In this document: in pieces, positions 1 through 64,000 of the stretch
How positions within the stretch are numbered: the stretch's first letter is position 1
How the letters are laid out: each line of letters opens with the position of its first letter
Origin: Dromaius novaehollandiae
Lineage: Eukaryota; Chordata; Aves; Casuariiformes; Dromaiidae
Assembly (NCBI RefSeq): GCF_036370855.1
Contig: NC_088130.1
Coordinates: 70,966,941-71,030,940, forward strand
Length of the DNA: 64,000 nt
Direction of reading: 5' to 3'
The notes under the pieces: generated by a model
The model's database searches: none
What the model saw: the letters and a program-made list of their open reading frames with translations, nothing else
What the model was told of the DNA's origin: nothing
Made by a program: the position numbers and the translations under genes

Positions 1-2404
1 CTACCATTAAAATGTCTCTCATTCCATAGGCAGGTTTCCTGGATGATAAATTTATTTTATTAGAGTGCTCACTCCATTTTTCTTTTCGGATAAATGCATG
101 TCAAGGAAAAACATTTGCCTTTATGGTTCCTTTTCAAGAGCAAACTTAACAGTTCAAGGAAAGTATTTACTGAATGCATTGAAAAGCACATACCTTTGCA
201 TTATTTATTATAAGATACCAATAACTGCAATACGCAGAGTATCTCTGGACATAAATTAGTGATGTTAGGAAATACTAGAATCTTCCCAGTGTCCCGGAAA
301 CTATTAGAAACTGCAGCAAAAATGCAGGAGCTCATCACATCCCCAGTCTTTGGCACACCGTGACACTGGACTGGAGACAAAAAGACTAAGTAAACCACTG
401 AAGGGAGAAATCCAGTCTAACTGCACTGAAATTTGCTCTTTCGTCGCAGACATGCGATAAGCCGTTATCTGTGGGTGGTGGGTCGGGTAGCTCAGAGGCG
501 CAGGGAGGGCTTCAGGGAACGAGGGAGGCAGCGGGAGCAAGGGAGGGAAGAGCGGATCTGCAGAGAGGTGCGGAGCAGAAGCAGCGACTGCGCAAGGGTA
601 CGGCGTGGGGGGGGCTGCTCCGGGAGACAGCCTCGGGCCGGCTGGGGGGCCAGGCAGGGAGGAAAGCGCGGCCGGGGAGCGAGCCGGGCACAGCTGGAGC
701 AGGGTGTCCCCACGCAGACAGCAGCACCGCAGCGGCTGGGGGAAGCCTCACTGCCTAGCTGGACGGTCTTGTGATGGGAGGTGGGAAAGGGAACGGAAAG
801 CACGCGGTGCTCCTTCCCCCGCAAGAAACACACAGAACTCTCCCTCTTCAACGCTGCTGAGAGCTCTGTCACTCTGAGACGTTTGCTGGATGGTATAGCG
901 GCAGTACAAGCCTTATTTAGGAAAATTACATTTCCGGTTGTCTCTCCCTCACTCGTCAAAGTTAATGTAAAACAGCCTCAGTTTTAAGCAGTATCTTCAG
1001 GGATTTCTGATTTGATCCCTGACTGAAATTCAGGTACGTCAGGAAGGGTTCAGACCTGCTTATTTCCATAGAACTGCATCATTTTACCTTAATTTTGGAG
1101 CCGGCCTATCTCTGGCAGGGATCTTGCCCTCGCTCCTTTCCTGACAATTGCTGGAAAAGAACAGTTGTAATAACAATAATGAATTGTTCTGCATACGCTG
1201 GGTACGGTTCTCTGATCCACACCGCTTTCAATCAGGAATAGCTGCACTGGTGATGCCAGTGTGAGACCAAGAGAGGGATCAGGCTTGTTACAGTGGCAAA
1301 GTCACTCACAAGAAAAGTAAAATTAAAAAAAATGTAATTCCAGGAAATGTTTGGGCTAGATTTTGCATGAGAAGTGCTACCCAGAATAAAGCCACAAGTC
1401 AGTCTTGCACATGATCATTCAAGCAGGATGTTGCACAATATCCAGAAAGTTCAGAACTGTCTGAACACGGAGGAGAGGATTTGGTGAGAAAAGGAGGAGA
1501 TGGGATGAGCAGGTGCTTGCTTCCAGCCTTGCAAAGGCAAAGATACCCGGAATAACCTGTTACAGCAGCTAATGAACCTCATGGAAAGATATTCCTAGCA
1601 TCCAACTACGAATCTGTGTACTACAAATTAAACTAATTATTTGTTGTCTTTCTTGTGGTAGGCATAGAGAATAATGAAGCGTCATCCTCTTTAAAACAAT
1701 CTTGCACATAATCCCTCCTGTCAGTCTTTGCTTTTGCTGTCTGGGATACACAAACCCAGCCCTCCCAGTCTTTCCTCGTTTCTCAGCTTCCTATCTTTCT
1801 CGTTGACCTCCCCGAGGCTGGTACAGTAGGAGTCCTCTTGCCTAAGTCTAGCTCTCTGCGGGTGTTTACATCTAAGCTAATTGTGTAGGCTGTTTTTATG
1901 GTCAACAGACTGAAATCAATACAGTCGTGTGCAATTCAGCTCGTCTCAGACTTGGCTTGAGTCACATCCTAGCACTGCCTGTTTCTGTTCATCGGCCATC
2001 CCGACAGATAACGCGGGTGGAGATGTCTCTATTCCAGATGTCTAAAGTCAGGCAAGAGGAATCGTCCTTCTGGTATCCAAAACTGCACATATCAATGCAA
2101 CAGAGACCTCGCCGATGCCGGCTGGAGGAAAAATAACATTACTTCCTTTGTCTTCTGTGCAGCAGCTGTTGGAATGCATCCCACAATGAGACTTGCCGTT
2201 CTCTTTCACTTCACTGCAAAACCCAGACTCAGTTTGTGATGAACTATAGTTCCAGATCATCCTATGCTCTGCTACTGTCCAAATTGATTTTTCTCCATTT
2301 TGAATCTGTGTATTCGATTTTTCTTCTTCTCTGTGTTTTTGCACCCATCTGCAATAGCTCCTGTCTTGCTCATTTTGGAGCATTTCTCCAGCCTACCCAG
2401 ATCA

Positions 2405-2470
2405 TTTTGAATATATACATATATATATATAAAAAAAAGTAATATAGTATATATTATATATTATATATGC
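2405..2470. repeat. AT-rich low-complexity / TA microsatellite
   Basis: A run of alternating TA dinucleotides, a short A-tract and several TATATTATATA-like copies make about 65 bp of nearly pure A/T. It is self-complementary and could extrude hairpins. No gene association other than lying in the ONECUT2 intron. Confidence 0.8.
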
Positions 2471-5400
2471 CCTCACTTTTCAAGGAAGAAAAACAGAAAT
2501 TGCCAAATGTGTTATGAAGTTGGCCTCTCCATCTCCCCCACTCCGAGCCCCAGTCCCAAGCAGGGCCCCGGGGCGCCCTGGGGAGCCGAGGACACTTGCA
2601 AGGGGCCGCGCTGTAAACGCGCTCCTGGGGCACACTGCGCTGATAGAAAGGCAGTGGTGTTTTCACATCTCAGTTCTAAAAGGGTCCTCGTTTTGCGTTT
2701 TAGCCAATCTGGTAGTATTTTCAAGTGTCCTGATTCTGACCTTCCTTTTAGAGACAACTCCCCTGCAGCCACTTGAATTTCACGGGTGAAAACTGGTGAA
2801 AGAGAGGACTCAGGTTCAGCCAAGCCAACAAAATATTGCCGTTCCCCGCACAAAACCTGTGAAATATTTTCACATGCACTAGCATAAGCTGATCAATATC
2901 CAGCTGGGTCAGGTTCACCCGGCTGTCATACCCAGGCATAGGTAGATGGAGATTTTAACTACCGACCTTTCTAGAGTCTGAACTTTACTTTTTGGCCCAG
3001 GTTCTAATCTCAGATTTTAGAGCTGCAGAGGTTTTAATATGGCTGCTTGAAAATCTGGCCACTTATCAATTCACTCTACTCATTTCGTCCCAGCACATTA
3101 CCTAATCATGTCAACATATGGATTTTTTTATCTTACTGCCTTGTGTAGACAGCCTTATCAGTCTATTTTTAAGCCTGGATATGCTTTGGTGGTGGTATTG
3201 GTTTCAGCACTTGATGTTCTCTTTGCGCTAATAAATACAGATCAGCTCTTAACGCTGACATTGTTTTAAGCTCCATCAGCGCGGTTTGACATCGGCGCTG
3301 CCGAGGCGGGCTGCCCTCGCTGCCGGGAGGCTGGCGGGGAGCGACGAAGGGCCTCTGGCCGGCTTTGCCTTGCGAGACGTCCCGGGGACGCGTTAGGCGT
3401 TTACTCGCCCGCGTCAAGGGGTCCCCGGCGCTGGGCCGTGCAGCGCACACCGGGCGCTGATGCCGGGCTGCCGGAGCGGCTGGATTTTGCAGCCTCGAGC
3501 CCGCACAGCCGTGGCTTGCTCCGCAGCTCGCCGGGGTGGAGCGAGAGCGGGGAGCGGGGTTTGCCGACCCTCGGTCCCCAGGGAGCAGGAGGTGAGGCGA
3601 GAGGGAGCTCTGCAGAGATTGCTTCGCAGCTGGGGAAAAACATGGGGCTGTTTTGAAAGACATTTGCAACGTGGGGTGTCTTCGACTATTTTCTCCTCCT
3701 GGAAGCAGCTTCAAAGTCCATGCTGTAAGCACAAATGTAGATAACTTGGAATATATCTCAGATTGCTGGGCGTCTCAGCTGGCTTTATGCCTTGGGGCAG
3801 CCCCTGCAAAGCCCCGAAGGCTGCTTCGGCCGCGCACGGCCGGAGAGGCACCCGCAGGCGCGAGGCCGGAGCAGGCAGAAGGCAGCAGTGCCGGGGGGGG
3901 CAGCGCGCGGGAAGCGACACCAGAGCTAAACCCAGGGAGGCAGGAGAAAGCATGCGAGGGGCCGACGCCTGACCGGCCGCGCCGGAAGCCTGAACGCTGC
4001 CGTTTTATGGAAATAGGTTCTTGCAGCCACTGATGACAAACATTTCAAAGGGTTGTTGGTCATTATGTTTCAGAAAAGCTGCGCGTTTGCAGGTGACTTC
4101 CATTAGGAAGTGTTGCCTGACTCCTGGGCTGATACGGAGCAACTTGTGCAAAGCATCATGAACGTATAATGTAACGCCTGGTTTCACCAACGGCAGCCAG
4201 GTTTGCTCATGAAGAATGCAAGAATAAGTACTTGAGCACGTGCTCGGCAGCAGGGACGAGGCCGGTCCCGCTGCGGGGAGGCAGAGCTGCGCGGGGTCGG
4301 CGGGGGGGGCCTCAGCCGGTGCCCGGCCTCCGTGGCGTTCCCTGGGGGGCCGCTGCCCCCCCGAGCCGAGAGGGGAGCGTGGCGGGCGGGGAGCCGACTG
4401 CGGCCTGGTGCAGCCTCAGCCTGAAGAGCGGAGATGGTACAAGTTCATCTCAGAAAGGCGGGATTTCACTGCTTTCCGTTTTTTTCCATAGCTGTGACAG
4501 AGCACGTGAAAACGCAGACTGCCCGAGGACTGTGCAGCTCGGGACACGCTGAGCGCTCTGGCGGTTTTCGCGCGGGCCAGGGAGGAGCGGTCCCGCAGCG
4601 GAGCGCCGGGTTTGCCTCCGGCCGGCTGCGCGAGGGGCAGCACCGCTGCCCTGCTTGGAAGGCAGCTCCCGCTCCACCTCGGCAGGGAAAAGGGCTAAAG
4701 GGAAGAGATCGTCCCGTCCCCCGCTGCAAGGAAACCACGTCCGCGCCGTGCAGACGCGGGTGCTGTCTGTCAGACCAAAGGCACAGGCTCTGCTCTGACA
4801 TTTGTCTCGTAACAGAGGTCTGCAACGGGCCCCGTCGCTTCGCCCCCGACCCTGAGCGACAACCCGAAGCCAGCGGCTGTGAAGGTGGCCGTGCCCCGGG
4901 GAGCTGTGTCGCGCTCCGGGCTCGCCTGCGCTTTCCCCCGCCCCAGAGCCCCCTCCCCGGCAGACCGACGCAGCCGGCGTCGCGTCCAGCCTCCGCGCCC
5001 CTCGCCTGGGGCGGGCAGCACCGTCCCTGCTCTCCGCGGGGACGCGGCAATCGCTGCAGCTCCCGCGCGCCGGGTTTCTGACCCCCAACATCCCACTCTG
5101 GGCTCTTGTGAGCCTCGTAACGGCTGGTGCTGACGGGAACGCTGGGAACGGCATTTCCGTCGGTGGTGACAGCGGTGGTAGTGGCAGCTGGTGTTGCTGC
5201 CTGTGGAGGTACTGGCAGGAGCCACACGCTGGCCCACAAGATCGATGGTTTGTCCCATACGAACCTTCCCTTCCTTCTGCTTTGGGGCTTTTTCTTCTAT
5301 GGAGGGGGGGTGTCAATTAGCAACAGGGCAGAATCAAGCTCCTTCAAAGTTTTTAGCAAAAAGCTACAGAAGAACAAACTTTCCAACATTTCAGACTAAC

Positions 5401-7654
5401 TAAGAATTGAAAGCGCGTCAGCAGTCGGGAAGCCTCAAGCCCGTATGCTCCACAGCCTTGAGGAGCGGTAGCCAAAGTTCGAGCTGCACTCGATAGTCCA
5501 AGTTGCAGTTCAAGAGCATCTCCGGCGACGCTGAGCCTCAAGCGTGCGGCACGCGCCCTTTGCCCAGGCAGCAGCGGTGCGGGTGGCCCTCGCTGTTGCA
5601 GCCGGCGGGACCGTGGGCCTTTCCCGCGCCATCACGGCGCTGCCCTCACGCGCTGCCCCAGCACCGCCTCCGCCCTGCCTCAACCTCCACTTAGTCGCCT
5701 CTGCCCCTGCGCTGGGATCTTCCCCGCCGCTGCTTTGGCAGCTCCGTCTCCGCGGGAACAGGGAGGTCGGGGAGGACCGGAGCCGGGGGGCAACCGCAGG
5801 GCTCGGCGGAGCTGCCCGTGGCGGGGCCCGGCCTCCGCTTTGGTGGCGGATCCGTGCGGGAGACGAGCAGCGCCGGCGCGGGAAGCGCGGCAGGTAGAGC
5901 CCCTGGCTGCCGGCTCGCGTCGCCGGGGCGGGTCGGAGCGGCGTGCCCCTGCCCGGCTGCAGCGCTGCCCGAGCCCCGGCGGCACCGACCGGGCTACGCT
6001 CTGGCCTGGATCACTTCAGTGGGGGCGAAAGTCTTTGCTTGGCCTCAGCGTTGCGATGAAACCCCTGCGAAAGGACAGCCGCACCCCGGCAGAGCTGCAC
6101 CGGACCGACGTGGAGCGCGCTGCCGACACCAGTCGAATTGCGTAATCTTCTCCTTTTCTCGTTTCTGAGGCCTAATTACTCCATACAAGTCACGTTTGGA
6201 AGCTAGCTTAATCCACATAAACCTGGACTAATTCACCATTAAAGACAGAGAGAGCTGTTGCCGGTTACAGCACTTTTCAGATTAGCGAACAAAGTAGTAA
6301 ACAGAGACTGTGTCGTAAAATACAGTCTGCCGCAAGAGGCCTTGGATTTCGGCCGACAGTGCCAGCGTGCCAGGGTGCTCCAGCAGCTTAATTTCAGGCC
6401 CCCGCTGTTGCAGTAGTGGGGAGAAACAACAACTAAATTGCTAAAAAAATCTAAAAAGTGTTCGCAGAGGTCTGGGAACACCGGCGCGCTCGGCCAGCGG
6501 CGAGGAGCCGCGCGTGGGAGCGGGACGGCCGCGGGAGGCAGCGTCGGCACCAATTCCCCGGGGAATTCCTTGCAAGGAATTGCGTGCGTTTGCTGGCGGA
6601 GGAGAATGGGGACCCGTTCACTGCTCATTTCAGACGGATACCGGGAAAGCTTACTGCCGAGCCGCGGAGGGAGGATGCTTTTGTCTTGCAAATTGTTTAG
6701 CGGGGGCGTCGCATTCGCGCTCGTTCAGCTGCTCGCTGCCCTGTACTTGCCCCGCGGGGCTGCAGCTCCTGCCCTCGGCCTTGTGCCCGTGGCCGTCCCT
6801 CCAGCACCTGCTTGAAACGGCAGCGCAGAGAAGGGACGGTCTGTCCCGAAATATGGACAGAATATTTATTCTAAATGCATGAAACATCAGTTTCCACCTG
6901 TAGTTCCTCAATGCGTGCGTCTTCTATATAAATTACGCAGATGGTGTAGTTTGCATTATGGATCAGCGGCCTGCACAGTGTCATTAAAAAATAGTGATCT
7001 GGAGTTGTTGTTTGTTATGGCTTATGAGAAGCATCTGCAAAGAATTAATCTTTTTGTTAACTATTAGAAAAAAAAAAAGTGCCTTTTGCATTTTCTGTCC
7101 TAGACTGAAATCAGCTAAGCTGAATTTTTAGTCCTGATGTTACTGTGAGGGAAGAGCCGTGTGTTTCTCAGATGGGGCTTTGTAAAAGGCGTGGGGAAAA
7201 AAAAATCTCAAACTTCTGCGCTGCCCAGAAGCGGCAAGTGGAAGCGAGTGCTGCACCTGGGATGGCGGCGCACAGAGGAGGAGGGCGCAGAGGGCGAGTG
7301 TGCCACATGGCTATAGATTACGCACCCAAACGCCTGAAAATTAAGTGCCGATCCAAAACCGTTAGTCATTTCTGAAAATTCGTGTGTTTTATATGCAAAC
7401 ACAAACGCCCCGTGTGTATAATTCTCCTCGGAGGGCTCCAGCGGGGCCCGTTCCCACCACGCGCGTCGCAGCCGCTGGCGGTTCAGCTGCAGCGGCCACG
7501 CAAGCCGCTCGCGATTTTGGGCGCTGAGCCTTAGCCAGCGGCTCTCTGCGCCGCTGCAGCACACGGGGACGCGTAACGCATGTCCGAGCGCGCGGCTCGA
7601 CCCGTGTTGCCTGCGCGCGACCCGCTCGGCCCAGCGGCAGCCGGGCACGTGCTG

Positions 7655-7713
7655 ACCTGCTCTTTCTCTCTGTCTGCCCCCCCCCCCCCCCCCCCGGCCA
7701 CCCCGCTCCCCAG
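7655..7713 (+). promoter_or_regulatory. ONECUT2: 3' splice site of ONECUT2 terminal exon with C19 tract
   Basis: The acceptor ends in CCCCAG at 7708-7713. A candidate branch point CTGAC has its A at 7655, 59 nt from the exon, which is a little farther than usual. Between them is a short T/C-rich run, then 19 uninterrupted C residues (7677-7695). The pyrimidine tract is therefore almost entirely cytosine. The boundary is fixed by the reading frame: exon phase 1, with CA completing an Ala codon before Cys-Lys-Arg-Lys, as in other ONECUT2 proteins. Confidence 0.85.
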
Positions 7714-8000
7714 CATGCAAACGCAAAGAGCAGGAACCGAGCAAAGAGAGGAGCAACTCCCAGAAGAAATCCCGCCTGGTTTTCACCGACCTGCAGCGCC
7801 GAACACTGTTCGCCATCTTCAAGGAGAACAAGCGCCCGTCCAAGGAAATGCAGATCACCATCTCCCAGCAGCTGGGCCTGGAGCTCACCACCGTCAGCAA
7901 CTTCTTCATGAACGCGCGGCGGCGCAGCCTGGAGAAGTGGCAGGACGATCTCGGCACGGGGGGCCCCGCCGCCGCCCCCAGCACTTGCACCAAGGCGTGA
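7714..8000 (+). CDS. ONECUT2: ONECUT2 terminal coding exon (homeodomain and C-terminus), partial gene
   Basis: This encodes the last 94 residues of a one-cut-class transcription factor, ending at TGA 7998-8000. The segment begins CKRKEQEPSKERSNSQ. From about its residue 17 comes the divergent homeodomain, whose recognition helix reads VSNFFMNARRRSLEKW. That helix has the Phe48/Met50 pair characteristic of ONECUT proteins in place of the usual Trp48/Gln50, and keeps Asn51. The exon ends STCTKA, the ONECUT C-terminus. The tail KWQDDLGTGG favours ONECUT2 over ONECUT1 or ONECUT3, and FECH next door agrees with ONECUT2 synteny. Known family role: nuclear DNA binding to ATTGAT-like sites with cut domain plus homeodomain, in liver, pancreas and neural development. 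The cut domain is in an upstream exon outside this window. The GC content (CpG-rich to about 8050) matches its surroundings. Confidence 0.97.
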
Positions 8001-8383
8001 AGCAACGAGCCGCCGGCAGAGCGCGCGCAGCGGGGCCCTTCACTGGTCACTCGAAAGCACAATTCTCCTGCAAACGAAGTCGAGCCTAGCTGTAAGCAGA
8101 GGACACTTTTTACGGCTTTTAGTCAGTTCTAGAAGGCGCAAGTCGAAAATTAACCTCTTGCTATATAATGTTACGCTCAGGACGGGCTAAGCGGCTCTGC
8201 AAAGCAAACCGGTCGCTCGTGGCAGGAGTTTCTGCCGAGGCCTGAGGCCCCCCGCGTCGAGGAGGGCGAGCGCGGTGGAGCCGCGGCTCCGCGGTTGGCT
8301 CTCGGGCTGCTTAGCCTCGTCACCCCGCGACACACCAAAGCTCACAGCCATAGCATGACAACCCGAGAACTGAGCACAAACTT

Positions 8384-8384
<1 letters not shown>

Positions 8385-8419
<35 letters not shown>
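8385..8419. repeat. (CA)n microsatellite
   Basis: About 17 uninterrupted CA dinucleotides, 385 nt downstream of the ONECUT2 stop codon and so within the inferred 3' UTR. Likely polymorphic in length. Confidence 0.95.
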
Positions 8420-8421
<2 letters not shown>

Positions 8422-9145
8422 GCTAAGGAACCCAAGAACCAGTTCCTAAAACTCAGGCATGGTTTTGTTAAGTGTTTTAGAAAGAAAAATGATCAAATTT
8501 AAGTTTTTGTTCGGAATTTTTCTTTTTTTACTTTTTTTAATTTAATCAGTGAACATAGCTTGATCTTGGATCAGAAAGATTCAGTTCACTTGAGCTCAAA
8601 GTATCAAGCACAAAGACAATAGCTATAGAAACAGGTACGGTCCGGACTCGCTACAGCGGTTCTGTAAAGATGCATTCTAACTTACAAAGTTTTAGCGAAC
8701 AAGTAAGTGACTATACAAGTCTCAAGCACAGTCTGCAGTTTGTCACAAGTTCTGTGTTTGTACACAATGCAGATGCATACTCAGGAGGTCAATTTAACTG
8801 CTACAGTACATGGAGCAAACACAAGATTTTTGAAAGATCTAGATTTTTTTAGGTCATTAATATGTCCTTTTTAGTTACCAGGAATCTAGTTTCTCCTTTA
8901 TAACGTCATTGTTACGGAAACACACTTAGTGTTGGATGTGTTTTTGTTCATTTTATCAAAATCTGTATTGGAGTTTTATGGTACTTTCAAGCAGGAAAAA
9001 AGAAAAAAACAGAAACAAGCCCTTCAGATGCCATTGACCATTTTAGATGTGCTGCATATGATTTCGATAGGCCGTCTAAATCCAAATCGTCTGAACCATT
9101 AAGTTCCTTTTACCCAGTCCATGCAGCCTGCCGAGAACACAGCAC

Positions 9146-9153
9146 ACCAAAGA
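9146..9153 (+). promoter_or_regulatory. ONECUT2: miR-9 8-mer target site
   Basis: ACCAAAGA is the perfect 8-mer complement of the miR-9-5p seed (positions 2-8 plus A opposite position 1). First of seven in the inferred ONECUT2 3' UTR; ONECUT2 is an established miR-9 target. Confidence 0.7.
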
Positions 9154-9533
9154 GACAGGACACCGCAAGCCAAAGATATTTGTACCTTGCCATTTCTTTC
9201 ATCCTCGTTAGCGCTGGTCGTCGTTTTAGGAACCAGAAAGCCTCACCAACTCCGCACGACGTACAAAGCCCTCGCGGTCGTTTGCTGTCCGACCGAGCAG
9301 AACGGCCGCCGGCGCAGCGCTGAGCGGAGCCGCCGCGGCCGCACGGCCGGCAGCCGCCGTCGGCCTCCGAGCATCCATCCCTCCCACCCCTGAAATGGTC
9401 ACGGTCACTTGATGTGCGTATGTACCAGTGAATGGCCCCTTTCGAACACCCTCCCGGTGTTCAGAAGTAAGCCAAACGCTGTAACGATTCTCTAAAGACA
9501 CTTGAGACTTTTTTTATGTACTACTTAATCGAA

Positions 9534-9541
9534 ACCAAAGA
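9534..9541 (+). promoter_or_regulatory. ONECUT2: miR-9 8-mer target site
   Basis: Second ACCAAAGA match, in AT-rich 3' UTR sequence, which favours site accessibility. Confidence 0.7.
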
Positions 9542-9852
9542 AACTTTTTCTGCACCTACTTCTTCTGCAACAAACTGTTCCATTTAAAGAAATAAAATAA
9601 AGAATAAGAAGCAAGGAAGCACGTCAGGAAACAACCAAGCAACACACTGTGTTTTGACAGACATCTTGGACATTTTCGGAAGCAGATTTCAAAGAAAGGG
9701 TTGACAAGAGCGAAAACAAAGTAAAGCCAGTATGATTGCTGCTTCATTTGACAACTCAGTAGTCTTAAAGTTGAAGATTGTCTTTAATTTGTGCCTATGC
9801 AGTTTTTTCAAAGAACAAGGAACAGAGCAACCAAAACCTCAACAGCTACAAT

Positions 9853-9860
9853 ACCAAAGA
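9853..9860 (+). promoter_or_regulatory. ONECUT2: miR-9 8-mer target site
   Basis: Third ACCAAAGA match, 319 nt after the second. Confidence 0.7.
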
Positions 9861-10731
9861 TGAGGATTCTCACAACTTTTATTTCAGTTCATTTTTCTCC
9901 TCTTGCACGACTGAAATGCGTATAGCACCATTGATCTGTGTGAAGGTAATCGATTCTGTTTCTTTGAGCAACCAAAAGGGTGGGTTTTATTTATTTTTTT
10001 CCTGTTTCTACCCAACGTGGGCTCCTTCAGAGCTCCATGGACTCCAAGTATAAGATGTTGGGATACTAAACTACTCTGTCTTCTCTGTCCAGAAACGTGT
10101 ATGAAAAATGTGTCAGCTGGATATTGTTTGATCAGCTAGAGTTGGTCTCTTGTATGTTTAGAGCTTTAAACCCCCACCCTTCCATATGTGAAAAAGGGTT
10201 TAATAGCCACATCCTCATTCTCTCCCCCAGGGATAAAACCTGCTGTATGTGTACCGGTTTGTTTATTGCAGGTACTGGATGCCATTAGAGTCTGGCTCAT
10301 GAAGACCAGATCCTGATCTGAACTGAAATTGAGGTTTCAGCAATCCATGTGGCAATTCGATAAGTCATTTTGACATATTATGCTGGTTGGTCAAAGTCAT
10401 GATGACCCAAATCATGACAGTCAGACCTAGACCCAAATTTGACCTTCAGAACTGGAGCAGAGTTGTACCCGGTGTATCATTCTGCTCCATCTCTGCATTT
10501 AAATGAAGGCTTCTTTTTAGCTAATCTGCAAAATTATCGCAGTCACTTTCCGGTTTTTACATTTAACAAAACGAACAAAAAATAAAAAGCCTTTTCTGCT
10601 CAGGACAGTTAAGTTCTCTGAAAAATTCGACATCCTCACAACAACTAAACTGACAGCACGTACCAGCTCTGGGACTCAAAACATCCTTAAACGTAGCTTT
10701 CCCAGAGAGATCATACGTGATTCAAAAATGA

Positions 10732-10739
10732 ACCAAAGA
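10732..10739 (+). promoter_or_regulatory. ONECUT2: miR-9 8-mer target site
   Basis: Fourth ACCAAAGA match. A CAGTATTA match (miR-200b/429 seed 8-mer) lies about 250 nt downstream, near 10977. Confidence 0.65.
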
Positions 10740-13700
10740 AGCCTCATGATCAGACATGGGAAAAAATGTTCAGGTCTGGGCTGATGCATGTCAATGTCTC
10801 CAAGTGTTTGAGATGAAAGTTAGGGCCCAGCTGAGGTGTTTCATTCATATTTAAACTCTACATTCGTTCACATCGAAGAGAGTCCATCCAAACCAACCTC
10901 TACATCTATATTTTGAATGTGGCATTGACCACATCAATTATTTCTCATCCTGAAAGTGTTTTACTGCATTTCCTAGCAGTATTATGCAATGCTGTTTTTC
11001 AGATTGTTTGTCTCATACTCCATTCCATAATGCCTTTGCAGTCACGTAAAGGAGAGAAACGCAATGCTAGCAGAAACACAGAATATATTAAATTTCCTAG
11101 CTTTCGTTACCTTACTGCAGTTGCAAGGAAGAGAAGTGAGTCTTGGACAGGAAAGAATCTCAGGCATTAGCTAAGGAATGTGTTTGAAAGCAGGTGTCCA
11201 TGCCAAAGTACATTTTCCACGTGGGACACTCTAAAATTAAACACATCCACAGACGGCTACATCCTGCCTCTTGCATGCCGCGTTCCCCGGGGGCAAAGAG
11301 AAACGCGCCACGTTCTTCTCGTGGGGTTTTCCTCACTGTAATGCTGGGCAGTCTGGAGCTTTTGAAGCAAAAGAAGAGTAAAGGGTGAGTGAGCGCTCGC
11401 AAAGACAGGTCCTTTTCGCATCCCGCTTCGCGAAACCCGGAGAACTCCCCAGCACCTTAGGCTGTATCCCTGCGTGGCAGCCGGGCACCGGGCCGGGTGC
11501 CGGCACCTGGACCACCAGCCGCAGCACTGCATCTCCCCGCGCGTGGCTGCTGGAGAGCATCAGGCCTGCGGCTGCCTCAGGCCGGAAAGTGCAGTGCCCA
11601 AAGACCTAGCTAGTTCTCAGGCTTTGTTCTCCTCCTCTCAGCAGCAAAAAAATGCAGCAAGTGCCCAATCCCGTGTGGAAAGCAGACGCTAGAAACCCAC
11701 GCCTGAGCCTCGGGGCCAGCGAGGGACCTCCAGCTGCCGAGAGTGCCGGAGAACAAGCAGCCAGGGAGGAGCAGAGGACTTTTTTTAATGTTTTAATTTG
11801 AGTTCACACCAATAGCTGTAATTGTAGCAAAAGCAGAAATTTCCAGGGCAAATATTGAATCGTAAAAAATCGAATTGTAAAAAACCCTTCAATGAGATTT
11901 TTAGTTTTCTCCAAATTTTGGAAGTTCTTGTTACACAGTATAATGGCTTAAATTCTTGCCTTGATCTTTCAGATGTTGATCTGCAATCTCACAGTGGAAA
12001 CCATATAATTATACTGACCAAATAGTACCGAGGATGAAGGTTACTGCCGTAGTGCAGTATCGGCTTGGCACAACGCGTGAGGTTTCTCTGTGCTGACGAT
12101 TGCAAATACAACAACACCCATGTTTCCTCCCTACGCCTATCTGTCAAAAATCGTGTTGACATCTAGAAATACCGCTGCATTTCTTATCCATGCATCTTTC
12201 ATGGCCCCATGTTGTGTCTTCCATTTCACTGTCAACCGTTGCAGGCTTTTATGTAGCAGCTAACTCGGAAAAGGAGCGTCAAGAGCATATACTGTGGGTG
12301 GCTCTATTTGTATGTACACCTATGAGCAGAATACATACGATATTCTGTTCATACTAAAAAAACCTCAAATGGATACGCTATGTTTATATACACCATTTGT
12401 TTGTGAATCTATATAGCTGTGTAATGTAACTCATTCTTTTTAGTTTATTTATTCTGCTATGAAAGACTAGTATGTACCGATAGTATCCCAGCATCTTCTC
12501 CGCTGCGTACTTGGAGTTACTATCATGGGCACATCCAAGATGAATTCAACTTTCAAGAAACCTTGGATATTGTTTAATCATCTGTGAAGGAACAAAGAAT
12601 GTGCTTGATTACTTCGGTTGAATAGCTTTATTCTGGATCTCTCTTAATGAAAGCTAAATCCAAAGACCTGAGAAGGACTAAACCAGCAAACTACACTCAA
12701 ACCTGCTGAAGGGAATAGGGATCTCCCCTTCCAAAACAGGACACGGTAATGACACAGTATTGGAAAGGGTGTGCTAGCTTCGGAAAAAATACAATGTTTT
12801 TCTTGCTTGTCACAATTCCTACGTATTTTTCAGACATGAGGATACTTTACACTTGGCCTCCTTTATATTTATTAAGGGGAATTTTTATTGTTTAAATTTT
12901 TTTTAAATGCAGAGCTTAAAATGGTTTTATTTTTTTCCGGACGCTTGTGGGTTTTAACCCAATATATTATCTATCAATAATGTAATTTATTTAATTTAAT
13001 CTTAGAGTAGGTCCTGAAATCTCTGTTCAGTCTAAATCCCATGTAGTTTCATTCTATCTTTAAACTTCAATGGGAGTTTTGCCTGAATACGGATTACAGG
13101 ATCAAGCTCAAATGTTAGTTTTGTGTAACTATTTAATTCAATCATTTCTGAATTTGGTGTTAATTTTGCTTCTTTATCAATTTTAGTGTTGTAGTGCATC
13201 AGAGATGCCAAGGCTATGTTAGTAAATACACTTAAAAGTAGTATTGCTTCATAAAGCAGCCAAGTTCTGTTACAGACAGGAGGAAAACAACAAGTTACAT
13301 AAATCAGGAGTCTAATTTTAATTTCTTCTTTTAATTGATTTTAATTGCTTAAACATCAAAATTTAAATTATTTAAGTTAACCCCTTCCCATCTGATTAGA
13401 AAGTGGGACATACCTTTATTATGGCACATAAAGCCTTCATAATAACTTATTTATTTAACTTATTCATCATCATCCCAGGATGCCCTTGTATAGTTTTTAT
13501 TTTTTATTTAGAGTGACTTTTAAAGCACTACAGTTGATTTTCTGTCAGAACAACAGAGCGAATTTTGAGGACAAGCAATGAATATCCAACCTAAAACCGT
13601 GCGTTCAGAAACAATGGGGAAAAAAGACACTGAGATACTTTGCCTGAACTTTGTGGCTTCTTAAAACTTAAGCTGGGGGAAAAATAATACATGACAAGCA

Positions 13701-13755
13701 AAAAGAGAGAAACCCTTAAACTAGCTGCTTCCAAGAATGAACTTCTGTGTGTGTA

Positions 13756-13804
13756 AAAAAAAGAAAAAAGAAAAAAAAAGGAAAAAAGAAAAAAAGAAAA
13801 AACC
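13756..13804. repeat. A/G low-complexity tract
   Basis: A purine-only tract of A-runs interrupted by single or double G residues, in the inferred ONECUT2 3' UTR just upstream of the paired miR-9 sites. Confidence 0.85.
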
Positions 13805-13822
13805 TTTCTATTTCTAGTGAGA

Positions 13823-13840
13823 ACCAAAGAGGCTACCTCA
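13823..13840 (+). promoter_or_regulatory. ONECUT2: Composite miR-9 8-mer plus let-7 8-mer site
   Basis: ACCAAAGA (13823-13830, miR-9) is followed two bases later by CTACCTCA (13833-13840), the perfect let-7 seed 8-mer. The two seed matches start 10 nt apart, so the two miRNAs probably cannot both bind fully. Confidence 0.65.
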
Positions 13841-13879
13841 CTGACTTTTTCCATTTGTAATTTTAATCGTGTTGATGAT

Positions 13880-13896
13880 ACCAAAGATACCAAAGA
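13880..13896 (+). promoter_or_regulatory. ONECUT2: Paired miR-9 8-mer target sites
   Basis: Two ACCAAAGA matches, at 13880-13887 and 13889-13896, start 9 nt apart. They look like a local duplication of a 9-mer. With the site at 13823 they make three miR-9 8-mers in about 75 nt. Confidence 0.7.
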
Positions 13897-14379
13897 TTTC
13901 TTTCTCTGTGCGGTCTGCATTTTGCTTGTGCTCTCCTATAGTTTTAACCTTTCTCTCCTACATACAGTAATGTACAGCTGCAACCCAGACACCCCAAAGA
14001 AACACTTACCGTGGGAGCTGCTAATTCTGGTGCCGACATTTTCTGTGTTTGCCTTCGGCCTTTCTGCCAGCCACAAACGTCCAAGGCCAAGCAGAGCGAG
14101 CTCGGAGACGTGGCGCCCGTTCACGTCCCTCCCCACTAGCCAAATTCCAGTCGTTGGAGCAGTTGCGTCGACTTAGCAGACGAAATCCAGGTTTTGCTCA
14201 ACAGCAGTTAGGGAGCAGCTCTCCTTGCTTGGGGAGCTCTGTGTTTCGGCAGGTGCAGAGGTCGTGCTTCGGCATTTATGGGTTCTGCATGTGCGTCAGT
14301 GGCAGAATTTAGGTCAGGACCGATCCGATGCTTGAAAATAATGCGGAGAGGCTCCCTGGCCTCTTTAACCGCTGGAGAT

Positions 14380-14660
14380 GTCTGTAATCAGGCAAGACGA
14401 GTCCCACCTGGGGCTCTCAGGCACAGGGGGAGAAACGACCAAGAGGAGCGTTGTCTCTGGCCAACGCCGGTGCCCAGCAACCCCGGTGGGAACGACCCGC
14501 TTGCAGCCGTGCCAGGGCCGGGCCGGGCGGGATGCCTGGTTGCGGGGAGCAGCGTGCCGCGGGCCGCCTTCGCCCCGCCGCGGGGCCCCGGGGCAGGGTG
14601 GCCACGTGCTGCCGAGCTGCTGCCCCGCACGCCAGCCCCGCAGAGCGCGAAGGCTGCTCT
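14380..14660. other. CpG-rich insert within ONECUT2 3' UTR region
   Basis: A sharply bounded block of high GC and frequent CpG lies between AT-rich flanks. Overlapping open frames on both strands reflect composition rather than coding. A TGTTTACA match (miR-30 seed 8-mer) lies just downstream near 14683. Confidence 0.6.
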
Positions 14661-15932
14661 CCCCTGCTCATCCTCTTGTTGCTGTTTACAACTACGGTTC
14701 TCCTATGCAAATCAATTCGTTATTTTTCTCAAGTTGTCAATGAAGCAAAGATACATTCAGCTCCATTAGTATCATGTCCCTAAGTGATTACTTCAAAGAA
14801 GTTGGTTGTTTCTCTTTGCAGAGTAAATGGAGCCCTTTGTATTTGCTTCTTTTATCCTTTTTATACGATTGAATAGAGTGATCTGATGAGCCAAATCCGC
14901 CCTTCACCACCGCTTGCCGTCGACGTTACTCTGCACCTCTCCAGCTTTAGGCACAGGGTGAAGCTCAGCGCTCGATCAGGAGCCCTCGCGGTCCTCCTGC
15001 GACTGGGAGAGCCGGTCCCTCTGTAAAACCAACAAGAACATGCTACACAGGGGTTGGTAGACAGGTTAAAAAACCCAACTCAGTCAGATTTCAGGTGTGG
15101 CCGGGCTGGAAAGCTGGCTTATGAACTATCCAGGTGTGTCAACCCGGAAACCTGCAGCGCTGCATGGGCGCAGACCCCTGGTTTCGCGGCGAGGATCAGG
15201 GCGAGTGACGCCGCAGCCCAACGCTGGGCCTCCTGCGTGGGTGGGGTTTTGCCCGGGGGGAGGCCGGGGGGGCCACCCCCACCTCCGCAGCGGTGCCGGG
15301 ACGGCGGGGGGACACCCGCGCCTGCCGCTAACGGGCTGCCTGAGCAACACCGTCTGGGTTTACACACGCTAATTACCATTACCCACAGCCCGACGCAAAA
15401 GCTCCACTTCAATTAAATGTTGCCTTTTATTTCCTATTTCATTTCATTTTGAAGTCTGTATTCGAAAAGATAGAGACTTGACAAGTGTGCTTTTTATAAC
15501 TATAAATATATATTCCTTCAATAAAAAGCTATAACGATTCTCAGGATGCCTTCTAGGTGTGGAGGAGACGGTCTGTCGCTGGCGCTGGGCGAAACCCGCC
15601 CGGCCGTGCCCCCCCGTCACCCCTCGCCCCGCAGGGAACGGCCGCAGGCTGGACACAGAAAATGCTCAGAATTGGCAGGATCCTCTGCAGCAATCGCGTT
15701 TCTTACCAGACTCATGCTTCACTTGCAAAGTGTGACATAACCACGGGACGAGTGCCTTGCTTGAACCAAAGCAACGATTTTGCCAGTCTAGACCTCTCTG
15801 TGCTTTTTTTTATTCTTCCTGTGAATACCTCAGCTTCAACTGGGCCGCCGTCACGTACCTGGTGGGCTTATTGTACTGTGGTGCTTTGCAATGCAACCCT
15901 GCAGAGAACAAGGTTCGGAATAATACCAAAGG

Positions 15933-16258
15933 TCCTTCTCCTCCTCCTCCTCCTCCTCCTCCCGTCCTCCGCCTCCTCCTCCTCCTTCCTCCTCCTCCTC
16001 CTCCTCCCGTCCTCCGCCTCCTCCTCCTTCCTCCTCCTCCTCCTCCCGTCCTCCGCCTCCTCCTCCTCCTCCTCCTCCTCCGCTCCTCGTCCTTCTCCTC
16101 CTTCCCCTCTCCTCTCGTCCTTGTCCTCCTCCTCCCCTCCCTCTCCCTCCCCTCTCCCCTCCTCTCCCCTCCCTCTCCCCTCCCTCTCCCCTCCCTCTCC
16201 CCTCCCTGTCCCCTCCCTCTCCCCCTCCCTCTCCCCTCCTCTCCCCTCCTCCTCTTTT
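15933..16258. repeat. Long (CCT/TCC)n polypyrimidine tract
   Basis: About 325 bp of nearly pure C/T on the plus strand. The first part is (TCC)n interrupted three times by a GTCCTCCGCC block (near 15963, 16008 and 16045), so a higher-order unit was tandemly copied. The second part (from about 16130) is CCTCTCCCCTCC-type repeats. Homopurine-homopyrimidine mirror-like sequence of this kind can form triplex (H-DNA). In the RNA it would be a dense platform for C/U-binding proteins. The minus strand is open as an Arg/Gly/Glu-only frame and the plus strand as Pro/Leu/Ser frames; both are artefacts of the repeat. Confidence 0.95.
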
Positions 16259-17329
16259 CTATTTCTTCATGGTTCCAAAGCTTTAATATAAAACTGGGCA
16301 TGTTGGCAACGCAGACCGTGCAATCCCTTACCGAATTTTCTCAGATATACCTCATAGATAATAGTTGTTTAGAGTAATGTTATTATAGCGTATGTAATAA
16401 ATTATTCACTGTTTCTTTTTGGTAACTGTGATTTAAAAAAAAAAAAAAAGCTTTATACGTTTTAGGTTGTGCTTTTGTAATAGACAAAAAAGGTGCGCTT
16501 AAAAATGTCCGTCAGTCTTTCTTCCCGTTGGATTTTTTTGTTGTTGTTTATTACGGATTGGGGAAAAGTTGCAGAATGAGCCCAAAGTTTACAGTTTCAT
16601 ATTTTGCTGAAGAAACAATCTGTGTTAATTTGCTCTGTTGAAAAAAAAAAGAAAAAAAAAGATTATTTTCTACATTTGTGCTACTTGGTCTGAACAGCTA
16701 ATTGTTCTGTGTTACGGTGTAGTATTATAATTAGCAACTGCCAATCAGTGCTATCATTTTTATGCATGAGGCAAAAATCTTAGCAGTGTGATGCATCGTG
16801 GTTCTTAATGGCAACTTCCTTTTTTAAATTTGAAAATAGATCTTTTGGTTTGATGGTATTTATTTATGCATGGGAGCCTGTTATCTGTTAGCAGTTGTGG
16901 AACAGTTGTGTATACATGTGAACTGTGAAAACATGCACAGTTTTGCCTCATACAATTAAATACCGATATTTAGATCTATTTTGATCTATGTTTTAAATGC
17001 AACTGAGTCAAATTGAATTCCAGTTAAATTTAATTTCTATCTATCAGAGGAAAAGTTTGACCAACTGGCAGTTTTTTCGAGCCAATTTAATTTATAGTGG
17101 GTCACTTGAAAATACATGTCTTGATCAAAACTGAGCCAACTGTGCATTTTTTCCAAAGAAAAGGAGTTACTTTGGCTTTATGGCAGAGACCTCAAACACA
17201 ACATGTAATAAGAGATGTAATAACGGAGCTTCGTATGAATTCCACGCCTCTTCTGTGGCTCATGCTCCGATTAATCATTTTGCGCTTGGTTTCGCCTAGT
17301 ATTTTGCAGCAAGGTCAGCACGCGGCATG

Positions 17330-17560
17330 CGCCAAAAGACTTCAGTATTAGCAGATCTATTACGGCCACGCCGCCCGTCGCGACAGAGCAGACTGTCTCC
17401 GCGTCAGTCCCGGCGGCACGGCCACGGTCCCCTCGCGTCCCTTGGGCCTATGCAACCGATTCGGTCCCCCGACCCCGAAGCGCAGTGCTCGGTCCGTTTA
17501 GCTCTTCCTCGGAGGGAAACAGACCCTGTCCCTTGCAGTTCGCGCAGGACACCGCCACCG
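17330..17560. other. CpG-rich insert within ONECUT2 3' UTR region
   Basis: About 230 bp of CpG-dense sequence lies abruptly inside AT-rich DNA, 1 kb upstream of the inferred transcript end. It is not recognisable as a gene. A CAGTATTA match (miR-200b/429 seed 8-mer) lies at its left edge, 17343-17350. Confidence 0.55.
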
Positions 17561-18450
17561 CTTACCGCCCTCCACTCTGGGCCAATATTGGTTAGAACCT
17601 TTTACACCCCACTGGAGTTGTCCCTCATCTCATAAACTAGTTTCACTTCCAAGAACCCCCCAAATTTTACAGTACCGCTATTGGACTGGCAAGTTTATTG
17701 TCCTTTACATCTGGGTCCAGCTTCGAATGTTTGACGTAACCCTAATTCACTGATCACCCTTAAGCATAAAGCCAAATCGACTGCTAAATACACTTTACTT
17801 TGCCTAGAAGAGTGCAGCTTGGGGAAGAGGAAGTACAAAAGTCGCAGTCTTCTAGCAAGCCATCCGGAGTTAACGTCGCTAGAGTGTTTATATTGTCTGT
17901 CACTAAGGGTATATTAGAGATGTGCTTTCATTAGTGCAAAGAAACATATTTTTATTTGGCCTTATAAAGTAGATTGTGATAATGAAAGCTTTGTAATATA
18001 GTCTGTTTATTTTTTTTCTTATTTATCTGCCAAAGACAGTAATGGATACAAGAATTTTAAATAGGTTCTTTTGTAAGACAGTTAATGATTGTAATAGTGT
18101 TCAATCTTCCAAAAAGCTTTATATGTTCTTCCGCAATAAGCAGAATCAATGTGTGTTTCAGCAGACTCAACTCATGCTAACAGACCCAAAATCTATTCGT
18201 ACAAAACAGTTGTTTTCGTGTCTACGCGTTAAGTTCACGTGCATTTTTCAATCCAAAGGAAACAAGGGGTATGTGAGACGATGACAATGTTCACTACTGT
18301 TCTCAACAGTAGACGGTCCAACTTACTAAAATTTGCCAAGGTACTTGTATTATGAAATTTAAGGTATATTTTATTATGCCATTTTATGTCATTTTTTAAC
18401 TTTGTGGAAGGTGATATGTTGAACTGAGTGTAAGCTGAGTTTTTCAGACA

Positions 18451-18456
18451 AATAAA
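18451..18456 (+). terminator. ONECUT2: Candidate ONECUT2 poly(A) signal (proximal)
   Basis: Canonical AATAAA in AT-rich sequence, followed by T-rich sequence about 20-60 nt downstream. Either this or the signal at 18619 could end the transcript. Confidence 0.5.
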
Positions 18457-18618
18457 GTAGCTAAAGAGTGAATGTTATTTTATCATTAAAGGGTTTTTAC
18501 TCAATGATTTGTGCCAATAGATGTCCTTTATCTTAATGACAAGTATTGCATTGTTTTCAAATTTTTATTTATAGCTATTGATGTAAAAACCACACACACA
18601 TATTATTTGCCAAAGTTC

Positions 18619-18624
18619 AATAAA
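18619..18624 (+). terminator. ONECUT2: Candidate ONECUT2 poly(A) signal (distal)
   Basis: Canonical AATAAA followed within 20-40 nt by a T/GT-rich element (ATTTTTGGCCTCTTTGTG). This is the last good signal before base composition switches to a CpG island at 18.7 kb. Confidence 0.55.
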
Positions 18625-18699
18625 GGAGGAAAACAACATTTTTGGCCTCTTTGTGCAGTGAAAAGTCCCTGTGATTTCAGGTGCCTTTGTAGTGACTAG

Positions 18700-19690
18700 C
18701 TGCTCACCCGGCGTGATCCTGCACCGCTGGAGTAAGCGGGAGCCTCGGGACCGGTCAGGCTGCCAGCTGCCACGTCTTACAGCAGCCCGTAGAGCAGAGC
18801 AGAGTCGGACCAGCGCAGGCCCCCATCCTGAAGGGCTACCTTGCGCGTAGGATCGGGACACGTACGAGCAAAAGCACTCGAAAAACAAATCCGGCCCATT
18901 CGGCTTTGAGCACAGCCCACGTCGCGATGCCAGATTTGCATTTCGATAGAGTAAGGGGAAATCAGAGCCTAGGGAAAGGCACTCTAACTTGTCTCCGGCT
19001 GGTCCTTCCTGCAGCCCCTCTCTGCCGGCCCTCGCCTTGGCCAGGCTTCCCGGCGGTTTGTCCTGTGCTGCACAGCGCAGACGCCGACCGCGGCGCAGCT
19101 GCTCGGGGCCTCCGCAGGACAAGGACGTGGGGCTTAGCCATGACAGTGCCCACGGCGGCCCGTAAAGAAAAGCTATATAATGACGCAGACGGATTTAAAA
19201 TGAAACCAAACGCTTGTGTCGAGTCCCTTCATAGCCCTTGAGAAGGGGGGGACCCGGTGACTTTGCCGCAGGGAGGGGGAGGAAGAGCAGAAGACGGGAG
19301 ACAGCGCCTGGCCCACGGCTCGTCCTGGTGCCCCAGGAGGTCCCCGTGCTGCCGAGGGCCGACGCCAGGGGCACTGCTGCCGCAGGGCAGCGGCGGGACG
19401 CGACCCTTCCCCGGGCCCGCTCTCCGCCCGCCCGTGGGAGCTGCACGTCCCGCAGCGCGCGCCACGCGTCTGGGCCTCGCTGCCGGCCCCGGCGGAGGGA
19501 GCTGGGTTCGAGGCGGGCGGGCGGGAAGAGCCTTAGCCGCGGCGGGTGGACGCGGAGCCGGGTCACGCGTGCGCGAAATCCCCGCTGGGCCTGGTCGTGG
19601 TGCGCTGGGCCGGGCGCAGAAAGGGTTCGCTCGCGTGAGGGACCAAACGTCCTTCGGTGACAGCAGCCGACGCCACCGCCACCGCTCAGG
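18700..19690. other. CpG island just beyond ONECUT2 3' end
   Basis: About 1 kb of GC-rich, CpG-dense DNA starts right after the distal poly(A) signal. Overlapping open frames of 140-207 codons exist on both strands but resemble no known protein. It could be an orphan regulatory CpG island of the ONECUT2 domain or a promoter of an unannotated transcript. Confidence 0.55.
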
Positions 19691-22310
19691 GCCAGGCAGC
19701 TGCAGAGGGACCCAGCAAAGACAGAGGCCGTAAACCTCGTCTTCTTGATCCTTCCAGTGGCCTCTGGCTTCCCCCAAAATTCCCCCAAATGGTCCAGTCA
19801 GTAGCAGCTTGCTCTCTACGTTACAGCAGTCAGTACATTCGGTGAAGAACAAGTCACCTCGTGTTTCTGTAAATCGCGGAATTACCTGATGCTGTGCATC
19901 CTAAATTGCCATGACATGAAGTGAGTTATCACACAGTTATCCGCAGAAGCAGCACCAACAGGAGAGGCAGCAGAGGTGTCAGGAGGTTCCTCTAGCCGAA
20001 ATTTCCTGACAAGGAGACTGTAACAGATTTCGCTGCCATTTGATTCCCCTTGAGTTATTGCTCAAGGTTCCTCTCACTGATCTTCATCCGGATCCAAGGG
20101 AGCCATATGCCATTTTTCTGTAACTTCTTCAATAGCTTCTGGCGTATGCAAAAGGAAATAAGGAATGAAAAGCCAGGCACCAAAAGTTCAGTTGAATATT
20201 CATTTTACTCTAGCTATGGACAAGTCTTTTGTTCTCCTTGAGTTGTCTTGTCACAAATAGATCAAATGCAAAAATAAATGAACAAGGAAAGGCACTTTTT
20301 CCTTAAGAAGAGGTGTTTCTATCTCCCCCCCCCCAAAAAAAAAAAAAAAAAAAAAACATAAAAATAGCCCTCTCCTGCCTTAGTCCTTTGGCTGAATTGG
20401 AAGATTCACCCCAAATGCCATTCCTCTGCTGTGGTCACGCACGAGGCACGGTGACCGCACCAGGGTGCCAGGAGGACTCTGCAGCAGTGCTAGGCAGCAG
20501 CGTTGGCCCGTCCACGAGGGCAGCCCCCGCGTTCCCCGCACAACTCGCCTGTAAGACGTCGCCAGCAGCTATTGCCAGAAAAAAAGGCGCTGTGGGTTTT
20601 ATTATCTTGGATCTAACCTTAGGGCTGATTTTTAACCTTGGGGTTAATGAAATCACAGAGCAATTCATTTCCATGCTCATTCTCTTCGTATTCTTCTCTC
20701 GACGCTGTGAGCCAGATTCTGCCATTAATTAAATTTGTGCTGCTTCATTTAGCTTTGCTGAGCGGTTACCAGTGCAAATCCAAGCAGATCCGCACCTTCA
20801 GCGCTTTACTGTAGAGAGCCTAGGACGCTGCTTTAAAAGCCTCCTTTCCACCCTCGTCTTCTGGGCTCCTGGGCGCCTCGAGGCTCCCTGAGCAGATGGA
20901 GGAGACCGAGGCGTCCTTTGAGCCTCGCACTGTGAGCGACGCCTTCGCCACCGCCTCGGGGGTGCCAGCTTCCAGGGGGTCTGGGTGACGGCCCCGTCCG
21001 CCTCTTCCTTTCTGCTCCACCATTTCATCACAGCTACGACCACGAGGTCTTCCATGTGAAAGGAAACTCGAAGTCAAAACATCGACCTCACTGCAAACCT
21101 GCTGTCTTCATGCGGCCTTAGGCCAAAAAGCCAATTCACTGCAAAAAAATGTAGTGACAGGGTAGAGGCTGCCTGACAGACCTCGGGGCAAGAGGAGGAG
21201 CTCTGAAATTCCGCTTGAGAGCTCCATGTGAGCTTCTCGGTTAAGGATTCGAGGCAAACAGGCAGCTCCTGCGCCAGGGTATAACCTCTTCCTTCACACC
21301 CCCAAACACGCGGTCCCGAGGGCCTCCCCAACCCCTGCTGAAATCGGGGACCGCAGCCGCACGACAGCGCGGTCGGGCTCTGCACCGAGTTTCATACCGC
21401 GGAGCCCCGCTAAAGTGACGCCCAGAGTTTTAGCCCATATATTATTTGAAGATGCTTGCAAAAGACAGCACAACGCTATCCAAATTTCCTATTATTCTAT
21501 TTTCGTTTAAAAATTTTAACAAAAAATTAAAACAATCTGCATTTTCATGGGAGCAGAAATGCAGCCCTGGCACGGGTGAACTCCCACTGCGGTCCTCACT
21601 TCTGCATCGGGACGGGCAATTGCCCCACGGCGGCTGCGTGGAAGCTGCAAGCGGGGATCCCTTCAGGGGGGTTCTTGCTGCACCAGCACCGTCCCCAAAC
21701 CTGCCCCAACGCCGATGGCACCTAAGGTGCATCTGGAGAGCAGGGACCCTCCACGCACGGGAATTTAAACAAAACCCCTCAACATCAAGTTTTTAACAGT
21801 GTGACGTGTTTCAGCTGCTGCATTGGCTGAAGTGTGAGCACTGCTGTAGCTGCTGACGCACTGGGCACTTCAAGTCGTCCCCTAACTCCAGCCCTTTTGA
21901 TGATTCAGTTGATGGCTGAGACGCTATGTTGCACTTGCTGTGTTATCAACACACCCGCCATCCTCCCGCTCTGGTGTCTCGTCCACAGCACTGCTGACAC
22001 TGGGTGCTTCATACTTTTATTCCTATCGTTAAAGGGTAGTGCTGTGAATTCTGCAATTAACGTCAAATACACTACTTGAATTCACCGGCGGTGGATCACA
22101 GTTCCTCCTTGCCTTTACACCAAAGTGAACTGCGACAGTGCCTTCTCAGAAGACACGCTAGTCGCACTTCCGTAAAGTTGCCAATAAATAATAATGCTTT
22201 GGGGCTCCAAGATTCAGCGACTTTGACTGTTGAACAAGATATATGAGTCTCCTGGTAGAAAATTATTTTTGTTATAGTGAAGTCATGATCTGCATGGAAG
22301 GAAACACCAA
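19690..22310. other. Intergenic, no gene recognised
   Basis: Mixed composition with moderately GC-rich patches at 20420-20560, 20820-21010 and 21290-21400, separated by AT-rich DNA. It contains a C10-A22 homopolymer junction. No recognisable exon, RNA gene or transposon. Confidence 0.6.
20325..20356. repeat. C10-A22 homopolymer junction
   Basis: Ten C residues run directly into 22 A residues. It resembles the tail of an old retroposed sequence, but I see no identifiable body upstream. Likely unstable in length and prone to sequencing error. Confidence 0.85.
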
Positions 22311-23110
22311 ATGGCACTGGCGAGCGGGAGGGAGGCGGCAGCAGAGGCCATCGCCCACGGGGACGGCAGCTCACGGCGTTTCGCAGAGAGCCTGGGCTAG
22401 CGCGGCCCTTGCAGACCCGGGTCCGGCCCAGGCAGAGCTCGTCCCGCCAGGGCGCGAGGGAAGGGCCGGCCGGGAGGGTTCTCCTCCGCCGTCCGGGTGC
22501 GAAGCCGCCCTCCCCCGGCACGGCTGCAGGCTTTCTGCCGCGGCCAGCCGAGCTGCCCGACGGAGCGGTCCCTTCCGGGGAGCCCGGCAGCGAGGGCCAC
22601 CGCAGGACCCACCTTTCCCGAGGAAGGGCTGGGACCGCGGGCGACCACCGCGGGGCAGAAAGCGCTTTGCCAGCAAAGCGAGACACAATAAAAGCGATTC
22701 CACCGAAACTGAGGCAGCCCGTCGTAGGTCGTTTCCACCTCACTTGCAGGATTACTCCCTCTGGGAATGCATCTTCCAGGCGCTTAGCAGCGGCCACATC
22801 TGCAAGGGGGGAAAGGGACCGTTTCACTGAGCTGACAAAAAGCTGAAAGCGACCGGAGCGTGCGGAGGGTTCAAGCCAGGCTGCACCACGCAGCAGCCCC
22901 CGGCCTTCGCCCTGGGGGGGTCGCAGACCCCCCCGCCAAAACGCCGCCGGGCCAAGCGGTGCCGGTGCCGCAGGCACGTGGCGCGGGGAGCACCGGGGAT
23001 GCGGCCGGCTCCTCCCGTGCGAGACGAGGAGCGCGGCGCCCGCCCTGCCGGCACGCGCCACGGCTGCAGCCCCTGCACCCCCCCATTCTCCGGTGTCGCC
23101 CCAAAGCTTT
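22310..23110. other. Orphan CpG island with long open frames
   Basis: About 800 bp of very GC-rich, CpG-dense sequence stands between AT-richer flanks, 4 kb beyond the ONECUT2 3' end. The minus strand is open for 386 codons (22096-23256) and the plus strand for up to 195. The residues are Pro/Arg/Ala/Gly-rich with no motif or similarity I recognise, as expected for GC-rich noncoding DNA. It most likely marks a regulatory element or a promoter of a noncoding transcript. Confidence 0.6.
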
Positions 23111-24239
23111 GGAGGGTGAAAAAGAGCCAGGAAGCAGCTGTTTCCAGCCCCACTGAGCCCTGCCCCAAATACATCTTGTTCGGCAGCATGAACATACCGG
23201 GTAGGAAATCTTAAAACATTTATAACCTGGTGGTGCATGCGGTCGCGATGAACCAATTAGTGGGAAGACTCTGGGATGATCTCCTCTCGAAACATGCGCG
23301 TGAGGCTATTTCAGAGCCGCGGCAGAAGGAGTGCTTGGGAAGCGGCCAGGTTGGCTTCGTTTACATAAAAAGATTTTACTTCAAGCTAGTTGAGAAGCGG
23401 AAGTGTTCAGCAGAGGAACCCAACAGGCAGCACTGGATCCTTCAAATCTTCCTTTTGTCCCAGTTTTAACCGCGTTGGGGCTGTGCACGGTGGCCGTCCT
23501 GCACGGGCTGAGCACAGGTAGGGACCACGTCTTACACTGCTTTCTGAGGACGTTACAGCCCTTCCCGAGATTTTTCCTTCATTGATCTAAATTTACCGGC
23601 TTATGTTTGAACTGAATTTGGACCTGCAAAACACAGCAATATGATCCCCAAAAGGATGTTAAACAGTTGTACTTCTTTTTTTTGGAAGATCTCTAAATCT
23701 GCATTACAAGGGGACCACAGAAGACGAGCGCAGGAGCTGAGGCGTGTTTTGGTGGAGTCACGGGAGGGAAGGACCTTCATCTCTGAGACTGCCCTGTTCC
23801 TCTGCACAGATGGCAGCTGAAAACCTCCCGGGGCAAAAATCACTTTTTTGTCACTTTGTTGCTTCTGTCAGTTTAAGGTCAGGACATTTACACTCGGTTC
23901 CACGCTCAGGTTTTGCATGCCGCGTGGAGAGGATCGATTGCCCTGCCCATGTTTGAACAGTTTATTGCTGCGAATTCCCCTAGTCTCTCTCTTCCTGAAT
24001 CCTACCAGGGCTCGCATGATTATTCCGAGATAAAATATTTTTAAAACACAGTTTTGTCACTAAAGTTAAAAAAGAAACACACAACGTTTATGGAAAATGA
24101 GTTTTTCTTACCGGTTGCATGTTTCCCATCGCCACGTGAAAAGCGCAGCTCTTGGTGTGTGAAACCTGACCGTGCGTTACTGCAATAACACGGTTTTACA
24201 ACAGGTTCCCACTACAGTAACAGCTCTAACAGCACGACA

Positions 24240-25110
24240 CACTATTAGTCGTCCGACAGCGGTGCCGGCGGAGGTGGCTTTGGACAGTCCTCCCGAGGGC
24301 TGGATGCGGGGCCCTAAATACCGCTCTGGAAAGGGTCGGTGAGGCCGCAAGCCAGGCTCCCGCCCACGCTCTCCTGCTCTCCCACCCGCGTCCTCGCCTG
24401 GCGCAGGTCTGCCGCGGCCCCGTAGCAAGCCCCCAGCTTGAGGCCGCGCGGGAGGACCAGAGCGCGCGGAGCGTCCCCGGAGCGCGGAGTGCGGAGCGCC
24501 TCGGCACGGGCCGTGGGCAGGGCTGCCGTCCCCGATCCCGCGGTGACGTGACTCCCGGAGCCGCTGCAGCCCGCTTAACGGACCTGCGAGGCGGATGGGA
24601 TCCGTACGTGCTTCCGTAGCCAAGACCTCTGCACAGCTTTACCTGCCGCACCGGGAACAGCCCGGGGCTTTTCCACAGCCTCCGGCCGGCCGGCTCTGGA
24701 GCGTTCCTGCAGACCACCCCTGTCCGCCCGCAGCGCATCCCACAGACGGACATAACAGTCCTTTGCAAAGGAGGGTGAAGGACAGTCACCTCTGCTTACA
24801 CGCAGGAAAACAGGGCAAAAAAATTGCTGACAGCAAAACAAGCAGTGCAAGTTCTCCGAGACGTCCCGCACGGAGCTCAGCCCTGAAGTTCAAGCACCCG
24901 AGACCGTGCTACAGGCAAGCACAGCAACAGAGCCCGGATCCTTCTCCATGCTCCGGCACGGCTACGTGGAGCTGAGAACAGCGGGCAGGAACACAGGCTC
25001 TAGGCTTCCAGACACCCCCTCCTCCCTTTGCAGGCAGCCCTGGCCTGTATCTCGAGATGCAGCACTGCAGATGCTGACGTTTAAGGGGCTTTGCCCCCAC
25101 CCCCGGTAAC
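24240..25110. other. CpG-rich region, function unknown
   Basis: CpG-dense from about 24240 to 24760, fading to moderate GC by 25110. Open frames up to 187 codons on the minus strand lack recognisable features. Together with 18.7-19.7 and 22.3-23.1 kb it forms a series of GC islands flanking ONECUT2. Confidence 0.5.
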
Positions 25111-27551
25111 TCATCTTTCCCATGGATCAATATAGGGGGAACCTCGCCTCTGGTTTGAAGACCAGAACAACACACACTGACTTGTCCTCAAAAATCACAG
25201 CAGTTCATTCCCCAAATAAGCCCTGTAAACCCGAGGCTGTAAAAGCCCCCACAGGCACTTCCAGGCCTTTCCCAGGGATCCCGACTCTTGGAAGCTTTGG
25301 CCTTTGACAGACACTCTTCTTTACAGATCTCTCCCTTCTGCACGCCTCACGCTGGCTAGAAGTTATTTGACACTTTTTTTTGCACCTAAAAGGCCACTTT
25401 TCCGTCTTTCACTCCTGGGAGCGTGCTGCAGGCCCCTCGGGGCAGGGTCTCCCCAGCCAGGGTAAAGGACGATGGGCGCTCAGTCCTGCAGGCGATTTCA
25501 CAGGACCCGGACCCCGCGCATGCGCTTAATGATTCTCCACAAAACGCAGTTTCAAAGACGTAAACGGGAGGGGGCTGGAAAAGAGATCGCAAAGCGGCGT
25601 GAAAGCGTTCTCGTAATGGGTGACGCCTGAGATCGGTGTCGGTGGTGCTGCACATCCCGGCCCCGGGCGATCTCTCCCTGGAAACAACGCTCAGACTGCT
25701 CACACCCTGCTCTGAAAACTTCTCCTGCTTTCAGAAAACGTCGAATTACCTTCACCAAGGAAGTCTCCCGAGTACCCGCCTGCACAGAGGGCTCCACCGG
25801 ACTCGACTCCAGAGAGGAAACCGGTTCTTGCTGCTGGCACACCTGGAAAGTGCCGGTATGGCAAGTCTCCTCTGCTGCATAACTTTCCATACGGTCATGG
25901 CCAGGCCTTTCCACGATCACTGCCTATATATGAGCATGTTCATCCCCCTTTACGGGCTGCCTGTGATCAAAATGCCACTTTTACCCACTGTCTCCTTGAG
26001 AAACCAACCAGGGTGCTCGGTCTAAGAGCAGCCCGTGTGGACCTCCTGGCCGGAACATTTAATCTCACATATAGGCAGAGGACGGAAAGAGCCCCTGCCC
26101 TGAACAAGTGGGTGGTATTTACTCTGCCTTTCGAGGCACTCCAAGGCTTAGCAACTCGGCGCAGAATACCGCAGTGAATCTGTCAAGATGAACTTTACGG
26201 TAATGATTGCCGTGTTTGACTCTAATGCGATCATGGCATGAATCACTTCTGAATGCAGATGAAGTGGCTGGGAAAGGAATTTTTTTACCTACGGTATTGA
26301 TGTCTTTTTCAATCCAAATGGTCAGCCAACATTTGAAGCTGGTTTCTCTGTATTTTCCCGTGTACTTTCGGAGTCAACCCATCGCTTTTTCACGCCTAAG
26401 TTAGCGCCAGCCAATACCCATCTGCAGCCCCCGGCACAGGGCGTTCAAGGGCACAGCTCTGCTGTCGAGCAGAAGCAGCACAGCCACGCTGGCACTGCAC
26501 CAGCCCGAAGCTAATCTCCCAGCTGAGTCTATCAGCTCGGGCTGCGCTTTCATTGATTGCGGCAGCCCGGCTCCTGGGCTGCGCGGAGCAGGGGCAGACC
26601 AAGCCCACACGTGCCTGCGGCGATCTGTGCAGGCAGGTCCTACGCTGTCCAGCAGCCCTGCGCTGAGCTCTGCTTCGGACGGAGGTACGGGCTCGACTAC
26701 CGGATCTGCTCCCACTACCAACACCGAGCAGTGCGGAGCAAACCTACCGTTTCAGTAATGTTTGAGCCAACCTGTTAAGCTACGCTCAAAGCATTTTGGA
26801 GGCCATATAAACAATACAGGAATAACGGGGAAATGCAGTCCTCCCATGAAAAGAAAAGCACTCTGCCAGCTGGAGAAGAGGAAAGGAAAATGTGAAGAGA
26901 GTAAACTGTCTACAGGCACAACAGCAATGCAGATTATTAGCATTAAGCTTACACTCGTTTCAGCCAGGTTTGGAAGGAAAGCTGCATCCCATGAGGATGT
27001 GTTGTTATCAGGCACCTGCATTTCTTTCTGGGGAACAGCAGAAGCTTTTATAATGCCACTGGCTTTTCTATAGCAAACGTTGCATGCAGGTGCTTAAGCA
27101 AAACAGCCAGGAAGAATAATGCATGCAATAAGGAAGGCCTCTTCATAAACAGACTCCTTCCCCGTCTCTGAAATTTGCTTCTTTTCCATTCAAAAGATAT
27201 ATTAAAGATACTCTATTAAAGATAAAAGCCTGTGGAAAATTCGGGCCCCTGGTATATAGCTCTTTGGACACAAACATGCCCCCTCAGCACACACAGGCAT
27301 CAAGGGCTGGTCTGCACTGACGCACGTGCCATGTGCACGCGTGACGGGCAGCGCTGCTGTGTGCGTGCATACAACGCTGGAAGTCAGGCACCGGCGGGGC
27401 AGCCGCCTCGCCAGGAAGAGCTGGCCGTGCTGCGCCCCGCGGTTCGCTGCTCAGGAGCAGTATTTCACCGGTAACGGCAGCGATGCGAAGCGTGGGGGGC
27501 ACCGCAGACAGCAGCGGTGTTCCTGGCGCTCAGGTGTAAAGGACCGATGTG

Positions 27552-27597
27552 CCTGCACACGCAACGCACACGCAACGCACACGCAACGCACACAGGA
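27552..27597. repeat. Short 11-bp tandem repeat
   Basis: About three and a half copies of an 11-mer, CACGCAACGCA, in a CA-rich context. Confidence 0.8.
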
Positions 27598-28624
27598 AAA
27601 GTAAGGTCATCTCCGCCTAGCAGAAGGCGTACCCATCAGAAAAATGCCTTTCAGATTCCCTACATTTAAAACCTCTACAAGTGACTCAAGGGTCCATCTC
27701 AGAAAAGCATAATGGCAGGAAGCCATAATATATTAAAACAGTAGATTAAAACAAACAAGAACATTTTGGATCGGATTACACATCACTCTCCTCACATCTG
27801 ACAACAGAAGAAATCAAAGGCAGTAAAAGACGATCGTAGACCATAATGGTCTAATAACTCTGTGATAAAAGTGCTTGTGGGAGTATGCTGTGACTAGCTC
27901 AGCACAGTCCTCAGGATACAAAGCAATCCTTAAATTCACAGTGGTGTACTCAAGAGCATTACAGCTTAAGTGCTCATTTAAGACTTCCTTGAAAATGCAA
28001 CATGCTCACTTGAGAAACGTAATTAGGCCTCAATTGTGGGTGATGTTCACACATTATGGATCATCCTTAAAAATGACAGGAAAAGGATGATGGAGGGCTC
28101 TGGATTCTGCATTACAACTTCCTCTCCATCATCCCAGAAAAAAAAAATCTACTAATAACGCACCCACAGCGTTTCTCACACAGGGGTGTGCTTTCTTTCA
28201 GCTGTGTTAATATCTGAAGGTAAGATGGTAATACTGCTGCAGCTATTCTAAAAGATTAATTACTATATTCATCCATGAGCATGACAGTGACACCTAAAAA
28301 TACATGTAATGCACAAAAATGCCATCCACCATTATTGCTTATCCTACAGAAACGTTCTGCTTTCCCCACGCAAAGCCAGGCCACATTTTGGTGGGTCCTG
28401 TGCAGGCCTGTAGCAGGAGGCTGTCCACCCGCCCAGCCTCGTTAGCCTCGCAGCCTGCTGAGACAGCGACTGAGACGATGCGGTGACTCTCCTAAAGGTA
28501 CACGGCAAGCAAAACTGTCTGCCAGACGCTGCTTGAAGAAGCACACAGCTCTTGCAACTTCTCAGCCAAGTAAGTGCGAAATCTCCTTTTTCAGTAGTTT
28601 TGGGTCACTGGATTCCCTCCCTCT

Positions 28625-28642
28625 CCCCCCCCCCCCCCCCCC
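28625..28642. repeat. C18 homopolymer
   Basis: Eighteen consecutive C residues followed by GCCATGCCCAG. It superficially resembles a 3' splice site, but no exon can be recognised after it. Confidence 0.95.
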
Positions 28643-31600
28643 GCCATGCCCAGTAAATTATTTGAAGACTCTTCTTCCTGTCCGGGTTCCTATTCTGTTA
28701 AATAAAGAGAAGCAACAACAACCTTCTGCACAGAAACAGACAGTAGTAGCAACCCAATTACGAATTGCAAATCCTGCACGTCAGTTTGATGACTGAGCTA
28801 TTTGGTTAGATTTGGAGTGGTTTGCAAAGGTTGCTAAGGGCGCTCAGGTGCCCGCTGCTGCTGCATGAGCTCTCAAAGCCACCCCATCGGACACCTCATC
28901 CAGCTATCAATACAGCAGTCTTTTTTCCATTCCTGAGCTCCAAATCTGTTTTGCCTTCTCCCCTTCCACACCATATTGTGTGTCCTGGAGCTGAACAGGA
29001 TTGACTGAAGCATCGCTTCCGCATCATTTGGCATCATGGATTTCAATCCAGTATTGAAGATCTTTCGAGAGGTTGAAACTTCTATCACCTTCCTGTCATC
29101 TGCATCTGATTCCCGCAGTGCCGTCCCGGCTGGCTGCTGGGTGCTGGCAATGCACCCGCTTTGTCGTCAGGAACAGCACCGTCTGGGCGAGGGCCGGTAG
29201 ATTAATGTTCACCTCATCCATCACAGACAATCTCCGTACCGCTAACTAGGCTCAAGTCAAGATTCCTCTTATTTCCAATAAGTCATTGGCAGGCCTTGAT
29301 GTACTTCAGGCCAGTTTTTCAGTTTCCACTAGCTGCCAGATATGGAGGCATCGATGGTAGAAGCACTGGAAAAGAATTTGCCTGAAATAGGGCATTTGCA
29401 CAACATATCACCTCAGTACAAAATACGATGCACTTTCCTGAAGAAACATGGAATACAGAAAACATTTTCCTTTGTGCACAGTTATCTGAGGCGTCTTTTG
29501 GAAAGACCTGGACGTGCTGCTTTCCCGTGAACACAGACCATGATGAAGTGAACAGTTTGCAGAGAAGATGGCGAAGGCTGGGGGACAGGCTGCCAGACTG
29601 CAGATACCACACACAAACTCATACTTCTTTTTTTCCTTTTGCAAGAGCACCATTTTTCTTTCATGTGATCACTCCCTGCCTGCTTTAGAGCTTGTCAAGG
29701 GAAGAGTACCCAAATGTCAGGGGAGGAGTATACAAACACACTGACTCTAAATAACGACAGCTTGAAACGACAGAGCCTGTAAATAAATCAGATGTTTTCT
29801 TTATTACAGAATTCAAAACTTACCCTGGCAGAAAGCAAACACCTTTATTTAAACCAGCATACTACTGAGATGGTTAATACTATCTTCTAAGGAAAAGTCA
29901 AATTAAGACCTTTATATGTTTCCTATTTTTCTGCAATAAAACTGTATTCAGTTTCTTTCATGTTAAGAACAAACTTCCAAATTAATTTCAAGTAATAGCA
30001 AAGCTTCAATTCAGCTTTCATTCCTTTTCAACTATTTCTCTCTTGCTTTTTTTCCCTCCTCTCACAAAACCCAAAAGAAAACAAAATTTGTAAACTTCAG
30101 TTACTACTTTTGTTTGAGCAGCAAAATTTTTGAAAGAGGTAAAAATTGTCACTGCTTTCAGTAAGACATCTTTGTTGGCAAATGTGTTTTCACTCAGCTC
30201 CATCTGTGGTGGTTTTGGATGGAGGAAGGAAAAGATGCACAGAAATTCCCAGCTGATTCCCCGGCTGGACATCTCTCTGAAGGAGCCAGCTGCCAGCAGC
30301 CATGGATCTACGTAAGCACTGCTGGCACTACAGTGGATCACCTTAGATGATTCCTACTCTGCCAAACACCAGGTCTAAAGACACACGGTGAGGCAAGGTG
30401 TGGAATTCCCAAAGCTGGACTCGTGCCACCTCCCCTAGGCGACACGCGCAGGTGCCCGGGAGGCAGAGCGGAAGGCACCGCTCCGCAGCCTGACTCAGGT
30501 CTGGATCAGCTGAGGCCTTCTGGAGACGTCGATGTCCCCCCCTCGCCTGTACAGGGGGACAGAAGCAACCAGGCTCCTCATTTAAGTGCCCACAGTCGGG
30601 CTGAGGCTGCATCTCTGCGGCCCTGATTCTAACCCAACTTTCTAGCATGTATACATTTACGGGGGCAAATTTTACAGTGGAGTATTGGGGTGATTTTGTA
30701 TCAAACCATTTTTACCTTACAGGAGTGTTGCAATTATTGCTTTGACATGAACGACTTCTGTGGGAGTGCTGTCAGGATCTGGCTAGAAAATAAAAAGATT
30801 GCAGTAAGAAAGGTTCTTTCCAAATACACAAATCGGGAAGTCAAAATTATTTTGTGCCTTAATACTCAGTATTTTATATATCACTAATTCCACTCCAACC
30901 TTAAACAGAAGGGAAGAAAAGAACTCAACACTTGAAATATCCATTTGCTATCATTTGAAACCTTGTTCCTCAGTACCTCAGGGTCTGGTCATAGCCCACT
31001 GAAACGAAGAGATCCCACTGATGCAGCAGGCATCAAACTGGGTTCTTAATTCTCTTAATTAAACTCCTGGTAGCTGCAATGTTGCAATTAGCAAACACAT
31101 TTGCAGGGAACATCAGGACTTTATTTACTGAATATATAAGTCCCATCTGGCCCCCCTTGCATATTCTCAGTCCACTTAAGATTGTCAGAACACGTCCAGT
31201 GATTTCACAGAAACACATTTTTTGCCGTATTATATATTGTTCTAAGTCTGAGTGCTTTATGCCCAGCTTGGCAGGTACAGTACAGACCAACAGAATGAGT
31301 CACAGCAGCACTGCTAAGAAACAATAAATTGTTCAGCATAACTTGAGATACTGTTAGCCTAAATCATAAACATAGTCTCAGTAATCTCTAAATCTCACTA
31401 TCTTCAGTTTGTCTCTACCTCTGCTAACAGAAGTAGGAATTTTCTGCAAGTGCTGTAGTTTTATTTAACAAGCTGTCTTGACAGAAATCATACTGGCATA
31501 ATTATCCAAGTTAGTACGTTGACTTCAAATTAAATACTTACCCCTGACAGAGTTAACAGCAACAGATTATCTCAACAGCAAAATAAATTCTGAAAATCTT

Positions 31601-34139
31601 GAGCAAAATCCTGCTCTCATGCAAAGCCCTGCCACTACGTCTTCTGTGGATCTCCCTCCTTCCCTTTATCGCAAGTACATTTTCACGTTTGCGGTACAAG
31701 CTCCACAATACCTGGATTTTGGGTTCAGTACAACCTCCCTATCATCCTCTCCTCAGCCCGCCCCTTGTTCAGACGATCACATCTCAGTTGTGCCTCTCCC
31801 TTTAAACTGCATCCATCTGTTCTGCGGTTTGAGGTTTTTCAAGGCCCCTCTGACATGGCATTAGGTGCACCAGCATCTCTGCCTGGGAAAACTGTTTGGG
31901 CTGGGATTTCTATTTATAATGGCTTTTTTCAGATCCTGCAGCTGTTATGCTTCCAGCTCCACTGGAGTATTTCTCCTCTCTCCTGCGGTGTAAGGTATTC
32001 TCACCACCACGGAGTGTAAATGTGCCTTCATATGCGTTTCTGAGAGACCCCTGAAACCTCTCCAGAAATCAGTTCAAGATAATTTTGGTCTTTAGTACAT
32101 TGTGAGTGATGTATTTTGACATCAAGGTAATGAGACAGAGGTCTGACTTTTAACTCCGCGTCCTTCGCTGTGGGCCAGGTCCTCAGAGGGCTGCGTCCTT
32201 ATAGCCGTCACCGAGGCTAGTGAGAAATACCCAATGCCCGGCACCATTAAGCATCTGCTCTGTTGTATTTGCTCCGATCTCAGCAGCTCACACTATTTTG
32301 CTCTGCACTGAAATGCTAACTAGCCACAAACACAGCCGTACCTTATTTCAAATAGATTTCCTCTTTTCAATGACAGTGTTCTGCGTTTTTAAAACAAAAA
32401 CGGCACAATACAGCACTTTTCTTTTTGAAGTTACTTACTGCAGTATTTAAGGTACCATGAGTTTTCCTCTGCTCCCCATTACTGGTGACAGTGAAACATA
32501 GGCTGGAGGAGTTCTCAGATCGTTCTGCCCGGGACGAGAAGCCACACGTCACTCAACAGAGAGAGACTGTCCATACTGGAGTAAACTATTTCTCCCTCTC
32601 ATGACGGGCAGCGCAAAAAATACAACACACACATTAAAGATTAACGTACAAATTAAGAACTACTAGTCTGCAGACTCTTGATCACATGGTGGGTTGGCAC
32701 TTACTAGAAACCTGTCCCACTACTGCGAGCAAACTTGCAGCGTTGCTCCAGCACTGATTCTTGACTACAGGATGAACCCAGGCTTTCCTGATCCCGGCTG
32801 ACATCTAGCCCTTATTCCCCACCCCATGAATGATGTGATCTCGGCTAAAGTCCTGTCCTCCGAGAACAATAGGAATGACACCTTTAGAGCTTTTGCCCTG
32901 CTTTATGGCCTCATGATCTCTTGGCCTTTGGAGTTCAAATGTCACATCAGGCAGCAGGCAGGCAGTTTTTGATGTAACCTCTGAACTCTGAGGGATAAAA
33001 GACTGCGATTCTCAAAGAGACAATCCATCTCTGTGTGGTCAAACGAAGAACGCCGTTCAATCAGACCATCGAATGCAAATTAAATAACATTTTCCTGGCA
33101 CTTACTGGTGAATCCAAATTTAGAAGGAAAGCAAAAAACAGATTTTAAACCTGCTCCAAATTTATAAATCAAAGTGTTTCACGTGCAAGAGAAGAACTTG
33201 CCTGCGTGGTAGTAGAAAGGTTTAAAGGTTATGAATTACAATAAATCACTTGCACAGCATGCAATAGATTTATAGACCAGTACTTAAAAAAAACTTGAAA
33301 GATATAGTGCCAGTTACACATCCGCTGGCTGAGGTGCCACTTGCCTTTCCAGCCACCTACAAACCCTTGCTAAGTGACCCAGCGTTAATCGGCACTAGCT
33401 GGCACACGCATTAACGTCCCGGCGTTGCCGTGAGGGACACGGAGGAGCATGCTGAGGAGCAGATGGTATTTGCAGGACAACGCGGCGCGCCTCTGAGCAC
33501 AGCCCTGCTCGGCAGCGGCCAGACGGGGCTCGGCACGCTGCCTCCCGCGAGGGGCAACGCAAAGCGACCCAAGTGAGAGGCACCCGGACCGCATCCCAGT
33601 TTAGCGAGGGGATATGAAAGTAGTTTAAAACCAAACCCTTCAACCAGTCCGTGCTGAGAATAAAATGTGAGGAGTCAGTCTGTCCTGTCCCGGTTTCGGG
33701 GTCTGCCTGCCCACCGTGACGCAGGTGGCAGAACAGGAAAGCAGGCGGACACTTACTGCCTTTATAAGTAATGACAACCGTGTGGATATTTCCTTAGAAT
33801 CTGAAAATATACTTGTAGTGGGTGGTTTCCATTTCTAAGAGGTTATTAAAAGGTAAAAGTGAGTTTAATGTATTTGCTGTCAACAGGACATGAATATTCA
33901 TCCTCCTGCAACCTAAACTGCTCTCTCTCTCTCCACCGCAAAACGACCTCGATGCCAAGACAATCTCATAAATTCCCAGAATGAGTTTAAGAAAAATACG
34001 TTTAAGTAGTTTAGGGAAAATATGTTCAACGCTTATTTAGAAATACAAACATACCTATTGAGAGCAGCTTTACAAAAATTGTATTTCGGTCGAGTTCTAA
34101 ACAAATTTAAATCAAGCAATGACAAATCACCGCAATTGA

Positions 34140-34480
34140 ACCTCCAGCGCGGGCAGGGGCAGCTGCCGCTCCGGGCCCCGGCAACGCGAGGCGGCGAGCC
34201 CACAGCTGCGGGCGCAGGAGCTGCCCCCCTCGACGGGCACCGGCCGCCCGGCAGCTCTGCCCGCGCCGCAACCTCCCCTCCGCGCCGAGGGGCTCGCGGC
34301 GGCTGCCGAGGAGCGAGCGGCTTCGCGCCCCTGAGGACAGGATCCCCCGCACAGGCCTTGACAGAAAGCAGCGACAGGCTGATTTACGACTGGTTAATTG
34401 ACCACAATCAGCTTCTCCACAGCAACCGCCAGCGCAGAGCTCTCGCTCCTGCCGAATACGAAGTAGCTTTTCTCCCTCCG
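34140..34480. other. Isolated CpG island in AT-rich intergenic DNA
   Basis: A compact block of high GC and CpG (34140-34340) is followed by a less GC-rich shoulder. The shoulder contains GGTTAATTGACC at about 34394-34405, a near-palindrome resembling an HNF1-type site. Overlapping open frames of 155 and 139 codons on opposite strands are not recognisable. A regulatory element is the likeliest reading. Confidence 0.5.
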
Positions 34481-37400
34481 CTACCTTAACTGGGAAACGC
34501 GAGGTTAAAAGCGACCACCCCGACAACCAGCACAGACCAACCGATGCTCGGCAATTTTTTTTTTACCCTACTGTAACTTTCTAGCAGGAGAGTCTGAGAT
34601 AATGCTCCCGTGAGGAAAAAGTGATTATCCTGGATTCAAATAAAGGTGGTATTTCTTAAATTCTGCCATGCTTAAGCAGGCAGCTCTCCATTCAGAATGC
34701 TGCTGGACTGCAATTGCCATTGCCACAGCTATTTAGCCTGCCAGAAGCTCTCTGCATGGAGGTAGCGTCCCTGCAGCATTCAAGCCGCAGACGTACAGCC
34801 TTTGTCAAATTAGAAGCTATAACAAACAGAAGCCAAGTGCTTGCTTTTACCCTGCAGAGGTCCCCTGCGCAAAGCCAAATGGCCCAGAGTTGTGCCCCCA
34901 GAAAATAAAGCAAAGACAGGCTTCTTTCAGGCATTTTGTTGCTAATGTCCAGGACCCGCGTGAGGTGCAGAGGTCTGGCAGTATCTGATCTCCTGCCTCC
35001 TTGGGGCTTGTCGGGGGCCTCCCCCCCTCACACTGCCTGTGCCCAGCCGTGTACCTCGCTGATTCAGCTCCTGGCCTGCCGAGTGCTCTTCCCTGGCCTC
35101 CTCCCTCGTCTCTGGGCTTGTCCAGCAGTCCCCTCTTTGACTCTGTCCATGGCCAGCAAACACGCTCCGCTCTTCTTGCTTGGGAACGGCGGGACTGCAG
35201 CCCTCGTCGGGGAGGACGCTGCCTCTGCCTGCCTCGCCCCTGGGTCGCGGTAGCTTGTTTCATTCAGTTTTAAAGATACTCAAATGATGTGGCTTCTCTT
35301 GGGGAAAAAAAGAAAAAAAGTTTTCAGACATCTGAGTATTTAAACCAAAGTCTTCGATTTTCAGCATCGCTTAAAGGAGAAAGGTCACTTTGGAAATGCT
35401 ACAGAAACTGAAATACCAGAGGAAAGAAAGCAAATAAAATCACTGCTCTCTCTCATTCTTCCCATCTTCTTCTATCTATTCATATCTCTCCCTCCCCATC
35501 ACAGCCAGCTAGTAATGAGAGCTCGCTAATGGCTCAGCTTATGTATAGAACAACTCTCATCACTGTTCTAGAAAATAATCAATCAAGCACTTAATTTTAA
35601 CATAAGAAATAAGCTGCCTAGAGACTGTTAATAGATAACTAAATAAACAAACAATTGTGTGTGGGATTCAAAACCAGAGCAAATCTTTATTCACAGCCTT
35701 CTTGAGTTTGTTTTGTTTTGTTTTTTTTACAAAAACCATGCTTAGGCTGATGCTAAATTCCACACCTTCTCCAAGCTTGTAATCCCTTGTGTAGCTGGGT
35801 CTTGCTGTGAAGAAATCGTATCACATGCAGCCACTTATTTTAAATCCCTTTCCACATCCTGAAGTGTCACTTGGCATTGTCCTAGGCACAAGATCACAGC
35901 AAATATGGAGCCGAGGAGGTCTGGAGAGGGGAACATAGCCTAGCCAGGATACACTTTCATCTATAGGAGAACAGACTGTGCCTTTGAAACCAAGGCCCAC
36001 ACTGAATTTGACACCTTACAGAGAAAACTACAAATGCAGGTGTTGCTCTCTGTGCAAGAGGCATGTCATTTCTTAAATGAAAGCCTTGTATAATTGTCAC
36101 AACCACCAAGTGATCAGTTAAAATGATACTGGAGTTTGTTACAGCGGGTAGGAAGTCAGGAAAGTGAAGGCAATACGAAATTATTCCTTTGCAGTATCAG
36201 GTCAGCGATCATATATATGGGCAAGTCTCCACTAGCAGAATAAACGGCTTTGATTACTGGGGACATCAATTTCCAAAAAAAAATACAGAAATACTTACAC
36301 AAAAGATGCCACTCACAGAACTTTATTAGTGAACTCCACCCTCACACACCCAACTTGACACCGAAGAACTGTGAATCCAGAAAGTTAAAGTGACATTCTT
36401 TTCCCTGAAAGCCTAATGGATGGACCCACCATGGCTTCACCTGCATTAGCAAGTAGTTTGGCACAACGGGAACAGGTTAGTATATCACAGCGCGTGCTGA
36501 GGCCCTGCAGCTACACTACGGGCCATTTGGGTATTTTACTCCAGACAACATTTAGTCTGGTTCCTTGGACCAAACATTCAAACGGGATTCAAAGCTGTCC
36601 TTGGTTCAGATCCTTTTGCTTCTATTGGAGCATATTTGGTGCACACCCACAGTATTTCCATCCAAAGAAATGTAGTTGAATATGCATCAAAGTTGGTACA
36701 CAAAGTGAATCGACACTCTGTAAGGGGGAAATACGTGCTTCAAAATCCTCTACTGATCTGAATCAAAATGCTGTTCAGTGAGTGCCAGTACGGAAAAAGA
36801 AAGGAACAGAGAGGACATGAAATATCACTGTAAAGAACTTGCTTACTCAGACACACAGCTGAATTATTTCTTTCAAAAAATTTAATTGGAATTCCATCTT
36901 TATGGCAAATGATACACAGTAAGGTTATACAAATTGTTTGTGTTACACTTAATGGAAGTTCTTGTTCAATCTAAAATCTGTACCTTGGACTGAAAGCAAG
37001 TGTTTGTACACATCTGGTATTAAAAAAATAAAAGGAACTTTTGTCTCTTTTGCGTCTTACATTTCATACTAATTTCCCACTCTCTGGTTGTGGCAGAAAG
37101 GGAATAAAAGTGAGCTTTTAGGTATTTCCAGGAAAATCCTGGCCCCACTAAGTTCAACTGCAAAATCCTCTTATAAAGGGGGACCAGAATCTTAGCTCAC
37201 AGATACTATCCACACACCTTTTAGTATTACAGCACCACTTTTGGAAGCTATCACATTTTCAAAAATGCAGCCAAGTAGGGAGATTTTATTAAACTCCAAG
37301 AGAGAAAAACTTCATCAACCACAGAAAAGGCAAAAATACAAAGAGTGAAAGCAAATTCTTCAAAACATTCCATTTGCAAACATCTTTATTTCCCACTTCT

Positions 37401-40000
37401 TTCCTTAGGACATTAAGGTTTCTATATCCAAATTCCTCTACTTTGAAACAATATACTCAGGCTAGAGCTCCACAACACTGGGAGCATTAGTTTGAAGATT
37501 TTAATCCCTGGCCTGCAGTCTCGATTGTGCCAACTGCTTGTGATCCTGCACTGCAAACTGCACCACAAACCACTGCATTAGCACAAAAAAGAAAGAACAG
37601 CCTGGGCAAGGGGACAGCAACAACAGCGCTGCCTCCAAAGCCCCCACGCTGCAGAATTCCAGCCTGAACACTCAGCTCGCATTAACGAGCTCCTCGGACA
37701 CAACACTGCCTCAATCGATCACTTAAACTCACTTCTGCTGGTGGCTTTTTTGTCAAGGCAAATGTTAATGAAAAACACTTGCAAATGAAACAAAGTAGAG
37801 TAAAAGGAGCATAATTGATAACAAAAAAAAAAAAAAATCAAATTAAGATTATTGTCCAACGACTTCAGCCTGTCAGATGCTGGCACCTTCACATTTTCAA
37901 ATCAATTCAATCAGAGCAGAAAGTGGTCAGGATCTGACAAGACTGGGTCCTGAGTTAGTAGCACCAAATGTTTTAAATCTGCCACAGGGGCAAACCAAAT
38001 GCATAAATGTAGAATTAAGTAAGACTGTAGTCTCCCTTTTACAGTGGCTATAAAGCATTGGTAGAGTGCTGAACAACAAGGCACATAAACAAAACATTTC
38101 AAAAACACCTGTCAGGATGGGATTCGTCTCTCCTTATCTGAGACATCTTGCGAGGCAGCTAACCACATCTGAGTTGGTGCACCAGGCTGCCTTCACAGAG
38201 AGGCAGCAACACGGCTAAATTCATCCAACCTGTTGTGGACATCAACCTCAAGGGGAGATGAATCATTTCTCAGAAGTACTTAAAAGATATCTTCTGACCA
38301 TAAGCAGTACCTAGGAGACTAGCTCAGACATTGACATCTGCATCGTAAGTATCCAACGTAAGGTCAAATTCCACCATTAGTTAGCATGGTCATAAATGCT
38401 CCCAAACATAAAACCCATGATCAGAAGATTTCAATGGCAACAGAATTCTCACTGTTATCAGTGTCTGTGATTTCACTTTTTTATTTAGTTTTTAAATGCA
38501 AGGGAAAAAAACAGATTTCTATTAAAAATAATTGGTAGAGCTGCTAGGTCACTCGCTAGGGTAGTTTTCCAACAGGCTTTTTGATGTTGCATTGAGACAA
38601 AATAATATTTTGTTACATAGTGGACAGAGTGATATCATACACTGTTCAGCAAAATGAAAAACCCCACCAACTCAATGAGACATGATCTATCTGCTAAAAG
38701 CTAGAAAATTAAGTGATTTTACATTATGGTCTAATGGTAACAATAGCCTAAACAGGCCTAGTAATTATCTCACTTGTGGTTAGCATACTTTAAAACTGAA
38801 TTTTAAATACCTTCTATTACTGGGAACAAATGTAATGCCTTGCAACTAATGCCAGCTGATATTTTCCCTACTATCTCCAGTGTGGAAGTACAAAGCCAAT
38901 CCATATTCATAGCATCACAATGATCATATAAAGTTAATCTTCAGTTTCCAGCTTCAGCCAGACTTCTAAACGCGCTGGTCACGACCTGGATTTGAAGGTC
39001 AATATACCCTTCAACTTACAGAAAAAAAGAGATATTAGTAGGAACATTTTGTAAAATAGACTGTTTGCTACTGACCCACAAGTGTCAAGCAGAGAAGTGG
39101 GAATGGAGAGAAGCAGTTCTTCGTGAAAGAGACACATAAGGTCAAAGTTTGCTCCCCACATACACTGCAAACTTTGTTGTTCTTTTGACATGATTCATCA
39201 AAGCCTTTCCATGACAATTTCACCCTTCCACGCACATGGGACAACTCTACATAATCCATCTGAGCAAGGGCAGTAACACGCTCTTAGCCTTCCATTTTCC
39301 TGCCAACACGGTGAGTGCAGAGTCGGAATGGAGCAAGGAGGGGAAGACGGAGATGCACACAAGGAATCTCCACAGCGATAGCAGGCACTGTGAGAACTCT
39401 GGTACTCTCCATGCCAAGACAGACAAGAGAACAGCCTAGGACCAGAACTGAAAGATTTAAAGGCAACTGAAGCTCCTGGAGGGAGACAGTTTTGGCTACA
39501 TAGTGCCTTGACATCATGCTACAGTCCTATTCAACACATACATTCAAAAGCCCAGTCCACTCATGTCCACAAATGGGGGAAAATTGCCCTACAGATTCTC
39601 CCACTGTTTGAAAGTCATATACCTCCACTAGTCAGAGAACACTAAAAATACAGCAAGGTGCTGGAAGTCAAAGCCCTGGACAGGCAGCACGCTCTCATTC
39701 TTGGCTTCTGCAGACCTGCCCCTGCTTCTGGGCTCCCTGCTACTGAGAACAGGCATAGACACAAAGGGTCGAGGAAGACTTCTTTCTGCTAAAGCAACAA
39801 GGGGTAGCAGTAACGTAGGGCGGTTTTGTCACTGGAGGAGTTTAAGTCTACCTCACCATAATCACACTCAGAAGCTGCAGCGTGGCAGTGGAGACACTTC
39901 ATTCAACTCTCGAGACATATTAGGCCACGGGTCCCAGAGAGGCAGAAGACCACAGTTTACATCACTCCATGGCAGCATCTGGCCCACTGGATGATCAACA
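34480..40000. other. Intergenic AT-rich DNA downstream of FECH
   Basis: No gene recognised. Several minus-strand AATAAA hexamers (plus-strand TTTATT) occur at 35686, 36322, 37385 and 38480. Any of them could end a longer FECH 3' UTR isoform; nothing in the sequence picks one. Confidence 0.5.
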
Positions 40001-40017
40001 CGGCACCCACTTATTTC

Positions 40018-40037
40018 TTTAATATCCCAGGTTTAAT
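40018..40037 (-). terminator. FECH: Candidate FECH poly(A) signals (two ATTAAA)
   Basis: Two ATTAAA variants 14 bp apart on the minus strand are followed by a GU-rich stretch. Chosen on motif context only. Confidence 0.35.
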
Positions 40038-41549
40038 TCTTTTAACATAATTTAGAACCAGGGGACCATTTGTTTATAGTCAAAACAAAAAAGCAAGCCC
40101 CTGTTAATTCAACAGGGGCCTGTTTTCTTCTTAAACAACCTTATCATTAAAAGATCAGAGGTTCAAACTGTTCATGCTTCATAATTATATAAACAGATAA
40201 AACTGTCTGAGCAGCATGACCTCTACTTCTTCAAATATTATGATTAGCTGGCTCATCAATTTACAGAAAGTCTGTGTCTGAAAACAACCTGCATTGCCAA
40301 AGGACTGGCATTTCAGTGCTAATTACATCATGTAAATGTTTATATCCACGAAGCTGACGCCTAGACTAACACACATAATGCTCAGTGCCACAGAACACTG
40401 GTCACAGCTTTGCTCTTCCTTCATCCCAAGACAGCCTGGCGTGAAAGACCACTAACTGAGGTGCTGCGGTACTTCCACCCTGAACTACTTCAAGTCCCCA
40501 GGTCAGAAACGCTATGTGGTGACCAGTCTTTGAAACAAAGTCCCCTGATATCCCAAGACTAACCTAGACATCTGTCCTGGTGTTGACAGTGAAGGAGTAG
40601 TGCCCTAAAAAGGTTCTTCCACTCTACAAAACTAACACTACTTAGGAGTGGATTCAGCAGTCCTGAGGCATCCAAATGCCTGCCAAAACAAGCAAGCAAT
40701 TTAAATGGGTTATGGGTGCATACTCCAGACCCACTCTAAGTGCCAGAAATCTAATAGATTTCAGCTTTAGACCACAGGATGCAAAAGCACACAGCTTTCA
40801 ACATGAGGGGCAGCCTGCTCTCCTCTCACTCTGCTCTCAGGCACCTAGAATGTAATTTACTCCCAATTTATCACCTCAGTTTTAAATGACAGCTTCAATT
40901 AAGTTAGATCAGTTCTACCTATGTAGCTCCATAGGTATCCCACAAGAACCACAGCACTGTGACACAGCAGAAAACAGAGAGCAAATCTATAAACCTTCTG
41001 GAGAGCAAGCCTGACTTCCTAAGTTCACTTAACCAGAGAAAGCCCTTCTTAATAATGATTTTAAAAAAAGAAAAAAGGTATTTTGCTTAAAAGATGAGCC
41101 AACATGTTCCAACATGCGCTCTTGATGGCTGCTAGATCTGAACCATAGATTATCTGTTTCAACCAAGCATGTTCCTCAGCAAGCAAGATTCTTTCTTTCA
41201 TTTTATGCTCTCCAAACACAGGGCTTTCCTGAAGATAATGTTTTTCTATAAAATGTAAACAAATCTTGTGAGTTCTACTATCCTAGCTAAGCTTTCATAG
41301 GAAGCCTCTGGCAGAAAAAGCAAAACAAAACAAAACCTTATCCTTATGTTCTAAAAAAATACGTTATTTTAAAAAGCATTAGAAGTCACTTGATCTTCAA
41401 AACCCATCTGAAAAGATCACTCTTAGAAGAGCTACCTGGTGACTGTGCTGGCTATACTGTACCATAAGCATAAACAAAGCAAACAATTGTACACTTGACC
41501 TGGAAAGCTGAAATTAATATAATCACAATGAAATCACACACAAATAAAT

Positions 41550-41604
41550 CCCTGAAAAGTAGACAGAAGCCAAATTCCCTGAAAAGTAGATAGAAGCTAA
41601 CTTA
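41550..41604. repeat. 27-bp tandem duplication
   Basis: Two adjacent copies of a 27-bp unit starting CCCTGAAAAGTAGA, differing at only a few positions, in the inferred FECH 3' UTR. Confidence 0.85.
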
Positions 41605-41929
41605 CATAAAAGCTTTGCAAGTTTTTTTCTGTGCATACTGGGCTCATGCCAAGTCCCATCAGAATTAGACAAGATGAGGTCTCTTCACATCTCACAGGAT
41701 CAGGCCCTTATCGCCCTACTTTCTACAGACACTCTCAAACAAAACATAAGGGAAAAAAAAAACCCAAAAAAGTCAAGTTCTCCTCAGTTACACCAGGTTA
41801 ACATCAGTGAGACTACCATTCTGTAAGTACGTGACAGGGAGAAGAGTTCGGTCAAACAGTTCCTTTTCTTTGCACTGTCACCAGGGCAACTTTCCTGTAT
41901 AATCCAGCAGTGTTCTCCTAGACTGCCCA

Positions 41930-42064
41930 TCACAGCTGTTGATCAGTGAAGAAGGCTTTTGTCTCCCTGCAGACAGGATTTACACAGAGCGGACAGCAGA
42001 GGGTTAACTGCTTAGAGCAGATTTCATTTGACTGGATATGTGAATAGACCAAGTCTGCCAGAGC
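41930..42064 (-). CDS. FECH: FECH coding exon 11 (C-terminus, [2Fe-2S] motif, stop)
   Basis: Codons 371-414 plus TGA at 41932-41930. The segment begins [20 protein letters not shown] and ends KAFFTDQQL. It contains [10 protein letters not shown], which supplies three of the four [2Fe-2S] ligands of animal ferrochelatase (Cys394, Cys397 and Cys402; human 403, 406 and 411). Cys393 is an extra cysteine where the human protein has serine. The acceptor is preceded by CTGTCTTTCAG. The intron upstream (42065-42502, 438 bp) holds nothing I recognise. Confidence 0.97.
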
Positions 42065-42484
42065 CTGAAAGACAGTTAATTAAAAATTCGACATGAGCAA
42101 ATCCACTTGCATAAAATCAAAAAATGCATTAATGTGTGTTACAGACTAGTGAGATTGCAGTCTGATGGATTCACAGTTTGGCACTCTGCTTTTTAAGCAC
42201 CATCTCCCTATGTTTCAGTGGAAAACCCCATTTTAGAGCTGCATTGGCATCATATCTTAAAAGAAATATTTTGTGAAGATGACTACAAATGAATAAAAAA
42301 TTGTTTTTCTTTGTCAAAGCAAACTTCTAAACTAGACTTTTAAATATTGCAGTAAAAGAAAACATTGCAGTTTACAGATTACGTGCAGGGATTTCTGGTT
42401 TTGTTCTTAAACCCAAAATACTTTAAAAATATTTGAAGACACCCATAATCTAGTAGGAAACACAACTGCAAACTTCTACAACTA

Positions 42485-42592
<108 letters not shown>

Positions 42593-42973
42593 TTAACTCT
42601 GTTAGAACCTTCATTAGTTATCTTTCAAAATCCTCTATTTTATTCAGAATTTGCCCCAAAATGACTGAATTAAATTCAATATCGTGTTTTTCAATAGAGA
42701 TAAAGTGACAATAAGGCAAAATTTCACTCTGCTGCCAAATATCCAATGCTTCCTTTTTAGTTAGGATAGTAGCAGCTTAAAGAGTTCAGTCTACTAAGAC
42801 AAATTCCCACCTCTTTTGTGCTGCTAAAAACTCGTTTGAGCCCAGCCAGTTCAGATTCATTCTGAATTTACAGAAAAAGAAAATTTGCCCCAAATCTCAT
42901 AGCAAAGAGTAACTACAAAGCAAAATTTCAAAAGATGAAAAATACTTTGAGAGCACCACTATCCAAGCAATTA

Positions 42974-43192
<219 letters not shown>

Positions 43193-44069
43193 TCATTCTG
43201 GGAAAAAAAAATTAAAGGAATTAATCATTTCTTTAAGCAGGTCAACACAAACTAGGTTATTTTTAACAACATCAAATATGTCCGTCTATTTTTGATAATA
43301 CCTCTCACTTTATCTATTACATTTTTATGAAGACACATGGTCCTCCCATTTAAGTCCCCCCGCAAAAGAGTGTCTGGGCTGGCTTTAAAAGAGATTCTTG
43401 TATCAAAATGAAAGTTGTTTGCAGTTCAATAAAATCCTAATCACTACTGCACAGGTTTTACCTGTCTTTTAAAGTAGTAAGCATTTTCAGGATGCAACAA
43501 AATCTCTCATCACTTTACTATCCATGAAGTATGAAGTAGAACAAAACAACAATGGTGTGTTAGGCATAACGCCCTTGAGATATAAGTTACTTGTACTACA
43601 TAATTCTGATGAAACAAATGTTCCTTGGTGTTTGCAGTGGTAATAAGAACAAAGTAATGGAAGCAGTCTTCCTGAAGAATAATAAGGCCTGTTTGGATTA
43701 AGTTCTTCTTATTAAGAATGTCTATTTCATAGTGACAACTTCTGAAAACATTGCTCAGAGATCCTCAAAAAGCAACACAGAAATCCAGTGGGTACTTGAT
43801 TCTTCTTTCTGACAGATAGAGAGAGATGCTTATCTGAATATTATGAGATCACAGGTTTTCTAGAAGCCACACCAAAAATCTACTTTAAAATTAGGCAAAA
43901 TATCTCAAAGGCAAGAATCTGTGGAAAAAGAGTATCTGAAAAAGCTGAATATAAGCAAGAGATCAGGGTTCTATTACAGCAGAAATATTCCTGAAAACAG
44001 CAAAAAGGCTCTGACATTATGACAAAGTTGGAAGAAAAGATCGTAAACTCTAACAGCTGAAGAGCTTTA

Positions 44070-46104
<2,035 letters not shown>

Positions 46105-46203
46105 AGACATCGGGAGCGAGTGAGCTGAGAAAAGGATAACAACATCTTTCCTTTTGTCAGGTGGAAACAGATCCAGTTCTTTCTGTATGTGTTCAGCAAA
46201 GCA
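46105..46203 (-). CDS. FECH: FECH coding exon 7 (catalytic His)
   Basis: Codons 227-259, beginning [20 protein letters not shown] and ending [13 protein letters not shown]. His254 in FSAHSLP (human His263) is the conserved residue proposed to accept porphyrin protons or bind iron. 99 nt, phase 0. Acceptor CTTAACAG, donor GTGAGT. Confidence 0.98.
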
Positions 46204-48356
46204 CTGTTAAGATAAAAGGAGCAAAGATCTGAATCAGGAAATGCTAAAAAGTTAGTATACACTCATCAATGACTCAAGACAAGCACCTTCCGTGTTCTAG
46301 GTTGCTTTTAGAACTTCAAAATGCTGAGACCCCGCACGTATACTGTTCAGTATGTAATTACACACAGTGCCCAGTCCCAACACCACCAAATGCCCCTGTC
46401 AACTTTCGATCATTCCAATGGCTTTTAGATGCTGGTAACAAACTGAAAGAATATAGCCAATCAAACCAAACTATCCTTTACTGCCCCCAAAATGGCTCCC
46501 CAACCAGGCAGGCCACACAGATGCAACTGCTAGGGCAAGGGAAGAGAAATGGGTAAACAGGGGCAGAGAGACATCCTTTTTAACAGCCCCATTACACTTA
46601 AACTAGATTAAAGGAAATATGCAAACACGGCCTCAGAGAAGAACCTGCTTCATGGATTGTTGAGAAAAGCTCCAGAGAAGAACTTTATTCAGAGAACTCT
46701 ACCCTGACCTCAGCTCCGAGGATAACATGGGAGACAGAATCTCTGTCAATCAACACTTGAAAACATTCTTAGTGCTACACAAAAAAGTAATGAAACACTT
46801 CTGACCTTACACTCCCACCACCAGCGTTCGAACCGAGAACCTGCATATACACATGAATACTGCATATACACAGCTGGGCTGAGGGAACGCACAGACAGAA
46901 AAGCAGCTGCCATCACAGCTTGCACATGCTGCTGCAGTAACGGGAAGTAGCTGTGTGGTCTTTTCTTAGATATTTTACAGTGAAAAATGGGGCAGAAACG
47001 TTAAAAAAATTGAAATGTAATTTCCATTTCAATTTTATAATCAGGGACTGAGCCAGCCATCCACTTACAGCTTCCCTTGGGCTTAAGGAAATACACACTG
47101 GTTGGCTTATTAAAAAAATAAAAGCACATGTGTACACGCTGTCTAATGGAAACTATTATGTTGTAGATTCTCCAAATATACCAAGGGTTCCTAAAGTCTG
47201 CTGAGGTGTTTCGCTGAAGGCAGGAGGAGTGCCTACTGACAAAGACAGACCTCAAGGTAGTATCACACTCAATCAGCTTGTCAGGGGAACTTCATGTAGT
47301 GCAGGCAGTTCCACTTTTCTGTCCTTCACTTATTTTTACAGTTTGTTCATCACAAGAATTGCTAAATCCAAGCCAGAAAATAAGCATTGAGCTCTCCAGC
47401 AAAGAACAAAAAAATGCCGTTTTCTCTGAAAACTAAGGAGTAGGAAGGTTTCTCTCCATTGCTCCTGCCGCAACCATGGCTAGAATTATGCACCCCTTTG
47501 TCAGATTCTCATGTGGCAGCAAACGGATGTGACCTGTATCTGTATCGACTACAGACCTGCTTCAAGCGGGAAGCTGGACTAATGACCTCTAGAGGTCCCT
47601 CCCAGTCCGCACCACTATGATAGCATAATTTTATGTTTTTAAAACAAGATGTACAGGGTGCTCACTTTCTCAAATCATCATGCCAAAGCATCTGGCATGA
47701 AATAATCATCCCTTATAATTTCAGGTATAGATATACAGTAACGAAATACGTCTTGTGTACAGAATGCATCCTCAAACTGAAGCATTCTTTTTACTCCCCC
47801 ACCGCCTTAAAAAAAAAAAAAAAAGAAAGAAAAACACAACATAGTCTAAGCCACAAAATAGGTTCCTCTCCTTTTAGGATATTCTGTAGCTAAAAGCCTT
47901 TTAAGTCTTGTAAGAAACTAAGACTTGACCTAAAAAAGTGATTCCTCAGAATGTTTCTGTTGCGTAAAATTATTCAGTGTTTTTACTGGCAGCAAATATT
48001 TCTAAAAAGAAAACTCAAATGTACGTATTTACTTTACGAGAGCTCTTTATTGTTTTAAAGCCAGCTGTCAATGTGAAGATACCAAGTTTCTCCTACATTA
48101 ACCAAGCTAAGAAAACCCCAAGGAATGTCAACTTGATCACATAGCCATAACAATGGGATGGTTGTAAATGAGTACATCTGACTCCTGGATGCTGAAGCAT
48201 ACCCACACTGTACGTGCAGAAGAACTGCAGCATTCTTTTTGCAGCTGAAATAGTGACTTTAAAAAGGGTATTTCAGGGTACCTCCATATCAAAACTGTTC
48301 AATTTACATGTCTCATTCTGACTGCCAACTTCAAAGATTCTCATACAGATCCATAC
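46204..48356 (-). other. FECH: FECH intron 6, with CR1 fragment
   Basis: 2153 bp of AT-rich DNA. It contains a CR1 LINE 3' fragment near 47520-47630 and an A-run near 47810-47835. A frame of 95 codons at 46269-46556 on the plus strand is not recognisable. Confidence 0.75.
47520..47630 (+). mobile_element. CR1 LINE 3' end fragment
   Basis: The sequence GCTGGACTAATGACCTCTAG, then AGGTCCCTCCCAGTCCGC and ACTATGATAG, matches the familiar CR1 3' end (GACTAGATGACCTCTGGAGG, then TCCCTTCCAACC, then ATTCTATG-type octamers). It is diverged and truncated at its 5' side, with no open frame. CR1 is the dominant LINE of birds and other reptiles, which supports the host assignment. Confidence 0.75.
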
Positions 48357-48463
48357 CTGAATAAGAAGGGGATGTGTGGGCCATCGGTCAATTATACTCC
48401 ACTTCATCTTTGGCTTCTCCCCCTTTTTATTATAGTAGCGATAAATAGCATTTAAACTGCTTC
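48357..48463 (-). CDS. FECH: FECH coding exon 6
   Basis: Codons 191 (split) to 226: [19 protein letters not shown], then [17 protein letters not shown]. 107 nt. It starts with GA, completing a Gly codon from exon 5, and ends on a codon boundary. The RWPTHPLLI motif is conserved in ferrochelatases. Acceptor TTTTTCAG, donor GTATGG. The intron upstream is 535 bp (48464-48998), with nothing recognised. Confidence 0.97.
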
Positions 48464-48972
48464 CTGAAAAACCGAGAATTAAGAACATAAATTCATCCAA
48501 GGCATTAATAACCTGTGAGATGAGAACAATTTTGTAGCAAACTATTTTAATATTTTAAAACACTACATATTTAAAATACAACTGTAAATCAGAACTGAGA
48601 ACATCAGAGGGGAACAATTATTTCATAAAGTCCAAATAACGCAAAAGCAAAGAACAACTTGCTAAGTTCTTTAACTAAAGCACAGTTATTGCTGTAGTTT
48701 CCATGGAGAAAGTTTACTCAGTTGTGTTCCTGGACTTTCAGTTTATTTTATCTTAAAATAATAATGGCAACATAATGCTATCCTTAGTAAAAAATCTCTA
48801 ACGAAAATTAGGAATTATAATAGAATACAGAAAACTCTGAGTGGGCAGTGAAGCCAACTGGAAAGGGTACTTTGATGAACACAGGATAGATTTGCATTAA
48901 CACTTCACATACTGCATGAGGCTCCCTGGTTTTGGCTCACAGACACGTGGCTACATTCACCTCTGCTGTTCA

Positions 48973-55320
<6,348 letters not shown>

Positions 55321-55469
55321 CAGTGTGAGGAGACATTCTATCCAGCAGTTTCACCATGGCTTCTCCCTGCACCGCCGTCCACTTTTTGATCGGTGATCCG
55401 CCTCCAATCCTGCTGTACTGTTCCTGGATTCTTGGGGTGCGGCGTTTGGCAATGAATGGTGCTAATTTA
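55321..55469 (-). CDS. FECH: FECH coding exon 4 (porphyrin-binding lip)
   Basis: Codons 96-146 (both split), beginning [19 protein letters not shown] and continuing [19 protein letters not shown], then [10 protein letters not shown]. The AKRRTP and [12 protein letters not shown] blocks are hallmark substrate-pocket segments. 149 nt; skipping it would shift frame. The acceptor TGCTTTAG follows a purine-interrupted pyrimidine tract, and the donor is GTACTG, the poorest of the gene. The human intron 3 acceptor is likewise weak and clinically important. Confidence 0.98.
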
Positions 55470-55697
55470 CTAAAGCATTCAAAAGCCACACATGTCAGTA
55501 CCATAAATAACCCCAATCATCTCCCTCTTCCCCACAGACCTCTAGTGGACTGGGGTTTCTTTAGCCATCTCTCTGAAATATAGACCAGCAACTATAACTA
55601 GTCATTAATTGCATCACTTGTTTAATGTTATATTCTATCGCCCTTCCCAAATTTGTTAGCTGACAATAAACCATCGTTTGCGTTTAGAAGTTAAGAT

Positions 55698-55744
55698 AAC
55701 AATCTTGGCATTCCTATTTTAACAATCTTGGCATTCCTATTTTC
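55698..55744. repeat. 23-bp tandem duplication in FECH intron 3
   Basis: Two adjacent, apparently identical copies of a unit starting AACAATCTTGGCATTCCTAT, inside the 454-bp intron 3 (55470-55923). The copies look recent because they have not diverged. Confidence 0.9.
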
Positions 55745-55922
55745 AACACTTCCCACAGGATTACAAAACTTTTTCTTGCGCTAATTAAAAGACAAGACAA
55801 TTAAAACAGATTCTCATTTTTAAGAAATGCTGGTGTACACAAAAGCTCTTAAAGTCTGAGCATACAGCTAGGACAGCAACACTCAGCACTCACCCTAACA
55901 CAGGAGTTCCCGCCGTTTCTTA

Positions 55923-57915
<1,993 letters not shown>

Positions 57916-58027
57916 TGCACTTCGGGCTGAATTTGAGGCTTTGTGCTTTTTGTCGCTGTGGCTGCAGCTGCAGTTGCCTGACCTCTCCATCGCACTGGGA
58001 CCCTCACTTGACTGCTGCTTTTCACAA
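57916..58027 (-). CDS. FECH: FECH coding exon 2 (presequence / linker)
   Basis: Codons 19-56 (both split), reading VKSSSQVRVPVRWRGQATAA and then AATATKSTKPQIQPEVQ. It is basic, Ala/Thr-rich, and has no acidic residue until Glu54, as expected for a mitochondrial targeting peptide and cleavage region. 112 nt against 127 in human, five codons shorter and still in phase. Acceptor CTTTTTCTCCAG, donor GTAAGT. Fast-evolving, so identified from phase and the RWRG/Ala-rich resemblance to human (PWRWKSGAAAA). Confidence 0.93.
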
Positions 58028-61000
58028 CTGGAGAAAAAGATAACAATACCTTGTTAATCTCGCACCAGGCTGAGGGTTCTCTTCACCAGACACACGCTAG
58101 TCCCTCAACAGCTACACAAATACTCTTGGCCATGCTGTGCTATTTGGCATTTTATCCCTTACACTCCAGGTCCTGGAATCAGAATATTTCATGAAATTTC
58201 AAGTGTTTGTCTTTCTTTAGATACAGTGTACAATAACAGCCTTTTAGATACTAGGCAATAACATAAAAAAGAAAAAGAATCCTGTGGGGTTTTTCTTCTC
58301 CAAAAGCTTAATTAATTTTTAAACTCCAAATATGAGTTTAAAACATCTGGTGACAAAACAATAGAAACCACCTAGGGCTAACACCACTAGGGAAAGAAAA
58401 TAAGTACATCAAGCTGCATAATTTATTATGGAACACGTACACCTAAGCTAGCTCTGAACAGGTTAAGTATATCTACACCACCTGTAGGTTAGACTTTCAT
58501 TAGTCGGGAGTCCTCAGCAAACTTTCAGCAATGTAGGGCAGCACCGTGGCCCATATACAGTTCCTTACTTTGCCCCATACTGAACACAGCAAGCAGCAGT
58601 TTCAGCATCCATTTACCCAGGGATGCAGGAACCTTCTTTCTCATTACTTGAGCTGAACTTCTTCCATTACTCCTGGACTCCGGCCTCAGCCAAAATATGG
58701 CCCCAAAACAGAGGACGTTTTACTTCCCACATACTGCTTACAGTGTGCTTTTTTAAAGCATGTTCCGCTCTTCTTTAGGAGTTCATACCATTAAAACATA
58801 TTTAAGTGCAACAGTAGTGCGAACTGCCCGAGATGAAAAAACTTGTCCAATTCTGCATCTCAGGCTCCCCAGCAGTATTCTGGTGTGATTACTTCCCTCC
58901 TCAGACTGTAGGAGTTCCAGCAGCAAACGAGCCCCGATAGCGTGGAACTCCGCAGGGGCAATTTACCCCGTAAGATCATCTTATGATTCACAGTCCTCTA
59001 ATAAGATGCTAAACAGATGCTGAACACCCTTAAGACCTGCTGAAATCAATGAAAGTGGAAAGTGTCTCGAAAATACAGCTTCTTACTTGGGATTAGCAGT
59101 GTGTACTTGTGGAAGCATGTATCTGGAATGATATAAAAGGCTGCGATCTAAGCAATTTCATGCAATTTTAACATTGCTGCTGCCTGAAAGATTCTTTTCC
59201 TCTTCCAAAGTTTATATTCTTCTTCCAGTTCTCAAGATTAGCAATGCCTCAAAAAAATAATAGTATGTGCAAAAATTACATAGAACAATAAAAAGAAGCT
59301 TCAGTGGTAGCATTCATCCTGCACTGTACATGAACACTGTACAGCACTGGTTTTACGTAACTAAAGGTGAGGTTCGTGCGTCTTTCTATCCGCACCATAA
59401 AACATATGCAACAAAATGCACAGGATTTGCAACGACGATGATTCCATCTTGATGGAACATTGATAAAAGGGCTTCTATAAATTTTAAAATTAGCATAAGC
59501 ACTTCAGCCTCTGGAAGCAAGACCCAATAAAATTCTTCTCCCACATACACACTCATTTCAACTGCTCTCAGTAAGTTTCCAAGCAGGTGGGAGTACAGCA
59601 ATGCCTCTTTACAAGCAATGCAACATTAAGTTACTTTGTTGTTACAGCAGTAACTGAAAATTGTGTTATATTCACCAAACAGTAAGGAAAAAAGCTCCCA
59701 GTTTACGGAGTACTTAAAACTCACTGCACATTTTAAATCACAATACATATTTGTATTATGCATGCTTACAGCATTAAGATAACTGTGGAACTGACTTAAA
59801 ATTGTATTTTTTATTCATATTTTGTTACAGTATCTAGTGTTATTTTTAAAATGCAACCTGTGGGTTCTTAAACAAAGATGATTTTTACATGAAACATTTA
59901 AAAGAAAAAAAAAAAAAACTTACTTAAACTCCTGATAGGAAAATACCAAGTAAGATACCAGCAAACCACAAGTTTCTTACAAAGGTAAAAAATCCCAAAG
60001 CCTCACAGTTCTCTCTTTAGATAAAAAAAAGATCATTATACCTTTTCCTTCTCACACGCTCAGCTATATCAAGCTAGACTTTCTTCAACGTCTCTAAAGA
60101 ACAGTTTGTAAAATGTATTGCTGGGACACATTTTTAAGAATACCTTTTAGACTTAGATACATACCAGAATTTTCTCAAACTCATCTGCACAAATGCACAC
60201 ACTACCATGATCCACCTGAACACACAGCATCCCTTGAAATAAACCCCTGATGGCCTTCTCAGCTTAAAAGATGATCTGGGGCGTGTGAATGCCGCTGAAA
60301 TACCTGCCTGATCAGCATTTAAGGAGCAGATTCTCCAGATATACTTTTTAAAGAATAAAAAGCCCACTGAGGATGTACTGAGTCCCCTTCTGCAGGACGA
60401 GTAAAGCTTCAGTTGTTAGTCACGCACCGCTTGGAAAAAAACCCAAGCGACCTTGCAGCTCGGGGACCAGTCCTCTATCAGCAGAGCAAGCATCGAGCGC
60501 AGCTTCGGTTAAGCGCTCGGCGAGTTGAGACCGGGACCAAAAGGCCCTCTTAATCCACAAGATTTTACTCAGGACGCTAAAAGGAGCCAAATCACTTTTT
60601 TTTTTCTTTTGGTCACAGGTCCCGAGCTAATTAAAGGAGAACACTGACGCTGGAGCCTGCTTTGCAGCCCTCAGCGCCCCGCCGCAGTCCCCACGGGGCC
60701 GCGCAGGCGGCAGGCAGACACGCAGCCGTCTCCCTCCAGCCCACCCGCGCCCGCCGCTCCCTCCCAGCCCGCCGCGCTCGCCCGCCCCGGCCCCTCCTGC
60801 CCCGCGCGCCCGCCAGAGCGGCCGGGCCGGGCCGGACTGTGGGGGGGCGCCCGCGCCGGCACCGCCGCGGCTGATGGCGTTACGCAAAGGCGCTGCCCGG
60901 AGGGAGCCCGTTGTGTAACGCGGTCCCGGCGGCGACGCCGCGCCGGGCGCCCCCTCCGCTCCGCTCCGCTGCCTCCCCGCCCGCCCGGCCGGGCCCCCGG

Positions 61001-61217
61001 CTCTGCCCCCCGCGCCGGGCAGGGGGCGGCGGGAGGACCCCGCCGGCCGCAGCGCCCCGCTCCCCGCTCCCCGCCCCGGCGGGCCGCCCGCCGCAGACGG
61101 GCGCCGTCCCCCCACCCCCCCCGCGGCCGGCCCGGCCGCCCCGGGGGCAGCTCCCGGCTCCGCCGCCTGCGGGCAGCGAGCGGGCCGCGGCCCCGGCACC
61201 CCCCGCGGGAGACTCAC
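58028..61217 (-). other. FECH: FECH intron 1
   Basis: 3190 bp. The 3' three-quarters are AT-rich. The last 560 bp next to exon 1 (from about 60650) are CpG island with very high GC. First-intron erythroid regulatory elements are possible but none can be assigned. Confidence 0.75.
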
Positions 61218-61272
61218 AGCGCCACGCCGCGCGCCCGGCGGCAGCGGCCATGTTGGCGTGCGCGCGGTGCAT
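61218..61272 (-). CDS. FECH: FECH coding exon 1 (start, mitochondrial presequence)
   Basis: Codons 1-18 plus one base: MHRAHANMAAAAGRAAWR, then donor GTGAGTC. Human FECH begins MRSLGANMAAALRAAG, so the ANMAAA core fixes the frame and start. Met1 (61272-61270) has G at -3. Met8 (61251-61249) sits in a stronger context (AACATGG), so some initiation at Met8 is possible; both keep the basic presequence. The frame upstream stays open in GC-rich DNA but shows no further similarity. Confidence 0.92.
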
Positions 61273-61552
61273 TCCCTCAGACCGCGGCCGCCGCGCTCCC
61301 CGCCCGCCCCCGCGCCTCCGGCGGCCACGGGCAGCGCGGGACCCGCCGCCGCCTCGGCCGCCGCCCCCCTGGCGGCCGCCCGCCCTTCCCGCCGCGCGGA
61401 CATGCGCTCGCCGCGCCGCCCGCCAGGGGCCGCCCGGGGGCGGGGCGCCGCCGCCGCTCCGCCCGCCGCTCCGGCGCTGGGGGCGGGCCCTGGGCGCCCG
61501 GCGGGGCAGGGGCCGCGGCCGCGGGGGGGCCTTGGCGCCGCGGGGCGACGTG

Positions 61553-61970
61553 TAACGGCCCCAACGGCCGCGGGGCGACCTGTAACGGCCCCAACGGCCG
61601 CGGGGCGCTGTTAGCCCCGGGGGAGGGGGGAGGTGTAACGGCCCCAACGGCCGCGGGGCGCTGTTAGCCCCGGGGGAGGGGGGAGGGGTAACGGCCCCAA
61701 CGGCCCCAACGGCCCCAACGGCCGCGGGGCGCCGTTAGCCTCAGCGCGGGGAGGACGTGTAACGGCCCCAACGGCTGTGCGCGGGGTGGCAACGGCCCCA
61801 ACGGCCGCGGGGCGCCGTTAGCCCGCGCGCGTGTCTGTGAAGGGGAGGGTGGTAACGGCCCCAGCGGCCGCGCGAGGGGTGGGGGGGTTGGTAACGGCCC
61901 CAACGGCCGCGGGGCGCCATTAGCCCCGGGGTGGGGGGGAGGTGTAAGGGCCCCAGCGGCCGCGGGCGGG
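61553..61970. repeat. GC-rich minisatellite of YAACGG units upstream of FECH
   Basis: Tandem units built on TAACGGCCCCAACGGCC, followed by GCGGGGCGC(C/T)GTTAGCC and a G-rich spacer. Unit starts at 61553, 61583, 61636, 61689, 61760, 61790, 61853, 61892 and 61945 (the last with TAAGGG) give periods of 30, 53, 53, 71, 30, 63, 39 and 53 bp. The 71-bp unit carries two extra copies of the 9-mer CCCCAACGG. YAACGG (c-Myb consensus) occurs 17 times on the plus strand and twice inverted as CCGTTA. Frames through it read as Arg/Gly/Trp repeats and are not coding. Confidence 0.93.
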
Positions 61971-61989
61971 GTCTAACCTGGTCAGTCTG

Positions 61990-64000
61990 CAGCTCAGGGC
62001 TAGCGGGCTAGCGGGGCAGCTCCCTGCAGTGAGCACCCCTCTTCTCTACAGAGCCCAAGGGGAGAGGCACAGGTGCGTCTCAGCACCTCCAGGTGAAGTA
62101 CCTTTTTACCTAAACTGTGCTACCTAGGTCCTAACCCTTATATTTTTCACAGACACCCACTGTAATTTGGCCCATTACTTGTCTCAGCGTCTTCATTTCT
62201 TTTCTCCTTCTACATTCAAAAGTCTTCCCTACTGTTCAGGCCAGGTCAGTAAGTTCGCAGCTGTTTGGATCAGCTGTTTTCTTTCCAGTCAGGGCAGTGC
62301 AGCTGCTCCGTTTTGCCGCTTTTTAGTTACGGGGTGCTGTCCACAGTTGGGCTCTTGCTGTGGGAGCTGCCGTTGCAGTGCTTGCAGGGCCCGAGGAGGG
62401 TGGCCATCACCAGCGCTCGCGCTTTGCCTCCGACTTCCCCTTTGGATGTCTGGGGTCTGTTCAGACTCGGCTCCCTCCTCCCTGCACAGCAGCTCCGTTT
62501 CTCTTCTCGTCCGTGTTTCCTTCTCGGTAAATGCACTTCCCTCTCCGTGTAGCACTGTTTTGCTATTTGTTTCAGTTCCTTTTGTACTTTTACTGTTTTG
62601 ATGACCTTCTTTTGCAAGTCCAAGTTAAACCAAAAAATAGCCTAAAATTAATAACACTTGAGGCAGACTGAGCCGTTTTGTATGAGCCCATACCTGCAGC
62701 CTGATTTCGCTAAATCCTAAGCATGAGAACAGATGTGTTCCTCTTGCCTAGTGGCTGGGGACTGACGAGTCTGGCACAGCTTTGATTAACAAACCTCATC
62801 ATTTAGCTCCAATATCAGAAACAAGCAACTAGAAGCTTTGCCAAGGATGTAGGGCATGTCGGGAAGGTTATAGTTGTGTAAGAAGGAGCTGTTCTCATGA
62901 TGAGGGAGTAGCACAATTAGGGCTCAAGACACTCTGAAAGCACGAATGAATGCCAAAAAATATTACTAACGAATTGCAAATATGAATTACAAGCAACGTT
63001 GAAGTGCCACAAATGGGAGCGTCTTGATTCTGCGCTGTGTTTATGAAGAGAACAGGTCCAAGCACAAGGCTCCGAGCAGCAGGCTGAGCTGGCGAGAACA
63101 CCCCGGGGTTCTTGCGCTCCCTCAGATCACTCAGGTTTTTTGGCTTATCTATAAACAAGCTGATATTACATGATGTATTTCTTGGGGCTGCTTATGTGCA
63201 CTTTACACACAGCCTGAAATTTAAGCCACAGACTACGTTCATTCAGGGGCCTGAGGTATCTAGTAATTAACTTTGTCATGTCTTGGTGGAAACGTACTGT
63301 ATGCGGGAAAACAGGCATAAATGTGCTCAAATGCAAGTATTATTTGACAAGGGTCGACATAGTGATTGTACCATGTCAGTAAATGTGTACACCTTATAGA
63401 GTGCTGTTGTGGTCAGCAATAGCCATGTTTACTTTCCAATAGCCTTGTTTAATTTCCATTTAAAAGAATGTAAGAGAAGAGTGAGTTAGAAGGCCAAATG
63501 TTTCCTTTTAATGTAACAGATACTGCTAAATGCAAATTTATTCTGAACTAAAAAAGTCCATGTTTTGTTCCATTAACATCAAAATAATGCATTTCTCCTT
63601 CACTGTAATGAGTTGCTTTCTTTTCTCACGGATCAAAATCTCACCAGAATAGACGCATTCACACAGAAACTCTTAAGGTCAACAAAATAATATCTGTGGT
63701 TGGAAATGGATTATTGGAATTTTTTTACCACTGATAACATACACTTTTCAAGTGAGGCCACAGTTATATTTTGCACATTTTGACTGTAACAGTACAACTT
63801 TGGATAATGTATGAGTTTTATCAAAAGTTCAGTAGCTGGTGTTATAAAGATGCTTAGCCCAGACGTGATATTCCCTTACTTGTATGAAAACAGTTGTATC
63901 AGATAAAATACTTCAATACAGATTTATTCATCTGCATGCAAAAGAGGCTATACTGACTTAGCAACACTGTAGTAGTTTAACTTGTTTCCAGATTTGTGTC
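61990..64000. other. Flanking DNA upstream of FECH, no gene recognised
   Basis: GC falls quickly after 61990 and the last 1.4 kb is AT-rich. A 144-codon plus-strand frame at 62167-62601 is Ser/Leu/Cys-rich and unrecognised. In vertebrates NARS1 lies beyond FECH on this side with its 3' end facing the window. A minus-strand AATAAA (plus TTTATT) near 63922 could belong to it, but nothing confirms that. Confidence 0.5.

Follow-up and report, generated by a model that had tools for sequence, protein, structure and literature searches.

The array of YAACGG sites upstream of FECH in the emu genome can be read, with a probability slightly above even, as a series of close-packed Myb response elements that forms a locally amplified member of a class of arrays found throughout the genome. 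This class consists of oriented YAACGGHH sites, with 9-10 bp as the commonest steps; no triple with 8-bp steps occurs, and the loci that were read lie in CpG islands. Where the adjoining gene was recognised, the array is located near the gene start or in the first intron.

The window, i.e., the whole stretch of 64,000 nucleotides that was analysed, contains the coding exons of FECH on the minus strand, two of which match the Pfam family Ferrochelatase (PF00762), and, in the open reading frame at 7656-8000, an ONECUT2-like homeodomain coding sequence that was recognised by eye. The first FECH exon begins with MAAAAGRAAWR..., which we take to be the known FECH N-terminus. The sequence-only reading had described about 19 YAACGG sites (17 plus, two inverted) upstream of the FECH start and a 9-bp spacing of adjacent sites within units, and both descriptions proved accurate: the motif listing for the 64-kb window contains 19 exact sites in 354 bp, 302-655 bp upstream of the FECH ATG and within the FECH CpG island, and the step between neighbouring sites inside the units is 9 bp, with four sites in a row at one place (Table 1).

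The array is mostly made up of site pairs with the sequence TAACGGCCCCAACGG, distributed over some nine units 30-71 bp in length, and its plus-strand sites are followed by CC or CT in 17 of 17 cases. Tandem Repeats Finder (TRF) returned overlapping rows over 61537-61775 with periods of 30, 53, 71 and 9, and a repeat search found a 36-nt unit in nine copies with a start-to-start spacing of 30-71 bp. With these periods, the array is a minisatellite in the sense of head-to-tail copies of a 10-100 bp unit.

Table 1. The YAACGG array and the FECH gene start; positions refer to the window.
Feature	Position	Strand	Basis
Array of 19 YAACGG sites	61553..61906	+	17 plus, 2 minus, motif listing
First pair, TAACGGCCCCAACGG, 9-bp step	61553..61567	+	Motif listing
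Two near-identical 53-bp units, one 9-bp pair apiece	61583..61688	+	TRF 98% match, layout
Run of four sites at exact 9-bp steps, TAACGG then CAACGG x3	61689..61721	+	TRF and motif listing
Inverted TAACGG within unit (GCCGTTAGCC)	61732..61737	-	Motif listing
Two more 9-bp pairs, 30 bp start-to-start	61760..61804	+	Motif listing
Second inverted TAACGG	61815..61820	-	Motif listing
Lone site (partner decayed: CAGCGG) and last intact 9-bp pair	61853..61906	+	Motif listing
Last unit, decayed, TAAGGGCCCCAGCGG; both cores lost (TAAGGG, CAGCGG)	61945..61970	+	Sequence read
Recognised FECH coding exons (approximate extent; exon 1 apart, at 61251)	42400..56100	-	PF00762 on two exons
FECH start codon, MAAAAGRAAWR..., then donor GTGAGT	61249..61251	-	Sequence read
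FECH CpG island (approximate); the array forms the upstream edge, with declining GC and CpG	60601..62000		200-bp windows

The 64-kb window as a whole shows no enrichment of YAACGG, with 39 sites compared with 35.2 expected. For the array itself, the chance level was taken from an order-2 model trained on 23 other CpG-island loci (see below), which gives 2.65e-4 per position and about 0.23 expected sites in 434 bp on both strands; the 19 sites seen exceed this by far, as in a homotypic cluster of PyAAC(G/T)G matches beyond chance, but they are not 19 independent events, because most were copied from one duplicated unit.

A dispersed satellite or transposable element was rejected as the identity of the FECH unit. 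In a search of the genome (1.468 Gb, 271 contigs) that skipped simple repeats and very common words, a 106-nt query from the unit matched the FECH loci alone, on the contigs numbered C33 (the FECH contig) and C35. The sequence-only reading had held that the same repeat at many unrelated loci would speak against it; the unit was found at FECH only, and what recurs is the arrangement of the motif, at 47 loci with varied spacers. The C35 copy of the 64-kb window is identical to C33 at every letter shown, all 454 differences being N, and may be the same assembled sequence. The array matches common to the two contigs are collinear (C33 44.8-71.0 Mb, C35 58.5-84.9 Mb, offsets 13.70-13.88 Mb), which fits, and suggests, a Z and a W chromosome with a large pseudoautosomal region that would include FECH and ONECUT2; for the C35 arrays at 12.4 and 21.8 Mb, no C33 counterpart is present among the matches listed. 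Large pseudoautosomal regions of about 20-59 Mb are described for many palaeognaths in the available part of PMC6735826.

The array query consisted of three AACGG cores at exact 9-bp steps with free spacers, and the genome match counts for all words and steps are lower bounds. Three YAACGG sites in this arrangement gave at least 79 matches at 47 loci on 21 contigs when the FECH copies were counted once; a recount of all 79 matches gave 48 places with the two FECH copies kept apart. For the set of 47 loci, one or two registers were kept at each place, which amounts to 52 of the 79 matches. Besides FECH, 23 loci were read, which came from the first 30 matches (contigs C1-C7) and are not a random draw; all 23 are GC- and CpG-rich, with a GC content of 0.52-0.81 and a CpG observed/expected ratio of 0.83-1.14 in 1-kb windows. 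Their printed flanks, compared by eye and unaligned, look different, save those of five tandem copies on C5. Long YAACGG runs with 9-bp steps were also seen at C13:2688254-2688428, C17:13043330-13043388 and C30:1181899-1182090. Contig C1 carries 25-bp and 24-bp satellite-like repeats that hold YAACGG (C1:450193-450597 and C1:85.81-85.86 Mb), which are apparently unrelated to the CpG-island arrays.

The arrays might instead be mutational by-products, namely functionless GC-rich 9-bp tandem duplications in CpG islands, in which YAACGG was copied merely by accident. Such an origin would be in line with the FECH array, which clearly consists of a duplicated unit, and with the presence of further 9-bp repeats on C31 and C206. 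However, the same process would be expected to leave other CpG words at many scattered places, and the three same-letter CpG control words that were tried show a different picture from the 47 loci on 21 contigs. At 9-bp steps, ACGAG gave two matches at two loci; GAACG gave 13 matches, all at one place of about 5 kb on C31 and with an identical spacer throughout; and CGGAA, which is the ETS core, gave 46 matches at 16 places. Fourteen of these places belong to C31 and C206, have near-identical spacers and were taken for satellites; the remaining two lie elsewhere. Since the matches of GAACG and CGGAA fall mostly into satellite-like blocks whose spacers are nearly identical, the earlier suggestion that the Myb match is a by-product of a GC-rich satellite is weakened. 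Its counterpart, that a tandem repeat has built a homotypic Myb array, gains support. The satellite-like 9-bp repeats on C31 and C206, such as GAACGGGCC and CGGAAAGGC, contrast with the promoter arrays.

Reversed control words, which lose the CpG, gave no match for YAACGG at 9-bp steps, and 65 for ACGAG, 7 for GAACG, 32 for CGGAA and 1 for YAACTG; for YAACGG at other steps they gave 3 (8 bp), 9 (10 bp) and 13 (11 bp; motif 17), and 28 in the one-mismatch search, all of which are counts that still include any satellites, because their places were unlisted. The frequency of some of these words (65 matches) is a point in favour of a by-product. With loose spacing (0-25 bp), 2273 matches of the reversed word stand against 1516 of the motif, totals that are unusable because they include satellites and because the reversed word exceeds the motif.

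The lack of 8-bp triples is not predicted by a mutational by-product either: three YAACGG sites at 8-bp steps gave 0 matches genome-wide, compared with 47 loci at 9 bp, 27 at 10 bp and 12 at 11 bp (17 matches). A spacing spectrum of 115 neighbour pairs from 53 non-satellite loci (C1 and part of C2), for which 66 of 100 listed rows were kept and the 34 that represent satellite blocks or repeated registers of C1 and C2 were dropped, has its peaks at 9 (16 pairs), 10 (17) and 14 bp (13). The empty 8-bp class could result from the lack of room between 8-bp sites, yet 7-bp pairs are present (6 of 115), and the common 14-bp step is not predicted by one-turn phasing. Neighbouring sites within 400 bp have the same orientation in 34 cases and opposite orientations in three, 18 of the 34 coming from two loci, and this bias also fits tandem duplication.

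The spacers provide a further distinction. Among the 94 spacers of the 47 loci, the first base after the core is C in 56, T in 35, A in three and G in none, and the second is C in 63, T in 25, G in four and A in two. The absence of G directly after the core is notable because the sequence is GC-rich, and it fits the extended consensus YAACKGHH that Weston reportedly described for chicken c-Myb in 1992. By this consensus, the HH expected in a homotypic Myb cluster follows the core at 17 of 17 plus-strand FECH sites and in 90 of the 94 spacers at the 47 loci, the latter thus obeying an extended rule YAACGGHH. Only 16 of the 47 loci have two identical spacers; at the other 31 the spacers differ and the cores are intact, which speaks against passive copying, and 30% of the spacer positions vary from one unit to the next. 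Drift of the cores at the spacer rate would predict 2.3 times as many one-mismatch as perfect arrays, and 40 one-core-mismatch arrays were found compared with 79 perfect ones; this comparison assumes neutral spacers, which according to the HH rule they are not quite, the one-mismatch matches are partly register shifts of perfect arrays or chance, and overlapping perfect matches are not independent. Taken with these observations, a mutational by-product appears rather unlikely to us, although it has to be taken seriously, and Myb-site arrays remain the preferred reading.

The sites might also be read by a different CpG-requiring protein with a YAACGG core, for example, a MYPOP-like SANT/Myb factor or another CpG reader. 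Every locus read is CpG-rich, and it is the CpG form of the site that recurs: YAACTG, a word that Myb also binds and that is not CpG-depleted, gave only 11 matches at nine loci genome-wide with 9-bp steps. Our own prediction, which is not part of the strict definition, had been that YAACTG, as the other accepted Myb core, would form such arrays as well, and their scarcity counts against the Myb reading. However, the rarity of YAACTG arrays may just reflect that arrays arise inside CpG islands, and the HH after the core matches the extended consensus of c-Myb, so that a different CpG-requiring protein is considered improbable.

The genes beside the arrays were named by eye from first exons, which biases the naming towards conserved N-termini; ten of the 24 loci read (23 and FECH) were named, four of them by eye alone. 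Pfam matches identify DNAJC9 and a PGAM-type phosphatase, presumably the paralogue PGAM1; ECD (Pfam SGT1) and PLA2G12 have matches that are below the family cut-off, and EPC1/2 has a PDB sequence match. Further neighbours are, as we assume, USP12, RSPO2, SAAL1 and an ITPRIP-like gene cluster. The 17-mer pair without a full array was found at an importin 7/8 gene and at a second locus, which we take to be ISCU. The distances to the ATG range from about 33 bp on the upstream side (PGAM) to about 530 bp within the gene (RSPO2), and in nine of nine cases the arrays lie within 655 bp of the recognised ATG, a limit that stems partly from the 650-700-bp search.

Two of these places show repeats of their own. 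Five tandem copies about 5.8 kb apart at C5:6866167-6889559 (L052-L056) each carry a large YAACGG array, presumably at the apparent start of the ITPRIP-like gene; the copies have no Pfam match. Upstream of the PLA2G12-type gene, C4:21971581-21971887 (L008, L048) is a minisatellite with the same 17-mer core in a different unit, apparently an independent amplification of the FECH-type site pair.

The recognised genes are a broad mix and not erythroid. This bears on the earlier proposal that a c-Myb array tunes FECH in erythroid progenitors, for which the position in the FECH promoter island and the Myb consensus can be cited. The same arrangement occurs beside non-erythroid genes, and the open literature on ferrochelatase and c-Myb names no such regulation in the titles and abstract openings among the matches listed. 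We therefore regard an erythroid c-Myb array as quite improbable, and the link to c-Myb, erythroid cells and heme finds no support, given the broad mix of other genes and a core site that, according to the available text of PMC4514710, is common to all three vertebrate Myb proteins. Because the recognised genes are so broad, A-MYB (male germ cells) or B-MYB (cycling cells) is favoured over an erythroid role of c-Myb, and the sequences suggest a putative switch common to the arrays rather than a blood-specific one.

An action via DNA structure (hairpin or G-quadruplex) or via RNA, in place of protein sites, is disfavoured and seems very improbable. The unit does hold inverted TAACGG...GCCGTTA segments and G-rich filler, and a G-quadruplex motif lies within about 200 bp at 14 of the 23 other loci. 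However, the single-strand fold of the FECH array is no better than that of shuffles (z 0.84), for which reason a hairpin or other structured DNA was rejected there, and G-quadruplex motifs are absent from the FECH array at the G3 threshold. An RNA-level element is disfavoured because the orientation of the arrays to the genes is mixed (sense at five and antisense at four of the nine recognised loci).

If the FECH array is a row of Myb response elements, a YAACGGHH pair with a distance of 9 bp would have been duplicated locally, together with GC-rich filler, to some nine units that now form the upstream edge of the FECH island. Each site might then hold one Myb-family protein, with about one helical turn between neighbours, and an 8-bp step would leave no gap between 8-bp sites. 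Adjacent Myb proteins could lead to a higher local occupancy and to the presence of co-activators at the promoter, and a longer array might thus produce a stronger or more robust response. A wider generalization is possible but tentative, and we would not yet call it probable: in palaeognath, perhaps in all, birds, YAACGGHH every 9-10 bp, not 8 bp, in one orientation and within the CpG islands of broadly expressed genes, could constitute a promoter code that is read by a row of Myb proteins with one per turn, and its strength could be gained or lost by local duplication, as at FECH.

Binding of Myb proteins to the arrays would mean that one word at a strict step marks dozens of CpG islands, that the spacing rules are directly testable, that a natural copy-number series exists within a single genome, and that tandem duplication can turn a pair of sites into a strong promoter element, as at FECH. 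If Myb proteins do not bind, the arrays represent a striking sequence-specific mutational pattern in bird CpG islands.

Homotypic clusters of transcription factor sites and promoter VNTRs are well known, and they contain many site copies near the transcription start, partly derived from tandem duplication. The emu arrays differ from them in that 8-bp triples are missing, 9-bp triples are numerous, and separate arrays of one word are spread over the genome. No description of 9-bp-phased Myb arrays was found in the available parts of the open literature searched.

The target promoters of A-MYB (MYBL1) are a related case. In mouse testis, peaks with the Myb consensus lie near transcription start sites, and in rooster testis A-MYB peaks overlap promoter marks, including 21 of 23 H3K4me3 peaks at 3'UTR piRNA genes; phased multi-site arrays are not described in the available parts of that work (PMC8514520). 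A further resemblance is offered by the chicken, the Myb proteins of which bind PyAAC(G/T)G and have clusters of sites at several promoters; in roughly 3 Mb of chicken sequence, 250-bp stretches with six or more AACG or AACTG motifs occur at a frequency of about one per 25 kb (PMC2018721, as far as available). The Gas41, Adora2B and Mcm4 clusters, at promoters and replication origins, are like the emu arrays in being bird promoters with several PyAAC(G/T)G sites. However, a single site of the Mcm4 cluster is exact and the others deviate by one or two mismatches, and a fixed step is not described in the available parts of the same paper (PMC2018721), whereas the emu arrays have exact cores, repeated every 9-10 bp in one orientation within CpG islands.
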